Origin: Panopea generosa | Lineage: Eukaryota > Mollusca > Bivalvia > Adapedonta > Hiatellidae | Assembly: GCA_029582155.1 (NCBI GenBank) | Contig: CM055909.1 | Location: forward strand, 17,656,301 to 17,720,300 | DNA length: 64,000 nt | Direction of reading: 5' to 3' | Shown here: positions 1 through 64,000 of the stretch, piece by piece | Numbering within the stretch: position 1 is the stretch's first letter | Layout of the letters: the number at the start of each line of letters is the position of its first letter | Made by a program: the position numbers and the translations under genes | Notes under the pieces: generated by a model | The model's input: only the letters and a program-made list of their open reading frames with translations | What the model was told of the DNA's origin: nothing | The model's database searches: none

Positions 1-423
1 AAGTTGATTCAAAACATTACACAATGATTTTTCAAACAACGAATTTTACTAGCGTAACGCTATTTTAAAGAAACTATATAAACATGTATATTTGTTTACC
101 TATTAAATACATGAACTCATGATATGATTAATTATTTTAAATATTTTAATGCAATCTTGATATAACTTTATTGTATATTGTTAAGATATGTTTAACAGGA
201 GTCAATGTACAATTCAAATTTGAAAACGTCAATGAAACACTGTATGTATTCGATCACACATTTTAATTTCAGTTTCCTGAAAAGATGTTGCACTTGATGT
301 TGAAAAAATTGGAAAGTGTCTTCAAGAAAAGTGTTGTTAAGATGTATTCCTGAAGCGTTAACTGTCGATAGTGTTTTGAGATGGCGCCAAAAATAACATT
401 TACTTGCCCAAGGAAGTTTGAAA

Positions 424-494
424 ATGTTGAAGCTACTTTTCAGAGACACATTTAATGGTAAAAATCAAATCATCGAAGGAAAGCTTGTTTGCAG
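424..494 (+). CDS. Candidate 5' coding exon, unassigned protein
   Basis: An ATG at 424 opens 23 codons (beginning MLKLLFRDTF) and runs into a strong splice donor, AG|GTAAGT, at 495. It ends with two bases of a codon. The candidate terminal exon at 9,358 supplies exactly the one base needed and continues the frame to a stop, giving a hypothetical protein of about 63 residues. The intron would be 8.8 kb and full of transposons. I do not recognise the protein. Against it: the exon is short, another frame starting at the ATG near 385 also looks codon-like, and a promoter-like segment at 4,649-4,788 competes as the 5' end. Treat as a splice-based guess. Confidence 0.2.
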
Positions 495-882
495 GTAAGT
501 AATCATTTGATATCGCAATATATTGGAATATGTATTTGTACATATGGGCAGAAGTACCAGTACACACAATTTATATTGAGGCAGTCTTGATGATATAATT
601 TTGAGATTAAAAAGCATATCTATTCAATGTATATGCTACTGGAGATATATGCAGTGGTTACATTTATAGTTATCATTGGTGTGATTTTTTCTTACTTTCG
701 GCTTGAACATTCTAGAAAAAGATGAATTTCTGTACGCACCCGGCATCGGCTCTGATGTCAGCTTCCAATCTTCGTTTTAAAAAGTTTTTAAAATTGTTCA
801 TTTATGTGTAGGGCTTGAAGTTATTTGCATATAACTTGGCATAACTGTGCATGCTTATGCTCTGAGGCAGTATATTTTTGAA

Positions 883-1112
883 TAGGTTTTAACGCCATTT
901 TTCAACACATTTCATGTTATATATGACATATCTAGTTTTACTGATGAAAGAAGACCTCATACTGAGTAGAACAACCGTCCTTCCGCAAGAAACTGGCAAT
1001 ATTTCTCAAATAAAGTTTTGGTGTGAGCAGGACTTGAACCTACGACCCTAGCGGTGAGAGGGAAGTGATCTTTAGACGGTGCCTTAGACCACTCAGCCAT
1101 GGAAGACCCTAG
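883..1112 (-). mobile_element. tRNA-Leu-like SINE (family C)
   Basis: Read on the minus strand, this begins with a tRNA-Leu-like head (TGGCTGAGTGGTCTAAGGC for the A box, GGTTCAAGTCC for the B box). It continues through a body with CAGTTTCTTGCGGAAGGA and ends with a tail containing GATATGTCATATATAACATG and TGTTGAAAAATGGCG. The same head, body and tail order occurs at 14,283, 29,006 and 57,705, which defines a SINE family. The tRNA part is degenerate and is not a functional tRNA gene. Confidence 0.75.
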
Positions 1113-1194
1113 TATGTAACATATCAGGCTACAAAATTCAAGGTCAATGTCATATTTGAGTGCAAAAAATGTCACATTTATTGTCTCATAATTG

Positions 1195-2190
1195 TACGTA
1201 AGTGTGAAGTTTTATGGATGGAACTTGACATGATTGTGCGTGCTTATATTCTGAGACAGTACAATCAACTATATCAGTTACCATCGCATGTATTGGCTTA
1301 ATCTTCACACAAGACTTCACAGTAATCAAGCATTTGCATTATATAATGCAAATTACCGCTCTTGTATGACTTAAAATAAAGAAATTCTTGTTAAAGTGTT
1401 GCGTGCAAATACAATTAATTTCATATCTCATAAACCACTCCATGTATTTGATGTAACTTTAAAAAAAAGGTTTTGCAGTCTAAATCAAACTACATTAATG
1501 AACAGGGGTAACTATTGCTATTATTTTCTAAATTATAGCCCTTTTTTGTGTCTAGAATATTTGGTTAAAATATATCTCTCAGAAGCCACTGCATGTATTT
1601 GACTGAAACTTCATACAAGGTTTAAGCTATGTAATTCCATAAATAACTCCTTTTATCTGGATTAGCCATCAGTATCTGAGTTTGTCACAATATAATTCGA
1701 ATAGCCTTTTTTTGACTATTCGGAGAATAAAGAGAGCTACTCTACTCACTCGGGCATCGGCGTCACACATTGGTTAAAGTTATGCAAGCAAGTGCCTATC
1801 TCAATAACCATTGCATGTACTGACTTGAACTTTTATACAAGACTTCCCAGTCATCAAACCTACTCCAATAACTAAGTTTAGATAACTCTTGGGTGGTTAT
1901 TATGCAAAAGTATTGCCTTTATTTGACTTAAAAATTATTGTTAAAGTTTTGCGTGCAAGTACCATCAAGTCCATATCACAACAAACATGCAATGTATTTA
2001 ATTAACAATCAACAGTCTTTCCATGTATTGGATGGATTGAAATTTCATTCACAGTATTGCAGTTATAAGCTCTACTCAATTTAGTAAATAAGATAAATCG
2101 TGTAAGCTTGGAGTGGTCATTAGTCTCAATCAAATTTGCTTTTTTGTGACAAATATTCGAATAGTCGAGCGCGCTGTCCCTCCGACAGCT
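1195..2190. repeat. Diverged dispersed repeat with internal tandem phrases
   Basis: The same phrases recur in degenerate form: TTGTTAAAGT(G/T)TTGCGTGCAA near 1,389 and 1,932, a related copy near 1,774, and C(C/A)A(C/T)TGCATGTATTTGACT-like strings near 1,284, 1,434, 1,584 and 1,808. The segment from about 1,700 is bounded by ATTCGAATAG-type sequence and by CGAATAGTCGAGCGCGC at 2,160, followed by a GTCCCTCCGAC stretch that may be a transposon end. No reading frame of note. The element class cannot be named from this copy. Confidence 0.45.
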
Positions 2191-3523
2191 CTATGTTAAA
2201 TTTTGTTAAATATCACATGAAATATCCTCCCCTACCAATTTTTATTGATTTTCTTTTGTTTTTTATAAAAGAAATGCTCTGCCCAATTTCAATTGTGTTG
2301 CCTACCAAGAGCACTCTAACCCCAACCATACCTTTCCTACCCATGTTTTATTTTGTTTTGCATTAAATATGAAATACTCTGCCTGATTGTAATTTTGGTA
2401 GCTACCGAAGAGCCTCCCTCTATATTATTATGTTAAGATACTTTGCTATGTTTAAATCTTGTCTGAGCCTTATACCCTATTTTCTACCCCATCATATTTC
2501 ATTTTTTGTTTTTCTATTAAATTAGTTTTACTCCGCCGTTTCAATTTTGCGTCTGTTTCCTCACCTCCATTTCACATACATGTTAGTACTATAGTGCTGA
2601 TATTTTTATATGTTACATACTTCTGGTATTAAATTTTGTTTTGTGGCAACACTAGAAAAGTCGAGTTAACCCTGTTCACTTACAGCTCTTGTATTCAATG
2701 CGACCAAAACTACAATGTATAAAACAAATTTATAATATGTTAAAATTGATTATACGTATAAATGGATACATAATAGACAAAAAGTTACTACTTGGTGAAT
2801 AATAAATACTATTAAATTTGTATTATGACAGTAAAGCATGGAGGTGTCATGAAGGTGTCTGAAAAAAAACATACAAAAGAACAAGGAAAATGTATATGGA
2901 TGGAGTACATGTGTTTGACCGAGAATGGACATCAGAAAAATACAAAAAGGTATCACTTTCTGTTTGGAACATTAACATAAAACAAAAAAAACTATTGCAA
3001 TTTGATATAATAATCATAGCAATTTTAACAAGAGAAATGTTGTTACCCGTTGTCATCATACAGAATTAACAAAAAAAGTATGACTAAGTTGTGTTCAGAG
3101 CATGACTATATCTCATTCAAAGTTAGATACACATATTACATAATATATATAATAATGGGACTAACACCAGTAGAACTCCATCAAACATATTGTCGGCAGA
3201 TTCATTTATATAGAGTTCTGAACGCATTGTTTAACATCCACTGATTCGATTACTTAATAGATCAAGATATTTAGATATTTTTGATTTTGAGTCGGTGAGA
3301 CAGATATATAAATTATTATTATTAGTAGTAGTAGTAGTTATTCCGGAACATAATTAATAATGATGTCAGCCAATAATAATTTTAAACTGTAGCAATAAAA
3401 TTACGAGACATATATAAATTATGTTGTAATATATAAAGACTCAGAAGGTTAATACTTTCATTTTCATAATAATATATATTACCAACAATTCCACTGAGAA
3501 TAAACATTTTGGTTATACATATT
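2191..3523. other. AT-rich spacer, no gene seen
   Basis: Short frames on both strands are interrupted and look like chance. There is a brief (TAT/TAG)n microsatellite at about 3,312-3,338. No RNA gene, TIR or splice-bounded exon was recognised. Confidence 0.5.
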
Positions 3524-3533
3524 TAATTAACCA

Positions 3534-3823
3534 GCCGGGCCTGATTAGCTCAGTCGGTTACGCGTCTGACTATCAATCAAGGGGTCGTGAGTTCGAATCC
3601 CCTGCCCGGCAACAGTCTCCGTGATAATTGATATACGACATTGTGTCTCATTATCATTCGTCTCTCACCATTGTTTCAAGTGGGAAAGTTATCAGTTAAT
3701 TGCAGAGACGAGGTGTGCTCGAGTACTGGTTTATCCCAGGAAACAGTGGTTAGGTTAACTGATCGTCTGTTAGCCCTCGATGGCATAAAGATGACGCAAA
3801 ATATTCACTAAATCTATTCAATC
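3534..3823 (+). mobile_element. tRNA-Ile-like SINE (family D) with target-site duplication
   Basis: The head resembles a tRNA (GATTAGCTCAGTCGGTTACGCG as A box, GAGTTCGAATCCCC as B box). The body contains CAAGTGGGAAAGTTATCAGTTA and GTTAACTGATCGTCTGTTAG, and the tail GATGGCATAAAGATGACGC. It is flanked by the direct repeat TAATTAACCA at 3,524-3,533 and 3,824-3,833, the signature of LINE-assisted insertion. Related copies lie at 43,645, 43,958 (minus) and 44,368. The cloverleaf T stem does not pair well, so this is not a working tRNA. Confidence 0.85.
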
Positions 3824-3833
3824 TAATTAACCA

Positions 3834-4648
3834 AGATTATGTAACTAGTCTCCTTAAAAATTTTATGTTTTGAAGGCAGACTTTAGCAACCCTATTTACC
3901 AGGGATATATTATTTCTCTTGAGTAATCGCACATACCTCTGAAAAACAACATGAGATATAGCAGCTATGCTTTTCAAAACTATTTGTTTGGTTATGATGT
4001 ATTTTGATGAACTTATTATAGATAATTTGCAAAAATAATGATTACGAACTACAATTTCCATCCGAGAAATTGAATGATGTTTAGTTTACTTGAAGCAAAA
4101 ACCGATTTATACACAACTCAAATGGCAGTTCTTATCTGATCACCGAACATGATACCAGTAATCACCACATGCTGGGCAATGGTACTTAATCTATACGGCT
4201 ATTTTGTTCATTTACAACCCCCATTAGATCGTAATTAAACACCTCATTAAAGACCGGAGTAACAGTATAAACGTCAGCAGCAACGAAAAATGGCCATTCC
4301 CACTGATTTTTCTGAATTCGCTTAAACAGTGACGATGTCTTTTTAAATTTAAAATTCAAACCTAATTTATTTGATTGAAAATGAGCAAAACTGTTGATGA
4401 ATACATGAGTGTATGTCATGTTGATTTAAAGTTTATAAATAAAAAAAAAATATTCTTTGAAAACCTTTTTAAATTTAAATAAAGATATTGCAAGTTTTTA
4501 TTATAGGATTGTGAACATTGTGTCGAGTATACATTAAAAAAGGCAAATTTTCATTATTAATGTAAGAAACATTTTGTTAATTTAGAAATCATTGTGTATC
4601 CATTTGCAAAATACACTCCGTCATGTAGCCACTTCTAACTCAATTTGA
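3834..4648. other. Spacer, no gene seen
   Basis: Two minus-strand frames of 74 and 77 codons lie here (3,837-4,061 and 4,186-4,419). Neither shows a recognisable domain, codon bias or splice context, so I leave them out. Confidence 0.4.
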
Positions 4649-4794
4649 CCAATGAGAACAGAATTATTAGTATGCATTATAATGTTGATTACCAGTATTA
4701 TAAATAGTGACCGGCCCCAAGGGACCATTTGTCTTATCTCTCATACATAAATAGTTCCCACAGCTATCAATCCAAACCGCATGTAGAGGTAAGA
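4649..4794 (+). promoter_or_regulatory. Promoter-like segment: CCAAT box, TATA box, non-coding first exon with donor
   Basis: A CCAAT pentamer at 4,649-4,653 precedes TATAAATA at 4,699-4,706 by about 50 bp. About 30 bp after the TATA box there is an initiator-like CCATTTG, and a splice donor AGAG|GTAAGA follows at 4,789. This is the spacing of an RNA polymerase II core promoter with a short untranslated first exon of about 60 bp. It points toward the candidate terminal exon at 9,358. All elements are short and could be chance in AT-rich DNA. Confidence 0.25.
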
Positions 4795-4972
4795 GCATGC
4801 AGACCAGTAGTTTAGCCAACCTTCTGTTTTAAATATGCTGAACGGCCAACCATACCGGTTTTCGATAAAGTGAACTCCGCCCTTCTTACTTATCTACACA
4901 CTAGGCATACATACTTACAAATGTATCAATCAACAATGGAAATATGTAAAAGTATTTAATACATCAGTACCA

Positions 4973-5110
4973 GGCCCCGGTTTCACAAAAATACTTAAGT
5001 CTCTTATTTTACTTAAACTCGATAGTGTGCTCAATTTTATACTGAAATTGAGCACACTATTTGAGTTTAAGTAAAATAGCAGACTGAAGTATTTTCGAGA
5101 AACCGGGCCC
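4973..5110. mobile_element. Foldback MITE beginning CCCGGTTTC
   Basis: Two arms of roughly 62 bp are near-perfect inverted copies around a loop of about 7 bases near 5,040-5,047. The left arm runs from GGCCCCGGTTTCACAAAAAT and the right arm ends in TTTTCGAGAAACCGGGCC. CCAG occurs just outside both ends and may be the target duplication. There is no coding capacity. The structure is that of a small foldback MITE. Confidence 0.85.
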
Positions 5111-5814
5111 AGGGCTTCTAAAATCACCGTTTTTTTCGGTTTTTGGACCGATTTCTACCGTTCAAAACCGGGTTTCGTTTCAAAATTGAATAAAAAAACG
5201 GCCCAGATATTTTCTATCGGACGTTTAAATTACCCCTATAATGCTTTACTAAGCTGTGAAATATGCCTTGCGGCAATAACATTCTATGGTTTTGTCACCC
5301 GCTGTGCAAAAGGAGGTCAATTTTGACTAAGCCATTACAGATATGTAAGGGAGTTCAAGGATGGATTCAGGGCGTGCGCCCCCCCTAAAATTTGGCAAGC
5401 ATAGGTTTTTCTTCTACACATTCACCCTGAACTCAAATAACCATCTTAACGCTTTGTGTTTAAACAAATTAAGCACATATTTGATGTACCTAAAATATGT
5501 ACAAACTACTTCTAGCATGATGCTTGAATATATTCTACTGTCGCCCAGTGTTTGGTCGTTTTTTTAAAGTTTTTTTCCTTGTCGTTAGATCTATATCAAT
5601 TCTGGTAATTTTACGCGAAAAAGTTTGTTATGGCGGCAACATCAACGCGAGCAAAAATTTAAAAATAAGCTGAATAGCTTTTTTTACATGTATATCATCA
5701 TCTGCAGAAAGTCAAACGGAGAAGAAAATGTATGTATATTTGCATGTCATGTCATGACATGTGTAAATGATTTTAAATATACCAGTCTGCTAAAACATGT
5801 ATACAATTAAAATA

Positions 5815-7394
5815 TACTCAGGAAAACTAGAAACGTCTCTGTTTTATAGCCGGTGAAGCTTTGTCTGTGTAGTTGCTACATGTTCAATGTACATGTATTT
5901 TAAACCCTGGCGATGTTCAGAATACGATCGTGTACAGTTTACCCGATACACACGGTTTACATATCGGCCAGTAACCGGAACGGTCATTTGCACGTTTTGC
6001 ACGTGCACGCTATACATGTCATCCATATGTTGATTCAGTTCATGTCGTACCATTCATGCGATAGGGGCTATTCTGAAAATTAAAATTTTTCTTTAATTTT
6101 TCACTGTTTTCGATATGCCACGGCTTTCCGAAAACGAGCGAAATCAGGCAATTGGGATGCTTGCGGTTGGGATGTCCGCCAGGGTAGTCGCGCGTCGGTT
6201 CGGGTGCTGTCGGAAGACGATTGATCGTCTTGATCCCGTTACCAGCAGACTGGGGCTGTTCACGACCGGCAGCGACCTGGTAGGCCTGCTGTAACGACGG
6301 CTAGAGCCGATCGTTTCATTACGTTGACGCACTTACGTCAACGTCAATTGGCAGCCACAGTCACTGCTAGGCAATACGGTGTCTCAGGGCAGATCATTCG
6401 CAACCGGTTGCGTCGTAACGCCCAACCAATCAGGGCACGCCGCCCGTACACCAGTTAGATAATGACCCAACGTCACCGTGCTGCCAGGCTGTTATGGGCG
6501 CGACGTCATCTGATTTGGATAAGGGCTGACTGGAACCAAGTTTTGTTCACCGATGAATCTCGGTTCACAGCAAGTCATGCTGACGGAAGATTACGGGTAT
6601 ACAGGCGTAAAAATGAAAGATTCGCCGATTGTTGCATTGTTGAGAAGAACAGGTTTGGGGGAGGGAGCGTAATGGTCTGGGGTGGGATCATGGGAAACCG
6701 GAAGACAGATTTGGTTGTTGTACAGGGCAACATTAATGCACAGCGTAATGTTGCAGACGTGCTAAATGCATATGCCTTACTATTTATTCGTCAGCATGGT
6801 CCTGGTGTAACATTGATGCAGGACAATGCCCGCCCTCATGTAGCCAGGGTCACCACTCAATTCTTGCAGCAAAACAATGTCAACGTCATGCCATTGCCCG
6901 CGGTTTCCCCCAATTCTCAACCCCATTGAGCACATATGGTATCAGCTGGGCCGCAAAGCACGAGCTAACCATCAGATTGACAATGTTCGCGATCTTACAC
7001 GGGCGTTACAACAGGAATGGAGGAATTTGCCCAACGCACTGGTATTGCGTTACGTTACGTCGATGCGGCGTAGGATCATTGCATGCATTCATGCCAATGG
7101 TGGCCACACTCGGTACTAACGAGATTTACTGGATGTGCCACATTTCTTATTGAAATTCCATCTCTAAACATTCAATAACACCTTTCTGAGTTTTTGGGAT
7201 TTTTGATTTTGACCCCTACCTCTCTTGACCGGTTATCTCTCGAAAAGTTAACAAGATAGCCAGATGTTATTAATTGGTTTTGATACAGAAATGAATGAAC
7301 TTGTTTTTTTTATTTTGATTCATAAATGTAACCCTTTTGGTTTTCGATAAATCTTTCCTGAAATATGGAGGGACGTTTCTATTTTTGCTGAGTA
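5815..7394 (+). mobile_element. Tc1/mariner-like transposon nested in element A
   Basis: It starts TACTCAGGAAAACTAGAAAC and ends, on the opposite strand, TACTCAGCAAAAATAGAAAC, with TA duplicated on both sides (5,813-5,814 and 7,395-7,396). At 1,580 bp it has the size of a complete Tc1-like element and carries one transposase pseudogene. Comparison with element B shows the exact empty site: AATTAAAA followed directly by the ATCTACAC sequence. Confidence 0.9.
6115..7119 (+). pseudogene. Tc1-like DD34E transposase, broken
   Basis: This encoded the cut-and-paste transposase of the surrounding Tc1-like element. The N-terminal helix-turn-helix region starts at the ATG at 6,115 (MPRLSENERNQAIGML). 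A frameshift near 6,230 moves the reading to a second frame, where a QRPGRPAVTT-type hinge follows. A TAG at about 6,457 interrupts just after the RARRPY motif. The catalytic core then reads FTDESRF (first Asp), GGGSVMVWGG and LMQDNARPH (second Asp). An extra base near 6,910 shifts the frame just before LNPIEHIWY, which holds the catalytic Glu, 34 residues after the second Asp. The C terminus ends GGHTRY, usual for this Tc1 group. All three catalytic residues survive, but two frameshifts and a stop make it non-functional. Confidence 0.92.
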
Positions 7395-7785
7395 TATCTA
7401 CACTGCGTAGACCAAACTTTCAAAAGCACCGAGACAGAAACAACTAAACTGGTAGACAAACTGAGGCAAACAAATAATCAATAAAACACTGAAATCTATG
7501 TTAAACTTTCATCTATTTTCATTCAATGTTATATTAAAAAAAAAAAATTATCCAGAAAAACCAATATGCCATCGGCCTGCTCATAACAAGATAGTGATGT
7601 GCTATGATAATTCAAGGTATACGTGTTACTGTGTTTATCTTTATTCAAAAGAATTAAGTTATAAATGTATATACATTCACTTAAGTATAATTTGCCGCCC
7701 TATACCCCCGAACCCTAACATCAATTCCTGGATACGCACATGGGCGCTCCCTTTAAACTGAAATCCTTGATCCGCCCCTGGAGTT

Positions 7786-8617
7786 TTTCGGAAGAGTCTA
7801 TCGCTACGTAACAGGCCTTCGATGTGTGATTTGCGACCCATATCGGTTCATTAAAACGGTTTTGCTTGCCATAATGTGTTAAATTGTTTGCTCGTGACGT
7901 TTATTTTTTCAAAGTGGTCAAAGCTGAGACTTCGGACCAAAAATGGCTTGCGTCTTATAAAAATGCACAGTATTACTTGTTTGTTTGAGCTTTTTAACAG
8001 TGACTTTAATTATGAAATTAATGACATTAATTAGGAAAGTGACCGGGACCGATTTTATTTTGATGTCAGACTAGAGTTATTAGCCATAACGTTTGGAAAA
8101 ATAGTTGTTCACAGAGTACATACCGTTCATATATCTTATCCATTTATTTGATATATTTCCTCCATATTACTAACTTCGCAATCCAAAAACATGCTTCAAT
8201 TTTCAAAAAAAACACGACATAAACATGTCACTTTCAAAGACTTGAAATCATGTACGTTTCGCCCGTACAATATCTCTTTGATGTTAGCCGACGCACGGTG
8301 ACGTCACAGTCATCAAAGAGACAACAGCAAACGTGTTGTTTCATTCAGTACATACAATGAAAGTTTGTTTGTGTTCACGTAAAAAAGGATTTTGTCGATG
8401 AGTTTTATATTCCTTTTAAATATCTTCCATTAGATGCAAACGCTTTTTTAATGAATTGATAATATTATGATAGGAGACAGAGTTGAAAGTGGTTGTACGC
8501 AATTTTTTCATATATTCATATATAGTTTAGCGAGAATAATACTGCTATTGACTAGTTTGTCTGTATGAATGACACATTCAATAAAAAGTGATTCTAATAA
8601 CGCTCAAAGCATTCAGT
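7786..8617. other. Spacer with CRE-like site inside a small inverted repeat
   Basis: No gene seen. Near 8,273-8,324 the inverted pair TCTCTTTGATG / CATCAAAGAGA encloses TGACGTCA, a perfect CRE/ATF-type palindrome at about 8,300. Whether it is bound is unknown. Confidence 0.35.
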
Positions 8618-8770
8618 ACTAACATTATAACAATTAAAAATATTTGTGGATCTCTGTGGGGAAAATAGTGTGGCTCGGAAAATCAACCAAAAATAAACCA
8701 TAATGTATGTCACGGGATTTGAACCCGGATCACATACTCCATAGATATTACCACTGCGTTCGGTTGTATG
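8618..8770 (-). mobile_element. tRNA-headed SINE (family E), diverged
   Basis: On the minus strand a B-box-like GGGTTCAAATCCCGTGAC is followed by a body that matches 13,141-13,290: both hold AAAATAGTG(T/G)(T/G)GCT and a GG(T/A)TCATTT or GATTTTCC variant before a short A/T tail. The tRNA head is too decayed to type. Confidence 0.5.
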
Positions 8771-9357
8771 AATTTAAGTATAGATTTTCGATGATGCCTG
8801 GAATATTTTGAACGAGTTGGCTATGACTGAGATCATTATATGCTCAATCATTTATGTGACTCAACCGGTCAGGTCTGATTCAAATATTGGAGATAAAAGC
8901 AAGTTTAAAAACATGTTTTTAAGGTAAACAATGGTATTTTTACCAGACATTATCCATCCAAATAGCCACCATTTGTGCTAAATTTTACAACTATGCCAGT
9001 ATTTTATTTAATTAAAAAGGTATCATGTTGTCCTTGTCCTAAATGTATGTCCATTTGATAATTTCATTTTTCAAATCTGCGAGATATCTTATTTAGTTTA
9101 GTATGACTCTTTTCATCTTAATCTAAATTATATTATAATATATACAAAATAATATGCAAAATAAGCTTGATTCGAAATATATCATGATGTGTTTTGTTAT
9201 TTAGTACTGCTTGTAGTTAACATGTTAATCTAATGTAAAAGCAGAAATATATCGAAAATAAAATAATTATAAAATTTAATAGGATATATAAGTAAAATGT
9301 TTGCATAGGTCAGTATTATTAAAATCATGAAATATTTTATTTGTGTTGTTATTTCAG
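8771..9357. other. AT-rich stretch ahead of candidate exon
   Basis: No gene or repeat structure recognised. It ends with a pyrimidine-rich acceptor, TGTTGTTATTTCAG, at 9,344-9,357. Confidence 0.4.
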
Positions 9358-9478
9358 GTATATTCAGGAAAAAGATGTGGAAGCAAAGAAAGTATCATAT
9401 CGCCATCGACTTCTGTTGAAGCAAATTGTTTTAACTCTAAGAACAAGAAACGAAATAAATATTAATACCAGAAAATAG
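9358..9478 (+). CDS. Candidate 3'-terminal coding exon, unassigned protein
   Basis: After a good acceptor (TTATTTCAG) there is one base plus 39 codons and a TAG. The peptide starts YIQEKDVEAKKVSYRHRLLL and is lysine/arginine rich, with amphipathic helix character. The frame agrees with the candidate exon ending at 494, but any exon ending in phase 2 would fit. I do not recognise the protein. The following 400 bases are AT-rich and resemble a 3' UTR; I did not single out a poly(A) signal. Confidence 0.35.
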
Positions 9479-11531
9479 TAGCTTAGGTTGTTCTCAAATG
9501 TGTCATCAAACTCAGTTTGACATTTAAAACTGTTTTGCAATTGAATGGTTCATTTTAAATATTTCAACTTATGTCACAAATGTTGCACTTTTTGAAAGTC
9601 ACTATGTGTTTCACGAATATGATATAGTTTTTCATGTAATAACTAACCGGTGGTCAAATTTCAAATAATTTTGTACAAATGATCATCAGTATGAGACCCT
9701 CTACCCAAATAGCTAAAATCAACTTGATCTGTTTAAAAACATGGCAGCCTGGGAACAAGGGTTATTTTCTTTATATATGTATTGTATGTGTTATTTTCAA
9801 CAGAGGGAAACAATTTCTTCTCTTCAACTAATGATACAAATTCAAAGTAATGCAATAAGATTGATCCTTGGATTATTGGTCATCTGCTTACATGTTTTAT
9901 TATCACTCCCATATAACACCTAAAGAATGAAAGTGGCATGTAGCACGAAAATTAAGGACAATCCGTGAAATAGTGTTCAGCGTCCTCTTTTTAATGCTCA
10001 TATTATATATATATATGGAATATTATTTTAATTTGTAGACAAATATATCATAATGTAACTATTTCTTAGACGAGCATGAATAATAGATACCTCAAAATAA
10101 CTTGTTAAATGAAAACATGGTATTTTGGTGCGTTTAACACATGATGTAAAAGTTGGCGTTTAAATGATGTTATATATTGAGAATTAAGTATATGTTCCGC
10201 AATATTGTTCATCATGAAAATGTATGGTATAATTTTTTTTCTAAATAATTGAGTTCTAACATTTTTCATATGATGAAACTACGTGTATTTTTATATTTAA
10301 CAATCTCCAAATTAATATTAAAGACATGTTTTGATAAACAAAATATCTTATTAAGTTTAAGTGAAGTCACAGTGAGCCCCCCCCCCCCCCCCCCCCCCCA
10401 TTTGCAATCAGCATTGGATGCGTATATTTAAACAATGCCCGCTATTTCGTTTTCTTCCATTTACCTTTATAAATATGATTGTGTTATTGCCATCTGGATA
10501 TTTTATGTAAATAACTTGTTGTTTGAAAGGGCCACTTTTAATGTTGGATAACTTGCGGCCAAAACCCTTTTGCTATTTCATGTAATGACATATTCTAAAC
10601 AATAAAATATGTTTAAAATAAATTTTATATTTTTGATATAAAAGTACTTTTATATTTGTATTATTCTTATAAACAATTAAGCCATCCACATAATACTAAA
10701 GCATGTGATCAAAATCCTCCTAAGATGGCTCAAAAGAGCTTGCCCTCAGGTTTCTTGAAAATGTTCAGGGAATAACATGGTATATCATATTTTACAAAAT
10801 ACAAACAAAAATGTTACAATAAAGTTTTCATTAAAAATGTGTTTGTCAATTTAAAATATCTTTCTCAGAAACTACACATGACAGGATATAGCTACTCGAT
10901 AGGTAGTACAGTTGTGTAGTCTGGTCCCACGATAATATTGAAATGGTTTTGGGTGTCAATCATTAATAAGTAAAAGGCATCTCCAAAACTAGAGATGTTT
11001 TAAACCATAATACTGTATAAACATGTGTGTGCGTGCGTGCGTTTTCTGTATATTAATATGAAGGATAAACATAATTATGATCACCTAATAGTTTGTTTAA
11101 ATCATGATTTGGCCTTGTTAAGTGCTTCGAACGTATCATAAGCCTACAGAGATTTAACCATAAAATCCTCTTCTATTCTGATGTTTGTTTTTATAGACTT
11201 CACATTCTTGTTTCATATTTGGATTAAATGATCATTTCCCATTAGTACTGCTTATATCTATTAGATACTATTTTATTTTTATTTAAACCAAACAGCTATA
11301 TTTCATTAGAGCCAAATTTGGCGACATTGAATTTTTGTATAATGTATATTAGCATATTACAGGCTAAGGATCTTATTAAAACTGGCAAAATACATTATCA
11401 AATAATAAAAAAGATGGATTATTAAATTTTGTTCTAGTATATCATTTGTTCATATTTCATTTTATATATTAAACGTTTATAAAACTTAAAGAGCGCTAAC
11501 AAAATTGTCTGATAACCAAATATGATCCTAC
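9479..11531. other. AT-rich spacer, no gene seen
   Basis: Contains a run of about 22 C at 10,378-10,399 and a short GTGTGCGTGCGTGCG stretch near 11,025. The small frames at 9,741 and 10,249 look like chance; the second is partly the poly-C run. No RNA gene or transposon end recognised. Confidence 0.45.
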
Positions 11532-11946
11532 TGACTGAATTCAGCCAAGTACATTTTACAGAAGAACGATATGAAATGTATAAAAGACGTTCCGTAGTTT
11601 TCATGTTGTATTGTGAGATGCCTAATACTGACTGAATTCAGCCAGCAAGCAAAATGGTTTCCTTCAAAAGCAGGTTTGCAAACTGACTTCTTAATGTAAA
11701 GTTTGGCTGAATTCAGCCAGTGAAGAGCTGGAATGGCAAATATCGATTTTACATGCAGCATTAATTTTGTAATTCGTGTAAACTCAACTAAAGTTTGACT
11801 GAATTCAGTCAATCACTTCATCAGGATAAACTTTTATTTGATAATGCCCATTTTACTTTTAAATGATACAAGTTCAATTAATTATCCAGCAAAAATATTT
11901 AGTGAAACCTATAACCACATGTAATGTAAATGACTGAATTCAGCCA
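11532..11946. repeat. Cluster of five CTGAATTCAG palindromes
   Basis: The palindrome core CTGAATTCAG occurs at 11,532-11,547, 11,629-11,644, 11,704-11,719, 11,795-11,812 and 11,931-11,946. Four copies share the right half TTCAGCCA. The third is a perfect 16-bp palindrome (TGGCTGAATTCAGCCA) and the fourth a perfect 18-bp one (TTGACTGAATTCAGTCAA). The sequence between copies is unique and the spacing uneven (97, 75, 91, 136 bp), so this is not a simple tandem array. Confidence 0.85.
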
Positions 11947-12274
11947 GATTGAAAGCATATACTCTACAAAAAGGCATGCTGGCTTGAACTTCTTATTGTA
12001 TTAATATAAAACGACCATGCCGATCATTTAAATGATACTCAATAACATCGCGAGAACAGAAGTTACAAATATCAATAGTTTTGACCTTTTCAGAAAAGGG
12101 TCAATTTGAATCAGAACGTGTTATATATCAAATGTTAAGAATCAGGAGTGTATACAAGTCTACTGATTTTATTGAGATGATATGGATATATAGATATATG
12201 TATTATTATATATAGGTTATTCTATTCATGATAGAGTGTAATATGGAAGATATTTGAGTTTTATTAAACTTTTA

Positions 12275-12575
12275 CCGCAGCGGTGTTACATGGGTAGAGC
12301 GTCCGCCTCGCGTGCGGAAGGTCGTGGGTTCGACCAACGGCCAGGTCAAACCAAAGACTTTTATTTAAAGCTTCTTAACATGGCGCCCAACATTTAGAGG
12401 ATTGTTTTAGTGGTCGGCCCGGTGTCAGTACAATGTGACTGGGTGAGGTATCATACTAGGTGCCTGCGACATGATACTCTAGTATTGCAGCGTTTAGAAA
12501 TACTGTGTCAAGTAGAACACGTCGCGATATAGCTGAAGCAATGTTGAACGCTAAATACAATACAAACAAAAACAT
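12275..12575 (+). mobile_element. tRNA-Ala-like SINE (family A)
   Basis: Head: GTAGAGCGTCCGCCTCGCGTGCGG then GGTCGTGGGTTCGACC. The body carries GGTCGGCCCGGTGTCAGTA, a TGACTGGGTGAGGTATCATAC block and GTCGCGATATAGCTGAA, and the tail is GAACGCTAAATACAATACAAAC. The same order is seen at 26,656, 47,863 and, on the minus strand, 35,256 and 47,539. The central block is long and conserved, as in SINE superfamilies with a shared central domain; I cannot say which one. Confidence 0.85.
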
Positions 12576-13140
12576 AGTACACTTTTATAAAACAAGTTAT
12601 CACAGACTTAACAGTCGTTAATTAATAGACACATACTGTTTAAAACACAACTAACGGGTTATTCTGAGTAAATATTCCTGTTATTGTATCAATGTCAATG
12701 TTGTGTATATTTAAATGATTTTGATTACTTACCTAAAACGATAATTATCCGTTTAAACATGTTAAAATAATAACATTTGCGAAGTGCGTTGATTCATAAA
12801 AGTTTGCAATCGTACATACAAGGCCAAATCCGTCATCCTTCGGTATTAGACCTCGTAGGTAGTCCAAGGATCCACCAAATTGGAAATGTAATTAGGTTTA
12901 TTCCTGCAGATAACGCAAAAAGGATCTAGTTTGTGTCTTATACTCGTTGTGTATGCAGTGTTGCCCTAAGTACATCACCGTGACACATTTGAAAATGATA
13001 AATATGTGTAAAAAAGGTGTTTTTTTTATTTAAGGGGCATAAAATGTTAAAGATATAAAGATATGTGTAAATATATCAATACATATATGCAAAATTATTA
13101 TTTTTTTATATTTTATTGGAACGTTTTTGTTTTTTTTCGG
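12576..13140. other. Spacer, no gene seen
   Basis: AT-rich single-copy-looking sequence. No frame, RNA or repeat structure supported. Confidence 0.4.
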
Positions 13141-13290
13141 ATATAAGAAGCCGTTTATGGAGTATTGTAGGAAAAATAGTGTTGCTAGTGAAATGAACCA
13201 ATAAAAAAACATAGGACTAGTCGCTGGACTCGAACCCGGACCGCCCGTTCGACAATCCTTAGCTCTAACCATTACACCACGTAAGCATAA
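13141..13290 (-). mobile_element. tRNA-headed SINE (family E)
   Basis: On the minus strand: TGGTGTAATGGTTAGAGC as A box and GGTCCGGGTTCGAGTCC as B box, resembling tRNA-Glu/Val-type heads, then a body shared with the copy at 8,618 and a T/A-rich tail. The anticodon region is not convincing as a functional tRNA. Confidence 0.6.
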
Positions 13291-13611
13291 TACAATTCCA
13301 AAGGTATGATTATGTTTATAAACCTATCATTACTAGAGCTGAGTTTATGTCCAAGATGTCTGGTATTTATCTCCGAGCTTAATTAGGATAATCGGCGAGG
13401 TGTTCCGATGATGTGGAACTGTAGTTAAATTGACATAGAAATAAAGGCGGAAATTTGCAAACACAAAATTCAAACCTGTTTTACGTAGGTTGATTTACAC
13501 TGCAAACTCACACACTATGTTTTAAAAGCGTTTAATTTGAAAAAGGACAGAGTCTTAACACTTAAATTGTAGATAATTGTTCTATACCATTCTATATTTC
13601 ACTGCCCACAG

Positions 13612-13832
13612 TTGATTAGTTGAAACTTATTTATTTTACTGCGATTGTGAAACAAATTCTAACAACTTATACAAAGCACGCTCGAAGTCTTCCTGGGTAT
13701 AACCAGTACTAACCATACGCGGGGAAAGAATCTCACTTAAAGACACCACACATAGCACTAGGGGCGATCGAACCCACAACCCTACTATTCTGGGTTTGAT
13801 GCAGGCTAACACTGAACCTCGCGCTACACTTA
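13612..13832 (-). mobile_element. tRNA-headed SINE (family B)
   Basis: On the minus strand a tRNA-like head with GGGTTGTGGGTTCGATCGCC is followed by GCTATGTGTGGTGTC. The conserved tail is ACCCAGGAAGACTTCGAGCG then TTTCACAATCGCAGTAAAAT. Seven copies share this tail in the window (also 17,270, 35,822, 44,730, 51,662, 51,833 and 58,290). Confidence 0.8.
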
Positions 13833-14282
13833 AAGTTTATTAAATTTCTTCATTTGTTTAACATGCATTCTGTTTTCCCTTTTTTCTACTGTGGTTTAAA
13901 CATATTTGATTGCATAATTCACATAATAAGCAAATGGGTTGGGCCACAAATTCTACGACATTAGTTGGGGCCGTGCTGCTGTAAATAGATCTAGCGTAAA
14001 TACCTTTTCATATCAAAATATAAAATAAATACTAAATATTTTTAGGTTGTATTTGTTTTCAGATTTATGGGTTTTGAGCAATTACTAAAATATATCATTG
14101 CCATGTTATTTTTTATAAAACACCCTAGTATCAAATTTGCAAATTGGAGTGCGTGACCCAGTTATAAATAATCGCACCCAGAGTGGTGGGTAAGACCCAC
14201 CCAAAAACCTTGTGTTGTGTTCCTAAGACTCATCACCCATATACGCTTACTACATATTCTACCCTGGAAAACATCTGTATAC
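13833..14282. other. Spacer, no gene seen
   Basis: AT-rich with no supported frame or RNA gene. Confidence 0.4.
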
Positions 14283-14535
14283 ATTGTCATAGGGTCAAAT
14301 GTGGCCAAAGGGTCTTAGGCGCCGTCTCAACATCACTTACCTCTCACCTCTTAGGTTCGAGTCCCGCTCGCTACAAAACCTTTATGTTAGAAAGTTTGCC
14401 AGTTACTTGCGGAAGGAAGGTGGTTCAACTCAGCTTCAGTGAGGTTTTTCTCCACCAATAAGACTGGATATGCCATAATATTATATAACATGGAATGTGT
14501 TTAAAATGGCGATAAACCTCATTAAAATACTCTGT
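14283..14535 (+). mobile_element. tRNA-Leu-like SINE (family C)
   Basis: Head GTGGCCAAAGGGTCTTAGGCGCC with B box TAGGTTCGAGTCCCGCTCGC. The body contains GCCAGTTACTTGCGGAAGGAAG and the tail GGATATGCCATAATATTATA then GTGTTTAAAATGGCGATAAAC. A 92-codon frame crosses it but reads SINE sequence and is not a gene. Confidence 0.8.
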
Positions 14536-16452
14536 AATAACCCGTTTCACAATCGAAATAAAGTTTTATAATGTGTCGTATCGAAAAGTTGTTGTTATAA
14601 TTAGTTCACTCTTTTGAATATACGCGTTTGTTGAACCGTAAAATTCACAGAAACGAGTTCTTCACACCTGTGAGAAGTTCGTGCGAATTCTTCACATTTG
14701 TTTTACAAATACGTGCGAATATGTCGCAAAGCGACCTGTAACATAATAATACGTTTGACTTTTTTGTCACTTTTTGGTACGAACATATTTCTCACAGCCA
14801 GCTTTCAGTTTATCGCTTATACCAATGTTATGTTACAATCTAGCGGCCACATTTTTCAAATATTATTGACAAACCGTATAACAAATATATACATGATTGA
14901 CTTAAATATCTCAAAAGTACAATTATGGGTAAGATCGTACCAGTATGACCAGATTTATAGTTCTTGATTAAGCAAAACTTCAATACTCTACCATAGTAGA
15001 GTGTATTGATCATTCTGAGTCATATTTGGATATAATGTGAATGTTTGTAAAATATTGGCCAAGTTTTAGTTCCGGTCAGATCAGATCAACTTAATAACAT
15101 CAGCGTTATTTCCTATCATTTTGCAAGAAACTGAATTTGATATTTTTAACACTATAGTGGCTCTATTTCAATATCAATCTTAATAATATTTGGATATAAT
15201 TTATATAATTATACAAAATCGACTATGTTGTTATTGTCCTCGATTTAGCAAACGTGTAATATTGCATTTGGTCAAGTGAAACTTTTGCTTAGATAGGATC
15301 ATTAAAAGCAGAGTCACGTGCCCCTGATTTAGAAATATGTTGGGTAGCGGCAAACCTAGAGTAAATCATATGACCCAAAACCACAGTGTATGCAGTCACT
15401 TGGAAATGTTGAGTTTGTGCGGTCATTTGTGAATAACGAAACGAGAGATTGTTGTCTTGTCGTCCATCGGCTCTCCTGAGCTGATAAGTTAAATTCATTC
15501 TTACAAGTTATTGCTGTACAATATTCCGACACAGTTTGTTTTGTGTTGAATATTAGTGTTATCTACCAATATCGTTATTCTAAAACATCAAACATTCATT
15601 TTGCACTCACCGCCCAAAATAGACACACGCTGATAAAATCGTCAGATTTAAAAACTAATGACCCCCCCCCCCCCCGCCCCCACATCTAAAACGTTGCAAG
15701 TAGACACGAATAGTAGTTAATAGAGTTCTAGAAGTACTGAGATATCAATAAATCCGAAAATAGACTTAAAATACAGTGAAATCATCGATAATGCGTACAT
15801 AAAGCGAAAATCTGTACGATCACTTGTATGCCTTCTGTACGATCGCTTGCCTAAGTTTCTGAGTTTCTTTGTACAACCACTTGTAGAATATAGCGAGTTA
15901 AACAAATTATTTATAACCGGTAAATCGCTAAATTTGTAACCTGACGGTTACCCGATTAATCATGGTTTCAGCATTATTGCGCACCGGCACTGTCTTCTAT
16001 GATTTAATTTCCGCCGGGTTAAAATGAAACTGTAGAAATCATAGTTTATAAGTAATTATTTTCTGTATAATTTGTTATCGAATACAACCCTGACAAAATA
16101 ATTTGCATCTTTTATTCTTTGCAATTTCTTTGCTAATAAAATATTTGAATCACGCTAAACAAGGACTGTCGTCTCAACCACTAAATATCTACAATAACGT
16201 AGGTAATTAACCCTCACATGTAACCAATATAATGAACAGTCTTAAATTTATAGACGTACGAGATCTCGTACATAACGGAAAGACAACACCTAACTTGCTT
16301 ATTTAACAAACAAAACTTAATATGAAAAAGAAATATATATTTAAATGAAAATATAAAAAAAAATATGCTCACATATAACCAATACAATGAACGGCCTAAA
16401 CTTAATATAGTTATGTCCAAAGTAATTATGTAGACACACTACATTGTTTTAA
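14536..16452. other. AT-rich spacer, no gene seen
   Basis: Holds a C-rich run at about 15,662-15,682. Small frames at 14,698, 15,289, 15,717 and 16,214 show no domain or splice context. No transposon ends recognised. Confidence 0.4.
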
Positions 16453-16605
16453 CGAACTCTTTTTGGCATGGAATACTCGGCTATTCGGTTGTGGAACCAG
16501 CTGCCATAGCACCTGGCAACGGCGTCGAACTTGGAGGCATTCAAAAAGGAAGGGGGTGATGCAGTATTAATACCCCACACTGTACGCAGTTTTATTTCTT
16601 TTTAA
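16453..16605 (+). pseudogene. LINE reverse-transcriptase ORF2 C-terminal remnant
   Basis: Translated from 16,453 the sequence reads RTLFGMEYSAIRLWNQLP, then a stop, then HLATASNLEAFKKEGGD, ending at TAA 16,603-16,605. The pattern R-x-W-N-x-L-P followed by A-x-S-L-x-x-F-K-x is the classic C-terminal tail of ORF2 in CR1/L2/Jockey-type non-LTR retrotransposons. Only the last 50 codons remain, consistent with the usual 5' truncation, and a TAG interrupts them. It is a dead copy. A LINE of this kind may have supplied the machinery for the SINEs here, but this copy cannot show that. Confidence 0.7.
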
Positions 16606-16722
16606 ACTGCAATACTTGTTTGCGCCTCACATCATTCTTGTACAGTCACACATGTAAGACGATCAATTTTATAGTACTAGTATGCTGTTAATTATACTGA
16701 GAAACTCCAGTTCTGCTGTAGC

Positions 16723-16723
<1 letters not shown>

Positions 16724-16760
<37 letters not shown>
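16724..16760. repeat. (GT)n microsatellite
   Basis: About 17 uninterrupted GT units between TAGTGTG and TATACTTCTC. Confidence 0.95.
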
Positions 16761-16762
<2 letters not shown>

Positions 16763-17269
16763 CTTCTCAGTGAAGTATAGTATATCTTTGTTATAGAGTT
16801 AACAGTAGGCTAACGACACTAAATACGAGTTAGTTTTATTATAGATTCCTATCTAATTATTAAAACCGAGGGTTTACTGGGGACTTCGACCCACAGTCTA
16901 TTTTTTATGATTTTAGCCGTATCTATACAGATATTTCATCAACCTATTATTGGATATAGATGAAAATTATGGTCAGAGTTATTTAGCAGGTTAAAGGTTT
17001 TGAGTTGGTACATATTTCACCAGCCTATCATTGAACGTGAATTAAACTTCACATGTGTTCACCATCATCAAGGAAACTCAATAGAGACAATAACGATAAC
17101 TCGTGATTGCATTTTGGCAGACTTAGCGCCCTTTTAGGCTTAGAAATTTTGTTTTGGCTTACATAGTCGTTTTACAAATAAGGTCAGTTTGTGATCCTCT
17201 CTCAAATGTGTTCAATTAATGACCCAAGGCGCAAAATCGGCCCGCCCTAATGGGTCAAATTTTTGTTTA

Positions 17270-17462
17270 TTCTTATTATTTTAGCTCGATTGCGATTACA
17301 GCTAAGAGCTTATATAAACAGCTCTCGTGTCCGCTTCCTGGGTAGAACAAGCACTGAGTGTTATATTATGAGAGGCATCTGGTCAAGCTGGGAGATTGAA
17401 CCCGCAACCGCTGGCGTCAGCGGACAACTCTCAACCAATTACACTACCGCCCCCACTAACAT
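17270..17462 (-). mobile_element. tRNA-headed SINE (family B), diverged
   Basis: On the minus strand: GGCGGTAGTGTAATTGGTTG and GGTTGCGGGTTCAATCTCCC form the tRNA-like head. TTCTACCCAGGAAGCGGAC and a TTTATATAAGCTCTTAG stretch match the family B tail. Confidence 0.6.
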
Positions 17463-17525
17463 GACGATCAGATATAAATGTTTGCATCTTTAAAAATAAT
17501 TATTTCTTCGTTTTTTTAATGAAAG

Positions 17526-17765
17526 GGTATCCAGCTGTGATAAAATGTGTATGCTGGTACAATATTATTCCAACTATAGATCCATTTTCATGAACTGGTA
17601 CCGATGTAAAGTTAGTGTATATATTGTATATATAAAATACTGAAACAAAGTGGAAAGATATCCAGCATTGATAAACTGTATGTGTTGGCACATTTCTGTA
17701 GATCCAGTAACAAGAACTGGTATATTACCATACACTTTGAAGGTAGTGCATATATCGCATATGTA
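17526..17765. repeat. Two-copy imperfect tandem duplication, about 125 bp
   Basis: A unit starting AAGGGTATCCAGCTGTGATAAA at 17,524 is repeated in diverged form from AAGATATCCAGCATTGATAAA near 17,655. Both hold a GATCCA...GAACTGGTA block and end in a TATAT(T/C)G(T/C)ATAT block. It lies directly before the large AT satellite. Confidence 0.7.
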
Positions 17766-17799
17766 AACATAAGCTTCTCTTGACACAGAAGATCACCTC

Positions 17800-20700
17800 A
17801 ACTATAACTTACACTATATTTTTTCAACAATTGCATATGATTATATAAAATATGTATTTGGAATATACTTAAATTTTACTTTACAACTGGTAATAGTTTT
17901 AATCAATTTCATATGAATATTTGGAAAAAACTTGTTTAAATTAAATTAATATTATTATATAAGAAATGTATTTGGAAAATACCTATTTATTATTTTACAA
18001 TTACCAATTGTTTAAATTAATATCATATGTTTATATAAAATATTTATTTGGAATATACTAAATTTTTTATTAATGTTTTGTTTTATAATTGTTAATTGTG
18101 TTAATTAATTTCATATAATTATATAAAATATATATTTTGAATATAGTTAAATTTTATTTTACAATTGTTAATGGGTTTAATAGATTTCATATGATTATAT
18201 AAAATGTGCATTAAGAATATACTTAAATTTTCTTTTACTATTGCTTATTGTTCTAATTAATCTCATATAATTATATAAAATATTTATTTGTAATATACTT
18301 AAATTTTCTTGACAATTGATTTGATTAACTTAATATGATTATATAAAATATATACTTAGAATATACTTAAATTTTAGTTTATAATAGGTAACTGTTTTAT
18401 TCAAAGGAATATATCAAATATATATTTGAAATAACCTTAAATTTTATTTTACAATGCTAATTGTTTTATTTAAATTCAAAATATTATATAAAGTATTAAG
18501 TTACAATGTAATTGATGTTTATTTTACAATGGCTAATTATGTTAATCAATTTCATATATTTATATAAAATATGTATTTTGAATAGAATTAATTTCTTTTA
18601 TTTTTTTATTTCTGACTGTTTTTATCAACTTCATATATTTATATAAAATATATATTTGGAATATACTTAAATCTTATTTTATAATAGCCAATTGTTTTAT
18701 TTAATTTCATATGATTATATAAAATATATATTTGAAATATATTTAATTATTATTTTACAATTGTCAATTGTTTTATCCAATTTGATATGATTATATAAAT
18801 ATGTATTTGGAATTTACTTAATTATTATTTTACAATTGCCAATTGTTTTAATCAATTTCATATGATTATATAAAATATGTATTTGTAATATACTTAATTA
18901 TAACTTTACAATAGCTAATTGTATTTATTAATTTCATATGATTATATAATATATGTGTTTGGAATATACCTAAATTTTATTTTACAATTGCTAATTGATT
19001 CAATTACTTTCATATAATTATATAAAATATCAATTTGGAATGTTCGCAATTTTTATTTTGAGTTAATTAATTTCATGTAAATATATAAAAGATGTTTTTT
19101 GAATATACTTTAACTTTATTTTACAATTGATTAATTGAATTATTTTATTTCATATGGTTATATAAAATAAGTATTTGTTATATACTTAAATTTTATTTCA
19201 CTAATCTAATTGTTTAAATTAAATAATTATATGAAATATATATTTAGAATATGCTTTAATTTTATTTTACATTAGCTAATTGTTTTAATTTCATATTAAT
19301 ATACAAAATAGACATTTAGATGAACTGAAATTTTATTTGACAATTGTTAATTGTTTTATTTAATTTCATATAATTACATTAAAATTCATTTTGAATATAC
19401 TTAATTTTTATTTCACAATTGCTTATTGGGTTAATGAATTTCATATAATTACATAAAATGTTTATTTTGAATATACATGTACTTAATTTTTACTTAACAA
19501 TTGCTAATCGTATTAATTAATTTCATATGGGAATATAAAATATGCATTTAGATATACAACAAATTTATTTTTCAATTGCTAGTGGTTTTAATTAATTTTA
19601 TGTTATTATATAAAAAATATATTTGGAATATCATGAATGTTTAGTTTATAGTTGCTAATTATTTTAAATAAGTTCATATGATTATATAAAATATGTATTT
19701 TGAATATACTTAATTATTATTATACAATAGCCAATTGATTTATTTAACTTCATATCATTATATAAATATGTATTTGGAATAAACTTAATTATTATTTTGC
19801 AATAATATATTGTTTTAATTAATTTGATATGATTATATAAAATATTTATTTGGAATATACTTTATTATTATTTTACAATTGTTTATAGTATTTATTAATT
19901 TCATATGATTACATAAAATATTTATTTGGAATATACCTACATTTTATTTTACAATTTCTAATCGTTTTAATTACTTTCATATAATTATCTAAACTATTAA
20001 TTTGGACTATTCTTAATTTTTATTTTACAATTGGCAATTGTGTTAATTTATTTCATATCAATATATAAAATATGTATTTGGAATATATTTTATTTTTTTT
20101 ATTTTGCAATTACTATCAAATTGTTCAATTTCATATGATTATATCAACTAAGTATTTGGAATATACTTATTTTTTTTTTACTATTCTAATTGTTTTAATT
20201 AAATCCATGTAATCATATAATAAATATATTGGAATATATTTAAACTTTCTATGACAACTGCTAATTGTTTTATTTTATTTCATATGATTATATAAAATAA
20301 AGATTTGGAATATACTTAATTTTTATTTCATAATTGTTAATGTTTTAATTAATTTCAAATGAATATATAAAATTTATGTTTGGAATTTTAATTCATAATT
20401 GCTTATTAAAATATTTAATTTCATATGATTATATAAAATAAGAATTTGGAAGATAATTTAATTCTATTTAATATTATAATTATATTTTGCAATTGCTAAT
20501 TGACTAAATTAATTTCAAATAATTATATCAAATATATATTTTGAATACGCTTTAATTTTTCTAATTATAACTGCCAATTGTCTTATAAAATTTGATTTGA
20601 TTATATCAATTATTTTTTTGAAATATAATGAATTTTTATTAATTTTTATTTTACAATTGCCAATTATTTTAATTAATTTCATGTGATCATATCAAATATT

Positions 20701-23700
20701 TATTTGGAAAACACTTATTTTTTATTTTACAATTGTTAGTTAGTTTAATTAGATTTATATTGATGAAGAATATACTTTAATTTTATTTTACAATTGCTAA
20801 TTGTGTTAATTAAATTCATATAATTATATAAAATACGTATAAAGAATATATTTAAATTTTATTTTACAATTGCTTATTGTTCTAATTAATTTCATATAAT
20901 TATATATAATATTTATTTTGAATATTCTTAATTTTTATTGTACAATTGGTAATTGTGTTAATTAATTTCATATCAATATATAAAATATATATTTTGAATA
21001 TAATTAATTATTATTTTGTATTTGGAATATGCTTTAATTTTATCTTAAAATTGCTAACTGTTTTTATTCATTGTTAATATACAAAATATGCATTTGGATA
21101 TACTTAAATTTTATTTTTCATTTGCTAATTGTTATATTCAATTTCATATCAATATATAAAATATATATTTGGAATATAATTAAATATTATTTTGTATTTG
21201 GAATATGCTTTAATTTTATCTTAAAATTGCTAACTGTTTTTATTTATTGTTAATATACAAAATATGCATTTGGATTTACTTAAATTTTATTTTTCATTTG
21301 CTAATTGTTATATTCAATTTCATATAATTACATAAAATATTTATTTTGAATATACTTAATTCTTATTTGACAATTGTTAATTGTTTTAATTAATTTCCCA
21401 AGACAATATAAAATATGTATTTGGTATATACTTAATGATTATCTTACAATTGCCAATTGTTTTATTTAATTTGATTTGATTGTAGAAAAAATATTTTTTT
21501 TTAATATACTGAATTTTTATTAATTATTATTTTACAATTGCCAAATAATGTTTTAATTAATTTCATGCGATTACATCAAATATTTATTTGGATGACACCT
21601 AATTTTTAATTTACAATTTCTAATTAGTTTAATTAATTTTATATAATCATATAAGATATTTATTAAGAATACACTTTAATTTTATTATACAATAGCTAAT
21701 TGTGTTAATTAAATTTATATAATTACATTAAATATGTATTTGGAATATATTTAAATTTTATTTTACAATTGCTAACTGTTTTATTTGATTTCATATAATT
21801 ATATAAAATATTTATTTGGAATATTCTTAATTTTTATTTTACAATTAGTAATTGTGTTAATTAATTTCATATCAATATATAAAATATATATTTGGAATAT
21901 ACTTAATTATTATTTTGTATTTGGAATATTCTTTAATTTTATTTTTCAATTGCTAATTGTTTTATTTAATTTCAAAAATTATTTATTTTGAATATACTTA
22001 ATTCTTATTATACAATTATTAATTGTTTTAATTAATTTCCTAAGACAATATAAAATATGTATTTGATATATACTTAATTATTATTTTACAATTGTCAATT
22101 GTTTTATTTAATTTGATTTGATTATAAAAACTATTTTTTGAAATATACTGAATTCTTATTAATTATATTTTTACATTTGCCAAATGTTTTAATTAATTTC
22201 ATGTGATTATATCAAATATATATTTGAAATACACTTAATTTATAATTGCTGATTAGTTTAATTAATTTTATATAATCATATAAAATATTTATTAAGACTA
22301 ATCTTTATTTTTTTTTTAAATTGCTAACTATGTTAATTAATTTCATATAACTACATAAAATATGTATTAAGAATATACTTAAATTTTATTTTACAATTGC
22401 TAATTGATTTGATTGATTTCGTATAATTATATAAAATATGTATTTGGAATATTCATAATTTTTATTTTACAATTGGTTATTGTGTTAATTAATTTCATAT
22501 AATTACATAAGATATGTATTAAGAATATACTTAAATTTTATTTTACAATTGCTAATTGATTTGATTGATTTCGTATAATTATATAAAATATGTATTTGGA
22601 ATATTCATAATTTTTATTTTACAATTGGTTATTGTGTTAATTAATGTATTTGGAATATACTTAAATTTTATTTTACAATAACTAATTGTTTTAATTAATT
22701 TCATATAATTATATAAAATATGTATTTGGAATATTCTTAATTTTTATTTTACAATTAGTAATTGTGTTAATTAATTTCATATAAATATATAAAATATATA
22801 TTTGGAATATAGTTCTTTTTTGTATTTGGAATATACTTTAATTTTAGTTTTCAATTGCTAATTGTTTTAATTTTTTTCATAAAAAATATGTATTTGGAAA
22901 ATATTTAAATTTTATTTTTACAATTGCTTATTGTTTTCATTTCATATAATTACATAAAATATTTATTTTAAATATACTTCATTCTTATTAAACAATTGCT
23001 AATTGTTTTAATAAATTTCCTATGACTATATAAAATATGAATTTAATATACTTTATTATTATTTTACAATTGCAAATTGATTCACTAATTTGAAATGATT
23101 ATATCAAATATTGATTTGAAATATACTGAATTTTTTTTTTAATTTCGTTTTTACAATTACCAATTGTTCTAATTAATTTCATATGATTATATCAAATATT
23201 TTTTTGGAATGCACTTAATTTTCATTTTACAATTGCCAATTAGTTTAGTTAATTTTATATAATCCTATCAAATATTTGTAAAGAATATACTTTAAATTTA
23301 GTTTATCATTGCTAATTGACTTAATTAATTTCAAATAATTATATAATATATATATTTGGAATATGCTTTAATTTTATGTTACAATTGCCAATTGTTTTAA
23401 TTTACTTCATAAGATTATATCAAATAGGTATTTGGAAAATACTTATAATATATTACAATTGCTAGTTGTTTTAATTTCATATTAATATACAAAATATGCG
23501 TTATGATGTACTTATATTTTATTTTACTATTGCTAATTGTTTTATTAGATTTCATATAATTACATTAAATATTTATTTTGAATATACTTAATTTTTATTT
23601 CACAATTGCTATTTGTGTTAATTATTTTCATATAATTATATAAAATGTTTATTTCATAATTGCTTATTGGGATAATTAATTTAATATGATTATATAAAAT

Positions 23701-24668
23701 ATTTATTTGGAATATACTTATTTTTTCATTAATTTTTTATTGAATAATTGCTATTTGTGTTAATTAATTTCATATAATTATATAAAATATATATATTTGC
23801 AATATACTGTAATTTTATTTTACAATTACTAATTGCTTTATTTTATTTCATATGCTTATATTAAATATATATTTGGAATAAGCTTAAATTTTATTTTAAA
23901 AATGCTAATTGTTTTTAATAATTTCATAAAATTATACAAAATATTTATTTGGAAGATTCTTAATTTTTATTTTATAATTGGTAATTGTGTAAGTTAATTT
24001 CATGTAAATATGTATTATATATTTAGAATATTCTAATTGTTTTTATTTATATCTTATTATTACATAAAAAATATGTATTTGTAAAATACTTTAATTTTAT
24101 TTTACAATTTTTAATTGTTTTATTTTTTCATTTATATACAAAATATGGATTTGAATATCCTTATTTTTATTTTACAGTTGCTAATTGTTTTAATTAATTT
24201 CATATAATTATATATAATATTTATTTGGAGTTTTCTTAATTTTTATTTGATAATTGCTATTTGTATTTATTAATTTCATATAATCATATAATATAAATAT
24301 ATATTTGCAATATACTGTAATTTTATTTTACAATTACTAATTGATTTATATTATTTCATATGATTATATAAAATGCATATTTGGAATAAGCTTAAATTCT
24401 ATTTTAAAATTGCTAATTGTTTTTAATGATTTCATAAAATTATATAAAAAAATTATTTGGAAGATTCCTAATTTTTATTTTACAAGTGGTAATTGTGTTA
24501 ATTAATTTCATGTAAATATATGAAAAATATATTTAGAATATTCTAATTGTTTTTATTTATTTCTTATCATTACATAAAAAATATGTATTTGTAAAATACT
24601 TTAATTTTATTTTACAATTTTTAATTGTTTTAATTTTTTATTAATATACAAAATATGGATTTGGATAT
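17800..24668. repeat. AT-rich satellite array, about 6.9 kb, unit about 75-77 bp
   Basis: The unit has a fixed order: TTTCATAT(G/A)ATTATATAAAA, then TATTTGGAATATACTTAA, then TTTTATTTTACAATTGC, then TAATTGTTTTAATTAA. Roughly 90 units are present, most diverged by point changes and small indels. Higher-order structure is visible: a near-identical two-unit block at about 22,340-22,490 and 22,494-22,650; another at about 21,010-21,150 and 21,190-21,330; and a block of about 250 bp at 23,905-24,165 repeated at 24,410-24,665. The small frames inside are by-products of the repeat. The length and homogeneity fit satellite DNA expanded by unequal exchange; a centromeric or heterochromatic role would be speculation. 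Confidence 0.95.
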
Positions 24669-24671
24669 ACT

Positions 24672-25196
24672 TAATAGTCCGATATTATGTTGTCAACTGG
24701 TGCATCACTAACAGGCACAAGTTTGATATTATGTTGTCAACCGGTGCATCACTAGCTGTCACAATAGTCTGATACTATGTTGTCAACCGGTGCATCACTA
24801 GCTGTCACAATAGTCTGAATAGTCTGATACTATATTTCAACCGATGCATCACTAGCTGTCACAATAGTCTGATACTATGTTGTCAACCGGTGCATCACTA
24901 GCTGTCACAATAGTCTGATACTATGTTGTCAACCAATGCATCACTTTGTGGCATAATAGTCTGATACTATGTTGTCAACCGGTGCTTCACTAACTGGCAC
25001 AAGTTTGATACTATGTTGTCAACCGGTGCATCACTAACTGACACAAGTCTGATACTATGTTGTCAACCGGTGCATCACTAACTGGCACAATAGTCTGATA
25101 CTATGTTGTCAACCGGTGCATCACTAGCTGGCACACTAGTCTGATACTATGTTGTCAACCGGTGCATCACTAGCTGGCACAATAGTCTGATACGTA
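24672..25196. repeat. 46-bp minisatellite, about 11 copies
   Basis: Unit TAGTCTGATACTATGTTGTC then AACCGGTGCATCACTAGCTG then (T/G)(C/G)CACAA. It follows the AT satellite with no spacer. Units vary at the last dozen bases, and one copy carries an 8-bp partial duplication (TAGTCTGAATAGTCTG). No spacers are present, so it is not a CRISPR array. Confidence 0.95.
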
Positions 25197-25544
25197 TCGT
25201 TCTGAAAATGAAGTATCGTGATATGCAACGCAGATGAAAAACCTCCAATGCACCGCCTCATCAGGCAGTAGGGGAAAAACAGTTGCCATCTCCAGGCGCA
25301 TTGTAAACCCTTGCAAGTATTCCTTTTTATCTTACTTACACTGCAACACCCTAACCCTAGGATAATGTGCAGGCACAAAGTGCACATGTTTACAAATATT
25401 TTACAGACACTTTACTGGATTATCTCCTTCACCATCAGGTAGGAATGTAAAACTCTCTTGCGATTGAAGCTTATTCCACTTATCAACATCACGGGAATGA
25501 CTCTCCTTGGACACGGGACCAACTGCTTTAAATCCCCTTCAAAG

Positions 25545-25735
25545 GATTGCATGCTTTTAAAGTGACAGTAGTCACCCATCCGAGTACTAACACTGTACTT
25601 CGTTGCTTAACTTCCAACTTACAGTCAGTGCACTTCAACCATGTCGCTACAAAAGCTAGCTGAACAGCGAGGCTGTTCTAAGTCACCTTTATACATTCAC
25701 TACACTCCTCCAATCTCAAACATTTAGGGCTTAGC
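25545..25735 (-). repeat. 5S rRNA-derived sequence, copy 1
   Basis: On the minus strand the core reads GGAAGTTAAGCAACGAAGTA then GTTAGTACTCGGATGGGTGAC. This closely follows the eukaryotic 5S rRNA segment around its internal promoter and 3' domain (AAGTTAAGCAACG...GTTAGTACTTGGATGGGTGACC). Only about 60 bases are 5S-like and the flanks are not, so it is not a working 5S gene. It could be a 5S-derived SINE head or a pseudogene. The adjoining CAGTCAGTGCACTTCAACCA is shared with copy 2. Confidence 0.65.
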
Positions 25736-25844
25736 CCCCAACTGCATAACCTGTGGCTTCCCACAGTTACTGGTTATATCCAGTCACATCCCAAGGAAGG
25801 AGAGATTTGTTCAGATGCAGGTTCGAACGTAACTCCCCGTCGCC

Positions 25845-25995
25845 ATTTAAGTGACAGCGGTCACCCATTCGAGTACTAACCTTTTACTTCATTGCTCAAC
25901 TTCCAATACAGTCAGTGCACTTCAACCACGACGAAATATATAGCTAGCTTAACAGGCTGTAAGTGACCTATGTACATTCACTACACTTTCATTTA
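25845..25995 (-). repeat. 5S rRNA-derived sequence, copy 2
   Basis: A second, more diverged version about 300 bp from copy 1: TTGGAAGTTGAGCAATGAAG then GTTAGTACTCGAATGGGTGACC on the minus strand. Both copies share the same flanking strings (CAGTCAGTGCACTTCAACCA and TACATTCACTACAC), so a whole unit was duplicated, not just the 5S part. Confidence 0.6.
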
Positions 25996-26049
25996 CTTGC
26001 CCGAATAAGGCAGTGTGATGAAACCCAACCGGGGATAAAACTGGAGACC

Positions 26050-26310
26050 CCTGGATCCTGAAGCAATAATGTATCATAACAATGGCAAAACGATTTACCC
26101 CATACTAACAAATAAGAAAATACCCCTGCTAACGGTATTACTGAATACCGGAAACAGCTAGACTACCTTATCAATTTCAGCAGGGAAAATTATTTGAAAC
26201 AACACCGCAACTGTCATGTTATCAATACAATATTGGTTCTAATACTTTCCAAGTTATCACTGTATATGTAGACGACAAAATGCCTAGAGCAAAGCTGCGA
26301 GGGTAAACAA
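26050..26310 (+). pseudogene. Possible retropepsin remnant of an LTR retroelement
   Basis: One frame reads IPLLTVLLNTGNS, a stop, then TTLSISAGKI. This resembles the active-site loop of retroelement aspartic proteases (LL-D-T-G-A/S-S), with Asp replaced by Asn and stops inside. No reverse transcriptase or LTR was found nearby, and the match is short. Weak call. Confidence 0.2.
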
Positions 26311-26655
26311 ACATAGACTGACTAACTGAAGACATCATGTTTTGTCTGTTAATTACGTCACATAATACAGATATGTCAACACAACTGTTACGATGTCACG
26401 ATCTGTAACGAAAACTACTTGTCCACGAATCATTATTGTGTAAGAGGCAATACTTCCAAGACCGCGCATCTACAATAACTGATTAAATAGTACACCTATC
26501 GTAGCGGGTAAAATAACAAGTGTATCAGCCTTTATATAAGTATAATTGTACTAAGACCCTGGACAACAACATGTCGGCTGGCGTCCATCAGCAGGAGCCA
26601 TGTTGTTCGGATGGCAGATTCGAAACTGTTATTTATCAATTTCAATCAATAAACA

Positions 26656-26967
26656 CCACGGCGTGGTCTAGTGGTAGAGCGTCCGCCTCGCATGCGGAAG
26701 GTCGTGGGTTCAATCCCCGGCCGGGTCATACCAAAGACTTTAAAAATAATACTAGAAGCTTCCTCGCTTGACGCATAGCATTTAGAGGTAAGTTCTAGGT
26801 CTAGTCGGCCCGGTGTCAGTATAATGTGCCTGGGTGGGGTATCATACCATGTGTCTGCGGCATGATACTCCAGTGTGACAGCGATTAGAATACTGTCTCA
26901 AGTAGACACCGTCGCGATATGACTAAAAAAATTGTTGAAAGCGACGCTAAACACCATACAACAACAA
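26656..26967 (+). mobile_element. tRNA-Ala(CGC)-like SINE (family A)
   Basis: Well-preserved copy: GGTCTAGTGGTAGAGCGTCC, anticodon stem-loop TCCGC-CTCGCAT-GCGGA with CGC in the anticodon position, B box GTGGGTTCAATCCCC. The full body and a CCATACAACAAC tail follow. The acceptor stem does not pair, so the tRNA is not functional. Imperfect flanking repeat TTCAATCAATAA / TTCATTCAATAA (26,641 and 26,969). Confidence 0.88.
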
Positions 26968-27970
26968 ATTCATTCAATAAGTATACATGAATTGTATATA
27001 CATATATATTGTTAAATCATAAAACACATCGTGTATGTAACGTAATAATGCGTATTACCGTAACATTTCTTCATATACTTATCGAACTACTTTTTGAAGT
27101 ATTGAAAGAGTAAGTTATTTGGTTTAGCCAAACGTGCACTTTATTCGTCAAGGAACTAACTCCTCCAGTTCATTTTTTGGTGCATAAACCGGAAATACAA
27201 AAAATAAATAAGCATCATTTGTAATTTAACGGATGCGTTTACAATGGCGTTCCGGTGATAAATCCCCTATAAAGTTGGTGATAAAAGCATTTATATGTTA
27301 ACACGATGTTTAATGTAAAATAATTGATCTGACGCGTAAGTATGGCTAAATTTCGATTTCAATATTGCCATGAATATAAATATATTTCAAATGCTTTTTG
27401 ATGACACGTAAAAATAGTTATAATCTGAATGATAGGCAGCCTTCCGCCTTTATAATATCATGTATATATTATTTTATAAGATGAAATAACCATCTGACAT
27501 CGGCTAAAATTTGCTCGAGGACTTGCGGTTGTCCATTTGATATTGACGGTTGAAAATACCGATAAGCCTTTATGTTTGTTTGAATATTTATATAAACGAG
27601 GGCTAGTATAGATCAGCTAACCTATTCGTGTGTGTACATGTGCGTGCGTGCATGCGAATTTGTGTGAGACCGTTTAACAATACTAGACATACATTGTCTA
27701 TGGACGTGTAATCATAATCTAAACATTTACATGTAAGATTATACACGTATCAGGCGTATGTAACTTATGACAAATAAACTTGTACATACTATTAGACTAA
27801 GTATATATTGTCCAAATATACTTTAAATAGAAAAAAGAAAAACAAAATATTTCGGCCGCATATAAGATAAAATGTTTTGCACTGTTTGTTGAAGTCCTTA
27901 ATACACAAAGCAGCTGCAGCTGACTCGACATAGAGCATTTTGTTTGTTCCTTTTCCGTGAATATGGTGTA
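26968..27970. other. AT-rich spacer, no gene seen
   Basis: A short GTGTGTACATGTGCGTGCGTG stretch near 27,630 is the only structure noted. The frame at 27,792-28,085 (minus) overlaps the MITE and is not supported. Confidence 0.4.
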
Positions 27971-28147
27971 CAGTCAAACCTGTATATGTGGTCACCTCTA
28001 TTGAGCAGCCACTTGTCTTAAGCAGCCACATTAGCTTTTTCCCTATTCTAGGTTTTAATAGCAAATTTACATGTTTAAGCAACAACCTGTCTTAAAATGC
28101 CACTTTTGTCCCTTCCCTTGACTGGTTGCTTAAGACAGGTTTGACTG
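27971..28147. mobile_element. TA-flanked MITE with CAGTCAAACCTGT ends
   Basis: 177 bp, bounded by CAGTCAAACCTGTATATGTG on the left and its inverted partner CAGTCAAACCTGTCTTAAGC on the right, with TA on both outer sides (27,969-27,970 and 28,148-28,149). Internal AGCAGCCAC(T/A)T(T/G)-type strings repeat. No coding capacity. TA duplication and CAG ends fit a Tc1/mariner or pogo-type non-autonomous element. Confidence 0.85.
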
Positions 28148-28149
28148 TA

Positions 28150-29005
28150 TGTCTCTCTGAGATATGAGACATGAGCGTACGTTGAGATGAGATGCAACAT
28201 TTTCAAACACCAATTATACATATTTTCCTCTTCTTTTATGTTAAGCAAATTAAGTCGAAAAGACTTCGTATCACTCACACTGTAAGTAAATTGCTTTATA
28301 TTCGACTGATAAAACAGAGAATAATAAATAGACTTTTCCATGGATTTGTAAAGAAAAAGCAGCAGAATTGCACATGAAACTGCTCCTCAATTACCTAAAT
28401 AAAGAAGTCCGTGTTGGTTAGGATGAAATAATTTCAATATTCATTTGTATGCTGATTTCCAAATTTCATATGAATAAATACAGAATGTTTAATACGTGTT
28501 GGAGACATGGTTATTTACTGTATAGAACAAAAACACATTCCACAATGATCTTAGCCCTAATTAATACACAAGCCCCTTTCAAAAGCTCTGGTGAATTAGT
28601 GAAAATGGCAAGGACTACACCAACCTGTGGTACCACTTTTCAGTAAATCCGTTAGAGGGCTAATCAGCATCTATTAAAAATATTAAATATATTGAATGTT
28701 TTCACGGTGGTGATCCCACGTGACTTGATGGTATCGAGTGGTATTAAAAATATTAGACGTCAAAAAAACTAGTGGATGCGATCTTTTTAGTCATAATATG
28801 TCAAAAGAAATTGACCATACTATGTCAAACCCACTTTGTATACTGTTTAACAGGTGTATTTCCAGATTTTTGAAAGTGTGAAAATATAATGGCGTTGTTT
28901 GAAAGGGTTTCCCGAATGTTGCAACTATTATTTATTGATATATTAATTAATATATTTTTTTTGAAATTTATTTTTCCCGTAATTGCAACGTTTTTTAATT
29001 TTTTT
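28150..29005. other. Spacer, no gene seen
   Basis: A 65-codon plus-strand frame at 28,449-28,646 has no domain or splice support. No RNA gene or transposon recognised. Confidence 0.35.
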
Positions 29006-29250
29006 TAAAATTGGAATAACGATATTTTCAACACATCTCAGGTTACATACGACATATCCAGTTTTAATGTTGGAAGAAGACCTCAAAATGAATCTGAGTA
29101 AAAACCATTGTCTTACCGCAAGTAACTGGTAAACTTTCTCATTTAAAGTTTTTTTGAGAAAGTGGGACCCGAACCTACGACCTTCGCGATGAGAGGTTAT
29201 TGATCTTGAGCCGGTGCCTTAGACAATTCGGCCACTCGGCCACTGAAGAC
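29006..29250 (-). mobile_element. tRNA-Leu-like SINE (family C)
   Basis: Minus-strand head GGCCGAATTGTCTAAGGCACC with B box CGTAGGTTCGGGTCCCAC, body CCAGTTACTTGCGGTAAGAC, and tail GGATATGTCGTATGTAACCT then TGTTGAAAATATCG. Diverged but complete. Confidence 0.75.
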
Positions 29251-29544
29251 ACTTAAACATTTGATAAAACCATCACTCGGACCCACAAAATGTGTCCAAG
29301 AAGTGAAACTAGAGCCTCTGTTTTATTTTGGTCTTGATTTTTTGTTCTGTTTTCAGGCCCAAGTCTCAACCAATACTCCTAAACGGTTGCACATTGCCAG
29401 ATAGACAAGTAGAGTGCTCGTCCGGTGGTTCAGCATTGAGCCCAGGATCGGATTATCGATCCTCCCCGTATGACCTATTAGTGTGTGGGGTCATTGAGCA
29501 ATACACATTTACTCTGTCAAATTTTAACCGATCTTTCTTCATAA

Positions 29545-29650
29545 AATTATACTGATGAAATCTTCCTATAGGTTAGAAGTTATACTGATGAAATCTTCCT
29601 ATAGGTTAGAAGTTATACTGATGAAATCTTCTTATAGGTTAGAAGTTATA
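29545..29650. repeat. 33-bp tandem repeat, three copies
   Basis: AGTTATACTGATGAAATCTT then C(C/T)TATAGGTTAG occurs three times with one substitution. About 150 bp later, ATGGAATTT(G/A)GAATTTAC sequences at about 29,650 and 29,812 form a separate diverged duplication. Confidence 0.9.
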
Positions 29651-29898
29651 TGGAATTTGGAATTTACATTTAACTTCTGACAGGCTTAGATGTTGATCTA
29701 CTCTCTCGGTCTTGTAGCGATTTCATTGGTTGATGATGTAGGTCAGCATCTACTGACGATCAAGCCATTGTATGTAAAACTGAATGACCTATTTTGAAAA
29801 AAAGTTAATATATGGAATTTAGAATTTACGTTTAACTTCTTCTAACAGGCATAGACGTTGATCTACTTTTTATTCATATTTCTTTTCTATTTCATGTA

Positions 29899-30262
29899 AT
29901 ATACGTACAAAATATGATGCAAATAAATATGTGTAACACATTTTATCATATATGATGATGGAATGTACAAAATATGATGCAAATACATATGTGTAACACA
30001 TTTTATCATATATGATGATGGAATGTACAAAATATGATGCAAATACATATGTGTAACACATTTTATCATATATGATGATGGAATGTACAAAATGTGATGC
30101 AAATACATATGTGTAACACATTTTATCATATATGATGATGGAATGTACAAAATATGATGCAAAAAACATATGTGTAACACATTTTATCATATATGATGAT
30201 GGAATGTACAAAATATGATGTAAATAAATATGTGTAACACATTTTATCATATATGATGACGG
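29899..30262. repeat. 60-bp minisatellite, six copies
   Basis: Unit GTACAAAATATGATGCAAAT then A(C/A)ATATGTGTAACACATTTT then ATCATATATGATGATGGAAT, exactly 60 bp and over 95% alike. Because 60 is divisible by three, the minus strand stays open for 184 codons with a 20-residue repeat; I see no promoter, splice signal or domain, so I regard the frame as a by-product. Each unit holds the palindrome ATCATATATGAT. Confidence 0.95.
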
Positions 30263-30792
30263 AATGTATATATAATAATAATGGCTCCTAACTTTATTCC
30301 CCTTTACAAAATATAAATGACAAATATAAAGTACATATACTAATATCATATTTGCATGATGTAGACATATCTCTAGAATGGGTATCGTGGTAGGGAATGG
30401 CAAAAGATGCCATTGACAAAACAATGGCAGTAAATGTAATGGGTGTCATTAACATTACTTAAATAGTTGGAAAGAACATAATTGCAGAAGGAAATGGTGG
30501 GTCAAGTGTCAATGTTTCAAGCATTTCTGGAATAAAAGCAATGCGTGATTGTCTAGATTATACCGTATCGAAAGCCGTCCTAGATATGGTGACGAAGCAG
30601 TTCGCCCTGAGCTTGGGCCACACCAGATACGCGCCAACTCCGTGAATCCAACTTTGTTTCTGACGGATATTACTCGCAATCGAGGTTGGGCCGGCAAGAA
30701 ACTGAAATCACAAACGGCGTTTGGAAGGTTTGCAGAATCGGAAGAGGTAGTTATACCCATATTATACTTACTACGTGATTGTTCATTCATGG

Positions 30793-31715
30793 CAAGGGCG
30801 GATTCACCCTGCGCCCCCACCCCCCTACAATTTGGCAAGCATGGGTTTTTCTTCTACACATTTACCCTGAACTCAAGTAACCATCTCAATGATTAAGCAC
30901 GTATTTGATGTACATTAAATATGTACAAACTTACTACTTGAGTATAGTCTACTGTCGCCCAGTGTTTGGTCGTTTTTTTTAGTTTTTTTTCCTTGTCGTT
31001 AAATCTTTATCGTTTCGGATAATTTTACGCGAAAAAGTTTGTTTTTGCGGCACTATCAACGCGGGAAAAAACTAAAAAAAAAATGAATAGCTTTTTAACA
31101 TGTAGATCATCATTTGCAGAAAGTCAAACGCAGAAGAAAATGTATGTATATTTGCATGTGTAAATGATTTTAAATGCTAAAACAGGTATACAATTAAAAT
31201 TAAATCTACACTACGTAGACAAAAATTTCAAAAGCACCGAGACAGAGACAACCAAACTGATGGACAAACTGAGGCAAACAAATAATCAATACAATACTGA
31301 AATCTATGTTTCATCTATTTTCATTCAATGTTATATTAAAAAAAAAAAGATTTAGCCAGAAAAACAATATGCCATCGGCCTGTTCCTGACAAGATAGTGA
31401 TGTGCTATAATTGTGACTAAGACTTACTGTAAGTGGTGCTGTAGCGTAATAGGCAAGGCGTGCGCTTGTCAATCTAGAGTTCTAACGTTCAACCCTGCCT
31501 TGCGACATTTTTTTATTTTGTAAATAAAAATGTTTATAAAAAAAATCAAGGTATACGTGTTATTATGATTATTTTTATTAAAAAAAATTAAGTTATAAAT
31601 ATGTATATGTATATACATTCACATAAGTACATTTGCCGCCACCCCACCCCTAACATCAATTCCTGGACCCGCACCTGCGCGCCCCAACTAAACTGAAATC
31701 CTGGATCCGCCCCTG
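30793..31715 (+). mobile_element. hAT-like non-autonomous DNA transposon (element B) inside the SDR pseudogene
   Basis: 923 bp, starting CAAGGGCGGATTCACCCTGC and ending, on the opposite strand, CAGGGGCGGATCCAGGATTT. Flanked by the 5-bp repeat CATGG at 30,788-30,792 and 31,716-31,720; removing the element and one CATGG restores the dehydrogenase frame F-M-V-T-G. It is co-linear with element A at 5,356-7,780 but lacks the nested Tc1 and carries an extra tRNA-like insertion at about 31,408-31,546. No transposase. Class inferred from target duplication and ends. Confidence 0.9.
31408..31546 (+). mobile_element. tRNA-derived insertion nested in element B
   Basis: This block is absent from element A, where GATGTGCTAT runs almost directly into CAAGGTATACGTGTT. 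It holds a tRNA-like GGTGCTGTAGCGTAATAGGC and CTAACGTTCAACCCTGCC followed by an AT tail, which fits a short SINE. It has no match to families A-E. Confidence 0.55.
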
Positions 31716-31776
31716 CATGGTGACGGGAACAATAAATCATATCGATGGTGGACTACTCTCTAATATCTCTGTCTAA

Positions 31777-32479
31777 CTGCTCACAAATATCCTTTCAAGT
31801 TGGAGAAAGGTCTTGTTTAAAATAATAATGAATGTATGAACTGGTTTCCGTTGAACCACAGATAAAGGCCGTATGACGTCAATACGTAGGCAGATTTCAA
31901 GCTCACTGATCATGCGCAAAAAAACACTTATATAGGATAATACGGATTTAAAGAACATCGACAAATGTATACGCAGGATAAACATAGAAACCCTATGAAC
32001 CAACATATCAGCACACTTTAGCAGATTATATCGAACAATCAGCGTTAATCAACGCTAACGACATGCATGAGTGATGGTGATCCTATCTGTATATAAACCC
32101 GCATGGCGTCATGGACTGGAACCAACAAGAGTTTCATCAATGAAGAAAGAGAGATGATTAATTTATTTTGGTAGTATATTTCCTACAGTTGTGTGGAGCT
32201 ATGCAAGGATCCTGTTTCTAGCGGATTGAACAGCCAATATAATATAAAATATTATAACTGCTTAAAGTGCAATTTGGAGAGTTTTTTAAAAAAAACATTA
32301 GGCAAAAACATGTACCAATGTTTAAAGTTTAAACAGGACTGAGTATTGTAATACAAGATACCAAAGGGCCTGAATTGCTCTACTGGCAACATATGCTACA
32401 TGTAAACTATATAAGTCTAGGCCTTAAACTTTCAGGAAAGAATGTTTTTTAAAATTTTACTTAAAAAGTCATACTTTCG
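31777..32479. other. Spacer with a TATA-like motif
   Basis: CTGTATATAAACCCGC at about 32,087-32,102 resembles a TATA box, with a short segment after it before a stop-rich region. No coding exon follows that I can support. Confidence 0.25.
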
Positions 32480-34345
32480 TACTGTTTGAGGGTGTGTGGT
32501 GACGTGCCGCACGTTCACACTACTTGTTATATTACACTATGTGTGGGGGCGTGTCTTACTTTCGTGCTGTTTGTTTTATTACACTATGTGTTGTGGCGTG
32601 TCTTATATTCGTACTACATGTTATATTACACGGCCTGTGGTGACGTGTCTTACTTTCGTACTACATGTTCTATTTCACGGCGTGTGGTGCCGTGCCTTAC
32701 TTTCGTACTACATGTTCTATTTCACGGCGTGTGGTGCCGTGCCTGACTTTCGTTCTACATGTTATATTACACGGCGTGCGGTGACGTGCCTTACTTTCGT
32801 ACTACATGTTATATTACACGGCGTGTGGTGCCGTGCCTTACTTTTTAGTACTACATGTTCTATTTCACGGCGTGTGGTGCCGTGCCTTACTTTCGTTCTA
32901 CATGTTATATTACACGGCGTGTGGTGCCGTGCCTTACTGTCGTACTAAATGTTCTATTTCACGGCGTGTGGTGCCGTGCCTGACTTTCGTTCTAGATGTT
33001 CTATTACACGACGTGTGGTGACGTGCCTTACTTTCGTACTGTTTGTTTTATTACACTATGTGTGGTGACGAGTCTTACTTTCGTACTACATGTTATATTA
33101 CATGGCGTGTGGTGCCGTGCCTTACTTTCGTACTGTTTGTTATATTACACGGCGTGTGGTGACGTGTCTTACTTTCGTACTACATGTTATATTACACGGC
33201 GTGTGGTGCCGTGCCTTACTTTCGTACTACATGTTATATTACACGGCGTGTGGCGACGTGTCTAACTTTCGTACTACATGTTATATTACACGGCGTGTGG
33301 CGACGTGTCTAACTTTCGAACTACATGTTCTATATCACGGCGTGTGGTGCCGTGCCTTATTTTCGTACTACATGTTATATTACACGGCGTGTGGCGACGT
33401 GTCTAACTTCGTACAACATGTTATATTACACAGCGTGTGGCGACGTGTCTAACTTTCGTACTACATGTTCAATATCACGGCGTGTGGTGCCGTGCCTTAC
33501 TTTCGTTCTAGATATTCTATTACACGGCGTGTGGTGACGTGTCTTACTTTCGTACTACATGTTCTATTACACGGCGTGTGGTGACGTGCCTTACTTTCGT
33601 ACTGTTTGTTTTATTACACTATGTGTGGTGACGTTCTTATTTTTGTACAACATGTTCTATTACACGGCGTGGTGTGACGTGTCTTACTTTCGTATTGTTT
33701 GTTTTATTACACTATGTGTGGTGACGTTCTTATTTTTGTACAACATGTTCTATTACACGGCGTGGTGTGACGTGTCTTACTTTCGTATTGTTTGTTTTAT
33801 TACACTATGTGTGGTGACGAGTCTTACTTTCGTACTACATGTTCTATTTCACGGCCTGTGGTGACGTTTCTTACTTTCTTACTACATGTTATATTACACG
33901 GCGTGGTGTGACGTGCCTTACTTTCGTTCTACATGTTATATTACACGGCGTGTGGTGACGAGTCTTACTTTCGTACTACATGTTATATTACACGGCGTGT
34001 GGTGACGTGTCTTACTTTCGTACTACATGTTATATTACACGGCGTGTTGTGACGTGACTTACTTTCGTATTACATGTTATATTACACGGCGTGTGGTGAC
34101 GTGTCTTACTTTCGTACTACATGTTATATTACACTGCGTGTGGTGACGAGCCTCACTTTCGTACTACCTGTTATATTACACAGCGTGTGGTGACGTGACT
34201 TACTTTCGTACTACATGTTATATTACACGGCGTGTGGTGACGTGCCTTACTTTCGTATTACATGTTCTATTATAGGGTTAGTGATGACGTGTCTAACATT
34301 CGTACTGCTTGTGACACTGTGTGTGGTGATGTGTCTTATGTTCGT
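32480..34345. repeat. 47-bp minisatellite, about 39 copies
   Basis: Unit CTTACTTTCGTACTACATGT then TATATTACACGGCGTGTGGT then GACGTGT. Variants (GACG/GCCG, TATATTAC/TCTATTTC, GTTTGTTTTATTACACTATG) recur in blocks, which points to local block duplications; for example, the pattern at 33,601-33,700 repeats at 33,691-33,790. Both edges decay, and the right edge fades out to about 34,600. Since 47 is not a multiple of three, the open frames rotate through the unit and are not genes. Confidence 0.96.
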
Positions 34346-34698
34346 ACTTCTTGCTTGAAAAACAAACGAAAGCGTACTGCCTGTTATATTACACAGTGAT
34401 TGGTTTTGTACTATGTGAAGTGACATGTTTTACGATCGTACTGCTTCTTTGTTACAGGCTGTATGGTTTAGTGTTTCGCATTCATATCGTTGTTCTGTTG
34501 CACTTGCACTGCGTTTACGTGTCTTATTTTCACGATGTCTTATAGTCGTACCACAAGTTGTATTACACGATTTGTGATGACGTTTCTCGCTTTCGTATGT
34601 TTTTTATATTGAACGCTGCTATGTTGTCTGTATAGTTACGTTTGCTTTCTAAAGGGGAGCAAAATGTTTTAAAGTGAGCCAAAAATTGTAACGTTTTT
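34346..34698. other. Decayed edge of the 47-bp array
   Basis: Recognisable but heavily mutated units (GTACTGCCTGTTATATTACAC, GTATTACACGATTTGTGATG) continue to about 34,600. No gene. Confidence 0.6.
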
Positions 34699-34708
34699 TT
34701 AATCAGAC

Positions 34709-34796
34709 ATGTTTGTTATTGTTGCAATTGCTGTTGTTGCTGTTGTTGATGTTGTTGCTGATGATGTTGGTGATAGTGGTGGTGGTGGTAATGATT
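34709..34796. repeat. GTT/GAT trinucleotide-rich microsatellite
   Basis: Imperfect TTG, GTT, GAT and GGT triplets. Frames on both strands read as low-complexity Val/Asp or Thr/Ser stretches and are rejected as genes. Confidence 0.85.
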
Positions 34797-35255
34797 CGAT
34801 ATCATTTAAAGAGTTTATAAAGGCTATTTTTACAAGTAAAAAATGTATTGTGATGAGTACAATATCGACCACATGGAATATCCAAATCACACGTGTAAAT
34901 ACTTATAACTAGTAATATGTGCCCTACGGTATACACGTATAAACAATGCCACCTATATAGTGTATACCCTTACAGCTGAAACAGATAAACCCTGTATATC
35001 TAGCTTCGGGTCATCTATAATTTTGTCTTAGCACGTTCGGAAAACCTCGATCGTTATCTTAATGACTTAACTCTGCTTCAGTTCAAATACTGACATGGTG
35101 TCTCGTAATGTCCGTACATACTCTTCTTTGTACTTGTGGTGTATCTTCACATAATAAAGTAGTTGTATAAGTTGTGTTTGTGACCATTGCATTTGTATTT
35201 TACAATGTTGTGATCATCACGACTGTTCTTGATTATAAGTTATAAATATATTTGT

Positions 35256-35527
35256 GTTGTTGTATGGTGTTAAGTCTCGCTTTCAACAATGTTTCAGTTA
35301 TGTCGCGACGATGTCTACTTGTGACAGTATTCTGAGCGCTGTCACTCTAGAGTATTTTGCCGTAGACACATGGTATAATACTCCACCAAGTCACATTATA
35401 CTGACACCAGGCTGAGCGTGGAAGCTTCTAGTACCCTTTATTAAGTATTTGGTATTACCCGGCTGGGCCTCGAACACTCGACCTTCCGCATGTGAGGTGG
35501 ACGCTCTATCCGATGGCCACCGCTGCA
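35256..35527 (-). mobile_element. tRNA-Ala-like SINE (family A)
   Basis: Minus-strand copy: the head includes CGGTGGCCATCGGATAGAGC and CTCACATGCGG, then a body with CTGGTGTCAGTATAATGTGAC and GTCGCGACATAACTGAA, and a GTGTTAAGTCTCG-type 3' end on the plus strand. Diverged, but all parts are present. Confidence 0.85.
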
Positions 35528-35821
35528 GCATGTTATGAATAGACTAATAGCGACTCTAATAAATGATTTTTACAGAAGTATTTACTTTTTTATGTAGCTT
35601 TCCGCAAAAAGTCAACAAGGGTCAGCAACATTCCTATTTATGTTGACTTTTTATGCGTTGAAATGGCTGTTACATAACCAGTTTTATACAAATAAAATAT
35701 AAAATGGCATTTCGCTGCCAAAGAATATTTACAAGAAGACATATGCTCTAAATACTTGATATGGAATTTATTTGATAATTATATTTTACTGCTATCCTTT
35801 TTATGTTAATATTAAAACTAT

Positions 35822-36012
35822 AATGGAGTGCGTGGTCCAGCGATAGGATCCGTGGGTCATGGCTTCGATCTTCCACTATGGCTATGTGTGGCGTCCTTGT
35901 GAAAGACACATTTTCCGCATATGCGTAGTAATGGTACACAGGAAGACTTCGAGCGTGATTTGTATCAGCTGTATTGATATGTTTCACAATTGAAGTGAAC
36001 AAATTTTTAAGT
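35822..36012 (+). mobile_element. tRNA-headed SINE (family B)
   Basis: Head GAGTGCGTGGTCCAGCGATAG, a decayed B box, GGCTATGTGTGGCGTCCTTG, and tail CAGGAAGACTTCGAGCGTGA then GTTTCACAATTGAAGTGAAC. Absent from the paralogous segment at 41,700, so it arrived after the duplication or was lost from the partner. Confidence 0.75.
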
Positions 36013-36249
36013 GTTAATATCTGTTGTTTCTCTGCTATGTGCTGCTTGTTTGTCACACACGTGTCTTGAGTATGCTTATAGTCTGTTTATGCTTGAGATT
36101 GATTGGGTGCATTTACTATGTCATTGAATCGCACGTGTATTCTCCACAAGATTGATTCACTACATTCTAGGCCATGTACACAGGCTGACTTCGTATACAG
36201 GTTAGTTTTAACAAACACGTTACCATGCCAACCAACTTTACACGATCTG

Positions 36250-36609
36250 TTAGACAGATATGTTAGACAGTAGTCCACCCTCGATAGGATTCATTATTCC
36301 CGTCACCATGGAAGAAAACTCACTAAGTAGATACAGAAGAAGTATGTTCTAGAGATATGCCAGCGTTTTTTACTCATCCGTCCAATAGACAGAGAAGTTC
36401 AACTTCTTTTCTTGTCGGCTATGTCCACCTGCATTGTATGCATCCCAGAACATTCATGGACGAGTGTATCTAAATGCTCCTTCTGTCTGCTGAGAGCGTA
36501 AACTTTCCCTCCTGCAGCGACGATCGCCTTAGAAAGTGCTCGTCCTAACCCCCATGCCTGCACCAGTTACCAATATCTTCTTTCCGGTAAAAGTAAAAGC
36601 CATATCCAT
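36250..36609 (-). pseudogene. Second DCXR-like SDR pseudogene, internally deleted
   Basis: On the minus strand from 36,609 the frame reads MDMAFTFTGKKILVTGAGMG, the nucleotide-binding T-G-x-x-x-G-x-G start typical of SDRs. A frameshift follows and the reading resumes as ALSKAIVAAGGKVYALSRQ and then HTMQVDIADKK. The reading breaks again, and a trace of the N-N-A-G motif survives as KNAGISLE near 36,360. It then jumps straight to LLSEFSSMVTGIMNPIEGGLLSNISV and TAA at 36,250-36,252. Roughly 130 codons, including the catalytic Tyr and Lys, are missing. The ends agree closely with the copy at 30,367-31,776. Confidence 0.85.
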
Positions 36610-36640
36610 TTAATTAATAAAAATGTAAATAAATTCAAAT

Positions 36641-37801
36641 AAATATTCCTGCATGAACACATTTTTCAGTTATATTGTGTAAAGTTATGCAGCCGTGTAA
36701 ATTATGTATGTCACGTTGCAGGTATATGCTTGATAACCTTTATAAAGTAAAGTACTGAACATGTCAACTAACATTTATCAGCTGTCGTGTACCATATGCC
36801 GTGGGAGATTAATCTTATTTATACAGAAATGGAGACAAAAAGCTTTAATTTGGACAGTTATGGTAACACCTGCACTCCCATCAGGCCAGGTCATAACTGG
36901 AACCTTTCTATCTGCAGACCCCAGGTAAAGGTCCGATCCTGCTGGGACAATTTGCTGGTAAATATCCTGATAAAACCCTTTTGCTACCGATTTATACGTT
37001 GGCACATCACTTTCAATGTGCTTTGGTCGCATTGTTTATTGTTGTTATTGTTGTTAACGTTTTGTCCAACTATTGATTTTTTCTGTCTTTCAGCTCTCGC
37101 GTGATTTCATTTCTCAGGTAGAGTATATTTGGTACATTTTCAAAAAAATCCCAAGATTCAGTGTTCCTTAGCTAGTGTAGGCGCGCAAATTAAAACTTTA
37201 AACCATTGCTGAGAAAAGAACCAGGCATTTAAGCACTGCTTTTTTTCTAAACCGTCAGACGGATAGAAACTGATGGAAATGAGACATATACGTTCTTAAG
37301 TACACGTATGTGACTTGGGATATACTAAATATTAAACCCCCTATCTATCAACCACTTTTTAAAATGAAAATAAAAAGGTTTTGCACTTATAATTGCAAAT
37401 TTTGGTATTCTTATTTCGCATTAATATCGTGTTGATATGCAATGTTCATGTATTGTTTAAAATGAATATTAACAAAAAAATGCCATATGTCCCTTTAAAA
37501 AGCTTTTGTTCACCGATGTAAAACATATGACGTCATTATTTGATGTTTTAAAATGACTCCCGCCCACAAATTACTTTAACAATAACGACACCCCCTATGC
37601 GTAAAAAGGTGACATCTCCTGTAGGGAAAAAGACCCCCTATCAAGTAATGACCACTTTTAGCAGTCCATGTCTATCACACGCCATTGATAAGGTTCGATT
37701 GTCTGGTAGTCATAAAATATGCCCTACAAGAGGAAGAATTGGTTAGAATCTCGTGTTACAAATATGACAATTTTTCAGCTTGTATTTGTACAGGATGAGC
37801 C
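36641..37801. other. Spacer; overlapping frames on both strands near 36,780-37,100
   Basis: An 84-codon minus frame and a 105-codon plus frame overlap at 36,778-37,104. The minus peptide (containing DIYQQIVPAGSDLYLG and KVPVMTWPDGSAGV) looks more protein-like than chance, but I recognise no family and no clean splice sites. Left unassigned. Confidence 0.3.
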
Positions 37802-38119
37802 ATGGTTGACTGGAAACTGTATGCAGGTACGAGAGGACGCCCGAATAAAAACACGGGATATATTGTTAACCAGTCTGATAGCTTTTTGGGAATAAAAAGT
37901 ATTCGGTCTGCGAGAGCTCGAGCGTTGTGTAAATTGTGCAGTGGTTTACAAAGACATTACATGCCGATTTTTAGTTTAAAGAGGAATGTAAGTGAGGTTT
38001 GGACACCTTATATGGTAGTTCGCGGCTTTCCTATCAGATTGTTTTTAACATCTCGCTTAAATTATCAAAAATATGCACACATATACTATGAAATATATGC
38101 TTTTGCTTTAGCTCGTTAA
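37802..38119 (+). CDS. Unassigned 105-codon ORF
   Basis: The ATG sits in a good Kozak context (GAGCCATGG) and the frame runs to TAA at 38,117-38,119. The product is basic (GRPNKNTGY, SARARALCKLC) with an isolated C-x-x-C and an aromatic C terminus. No signal peptide, transmembrane segment or known domain is evident. It could be a chance frame, a decayed exon or part of an unrecognised mobile element. Confidence 0.2.
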   Translation: MVDWKLYAGTRGRPNKNTGYIVNQSDSFLGIKSIRSARARALCKLCSGLQRHYMPIFSLKRNVSEVWTPYMVVRGFPIRLFLTSRLNYQKYAHIYYEIYAFALAR

Positions 38120-38280
38120 CAGCGTCCCCTAGCGGTACGTGTTTTTCGGACGATTCTCACCGTTTTGTCCTTTTGAAATGGTCAATAACAATTGAAAATT
38201 GTTTTAATAATATTTTTAAATTATTTTTTTTTATTTTCTATTATAAGATTATAAGTTTATTGCAGATACAAAGCACTGAA

Positions 38281-38821
38281 TGTTACCTTTACATCTCATC
38301 ATTACACCGGGGTTTATTAAAACGCGGGTTTATGAACAACACATTTTGAACATTCACGCTCGATTGCGCAAAAATTGTATTGTACAAGTTCTTTACATAA
38401 AGTTAACTTTGTTATTTCACTACAATACGACCGAATAAACAGAAAGGGTGTTCACGCTGGTTTTTCTTAAATTCGGATTCGAATTTCGAATGAAACTCTA
38501 AATACACACGCGAAGTTTGCCTACTATTTGGATGACGTCGTTTTTTTTATGTTAGTATTATATTTCGTTCTCTTGACGTCATCCGAAATCACAAGCAAAC
38601 ATCGTTTTTTTATTTTAATTCAAATTCAAATTTATGAAAAAATAGCGTGAATACCTCTCTATTTATTTGGTCATATTTTAGTGAAACAGATAAAGTTTAA
38701 CATAAATAAAATCCAAGAACTTGTACCAGAGATTGTTCGCGCAATCAGCCGTTAATGTTTAATTTTTTTTTAATCCGCATTTATATCAAACCTGGCGCAA
38801 TTATTAGATGTAAAGGTAACA
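38281..38821. mobile_element. Long-arm foldback element, 541 bp
   Basis: The two halves are imperfect inverted copies over about 250 bp each. The left half starts TGTTACCTTTACATCTCATC and the right, on the opposite strand, TGTTACCTTTACATCTAATA. Matching landmarks follow in the same order on both arms: ATTGCGC, GTACAAGTTCTT, TTATTTCACTA / TGTTTCACTAA, GACC(G/A)AATAAA and TTCACGCT. The centre holds GATGACGTC on both sides. No coding capacity and no clear target duplication. Confidence 0.85.
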
Positions 38822-39485
38822 CAAATTATGTTTTATCTTCATGAAAGTTCTAATCTTATCACAGGAAGTAAAATAAGTAATGCAATAATCATGGGGATCA
38901 AATCATGCATTCTAGTGAGTTTCACGGAGGAGGGGTATGATTATTATTTACTCCAATAGTTTGTGGCTTTAAACGCTTTTATCAAAACACACACATACAA
39001 GAAACTTAGACTTAACCATAAAATATATAAAAAAGTGAACCTCTATCGACGAAGCATTGTGTTTGAACGGAAGGTGGCCAAATAGAGCCAGTTTTAGGTA
39101 ATAGTGAATCATATACATATTTGTTAGATGTCCTTTATAATTGTGTGAAATATCAACTTAATCCCTTTAACACTTTTTGAGTTATGTTCTTGATAAGCAT
39201 AACAACATATAATAAATGGAGATAATTAATCAATGGGCAAGGTCGATCTATAATTCTTGGACAATGCACTTCCTCTCAATGGGGATAATTGACAAATTAG
39301 GCAAGGTAGAGTTATGGTTCTTAGTCACTGCACTTCGACTTAATGTCATTTGTCTTTGTATGCAGTTTGAATAAATCCCACTCAGCACATTAAGAAGTAT
39401 GCCCAAAACAAGAAAATTTAATATAGGAAAATGATTCAAAAAGTAAGCAAGATAGAGTTATAGGTCTTGTACGGTCGGAGACCAT
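38822..39485. other. Spacer, no gene seen
   Basis: Two short diverged repeats of GATAATT(G/A)A...CA(A/T)...GGCAAGGT around 39,225-39,310. No gene supported. Confidence 0.35.
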
Positions 39486-39511
39486 TACCATACCCCCCCC
39501 CCCCCCCCCTT
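39486..39511. repeat. Poly-C tract
   Basis: About 18 C followed by TTTCGC, just before the 49-bp minisatellite. Confidence 0.9.
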
Positions 39512-39529
39512 TCGCTTTCGGCGATGGTT

Positions 39530-41398
39530 GGGGATACAAACAGGAACAAGTTTACGTATAAAGTTGTCAACGTCCTTGATTGTAGGAATACGGCAGCAAG
39601 ATGTCTATAACAAGTGGTCATTGCTGGATTGTAAGAATACGGCCGCAAAATGTCTATAACAAGTGGTCATTATTTGATTGTTAGAATACAGCCGCAAGAT
39701 GTCTATAACATGTGATCATTACTTGATTGTAGGAATACGGCCGCAATATATCTATAACAAGTGGCCATTACTTGATTGTAGCCGCAAGATGTCTATAACA
39801 ATTGGTCATTACTTGATTGTAGCTGCAAGATGTCTATAACTATTGGTCATTACTTGATTGTAGCCGCAAGATGTCTATAACAAGTGGTCATTACTTGATT
39901 GTAGGAATACGGCCGCAAGATGTTTATAACAAGTGGTAATTACTTGATTGTAGGAATACGGCCGCAAGATATATATAACAAGTGGTCATTACTTGATTGT
40001 AGGACTACAGCCGTAAGATATCTATAAAAAGTGGTCATTACTTGATTGTAGGAATACATCCGCAATATGTCTATAACAAGTGGTCATTACTTCATTGTAG
40101 GAATACGGCCGCAAGATACCTATAAAAAATGGGCATTACTTCATTGTAGGAATACGGCCGCAAGATATCTATAACAAGTGGTCATTACTTGATTGTAAGA
40201 ATACGGCCGCAAGATGTCTATAACAAGTGGTCATTACTTGATTGTAGGAATACGGCCGCAAGATGTCTATAACAAGTTGTCATTACTTGTTTGTAGGAAT
40301 ACGGCCGCAAGATGTCTATAACAAATGGTCATTACTTGATTGTAGGAATACAGCCGCAAGATGTCTATAACAAGTTGTCATTACTTGTTGGTAGGAATAC
40401 GGCTGCAAGATGTCTATAACATGTGGTCATTACTTGTTTGTAGGAATACGGCCGCAAGATATCTATAACAAGTGGTCATTTCTTGATTGTAGGAATACGG
40501 CTGCAAGATGTCTATAACAAGTGGTCATTACTCGATTGTAGGAATACGGCCGCAAGATATATATAACAAGTGGTCATTACTCGATTGTAGCCGTGAGATA
40601 TCTATAACAAGTGGTCATTACATGATTGTAGGAATACGGCCGCAAGATGTCTATAACAAGTGGTCATTACTTGATTGTAGGAATACGGCCGCAAGATGTC
40701 TATAACATGTGGTCATTACTTGATTGTAGGAATACGGCCGCAAGATTTGTATAACAAGTGGTCATTACTTGATTGTAGAAATGCAGCCGCAAGATGTCTA
40801 TAACCAGTGGTCATTACTTGATTGTAGGAATACGGCCACAAGATGTCTATAACATTTGGTTATTACTTGTTTGTAGGAATACGGCCGCATGATGTCTATA
40901 ACAAGCGGTCATAACTTGATTGTAGGAATACGGCCGCAAGATATGTATAACACGTGGTCATTACTTGATTGTAGGAATACGGCCGCAAGATATCTATAAC
41001 AAGTGGTCATTACTTGATTGTAGGAATACGGCCGCAAGATGTCTATAACAAGTGGTCATTACTCGATTGTAGGAATTCGGCCGCAAGATATATATAACAA
41101 GTGGTCATTACTCGATTGTAGCCGTGAGATGTCTATAACAAGTGGTCATTACTTGATTGTAGGAATACGGCCGCAAGATGTCTATAACAAGTGGTCATTA
41201 CTTGATTGTAGGAATACGGCTGCAAGATGTCTATAACATGTGTTCATTACTTGATTGTAGGAATACGGCTGCAAGATATGTATAACAAGTGGTCATTACT
41301 TGATTGTAGGAATACGGCCGCAAGATATATATATATCAAGTGGTCATTACTTGATTGTAGGAATACGGCCGCAAGATATATATATCAAGTGCATATGC
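39530..41398. repeat. 49-bp minisatellite, about 38 copies
   Basis: Unit TTGATTGTAGGAATACGGCC then GCAAGATGTCTATAACAAGT then GGTCATTAC. Some units lack the AGGAATACGG part and are shorter. A block of about 200 bp at 40,500-40,705 recurs almost unchanged at 41,031-41,236, including the same short unit ending TAGCCGTGAGAT, so a segment of roughly 530 bp was duplicated recently. Frames inside are repeat by-products. Confidence 0.96.
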
Positions 41399-41659
41399 AG
41401 TAATTACCGTTATCGTCAACGTCACAAACAGCGAACAACCAAAACAGATTAAATATATGAATTGTTCAGAACAATCGATGGACTGATAGATATTGGTGGA
41501 TTTTGAGCGACTGGACGGATGAGCAGAATAAAATAGAAGTATCACAATGGATCGCTGGATAAACGGACGGACTCATGGACGAACAGATAAGATGGAACAA
41601 AGTGGATTGATTAGGATAGATAGATGGGTGGATGCAAACGGACGGATGGAGAGACTACC

Positions 41660-42245
41660 AACATGATTTAAGATAAAAACATTTGCTCTAAATACTTGAT
41701 AAGGACTTTATTTTATAATTATATTACGCTGTTAACCTGTTTATGTTAATAATAATCCAAAATGGTCACTCTCACACTCTACTTTAAACAACTGAATTCT
41801 TTATTTGTTGTTTCCATCTTAAATGTTTATTACACACATGTCTTGGGTCTGTTTTATGTATACTAATAATCTGTTTATATTTAAGTCGAAGAAAAAATAT
41901 AGTGTTCTGTTCTGTTCGGCTCGTTTCTGTTCTGTATAATCCCAACCTAAGATCACTTAGACACATAAATTTTGTCACGTGTTATTTCCCACAAAACTGA
42001 TTAACTATAATTCCAGGTCATATAAATAGAATGACTCCGTATACAGGTTGTTTACTTTATTTACACGTTACCAAGACAACCAACTTTTCCCCTCCTGCAG
42101 CTCGCCCTTATCCCCTACCAGCGCCAGTTACCAATATCTTCTTTCCGGAAAAAGTAAAAGCCATATCAAAATGATAAATAAAGAAATTGAATTTAAATTA
42201 AATCACGTAAATGTTTCAGTATGTGCAAGATCTTTATGTTATAAA
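41660..42245. repeat. Duplicated segment, copy 2 (partner at 35,735-36,640)
   Basis: Shares ordered blocks with the partner as described there, including the AT-rich leader ahead of the SDR start. Lacks the family B SINE and most of the SDR remnant. Confidence 0.7.
42083..42164 (-). pseudogene. Third DCXR-like SDR pseudogene, N-terminal stub
   Basis: From the ATG at 42,164 (minus) it reads MAFTFSGKKILVTGAGRG, then a one-base loss turns the expected I-G into a stop. After GCAGGAGGGGAAA (the A-A-G-G-K region) it runs directly into the sequence that lies after the stop codon in the 36-kb copy. So nearly the whole gene is deleted and only the start of the Rossmann fold survives. Confidence 0.8.
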
Positions 42246-42636
42246 GTAATTTAACTGTACTTTCAAACTAAATGTATGTCAGTTTGCATGTATATGTATG
42301 CCTATATATATAGGAATAAAAACGTGTGGCGGCATATTTAATGTAAAGTATGCACTATGTGGACTAACGTATACGATATATACTGAACCAAAAAAGAAGT
42401 ACATGCAAAATTATCAAAGTTACCTATGAAATACATATACATATACACATGTGGTAATTTATAAAATCGTTCTAATTTGCAAAATCGGTCAGTTAATCCA
42501 TAGATAAAATTTTGGTCAGCGTGCACTGGCGGGATGGGTATATCCGGTCCACGTGTTGGATATTTGTCCACTTCAACACATTGCATGAGTCGTAAACACG
42601 GAAAAATATAAAAAAAAGTTTTTTTTAATCGGAATT

Positions 42637-42980
42637 TTACAGTGTTCCGTTAGGGCCATCATGCTATCACTTTGTCAACAAGCATACGCGATACCACGAT
42701 AGCACGATGACACGATGGTGATGGTACGATAGTACGATAACACAATGGTGATAGTACGACGACATGATGATGATGATACGATAGCACGATGACGATGACA
42801 TGATGGTGATGGAGCGATGCTAAGATGGCATGATGACGATGACGCGATATTACATCGTGTCATCGCGTCATCGTCATCGTGCCATCGTACCATCACCATC
42901 GTGTCATCGTACCATCACCATCGTGCTATCGTACTATCGTGTCATCACCATCGTGTCATCGTGCTATCGTGGCATCGCCT
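42637..42980. mobile_element. CATC/GATG hairpin plus Tc1-like leader fragment
   Basis: From 42,688 to 42,848 the strand is built of ACGATGGTGATG, ACGATAGCACGATGAC and related pieces; from 42,853 to 42,975 it is built of their reverse complements (GTCATCGTCATCGTGCC, CATCACCATCGTGTCATCG). The whole can fold into a hairpin. The adjoining 42,637-42,700 is the inverted counterpart of 45,604-45,663, which directly precedes the second Tc1-like transposase. I read this as a severed transposon end or a MITE of that family. Confidence 0.8.
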
Positions 42981-42999
42981 TCCTGTAAGACATACGAAA

Positions 43000-43324
43000 A
43001 ATAATAATAATGGAAGACATCATGAATTCAAGTATTCGGGGTTATTTTGTGTCAGGTTATACATAACCCAGAGACACAAATGCTGCTGAAAAGGGAAATT
43101 CATATAAGATACACAGTCATATGTTTTCTTTTTATATTATAATCACTAAATGTGAGTTATTTATGCGTGCAAATATGTTATTACGTGAATGGTAAATTAT
43201 TGAGAAGGTACATATTATGATTATAGTCATTTCGACAGATTCACAAAAATTTTTATGTCGATCCGGTAAACAACAGACAAAATCTTAAATGATAAAATAG
43301 TTGGTGTATATCACCGAAGCGTAG
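43000..43324. other. Spacer, no gene seen
   Basis: AT-rich, ending at the tetranucleotide array. Nothing supported. Confidence 0.4.
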
Positions 43325-43624
<300 letters not shown>

Positions 43625-43644
43625 TTTTTCTTTATTTATGTGTT

Positions 43645-43868
43645 CGGGCCCAATTAGCTCAGTCGGTTATGCGTCTGACTATGAATACAGAAGTCGTGAG
43701 TTCGAATCATTCGTCTCTCACCACTGATTCAAGTGGGAAAGTTATCAGTTACTTGCGGAGATGGGGTGTGCTGGAGTACTGGTTAATCCTAGGAAACAGT
43801 TGTTAGGTTAACTGATCGTCTGTTAGCCCTCGATGGCATAAATATGACGCTAAATATTCAATCAATTT
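43645..43868 (+). mobile_element. tRNA-Ile-like SINE (family D)
   Basis: CCAATTAGCTCAGTCGGTTA and GTGAGTTCGAATC, then directly CATTCGTCTCTCACCACTG (a stretch of the 5' body is missing relative to 3,534). The rest matches through GCATAAATATGACGCTAAAT. It directly abuts the tetranucleotide array. A short (GTCC/CGTT)n microsatellite follows at about 43,876-43,950. Confidence 0.85.
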
Positions 43869-43957
43869 ATAAATCGTTCGTTCGTTAGTTCCATCGTCCG
43901 TCCGTCCGTCCGTCCGTTCGTTCGTTTGTTCGGTCGTTCGTTTGTTTGAATATTTTA

Positions 43958-44140
43958 GCAGCATGTTTACCCCATTGAGGGCTAACAGAGGACCGGTTTA
44001 CGTAAACACTTTTTCCTGAAATCCTAGGAGGCAAACCAGTACTCGAGCACGCCTATCTCTGCAAGTAACTGATATTTTTTTCAGTTGAATCAGCGATGTG
44101 ACACAAATGACAATAAGGCGCAATGCCGTATATCAGTCAG
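43958..44140 (-). mobile_element. tRNA-Ile-like SINE (family D), 5'-truncated
   Basis: Minus strand: body CAGTTACTTGCAGAGATAGG, CTCGAGTACTGGTTTGCCTC and CTGTTAGCCCTCAATGGGG. The tRNA head is not recognisable. Tail-to-tail with the copy at 43,645. Confidence 0.7.
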
Positions 44141-44179
44141 TCATCACAGAGACTATGGCTGGGCGATATGTCACCTTTG

Positions 44180-44290
44180 GTAGAGTTTTGAGTGTCCAAA
44201 ATGAAAGTCGAGTGTCGAGTAAGAAAGTCGAATGTCGAGTAAGAATGTCGGGTGTCTAGTTAGAAAGTTCAGTGTCGAGTAAGAAAATAT
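44180..44290. repeat. Short GTCGAGT(G/A)-type tandem repeat
   Basis: About four degenerate units of the form GAAAGTC(G)A(G/A)TGTCGAGTAA. No coding. Confidence 0.7.
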
Positions 44291-44367
44291 TTTTGGCAGT
44301 TAAACACCCAATTAGGAATTAGTGAGCACTGTTCAAAGTGGATTGGCCATACATGGTAAAGACGGGC

Positions 44368-44715
44368 CCTGTTCGATCAGTTGGTAGCGTGTCTAACTGT
44401 CAATCCAGGGGTCATTAGTTTGAATACCCGTCAGTAATCTACAACACATTCTCCGTGATGACTGATAAACTACTGTCAGTCTCATTGTCATTCGTCTCTA
44501 ACCACTGTTTCAAAAGAGTTATGGACAAGTCGTCCAAAAGACAACTCGTCCCAAATTTTGAGAGAACTCGTCCCAAGTTTCGAGACAACTTGTCCCCTAT
44601 TTAAAGACAACTCCTCCCATCAAAAGACAAGTCGTCCCAATTAATTATTTCTTGTACCATTTCAAACGGGAAAGATATCAGTTAGGTGCGCAAATGAGTT
44701 TAACTGATCGTCTGT
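44368..44715 (+). mobile_element. Family D SINE split by a GACAACTCGTCCCA repeat block
   Basis: The head CCCTGTTCGATCAGTTGGTAG and body CATTCGTCTCTAACCACTGTTTCAA run to about 44,512. The body resumes at about 44,665 with TTCAAACGGGAAAGATATCAG. The 150 bases between are five to six degenerate units around GACAACTCGTCCCA separated by short A/T stretches. The duplicated TTCAAA at the junction suggests insertion into the SINE. Confidence 0.7.
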
Positions 44716-44729
44716 TAACACTTACTTAA

Positions 44730-44940
44730 AATGTATTTATTTCACTTTGATTGAGACACAAGTTATTATAACAAATCACGTTCGGTGTATTCCTTGGTAG
44801 AAACATTACTAAGCATATACGAATATAGTGTCCGTCTCACACATAACCGTGGTGGGGGATCAAACCCACGACCCTCTGATCGTCTGCTAGCTCTCGATGG
44901 CATAACAATTACGCTAAACACTCAACTGAACAATCAAATG
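44730..44940 (-). mobile_element. Family B SINE, minus strand, joined to a family D 3' end
   Basis: 44,730-44,880 is family B in reverse (the plus strand reads TATTTATTTCACTTTGATTG and, at the head, GATCAAACCCACGACCC). It is joined directly to a plus-strand family D tail (CTCTCGATGGCATAACAATT then ACGCTAAACACTC). Either one inserted into the other or a template switch joined them. Confidence 0.65.
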
Positions 44941-45003
44941 GTAAGAGAAAAGTAAAGAAGTTCATTGTTCAAGTGACATATGACTGAATGTACATTGTAT
45001 TGT

Positions 45004-45090
45004 ATTGTTGAGTGTTTATTGTCGTTTTCAACAACTGTTCAGTGCTGGCACACATGCGTATCATGCCGAACCTAACACCGTCTAGACAAC
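45004..45090 (-). mobile_element. Family A SINE, 3' fragment
   Basis: GTTGAGTGTTTATTGTCG then TTTTCAACAACTGTTCAG and a GTATCATGCCG string match the family A 3' half on the minus strand. The remainder is missing. Confidence 0.5.
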
Positions 45091-45414
45091 TAGACTGAAA
45101 CTTTGAAATTCATTTAAAAACATTAATTATTTTATTATATATTCATTGTCGTGTTAAAATAAAGTACACGAGTAAGCGTTCCTCTTGATTTTCCATTTCT
45201 AGTTATAGAAGAAGTAGTATAAAAAGAAAAAGGAGGAGAAGGAGAAGACGACTGTACACAGTTTCTCATCAAAGCACAATGTTGCAGTAATATGCATATT
45301 TAAACAAATATAAACACAAAACGAGTTGAACGACTAACATGTACATACTTTAATATAAAGACATAACTATACCTTTCAATACTATTATAAGAATCTAACT
45401 TAAATACATGAAAG

Positions 45415-46700
45415 CGATGCTACGATAGCACGATGATATATCGCGTCATCGTCATCGTGCCACCGTAGCATCGCTCCATCACCATCGTGTCATCGTGTCA
45501 TCGCGTCATCGTCATCGTGCTATCGTGTCATCACCATCGTCTCGTCGTACCATCACCATCGTGTCATCGTGTCATCACCATTGTGTCATCGTGCTATCGT
45601 GGCATCGCGTGTGCTTGTTGACAAAACTATAGCACGATGACCCTAACGGAACACCGTAGAATTTCAATGCCACGAATTCCGCAAAATTTAAGGGATAGAG
45701 TCGTCGGCATGCTGGAGGATGGGGTTCCGACTGCAAAGGTTGCAGCCCGAGTTGGGTCATCTGTGAAGACCGGAAGTACCGTGGACTTACCACGGAGTAG
45801 CAGACTGCGTGTCAAGACTCGAGCCCAAGACCGCTATATCTTGAACCAGCTCCTTCGAGATCGATTTCTCACCGCAACAGCTACATCTGACATTACACGC
45901 GGTACCCACAACGCCCGTATTTCCGCCCAGATTGTGCGGAATCGTTTAGCCGATAACAGTTTGCACGGACGTCGTCCGTACGTCGAAACGGATTTGACGC
46001 GCCGTCATCGCAATAACAGAGAGCAGTTGGCCCGAGGACATAGCGATGAATCGAGGTTTGCGTTATCTCTGGGCAATTGCCAAGTACGAGTGTACCGACG
46101 CAGGAATGAGTATTATGCCTACTGTTGCGTACTGCAGCGCGATCGTTTTCGAGGCGGGGGTCAGTTATGGTGGTGGTATTGCTTACGGGTATCGCACCCC
46201 ACTGATTGTTATTGAGGGAAATTTGAATGCTCGTACATATAAGTAAAACATCCTAGGTCCTCATGTTGTCTCTCTGCTTCAAACCCATGGCGTAATATCG
46301 ACATTACAAGAAGATAATGCCACACCCCACGTCGCCCGTGACAACATATGTTTTATGCAAAATCACAACGTCCGTTTCATCGACAATTGGCCCTCGAAAA
46401 GCCCGGATTTGAATCCCAAAAAATATCTATGGGATAACTTGACCGACGCGTACGCCGACGTCCAAATACGTCTGGCAACGCGAATGAGCTGCGAGCAGCA
46501 CTGCTCGAATAGTTGGATAATATCCCACAGGCTGACATTAACAAGCTTGTGCTCTCAATGCGACGTCGCTGTCAAGCAGTCATCATTGCACGTGGTGGCC
46601 ACACACGCTACTGATAACCCGATTTTGAAATCCATCCCTTTCTGTTTTAAATTCAAATCAAACAATAACATTGATAATTTCTGTTCAATTTAACTATTTC
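45415..46700 (+). mobile_element. Second Tc1-like transposon, decayed, with CATC-type subterminal repeats
   Basis: 45,415-45,612 is built of ATCGTGTCATCACC, CATCGTGCTATCGTG and CATCGCGTCATCGTC pieces like those at 42,688-42,975. Then the leader GCTTGTTGACAAAACTATAG and CCCTAACGGAACACCGTAG lead into the transposase. A matching right end with the same repeats was not found, so the right boundary is uncertain. Confidence 0.7.
45667..46614 (+). pseudogene. Tc1-like transposase, broken and catalytically altered
   Basis: The N terminus from the ATG at 45,667 reads MPRIPQNLRDRVVGMLEDGV, a helix-turn-helix region. KTRAQDRYIL, RFLTATATS and GRRPYVETDLTRRHR follow. A deletion joins QLARGH directly to SDESRF (first catalytic Asp), removing about 15 residues. 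VYRRRNEYYAYCCV follows, and then a frameshift in the G-G-G-S-V-M-V-W-G region. LQEDNATPHVAR holds the second Asp. The third catalytic position is lost: SPDLNPKKYLWDNL has Lys where the family has Glu. A last frameshift precedes MRRRCQAVIIARGGHTRY and TGA at 46,612-46,614. Same family as the copy at 6,115 but clearly diverged; inactive. Confidence 0.88.
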
Positions 46701-47538
46701 AGTAGATTGATAAGACATAATTATACAACAAACAGAAAATTTCAGCCAAATGTAATTAAATGTTAACAAAAATATTCATATTTAAATTTAGCGAAAGTTT
46801 CTTTTTTGGTTAAGTATATAATTTTTTTTAATAATAATAAATATGTTAAAAATGCAATTTTGAATTACACATTTTACACACATTTTCATACTCTTACATA
46901 CATGTACTTGATTTTGTTATGATACAATATTAAGAAATAAACACTTGAACAAGGAGGACCGACATTGTCGGTATTTAGTCATATATATAAACATGCAACT
47001 TATGCAAATACTAATATCATTATAAACATAACATTAGTTGTATTAAGTGTATTATGTATAATGATGATTAACGATATAAACATGCATTTTTCATGCAAAA
47101 TTGTAAAATGGCGGTAAAAGCAAATTACACTCGCTCCCTACAGATAAAATCATTTACATTCGGTAACTCCAGATCATTGGTATTAATGACCACATTTTAT
47201 TTACAAGTAAGTGGTAGCCACCTTCCATGCTAAGAATGAGAACTTCTCTTATAACTATTAGTGGGACAAAATACCTCAGTTAATCGTTGTCTCTTTCATT
47301 AAATCCTTCGTGCGAGAGCGTGTGTAAACATTCCTTGCTACAATTCCGAGATGGCGAACAAAAGTGAGACAAGATAAGATCTGTAAGTAAATAGTTCGCG
47401 GAATGAGATCTTTTGTTAATGGTCCATAGCGATAACATTGAAATGGCTGACTAGTTATATTAAGTTTTGTATAAGCAAGAATTCATATTTTGTCATGATA
47501 AATAAATAGACATTGAAGTCGAAACATTTTGATATGTT
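46701..47538. other. Spacer, no gene seen
   Basis: AT-rich. An ATGGCGAACAAAAGTGAGAC start near 47,351 meets a stop after seven codons and a GTAAGT donor-like site follows, so a non-coding first exon is possible but unproven. Confidence 0.3.
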
Positions 47539-47840
47539 TGTTTGTATGGTGTTTAGTGTCGCTTCCATCAATTTGTATCATATCGCAACTTTGTATATTT
47601 GAGCATTCTAAGCGCTGCCATACCGGAGTATCATGCCGCAGTCACGTGGTATAAAACCCACTCAGTCACATTATACTGACACCGGGACGACCAGACATAG
47701 AACTATTCTCTAGATGCTGAATGCCAAACGAGGAAGCTTCTAGAACCATTTTTCAAGTGTTTGGTATGACCCGACCGATCTTCGGACCCATGACCTTCCG
47801 CATACGAAGTAGACGCTCTACCTCCATACAAACGCTGAGG
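47539..47840 (-). mobile_element. tRNA-Ala-like SINE (family A)
   Basis: Minus strand: head with GTAGAGCGTCTACTTCGTATG and a decayed B box, a duplicated TCTAG...CTAGA stretch near 47,705-47,745, then the normal body (CCGGTGTCAGTATAATGTGAC) and tail. More diverged than its neighbour at 47,863. Confidence 0.8.
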
Positions 47841-47862
47841 TATGAAACACTGTTAACTGTGA

Positions 47863-48184
47863 GACCGCGGCGTGGTCTAGTGGTAGAGCGTACGCCTCGC
47901 ATGCGGAAGGTCGTGGGTTCGATCCCCGGCCGGGTCATACCAAAGACTTTGAAAATGGTACTAGAAGCTTCCTCGCTTGACGCTCAGCTTTTAAAGGAGA
48001 GTTCTAGGTCTGGTCGGCCCGGTGTCAGTATAATGTGACTGGGTGGGGTATCATACCACGTGTCTGCGGCATGATATTCCAGTGTAACAGTGCTCAGAAT
48101 ACTGTCTCAAGTAGACACCGTCGCGATATGACTGAAAAGTTGTTGAAAGCGATGCTAAACACCATACAACAACAACAACAACAA
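47863..48184 (+). mobile_element. tRNA-Ala(CGC)-like SINE (family A) with 14-bp target duplication
   Basis: The best-preserved copy: GGTCTAGTGGTAGAGCGTAC, CTCGCATGCGG, GTGGGTTCGATCCCCGG, the full body, and a (CAA)n tail. The direct repeat ACTGTTAACTGTGA flanks it exactly (47,849-47,862 and 48,184-48,197), with no mismatch, so the insertion is relatively young. It lies head-to-head with the minus-strand copy at 47,539. Confidence 0.93.
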
Positions 48185-48197
48185 CTGTTAACTGTGA

Positions 48198-48782
48198 TAA
48201 TGTAATAGACTAACATTGCATGCATGTTTATTGACATATGCATCAATATGTTCATATTGCTCACTTTTTAATCCCAAAATCTGCGTATACATGTTACTGC
48301 GTAAGTTACTTTGTTCAGTATAATAAAATAATTATCAATGTGAAGGCGCTAATTAGTAGTGTCAACCTCCGAAAACTAGACCAAGGCGTTGCCTTTGTCA
48401 ATATCATTTTCTCAGGTTGGCAATTTTTAATAGCGCCCTCACAGAAATGTGATATTTATATTTAACTGGCCGCGATATAACATACACATTAACATTATTC
48501 AAAATAATGGAAATAATTTGATATCAAACAAAATATCACATATATTCAGGCATGCATTTCCAATACCACACAAAGTAGGAAAATGTTACAAACATAAGAC
48601 AGTATAATTTGTTACAAATATATCAATTCAAACAAATAGTGTGTACACCTAAATGTTTTTTTTCGAAAACGTGACTTTTTCTTTGCCTTCAAATGGTAAG
48701 AAAATACACGATGCGTGTTTTTATCATACTGTATATTGAGACAAACGAAATCCTAATGATAAGAATTGCACTGATTTTTTCG
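48198..48782. other. Spacer, no gene seen
   Basis: The 75-codon frame at 48,238 has no domain or splice support. Confidence 0.35.
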
Positions 48783-49360
48783 CAGCGTCCGTCCGTCCGT
48801 CTGTCCGTACACACAAATGGGTAGTTAAGTGTCTAAGGTTTAGGGTTAGTAATTTTTATGGACAGTTGAAAAGCAGTTGAAAAATAATTACGTGGCTGTT
48901 TTTAGTCGCTTAAAAACGGCTTTTATTAGGCTTTTTTTCTTTTACGTGGCTAACATTTACTAAAATTTAGCCACACAAGTATACGATGGACGCAAAGAAG
49001 CCACTTAAATACCTATTCGTGAGAACGCCCGTCCGTCCGTCCTTCCGTCCTTCCGTCCGGTATTTCGTTTCCGGCCTGTAACTTTGTCATGCATAGATGG
49101 ATTTTGTTGATACCTGCAACAAATGATCAACAGAACATGATGACGTGTTGCAAGTAAGACCCACATCCGTACCTCAAAGGTCAAGGTCACAATTTGAGTT
49201 TGTTTGACAACACTTTGAGTTAATGTGAGATTTCGTTTCTGGTCTGTAACTTTGTCATGCATAGATGAATTTTAATGATACTTGCTACAAATGATCAACA
49301 TAACATCATGACATCTTGGGTGGCATGTGAAACTTCACAGTGACATTTCGTGTTTTTTTT
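48783..49360. repeat. GTCCGTCC-flanked dispersed repeat with two tandem units
   Basis: Short (GTCC)n runs occur at 48,786-48,806 and 49,028-49,058. After the second, a block with TTTCGTTTCCGGCCTGTAAC, TTTGTCATGCATAGATGGAT and CAAATGATCAACAGAACATG is followed about 165 bp later by a diverged second version (TTTCGTTTCTGGTCTGTAAC onward). GGTCAAGGTCACAATTTGAG lies between. This looks like part of an interspersed repeat; class unknown. Confidence 0.6.
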
Positions 49361-50459
49361 TATATTTTATGGATACGATTGTCAGTGCACGTTAACAAAA
49401 GTTCAAGTATAAACTTAATATGGACTCATTTACTGTATCCTGGTACTGCTAAAATAAATAAAGATCAATTATAGCTATTTCTCATATTATAAAAGTAAGT
49501 AATTTGCAAAAGATAAAATGTTATTCAAGATTTATATAAAGTGCAACCTCCTGGTAAAGTATGGGCTTGGACATGTAGCCTTAGATAAAGTTTATTATTT
49601 AGACGGGATAAATCATCCTTAATATGCAATAATTGTATTATATAGATCGAATCAAATCAAAGTGCATGATTTATCAAATACTTGGGTTAAAAATTGTTGT
49701 CAGATGCTGGAGCCATGAGAAGAAAAAATCAATAAAACAAAAGTTTGAATTGAATTCCAACTCTCATAGACTATATACATTGATTAAGTACATTTTATTT
49801 AAAAAAATAAACGAATAAAACAATGGAACAGGATCCTTCACTAACACTATTACTTATACATGTATATGTTAAAAGTTTAACAGTATTTTTTCGCCACCTA
49901 TTATTCAATTTAACTCTACACTGTACTACCACTTTCCGATACATTTCGCTGTCTATTAAATCTATTATAATCAACATGTTATCTACACAATGTCATACGA
50001 AGCAAACAAATAATTATTCGGGTACATAAATAACTTTTTATTAGTCGGTATATGTTGAAAATTATATACTTTTTTATAATTGTCTTTGAACTATATTTTT
50101 AGTGTGTTGGTACACTGAGTTATGAGGTGTTTACAATTTTTTTGTGCTTCAAAACTTCCATGTCAACAGTGGTGAGCTGTGAGCAACCCTACAAAATTTT
50201 GATACATTTAATTTAAAAAAAATGTCATCAATACACTTTGAAATGATACGCATATCTTAATAAGTTCAGTACTTTGGCAGACCCTACCTTACTGACATTG
50301 CATTTCATTTGCAAATTAGGATTCATATTTGATATATATGTACTAAAATTAAACCCCACCTAAAATAACGAAGTGTATACATTACATACTTTCACTCAAG
50401 TTTGCTAATTATCTGAATACCACACATCTAAATTTAGTCCTAACAAATCAGATTATAAA
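49361..50459. other. AT-rich spacer, no gene seen
   Basis: Overlapping small frames on both strands around 49,795-50,029 are not supported. No RNA gene or transposon end recognised. Confidence 0.4.
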
Positions 50460-50985
50460 TTTGTTAATTTCACGTAACGTTCTTTATACAATGTATCTAC
50501 ATATTGTATATTAACATCATAAACATATTAATTTAACGTTACGTTAACTACATGGATTAGCGTGGCGTTTAAAAACTTAACATTATTCAAATTGATTGTT
50601 AACTTTAACGTAGCGTTAAGTAGCTGGCGTTAACAGTGAAACGCAGGTGTTATCAATACTCAAGATTGCGGGGTTTTTTTTGCGAAATTGCGTTAATAGA
50701 GAGTATATCGAAAAATGTCAACCTCGAAGAAATTCTAAGAAAAAAAATAAGTCCAAGATATAAATTTGTTATTGAAGGAAATGATAAATAATTTCAATGC
50801 ATTTTGGGAAGTACCATTATTTAACGTTGGCGTTAAAAGTGAACGTTAGCGTTAAATTGTAACATTAACACTTAACATTGGAATTAAGTTTAACGTCAGC
50901 GTTGAATAATTTTGAACATTTTTTTAATCCAAGCGTTAACTAACGCAATGTTAAGTAATTTAAAGCAGCGTTAACATTTCTTTTG
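50460..50985. repeat. Cluster of GCGTTAA / TTAACG motifs
   Basis: At least a dozen GCGTTAA, TTAACGT and AACGTTAGCG-type strings occur in both orientations (for example ACGTTACGTTAACTAC near 50,534, GTAGCGTTAAGTAGC near 50,610, GTTGGCGTTAAAAGTG near 50,826, CAAGCGTTAACTAACGC near 50,930). The sequence between them is not repeated in order. It could be a decayed foldback element or a cluster of binding sites. Confidence 0.6.
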
Positions 50986-51228
50986 ACAACAGGACCCTGA
51001 AACCCATATATCAATAAGTAACGTACATTATTAAGTAATGTTAGTGTCAGGTTAATCATTGTTCCCTCGCTGCTCTAGATACTTACACCAAATTACGATT
51101 GAATACGTTGATTTTTAGTTAGACATCCTAATCCATCGGGCACGTTTTTGAGTACATTTATATCTGGAACGCTTTTGCGTAATGAACAGATGTACTACGT
51201 CGGCGTTATCAACAAATTATTGTCATAC

Positions 51229-51451
51229 CTTTTTTATTACTGTCTGCTACAACTTCAATAGTATCAGATACATCTACCGCATCAGTCAATGTTTCTAAGG
51301 TAATTTTATTCTCATCCGGCACTTCGGAATTCATTCTTTTAGTAATAGATATAAATTCATTTTCTCTGTCCTGCATATAATTTCCGTACTTATCCAGATA
51401 CTGACAGGAGTCGGCCGTAATGTCTGAGTCGGTGGTAACAAGAATACACAT
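51229..51451 (-). CDS. Candidate internal exon, acidic unassigned protein
   Basis: On the minus strand an acceptor (GGTTACACAG) at 51,452 and a donor (AAAAAAG|GTATGA) at 51,228 bound 74 codons and one extra base with no stop. The peptide is acidic, with ADSCQYLDKYGNYMQDREN and ITLETLTDAVDVSDTIEVV. Codon use is less AT-driven than the surroundings. No family is recognised. The frame also begins with ATG at the acceptor, so it could be a first coding exon. Confidence 0.4.
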
Positions 51452-51661
51452 CTGTGTAACCTAAGTTGATACACGACCAAATGAGCATGCGGTAAGTCGG
51501 CTATAGAGGCTCTACGTCAGTATGCATAGCTATTCAAAACTGGGTCCGTGCAACTGTGATAACATTGCTGCTTCGCTGCACGGTATACACAAACTGCACG
51601 GATCCGGGTAAGCATAATTATGCATACATGTACATCAACCTCTGCCAATACATATTGCATT

Positions 51662-51832
51662 AGTTTAAACTTATCTATTTTACTTCGATTGTGAAACAAG
51701 TTCTTACAACTTAGACAAATCACGCTCGAAGTCTTCTTGGGTAGAACCAGTACAAAGCATATGCCGAAAAAGGGACATGCTCAAGGACACCACACATAGC
51801 CGAAGCGGATGATCGAACCAACGACCAGGTGG
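51662..51832 (-). mobile_element. tRNA-headed SINE (family B)
   Basis: The plus strand reads TATTTTACTTCGATTGTGAAA then CACGCTCGAAGTCTTCTTGG and, at the head, GATGATCGAACCAACGACC. It is head-to-head with the next copy; the two tRNA-like heads touch. Confidence 0.75.
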
Positions 51833-52045
51833 TCCAATGGTAGAGCATCGCCCGATGATCGAAGGGTCGTAGGTTCAATCCTCCACCATGGCATAAATGA
51901 TATGTATGGTTTCTTTGAGCAATATACTTTTTTAGGTGTATGCTAAGTACTTGTTTTACTCAGGAAGAATTCGAGTGCGATTTGCATACTAGATTCTAAT
52001 GACTTGTTTAACAATAATTAAGTTAACAAATTCTTAGAACACGGC
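51833..52045 (+). mobile_element. tRNA-headed SINE (family B)
   Basis: Head AGGTGGTCCAATGGTAGAGC then CGATGATCGAAGGGTCGTAG and GTTCAATCC. The tail includes ACTCAGGAAGAATTCGAGTG and a TTGTTTAACAATAATTAAG variant. The junction with the previous copy makes a natural inverted pair of about 380 bp. Confidence 0.78.
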
Positions 52046-53144
52046 GTGTAGTCTTTTCTTAGCTTAGACTTATGTCGTGCCTTTCTCAAAGACAACACAT
52101 GTTCTGTAACAAAGGAATCGGTAGTTAATGTGTGTTTGATTGGATTTGATTGTGTAATGTTAATAACGTGTGTTTGTAAAGTATTATAATAGAAAATTAA
52201 AAATGATAGCTTTTGTCACTAATTTTCTTATCGATATAATTTTATGAAACTTCCCAATATTTAAGTTTAATGTATGCTCAGGTTATATCAGAAATAAATA
52301 ACACATGCTATTGTAATAAATTAGTGATATTACCTACTCATAAAATTCCCGTCCTTGAAATTTGGCAAAATATGGTTTATTCGACAACCAATGCGAATAA
52401 AAGATTTAGAATTGTTTACATCTAGTATCTAATTGAAACTATTACATAATATGCATGCATATAATAATAATTGTCATGGAAATTATAATATCAAGCTTGA
52501 ATTAAACGCTTTAGGATTTTTTAAAACAAAATCATTTCGGCAGAATGTCAATTGTTTTTCAAGTTTGTAATAAAACAATAACATTTTGATATAGTGTATT
52601 GATAAATTTTCCTTAAAACTTCACAAAATATTCTCCGATAACTATTCTACATGTAATGACAATCAAAATAAAAAATACACTTTACTGCGTAATTTGAGAA
52701 AAAAATATCTCTTTAAGTATGCAATTGTTAGATAAACTGTAGTTACAAAATTAACGTGTTTAAATTAAATGAGCATATTTGTATAAATATTAAGATCTCT
52801 GCTATATTTTATATTCAGGTTAAATTGCTTTAAACTATTTGTAATACCAGTACATTTATTTTATACAATGATCACAATATAAGAGACCAATTTTAGGCGT
52901 ATCCGTAAATGAGTGTTCTATCTGGAACAGGGTCAGTTGTAGTATAATAGTATGTAGTGTCACTGGCTGGTTTCAACGAAGATGCTTCCCTTTGTGCGCA
53001 GAATTGGTGCGCATTAAAACTATAGACAATGTACTTAATGCATATATTTTATAAACCAAGCTTTAATATATAGAATGTTAACAGGCTGGTGTTATTTGTT
53101 TTTTAAGAATTATTTATGATTATTGTCTTTTTTTATTTTCACAG
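52046..53144. other. AT-rich spacer ending in a splice acceptor
   Basis: No gene seen. The last 25 bases are pyrimidine-rich and end TTTTCACAG, feeding the candidate exon at 53,145. Confidence 0.4.
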
Positions 53145-53221
53145 TTTCGTTTGATGATGTGAAGACAGAGGAAAGAGCAATGTTGGGTGTACTCCGTAAC
53201 AAGATTTTAGCTCCTAAGTAG
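53145..53221 (+). CDS. Candidate 3'-terminal coding exon, unassigned
   Basis: After a strong acceptor (TTTTTTTATTTTCACAG) two bases complete a codon, then SFDDVKTEERAMLGVLRNKI and LAPK precede TAG at 53,219. The codon choice and charged amphipathic pattern look like real coding sequence. AATAAA-like signals follow at about 53,480 and 53,576. No upstream partner exon was identified and I do not recognise the protein. Confidence 0.4.
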
Positions 53222-54596
53222 CAACATTATCATTCCAAGGTGGACACTCTTGTTGTTTCTTTGTAACCATGCTAATAATTAGTCCTCGGAGAAATACAAG
53301 CTGAGTTTGCATTTTCCTGTTCTTGGTTACGTTATAGAACGTGCTTCCAGATGTCCTGTTCCTCTTTGTTGTGTCCTATTATGTAAATACTTAGCCCTAG
53401 GTTTGATAAAAACCTAGTCTGTTATCTTTATTTCTTGGTTGCGGTCTAGATTCCAAATATCGTACAGTACTGGGGCGTTAAAATAAAACAAACACTACCG
53501 TTGATCAATATTAGATTTTACATAAATGTCGGGTTATAATTGGTAAAATCATAATATGTTAAAAGTTTGAAATACAATAAATATTTTTCCATGTGCTTAA
53601 ACACCAGGCAATTCCTTCATAGTAACGTTTAATCGTTCGCCATCTGTTCTTTCCAATGGCTAAGATCCATCTGTTCGATACTGGAACAATCGACAAATCC
53701 ATTATTTTGAGGACTGAAACGAATATGATAAATGCTCGTACAAGTAAGTTGAGTGGATAAGGAAATGAATTTGATAAGTACACGTTAGCAGAGAGAAGTA
53801 CATGTAATAGTAAGTGTCTATTTTAAGTAAAAATAATAACAATTAAGAAACCCAAAGTCTTGACTGTTATTTTTATTTAATGGAAACTTACTGTCTGTGC
53901 AATATCATTTATGTATGCGCAGGGATGACTGAACACTAATTATTAATAACGAACTTCTTAATAATTCATTTGTTTTAAAGGCTGTTTTACAAAATAAGAG
54001 CTTAAAAACTGAAGAGATTCCATTGGTGGTCACATGATGTTCACTAAATCCATGTTAGTGCCTGATAACCGAAACTTTGTCAGTGGAGACAGGGAAAAGA
54101 AATCAAGCATGAGTCTTAGCGAGTATTTAATTTATTTTCGAGTCGTACCTGATGTACCTTTTACTATCAGACACTAACATGGTAATCTATTTATCATTTC
54201 ACTATCTGCATGTTTGATTAAGTTTCATTAAAAAAATGGCCAGAAAACACACGCTCGTTTGTACATCTGCAGTATAATAATAAAAAAAAATATGCATTTA
54301 GAAATAGTTTCAGTTTTGATCGAGTTTTTATTCTGTTGACTGCAAGCTGAATTGTGGTTATGTATTTTTTTTATGGGAAATGGTCAAATCATTTATGATC
54401 CATAGTTTATAACACAAACGTTTAAATCAATTCACTCATAATTTAGTTTTCGGTCACCTGGCCTTTATCAAAATTGAAAATTTTATTGTTACAGCGTGGT
54501 AACGTCCATTTTAACATCAGTTGTTTTTTGTAATGATGACGTGACGTTCTAACCTGTAGGGACAACGTCAAAAGACGTAACGTCATTTCCCACACT
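53222..54596. other. Spacer, possible 3' UTR then intergenic; one small inverted repeat
   Basis: CCATGTTAGTGCCTGATA at about 54,050 and TATCAGACACTAACATGG at about 54,164 are inverted partners with one mismatch, bounding about 130 bp. This may be a tiny MITE. No gene supported. Confidence 0.5.
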
Positions 54597-55040
54597 ATAG
54601 TATATGTTATACACTCAGACAATGATAACCTATCAGGTACGTAGTATAGATTATACACTCAGACAATGATAACCTATCAGGTACGTAGTATAAATTATAC
54701 ACTCCGACAATACTAACCTTTCAGGTACGTAGTATAAATTATACACTTAGACAATACCAAGCTGTCGGGTACGTAGTATAAATTATACACTCCGACAATA
54801 CTAACCTTTCAGGTTCGTAGTATAAATTATACACTCCGACAATACTAACCTATCAGGTACGTAGTATAAATTATACACTTAGACAATACCAAGCTGTCGG
54901 GTACGTAGTATAATTTATACACTCAGACTATTTCAACCTGTCGGGTACGTATTATTAATCATACATACAGACAACACTAACTTTTCACGTACGTAGTATA
55001 AATTATACACTCAGACTATACTAACCTTTCAGGTACGTAG
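54597..55040. repeat. 44-bp minisatellite, about 10 copies
   Basis: Unit GTACGTAGTATAAATTATAC then ACTC(A/C)GACAATACTAACCTT then TCAG. Two unit types alternate: one with CAATACTAACCTTTCAG and one with CAATACCAAGCTGTCGG. Each unit holds the palindrome GTATAAATTATAC. Confidence 0.95.
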
Positions 55041-55594
55041 AAAACGTTTCTCTGAATTTTGTTTGAGTCGGTGGTTGCACAAATTACCGAAGACAATTTC
55101 ATTTTCTTTATCTGTTCCAATTGCTCTGAAATGATAAATAATAAAATTTATTTAATACCAATATCTTAGATAATTTACTTGTTAGAATTTAAGAATTAAC
55201 GAGTGGCGTTCTCGTAGTTTCTTAGTCTCTGTTGTGTGTGATAATAGTTAAATTAAGGCGCCCTTTTTGTCACGACAGGAATATTCTTACACTTAAACAA
55301 TGCCCTATGTAACTTGAAATATTTTCAAAATGGTTCATGTGTAGCTTTGATTTCTTGCTGCAGATGGGTAAAGCAAATGCTTGTGACATCACTGGTGTTA
55401 AAAAATGACTTTTGTAGGATTTTAACAGATACATGTATTTATGAGCAATTGAAAAAAACAACAACTTAGGTGTCATTGCACTGCAAAAAACAAGCTGATC
55501 AACTAACCAATTATTGTGCAATATTATGTGCGGATACATCCCTGCTATGAAAAAAAATACTAAACATTCTAAATTGTTTTCACCAAAGAAATCC
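55041..55594. other. Spacer, no gene seen
   Basis: The 89-codon minus frame at 55,270-55,539 lacks any domain or splice support. Confidence 0.35.
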
Positions 55595-55598
55595 TTAA

Positions 55599-55711
55599 TA
55601 CACGAAAAATCCGGGCCGGGAAGTGATAATCGGCCCGGAAAATGAATAATGCCCGTGGGCTTTTATGAATTTCGGGCCGAATATCACCTCCCGACCAGGC
55701 TCTGTCGTGTA
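55599..55711. mobile_element. TTAA-flanked foldback MITE
   Basis: TTAA at 55,595-55,598 and 55,712-55,715 bracket inverted arms TACACGAAAAATCCGGGCCG and TACACGACAGAGCCTGGTCG, which continue through GTGATAATCGGCCCG and GTGATATTCGGCCCG to a centre at about 55,655. The 113-bp size, GC-rich arms and TTAA duplication fit a piggyBac- or Kolobok-type MITE. A related GGCCGATTATGATTATGAGG / GGGCCGATAAGTGACAAT patch lies at 56,281-56,330. Confidence 0.85.
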
Positions 55712-55715
55712 TTAA

Positions 55716-56373
55716 TGTCATTTATACATATGTTCGGTTGCGCCACTCAAAGGGAGTAATAACGTTTTCACTCACCGGGTCTGTTACCACTACAAGGCAT
55801 TGCTCATTATGTCCATTAATCAACCTCTTTATTACATGTGCTTCTAAAGTATGCGTGCAAATACTTTATTTATATTTTAGCCGAGTATGTAGTGAAAGAA
55901 TAATAATAATAAAAACAATTTTAATTTAAAACAAAAAGAAACCGTCATTGACGCATCTTGAACACACGACGTTCAGATTGATAAAATGTAATATGAGCTA
56001 TCGTGCCATTATGACGTTGACGTCGTAGTTTAAGATATGTATTTGCTTTTCAGTTTCAAATGTAGGTCGCTATGCAGTTGCTTCCCTTGATATGTTTACA
56101 TTAGAAACAGAATGGAAATAATAACATAATGTACACAAACACTTAATACCATATCCGCGATTTTCTTTAAAAATGAACACTTACTTTTTATCCGCGAAAG
56201 AATAAACCGACATATTGAAAATAAACTGACAATGGTGACGTTTTACGTGGCCATTGGTTCCACGCGCACGCGTTCACCCGGCCGATTATGATTATGAGGT
56301 CTCGGACCGGGCCGATAAGTGACAATCAGCGCGTGAAGGCAATACCCGGCTTAAAACATGTTCATTTTTGTTA
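55716..56373. other. Spacer with CpG-richer patch
   Basis: 56,230-56,340 is noticeably richer in CpG than its surroundings (CCACGCGCACGCGTTCACCC). It may belong to the promoter-like region that follows or be part of a decayed MITE. Confidence 0.3.
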
Positions 56374-56628
56374 CTATATAAAGTAACATGTGTATTACCA
56401 GACTCTATTTTATATAGAACAACATTCAACTGGGTAGTGAGACCTAAATAACATTTGATTGTCTTCATCATATTACAGTATACATTTTTATTCAGTCACT
56501 TATGCTAGTGTATCTATAACTTTGCAAAAAAAGTCTTACAAAATTATAAACGTTATCTGTGTGAAATGTATTAACTGCAATGTCTAGTCGGATGGCGGGA
56601 GTGGGATATACGTACAGCGGCAGATTTT
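56374..56628 (+). promoter_or_regulatory. TATA-box promoter candidate with a short coding first exon
   Basis: CTATATAAAG at 56,374-56,383 is followed by about 195 bases of leader, then an ATG at 56,580 with 16 codons (MSSRMAGVGYTYSGRF) and a perfect donor T|GTAAGT at 56,629. The CpG-richer patch lies just upstream. If real, the gene would run rightward, opposite to the peroxidase gene. No second exon was identified, so this stays tentative. Confidence 0.28.
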
Positions 56629-57243
56629 GTAAGTATCCAAGTTTTTGTTATTGCTTTCATATGTCCAGTACAGGCATGTCATATTTCAAATATGAAAACA
56701 AAATTTAAATATAATGTATTGTAACAGTATTCTAAGATACATTAGTATAGCAAAAAAAGAATCGCTCTACTGTAACCGGAAAGGATGAAAGTATTAATCA
56801 AATCAGGAAAGAGTCGGAGACAATCCCCACCTTTGCACTTAAACATGAGGGAAGTATCTTTTTTTGTTCACCAATATTACGTGATCACCTGTAGTTTGTG
56901 GCATTTTAGGCATTATATATCCAGGGAAATGAAAAAGAATCAATGATTTTCAATGTTTTTTTCTTACTGATAATAACATCTAAAACAAGACTGAAAATTT
57001 AATTTCACAAACATACTGGTTTGTGCATGTACATGGAAATCGACTTTAACATTGTATATGTTGTCTAATATACACGTGCTTTTTACAATTGGTTTTATTT
57101 GACACTTTAACGCTAGCGGAAAGAAGGTCAGTTTCTTTTAGTTAAGTAGTGTATTACCTCCTTTTGAAAGTGTGTAATATTTACATGGTTTTGCCGAATG
57201 TACACGGTCCTACCAGTGTAAGTAAACACATTGTAACACGTAC

Positions 57244-57413
57244 CTTGTGTAAATCCAGTGGTAGAATCATCACGTTCATACCAGAATCGATCCCCGTCTT
57301 GAATATTCTTGAACTGTTTGACAAGGAGGCATCCTATCAGTGGTCCGACAAACGAACCTTTGACTTTCGTTTCACAAAGTCCTCCAGTGAAAAGGTCGAT
57401 GTCATCAACGTGA
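57244..57413 (-). CDS. Haem peroxidase exon z (DDIDLFTGG motif)
   Basis: Acceptor TTCAAACGATAG, donor CACAAG|GTACGT. 170 bases. It encodes HVDDIDLFTGGLCETKVKGS, FVGPLIGCLLVKQFKNIQDG and DRFWYERDDSTTGFTQ, all in register with the family. The longer open frame past the donor reads intron. Confidence 0.93.
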
Positions 57414-60400
57414 CTATCGTTTGAACACAAAAATAAAAGGTTTTAAATGATACCATGACTTTTATTACATACTGTACATAAATATCTCCAGACTTAACTG
57501 TTATTGTAAGATGCAACGATTCCATACTGCTTCAGAAACAACTTATCGAGTTGACTCAGCATTGTTATAATTTGAAGTTTTGTTGCCCTATTATAATAGT
57601 TACATGTACAAGTATTGTGATTTTTGAAGAAACAAGCATCATGTTTTCTCAAGTCAAAGTAAAAGTAACTGTCGTGAGGCTGAATTTTGGTTGTTATTAT
57701 AGTATGCTGTGCGGGTCGTCCTCCATGACATGGCCGAGTGTTCTAAAGCACCAACTCGTGATCAATAATCTCTCACCGCTTAAGCCGTAAGTTCGACTCT
57801 TGCTCGCTCCATAACCTTTATGTTGGCCAGCGTCTTGCAATCGCCCTTACCAATTAAACTGAATATGCCATATATAACCTTAAATGTGTTGAAAACGGCA
57901 AAAACGCCAATCCCAAAATTAAAAATAGTACGCTGCTGTGAATGTTGCTTTTCAAAAGTAATTGTCTGAGTTTTGATTAATTAATACGATATTATTTTAT
58001 GCATGAACGTAATGCAACTGGTTATAGTGTATAATTAACTATGATTATCCTATATAGCCAACTTGGATATAAGAACTACCCTTTTCTCGAGGCTTTTACA
58101 AATTTCAGCTGAATACCTATACACTTCCTGCAACTTCGAAACTACACTCGGCTTAATATCAGGCAATGTTTCATTCCAGTTAGCTGCCACGGGAAGTCCA
58201 CAGAGTTTCCTGAACTCGTTGTATCGAGCAACACCATGATCCCTGCCTCTATAATTAAAAACCGTGAATAGTTTTGACAATATTTTATTTTTACATTTGG
58301 TGTGGAGAGCGTAATCGCGTGGCAGAGCAAAACACTTTTTTTCCGCATATGATCAGTACTGGTTCCACCCAAGAACATCTCGAGTGTGATTTGCCTTACT
58401 TGTTTCACAATCAAAGTAAAATAAATTAGTTTCATTCAGATCATTTTCACTGAAAAAATATCTATCTATGTAAATTATATTTCCAACACTCTTGTTTACA
58501 CATTATGAAATCATAAAACTTAAATACAAGGTGTAGTCTACATAATTAACAATGCTATATTATAATTGATTGATCTTTGAAAGCCTGAATTCAAAGTGTT
58601 TAAACGCTTTATTTGCATTTCTGCTTAAACATATAGGTTTGTTAATTACCGATTTATTTGAAACAAGATTGAATAGCTTTTTAACAACTTAATTTACATG
58701 AATCGAAAAGACAAAACAATTCCAGTGGCGATGACACATCAAGTAAAATTACAGAACAAATGAGAACTACATAACTTTAAGTACAGTGTAGTTTTTTACC
58801 TTTGAATATTTAATGCTACCAGATCAAATTGTGGTATACCATTTTCGTTTGGAAATAGATTATCTCGCAGAACGTCTGATATCTCACTAAAATGTATAAG
58901 GGATTATATAATCCAAAACAATTATATACACCAAATTTACCTTGAAGTTTTTATCTTTAACGCGCAGTGTATGGCTGAAATAGAGTTATGCGTATCAAAA
59001 TATATAGAAAAAGGGCTCACTGTACAAAAACAATCAATTATCAAACAGATTGAAAAAAACAACAAAAAAAAAACAAGACAAAACACATTATCATAATAAT
59101 GTAGAAAAAGAATGACAATTTAACTACAATAATGGACATGACACTCATTCAGTCTTTCCTCTCAACAGAAATCGATAGTGATTACAGCCTTACGTAACCA
59201 CAATATGTGAGATGATAAAAATCGGCACAATTAACATGACACCCATTCATTGGAGTCCTTCCCCTCTGTATAGATCGACAGTGCTTCTAGCCTTTCGCAA
59301 CCACAATAATGGACATGAAACCCATTCAAAAGAGTGTTTACCCTCTCCAGATACTGATACTGATTCTAGCATTACCTAATCACAATAATGGACATGCCAA
59401 AAATCAGTATAATTGACATGGCATCCATTCAGATATGCCCTTCCCGTCAGTAAAGGTCAACAGTGTTTTTAACTTGACTTAATCAATGATGGTTGACGTA
59501 ACAAAAGTCCTTACAATGGACATGACGCCCATTCAGATGAACCCTTCCCCTCTATAGAGATCGACAATGATTTTGGCAGTATCTAATCACAATGATTGAC
59601 ATGACAAAAATCAGCATAATGTACATGACATCCATTCAGAGAAGTCCTTTGTAGTTGCAGAGATTGACAGTGATTCTAGCATTACCTAACCACAATGATG
59701 GAAATTACTAAAATCATTACAAAGGACATGACACATATTTAGAGGTACCCTTTCCTATTTAGAGATCGACAGGGATTCTAGAATTACCAAAGCACAACAA
59801 TGAACACGAACATAAATCACTACAATGGACATGACACCCATTCAGAGGAGTCCATTCCCTCTAAAGAGATCGAATGTGATTCTAACATTTCCGAACCACA
59901 AACATGGATATGGAAACAATCAGCCCAATGGACATAATATCCATTTAGATAAGTCCACCTCACTAGAGATTGGCAGTGATTAAGCCCCGCATAATCACAA
60001 TAACGGGCATGATAAAAGTCAGTAAAATGAACTTGACACCTATTCACAGGAATCTTGACCATATGCAGAGATCAACACTTGTTCTAGTCTAACCTGGAAC
60101 CGTCCGTGTTTTATCACAGAGTACGTCCAAACATATTCACACTAAACTAATGAATAACAAATGCATGTCCAGAGTGGCAGCGCTTAGACTACTGTCTAAA
60201 GTACAGACCGTCGCATTATGGCTGAACAAAAGTTGAAAGCGATGTTAAACACCCTGCAACAACTGGTCAATTATTTAGGCAAGCAAATATCGATTCACCT
60301 GTTGGCTGGTGGGCTATTGTCGGCAATAACCCCTCTTATAAGTGCTGCGTTATAGTTGTGATACACGGCTGGGTAGAAGAAGTGTTTATGTAAAGGTTTC

Positions 60401-60437
60401 ACCGGAACATTCTGAATGTAGTCACGATTCCGTAGAC
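57244..60437 (-). CDS. Animal haem peroxidase gene, four 3'-side exons (partial)
   Basis: Animal haem peroxidases (myeloperoxidase, peroxinectin, peroxidasin family) use hydrogen peroxide to oxidise halides or organic substrates and are usually secreted or vesicular. Four minus-strand exons (60,437-60,299; 58,886-58,800; 58,248-58,117; 57,413-57,244) join in matching phases with GT/AG introns and give about 176 codons without a stop. In order they encode the PLHKHFF...LIRGV region, FDLVALNIQRGRDHGVARYN, EFRKLCGLP, VDDIDLFTGGLCE, GPLIGCLLVKQF and GDRFWYE. The Asn of the Y-N motif corresponds to the residue that contacts the proximal haem ligand in myeloperoxidase. The part with the distal His, Ca site and proximal His lies upstream, beyond 61.7 kb or off the window; the last exon, usually holding C-D-N, was not found. 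All exons look intact. Introns contain SINEs and a 103-bp minisatellite. Confidence 0.92.
57705..57915 (+). mobile_element. tRNA-Leu-like SINE (family C) in a peroxidase intron
   Basis: Head ATGGCCGAGTGTTCTAAAGC with B box CGTAAGTTCGACTCTTGCTCG; tail GAATATGCCATATATAACCT then AATGTGTTGAAAACGGC. Opposite in orientation to the host gene, between exons y and z. Confidence 0.8.
58117..58248 (-). CDS. Haem peroxidase exon y (RGRDHG motif)
   Basis: Acceptor TTTAATTATAG, donor GTATAG|GTATTC at 58,116. 132 bases. It encodes GRDHGVARYNEFRKLCGLPV and LPDIKPSVVSKLQEVY. A second GT downstream (AAAAGG|GTAGTT at 58,079) would give the wrong phase for the next exon, so I chose 58,117. Confidence 0.93.
58290..58440 (+). 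mobile_element. Family B SINE in a peroxidase intron
   Basis: The head is truncated; GTGTGGAGAGCGTAATCGCGTG and TTTTTCCGCATATGATCAG lead to TCCACCCAAGAACATCTCGAG and TTTCACAATCAAAGTAAAAT. It lies between exons x and y, antisense to the gene. Confidence 0.7.
58800..58886 (-). CDS. Haem peroxidase exon x
   Basis: Acceptor ACATTTTAG, donor CAAAG|GTAAAA. 87 bases in phase with both neighbours. It encodes EISDVLRDNLF and QFDLVALNIQ, the lead-in to the family's most conserved motif. Confidence 0.9.
59120..60105. repeat. 103-bp minisatellite within a peroxidase intron, 9-10 copies
   Basis: Unit landmarks: ACCACAATGATGGACATGAC, AAAAATCAGTACAATGGACA, TGACACCCATTCAGAGGAGT, CCTTCCCCTCTAGAGATCGA, CAGTGATTCTAGCATTACCT. 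Copies 59,588 and 59,691 are 103 bp apart. Units are 15-25% diverged, so it is an old array. It fills most of the intron between exons w and x. Confidence 0.9.
60168..60262 (+). mobile_element. Family A SINE, 3' fragment, in a peroxidase intron
   Basis: GTGGCAGCGCTTAGACTACTG, GACCGTCGCATTATGGCTGAA and GAAAGCGATGTTAAACACCC match the 3' end of family A. The head and centre are absent, and the fragment lies about 40 bp from exon w. Confidence 0.75.
60299..60437 (-). CDS. Haem peroxidase exon w
   Basis: Acceptor TTTGCTCAG at 60,438 and donor CAG|GTGAAT at 60,298. 139 bases: two bases completing a codon, 45 codons, two bases. It encodes NVPVKPLHKHFFYPAVYHNY and NAALIRGVIADNSPPAN, matching the stretch before the E-V-x-x-x-L-F segment in the family (F-F-x-P ... 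L-x-R-G-L-x-x-x-P-A). Confidence 0.85.
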
Positions 60438-60797
60438 CTGAGCAAATGTATAAAATATGTATTTGAATATTGAATATATATTTTTATCGCAGATCTGCTA
60501 TTATTTTTTAGCGATTCATTATGTTATGGTAAAAATGATTTGTCTTGGTTTATCATTAATGTCATATCTAGAGTTGATAGAATACACATACTCATATTAT
60601 ATAAAACCTTAAATGTATACAAACGTAAAGATGGAACTAGTTTTTCATAAGTAAATATAAAATGTATCACGACTTTGTACACATTGCCGAATTTTCCGCA
60701 ATTTCAATAAAGTTACAAATGAGTTGAATACAATAGAAAACAACCTTTAACCGTGATTGTCACTTCTTACATCTACATCAGAAATAATGTTATACTA

Positions 60798-61732
60798 CAG
60801 TTGATACTCACCAACTCGAACTCTGATATTTCGAATTTCCGGTTATCTCAAATTTGAAGTTCGGTCCCGTTTTTTCCCCTTCTATTTCTATATTAATTAA
60901 CTCCGGATATATCAAATTCCAGTATTTCGAATTATTCACTATTTCGATTCTGTTTTTGGGTCACTTCATCCTAAAATCTATTGATTTCTCACTCGTTATT
61001 TCGAATTTTTATCACCGCGTAAAGATGAAAGGCAAACCGTCGAAGGTGATAATTTCTGTAATTTATCGCTTCATGTGTCGGTACTGGCAGGTAAGTTAAT
61101 TGTGTCATCAAATTGTTATGATATAAACACGAGCGATACACACGCTAATTATACAAACAACGCCGAAGTGTTAGAAGAAGTTTTTGACATGTGCTATTTT
61201 CGTCTTAGTTCTTATTTGTAAAATTGTTGTAACCATTGCTTGTATATAACCTGTGTTTATATTTCAGTTGCACATTCTATTTATTTGATATTCATGTAAT
61301 TAAAAAGTATAAAAATTAAAAGTATATTTTGTTATCTATTATATCACACTCAAAAATATAAAATGTTCACGCACTGTGCAAATAGGCATTTAGCTTACAC
61401 ACGGATAACAACACACAACATACGTTTGCGTAGAAGGAAGTAACGCATGTAAACACTAGAATTTACCACGATTTAAGATAAATCCACAGTATACATCAAT
61501 ATAAACAAAGTTTATAGCATGTGTAAATATAACCACAACGTGTTATAGTTAAAAAACAAACAAAAACAAATAGAGGTATTTATAGGTATAACGTGTATAT
61601 TTTTAACGATTTATGAAGTGGGTGGGGTAACGGTAAAAAGTTGAACAAACATAGACTCCTGATAAATCGAACTTCGGATATTTCGAATTATTTTCAAGGT
61701 CCAACGGAATTCGAAATAACGAGTTTTGACTG
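60798..61732. mobile_element. Pogo/Tigger-like non-autonomous transposon
   Basis: The ends CAGTTGATACTCACCAACTC and, inverted, CAGTCAAAACTCGTTATTTC are followed on both sides by TTTCGAATT and further ATATTTCGAA / GTTCGATTT blocks. TA flanks the element at 60,796-60,797 and 61,733-61,734. The 935 bp include an 81-codon frame at 60,854 that mostly reads end sequence; no transposase core. The ends are typical of Tigger/pogo elements. Confidence 0.8.
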
Positions 61733-61840
61733 TACTAGTATTAACATGTAACTAATTATTTTAATCTAATCAAGTTTGACTTCTCTTCCAATGCGACACA
61801 TATCGCGATACTTAATTATCAGAACAATACGTATTCGACT

Positions 61841-64000
61841 TACAGTGAGACAACCGGGTAGATGGTCAGGCAAAAATCTCTGATGTATTCATCAGACATT
61901 GACACCGCCGGGTAGTGATTGGATTAACTATCTAATATATTCAACTTACATTGAAACAGGCGAGTAAATGGTTGGTAAAATATCTAATCTATTCAACTGA
62001 CATTGGGATGTAATTTGATCGGGTAAAAATATTTGATATATATTCATGGCATAGCTGATTAATTCAACTGACATTAAGACAGCCGGGTAGATATGGTTGA
62101 TGAAATATCTGAATTATTCAATTGACATGTGACAGGCGGGCAGATTGACGGGTAATATTAGCTGATGTATTCCATTGACATTAACACAGGAGGATAGTTC
62201 ATTGGGTTAAATATCTGATGTATTCACTTAATATCAAGACAGGTAGATATACATGTATAATCAGCTAAAAAGCTGATTTATTCAACGGACACTAAGACAA
62301 GCGTGCAGATTGTCAGGTAATAATCCCTGATGTTTTCAACAGACTTTGAGACAGGCAGGCAGACGGTAAGGTTAATTATATATTGGATTCAACTGACATT
62401 AAGACAGGTGGGTATATGATCAGGTAAAATATGTTAAGTATTCAACTGACATTTTGACAGGCGGGCAGATGGCCAGGTAAGAATATCAGATGTATCCAAC
62501 TGACATTAACAGCGGCGGATAGATGGTTATGTAAAATAGCTGATGTATTAAACTGATATTAGAAATGGCGAGTATATTGTCAGATAAAATAGGTAATATA
62601 TAAAACAGACATTGTTACAGGCGAGCCAATGGTTAAATAATAATTGCTTATGTATTAAACTGACATTGGAAATGGCGAGTGTATTGTCAGATAAAATATG
62701 TGATATATAAAACAAACATTGTTGCAGGCAAGCCGATGGTTAAATAATAATTGCTTATGAATTAAACTGATATCAAGACTTGCGGTCAGATGATCATGTT
62801 TAATGTCTGATGTATTAAACTGACATAGAGAAATGGTTGTATATTGTAAGATAAAATATGTGATACATTAAGCCGGCATTGTGACAAGCGGGCAGATGGT
62901 CATGTGATAATATCTGATGTATTTAACTTATATTGAGGCCGTCGGTCAAATTGTCATTTCAAAATGGCTGATGTATTAAATTGATATTGATAAAAGCCAG
63001 TATATGATCAGGTGATATATGTGATTGTATACAGTTGGTTAGTTGGTCGGGTTAAATATCTGATATATTCCACTGACATTGAGACAAGCGTGCAGGTGTT
63101 CTGGTAAATACCGATGTATTCGACGGACATTCAAGCAAACGGGCTGTTGTTCTGGTAACATATCTGATGTCTTGACATTGAGACAGGCGGGCAGTAGCTC
63201 TGCTATGTATCTGGTGTATTCAACTGACATTGAGACTAAAGGGCAGATGATCTTGTAAAATAGTTAACGTATTCAACTAACAATAAGACAGGCGGATAGT
63301 TGGTCAGTATAATATATGATGTATCCATCTGACATTGAGACAGGCAGGTAGATGGCTGGTTAAATTCTCCAATATTTTCAACTGGCATTGTGACAGAAGA
63401 TGGTCAGGTAAGAATAGATTATGTATTCAACTGACACTAACAATCGCGGGTAGATGGCCATGTATAATGTCTTATATTAACTGACATTGAGAAAGGCGAG
63501 TATATTTTCGGATAAAATATGTGATATATTCAACTGACATTTTGACAGGCGGGCATATGGTCAGGTTATACTAGTTTAAGTATTTAACTGACATCGAGAC
63601 AGGTGAATATGTAATCAGATAGAATAGCTGATGTATTCAGCTGACATTAAGACAGGCGGGTAGATGGTCCGGTAAAATATTTGATGTATTCAGCTGACAT
63701 TGTGACAGGCGGATAGATGGCCGGGTAAAATGTTTGATGAATTCTGCTGACATTGTGACAGGCGGGTAGATGGTCGAGTATAATGTTTGCTGTATTCAGC
63801 TGACATTGTGACAGACAGATAAATGGTCGGGTATAATGTTTGATGTATTCAGCTGACAATGTGACAGGCGGGCAAATGGTCGGGTATAATGTTTGATGTA
63901 TTCAGCTGACATTGTGACAGGCGGGCAGATGGTCCGGTTTAATGTTTGATGTATTCAGCTGACATTGTGACAGGCGGGCAGATGGTCGGGTATAATGTTT
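61841..64000. repeat. 53-bp minisatellite, about 40 copies, running off the right edge
   Basis: Unit TGATGTATTCAGCTGACATT then GTGACAGGCGGGCAGATGGT then CGGGTATAATGTT. The last 350 bases are nearly identical unit to unit, while units left of about 63,400 are increasingly diverged and vary in length. Open frames in it are by-products. Confidence 0.96.

Follow-up and report, generated by a model that had tools for sequence, protein, structure and literature searches.

The window analysed here is a 64,000-nucleotide stretch of the Panopea generosa genome (C16:17656301-17720300), in which a 5′-truncated, DCXR-like SDR pseudogene is interrupted by a non-autonomous DNA transposon, element B. The same window contains two further damaged SDR copies, c2 and c3, and element A, its other copy of the transposon family (Table 1).

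Table 1. Coordinates of the SDR copies, transposon copies and associated features within the window
Feature	Position	Strand	Basis
SDR (DCXR-like) pseudogene, 5′-truncated, from ~codon 86 (L010 numbering) to the insertion site	30366..30787	+	profile/structure matches, paralogue alignment
Target site duplication CATGG, left	30788..30792	+	sequence reading
Element B, non-autonomous DNA transposon; imperfect terminal inverted repeats CAAGGGCGGATTCACC / CAGGGGCGGATCCAGG, 12/16 matching	30793..31715	+	sequence, family comparison
Element segment, tRNA-derived-like by eye (A/B box)	31412..31542	+	by eye; family alignment
Target site duplication CATGG, right	31716..31720	+	sequence reading
SDR C terminus and stop codon	31721..31776	+	translation; similarity to copy c2
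Element A, same family as element B; GAGTT flanks (5351-5355, 7781-7785); split by a Tc1/mariner-like element	5356..7780	+	sequence, profile match
SDR copy c2, pseudogene: N-terminal part and ~last 27 codons, middle absent; uninterrupted CATGG site	36249..36606	-	tblastn, alignment
SDR copy c3, remnant: ~first 25 codons, then 3′ flank	42088..42170	-	DNA alignment only, boundaries approximate

When the interrupted copy is read through its lesions and joined across the insert, it matches human L-xylulose reductase 1pr9 (5.5e-26) and mouse carbonyl reductase 1cyd (1.9e-23). The likeness to these DCXR proteins consists of an alignment over human residues 98-241 and retention of the YxxxK motif, which we take to be catalytic in SDR, whereas the window copy differs from them by its 5′ truncation, a stop, a frame change and the transposon insertion, and the P. 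generosa paralogues compared here are single-exon and multi-copy. The left flank encodes SDR sequence in two frames, with a premature TAA at 30460-30462 (codon 117) and a one-base loss near 30610; its first piece alone lies above the Pfam SDR cut-offs and its second piece alone scores 1.9e-4, below the cut-off, while the right flank is matched to c2 (tblastn E 1.7e-4, as a portion of the joined query). The preliminary description had called for the flanks to be compared with SDR proteins, and similarity is present on both sides of the insert. A lesion absent from that description is the loss of approximately the first 85 codons, the homology beginning near 30366, which corresponds to approximately codon 86 in the 249-codon paralogue L010; a 12-nt in-frame gap relative to the nearest paralogues was also detected.

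Element B is 923 bp in length and is directly abutted at each end by CATGG, as had been noted previously; the chance agreement of two random 5-mers from the window is 0.002. The right flank translates to MVTGTINHIDGGLLSNISV followed by a stop codon at 31774-31776, and when the flanks are joined with CATGG counted once the frame is unbroken (...LLRDCSF-M-VTGTINHIDGGLLSNISV-stop), so that the in-frame restoration of a DCXR-like C terminus, on which the earlier reading depended, is upheld.

A query joining the left SDR flank to the opening 48 bases of the element was used to search the genome (1.47 Gb, 39 contigs) and returned 22 matches, 16 on contig C17 (14.41-15.18 Mb), three on C2 and single matches on C14, on C16 (the window) and on C3, where only the element is covered. 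The SDR paralogue family is mostly clustered on C17. Fifteen distinct paralogous loci were read (the C14 SDR match lies outside this set, and L026-L028 were taken together with L021, whose locus they show in overlapping views), and a full-length single-exon open frame was found in at least nine of them, a lower bound since L012 was not measured owing to a motif filter. The insertion site is uninterrupted in 14 of the 15 loci, 11 of which read exactly CATGG, and the fifteenth, L020, runs past the site and within a few bases turns into other sequence; the site is likewise uninterrupted in c2 and in its counterpart on C2. These uninterrupted sites demonstrate that the SDR sequence is older than the insertion, as the preliminary description had held, and that no intron of the family accounts for the insert. 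None of the 14 aligned paralogues (L021 being outside this alignment) has the TAA or the one-base loss, suggesting that both most likely arose in the lineage of this SDR copy itself.

Element B starts with CAAGGGCGGATTCACC and ends with CCTGGATCCGCCCCTG, thus beginning with CA and finishing with TG, and the common ends of its family are the short terminal inverted repeats CAAGGGCGGATTCAGG / CAGGGGCGGATCCAGG. The 20-base terminus CAGGGGCGGATCCAGGATTT has 277 exact copies in the genome and its reversed control none. Duplication length was assessed in element A and in 38 fetched loci, which represent 35 distinct places; in ten of the 38 the two ends were not both recognisable, and the 29 sets with both ends were reduced to ten separate events. 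Fifteen of the 29 have the same flanking sequence as element A (on the left TGTAAGGGAGTT, on the right mostly GAGTTTTT); they represent a single insertion that was amplified within another repeat, and were counted once. At a length of 5 bp the duplication is exact in three of the ten events and has at most one mismatch in seven, where the chance of such agreement is 0.024 per event; the remaining three have two or three mismatches in the presumed duplication. No event reaches this level at lengths of 6, 7 or 8, and shifting the ends yields no more than 5. Five base pairs is thus the only supported duplication length of the family, and element A has its own 5-bp duplication, GAGTT. Element A also lies within a larger dispersed repeat, and its flanks recur in 14 fetched copies; the Tc1/mariner-like element that splits it has a TA target and a DDE_3 match.

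Elements of the hAT type usually have short imperfect terminal inverted repeats of the form CA..TG and occur in many dispersed copies. The likeliest type for the element family is hAT5-like, an assignment that can be made with moderate confidence. According to the passage of PMC12730594 that cites Kapitonov and Jurka (2007), hAT families with 5-bp duplications constitute hAT5. The 5-bp target duplications are common to that group and to the present family, which has short terminal inverted repeats (12/16 in element B) but within the loci compared is tied to no hAT transposase. Domains for hAT dimerisation are common in the genome (150 scored of 662 first-look candidates); the closest terminus to a hAT hit lies 94 kb away, among 100 termini listed of the 277 and 51 hits on C1-C6, and the one hAT locus that was read (2801 bases) contained no family terminus. 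A possible but less probable placement is in a CMCT-type superfamily (Transib/Chapaev-like) rather than hAT, as CMCT elements are described in a passage of the same source as having mostly CA..TG termini and duplicating 2-5 bp (PMC12730594). The combination of CA..TG termini and 5-bp duplications fits CMCT and hAT5 alike and so does not discriminate between them, whereas the terminus CAGGGGCGGATCC appears unlike the Transib heptamer, which would argue against CMCT. Text searches of the literature for the terminus CAGGGGCGGATCC, and for nonautonomous hAT elements with 5-bp target site duplications and terminal inverted repeats, gave no match.

The absence from element A of the tRNA-like segment of element B had suggested a private 131-bp SINE insertion in the latter. 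All 38 fetched loci match the segment at least partly, however, which makes it a feature of the family that element A has lost. Neither ARAGORN nor Rfam called a tRNA on the segment, and at gathering scores Rfam had no hit anywhere in the window. It is conceivable, although very doubtful, that the family is a chimera in which a tRNA-derived and possibly Pol III-promoted segment is a standing part of a cut-and-paste transposon, a reading rated low because the tRNA likeness was judged by eye only; if it were true, the spread of a DNA transposon would also disperse a SINE-like promoter.

A second occupied copy, L002, is found on C2, where the same element stands between two CATGG motifs, its left terminus being altered at the first base. 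Window positions 26461-47522 are collinear, in pieces and with gaps, to C2:79,864,399-79,883,330, most pieces having 86-96% identity, and the resulting block of approximately 21 kb contains three SDR copies on each contig. All three window copies are broken and one C2 copy is open, namely L017, a full-length open frame that is the counterpart of the nearly lost c3. Two flanking stretches show 6.4% and 7.0% substitutions between C16 and C2, and the sequence to the right of the element 3.4%. The occupied copies are sisters (100/99; stem 0.11, tips 0.026 and 0.029) in a tree of 15 rows, comprising 13 paralogues and the two occupied copies with L020 and c2 left out, in which the C2 row fills 29% of the columns and six of the 12 inner branches are poorly supported. 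Since an occupied copy is present on both contigs, the comparison places the insertion before the C16/C2 block duplication. The earlier proposal of a precise insertion site with a 5-bp duplication has also proved correct: transposon insertion inside the SDR copy is confirmed, both site and duplication being accompanied by empty paralogous sites, the second occupied copy and 5-bp duplications across the family.

The other damage to the SDR copy can be ordered in part relative to the same duplication. The left neighbour of the truncated copy is common to C16 and C2, from which we infer that the block duplication came after the 5′ truncation. The stretch with the TAA and the one-base loss (approximately window 30318-30696) is missing from the C2 sister. 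In the tail that the two share, C16 and C2 have seven derived changes in common, with three private to C16 and three to C2, so that the decay may in large part be older than the duplication, although this does not place the TAA and the one-base loss. On the c1 branch, from codon index 100 on, 16 nonsynonymous and nine synonymous derived changes were counted where neutrality predicts 2.5-3.2 to 1, a difference that carries no decisive weight.

The origin of the SDR copy itself could alternatively be sought in a processed retrocopy, 5′-truncated by incomplete reverse transcription rather than duplicated at the DNA level. The copy is indeed 5′-truncated and intronless, and the homology of c2 and c3 stops by eye approximately 25-30 bases beyond an AATAAA; however, c2 and c3 have sequence in common on the 5′ as well as the 3′ side of the gene, a duplication of approximately 21 kb is evident, and neither a poly(A) tail nor a retrocopy target duplication was noticed by eye. 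An intronless copy of an intron-bearing parent is not what is found here either, as the paralogues are single-exon (at least nine of 15 open and full-length), and missing introns are consequently no mark of retrocopy. Retrocopy is thus an improbable origin, and duplication at the DNA level is preferred. Finally, that CATGG is repeated by chance around a 923-bp intron, or a spacer of another kind, belonging to the SDR gene, as might be imagined from an insert that splits coding sequence and leaves an in-frame join when left out, has virtually no likelihood, given that 14 of 15 paralogous loci cross the site without it, that its ends are those of a dispersed repeat family and are CA..TG rather than GT..AG, and that other insertions of the family have other 5-bp duplications.

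Insertion of the transposon into the SDR copy, followed by block duplication to C16 and C2, is very highly probable as the whole explanation. It is proposed that an SDR copy of the single-exon family mostly clustered on C17, a copy that would have been 5′-truncated by the time of the later duplication at the latest, was entered at codons 230-232 by a non-autonomous cut-and-paste transposon, presumably mobilised in trans by a hAT5-like transposase. The transposase would have made a staggered cut of 5 bp at CATGG, with gap repair doubling those five bases, and the occupied locus and its neighbours (approximately 21 kb with three SDR copies) would then have come to lie on both C16 and C2 by a duplication whose direction between the two we infer. 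A transposon nested in a pseudogene inside a segmental duplication is a known kind of arrangement, and the present case, in which the insertion is older than the duplication and common to both copies, shows no categorical difference from it. It is an ordinary genome event that is unusually well documented and leaves general ideas unchanged, yet a textbook-clean one in that the empty site, the occupied duplicate and the family duplication length are all readable in one genome, and the insertion offers a means of dating, in relative terms, the C16/C2 block duplication and the multi-copy SDR family.

Several minor observations concern the surrounding sequence. Between C16 and C2 the divergence of the element itself (10.5%) exceeds that of its flanks (3.4-7.0%), for which mutation bias, gene conversion or the alignment itself may be responsible. 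By eye, c2 and its counterpart on C2 have the same internal deletion, which suggests that this deletion also predates the block duplication. The tail of L020 on C17 resembles, by eye, the complement of a 47-bp satellite (32494-34306) that adjoins the window SDR copy. A repeat family of approximately 300 bp is represented at 12277-12576, 26655-26968 and 47864-48177; one of its copies opens with an ARAGORN tRNA-Ala call (26656-26727), and the family is probably a tRNA-derived SINE.
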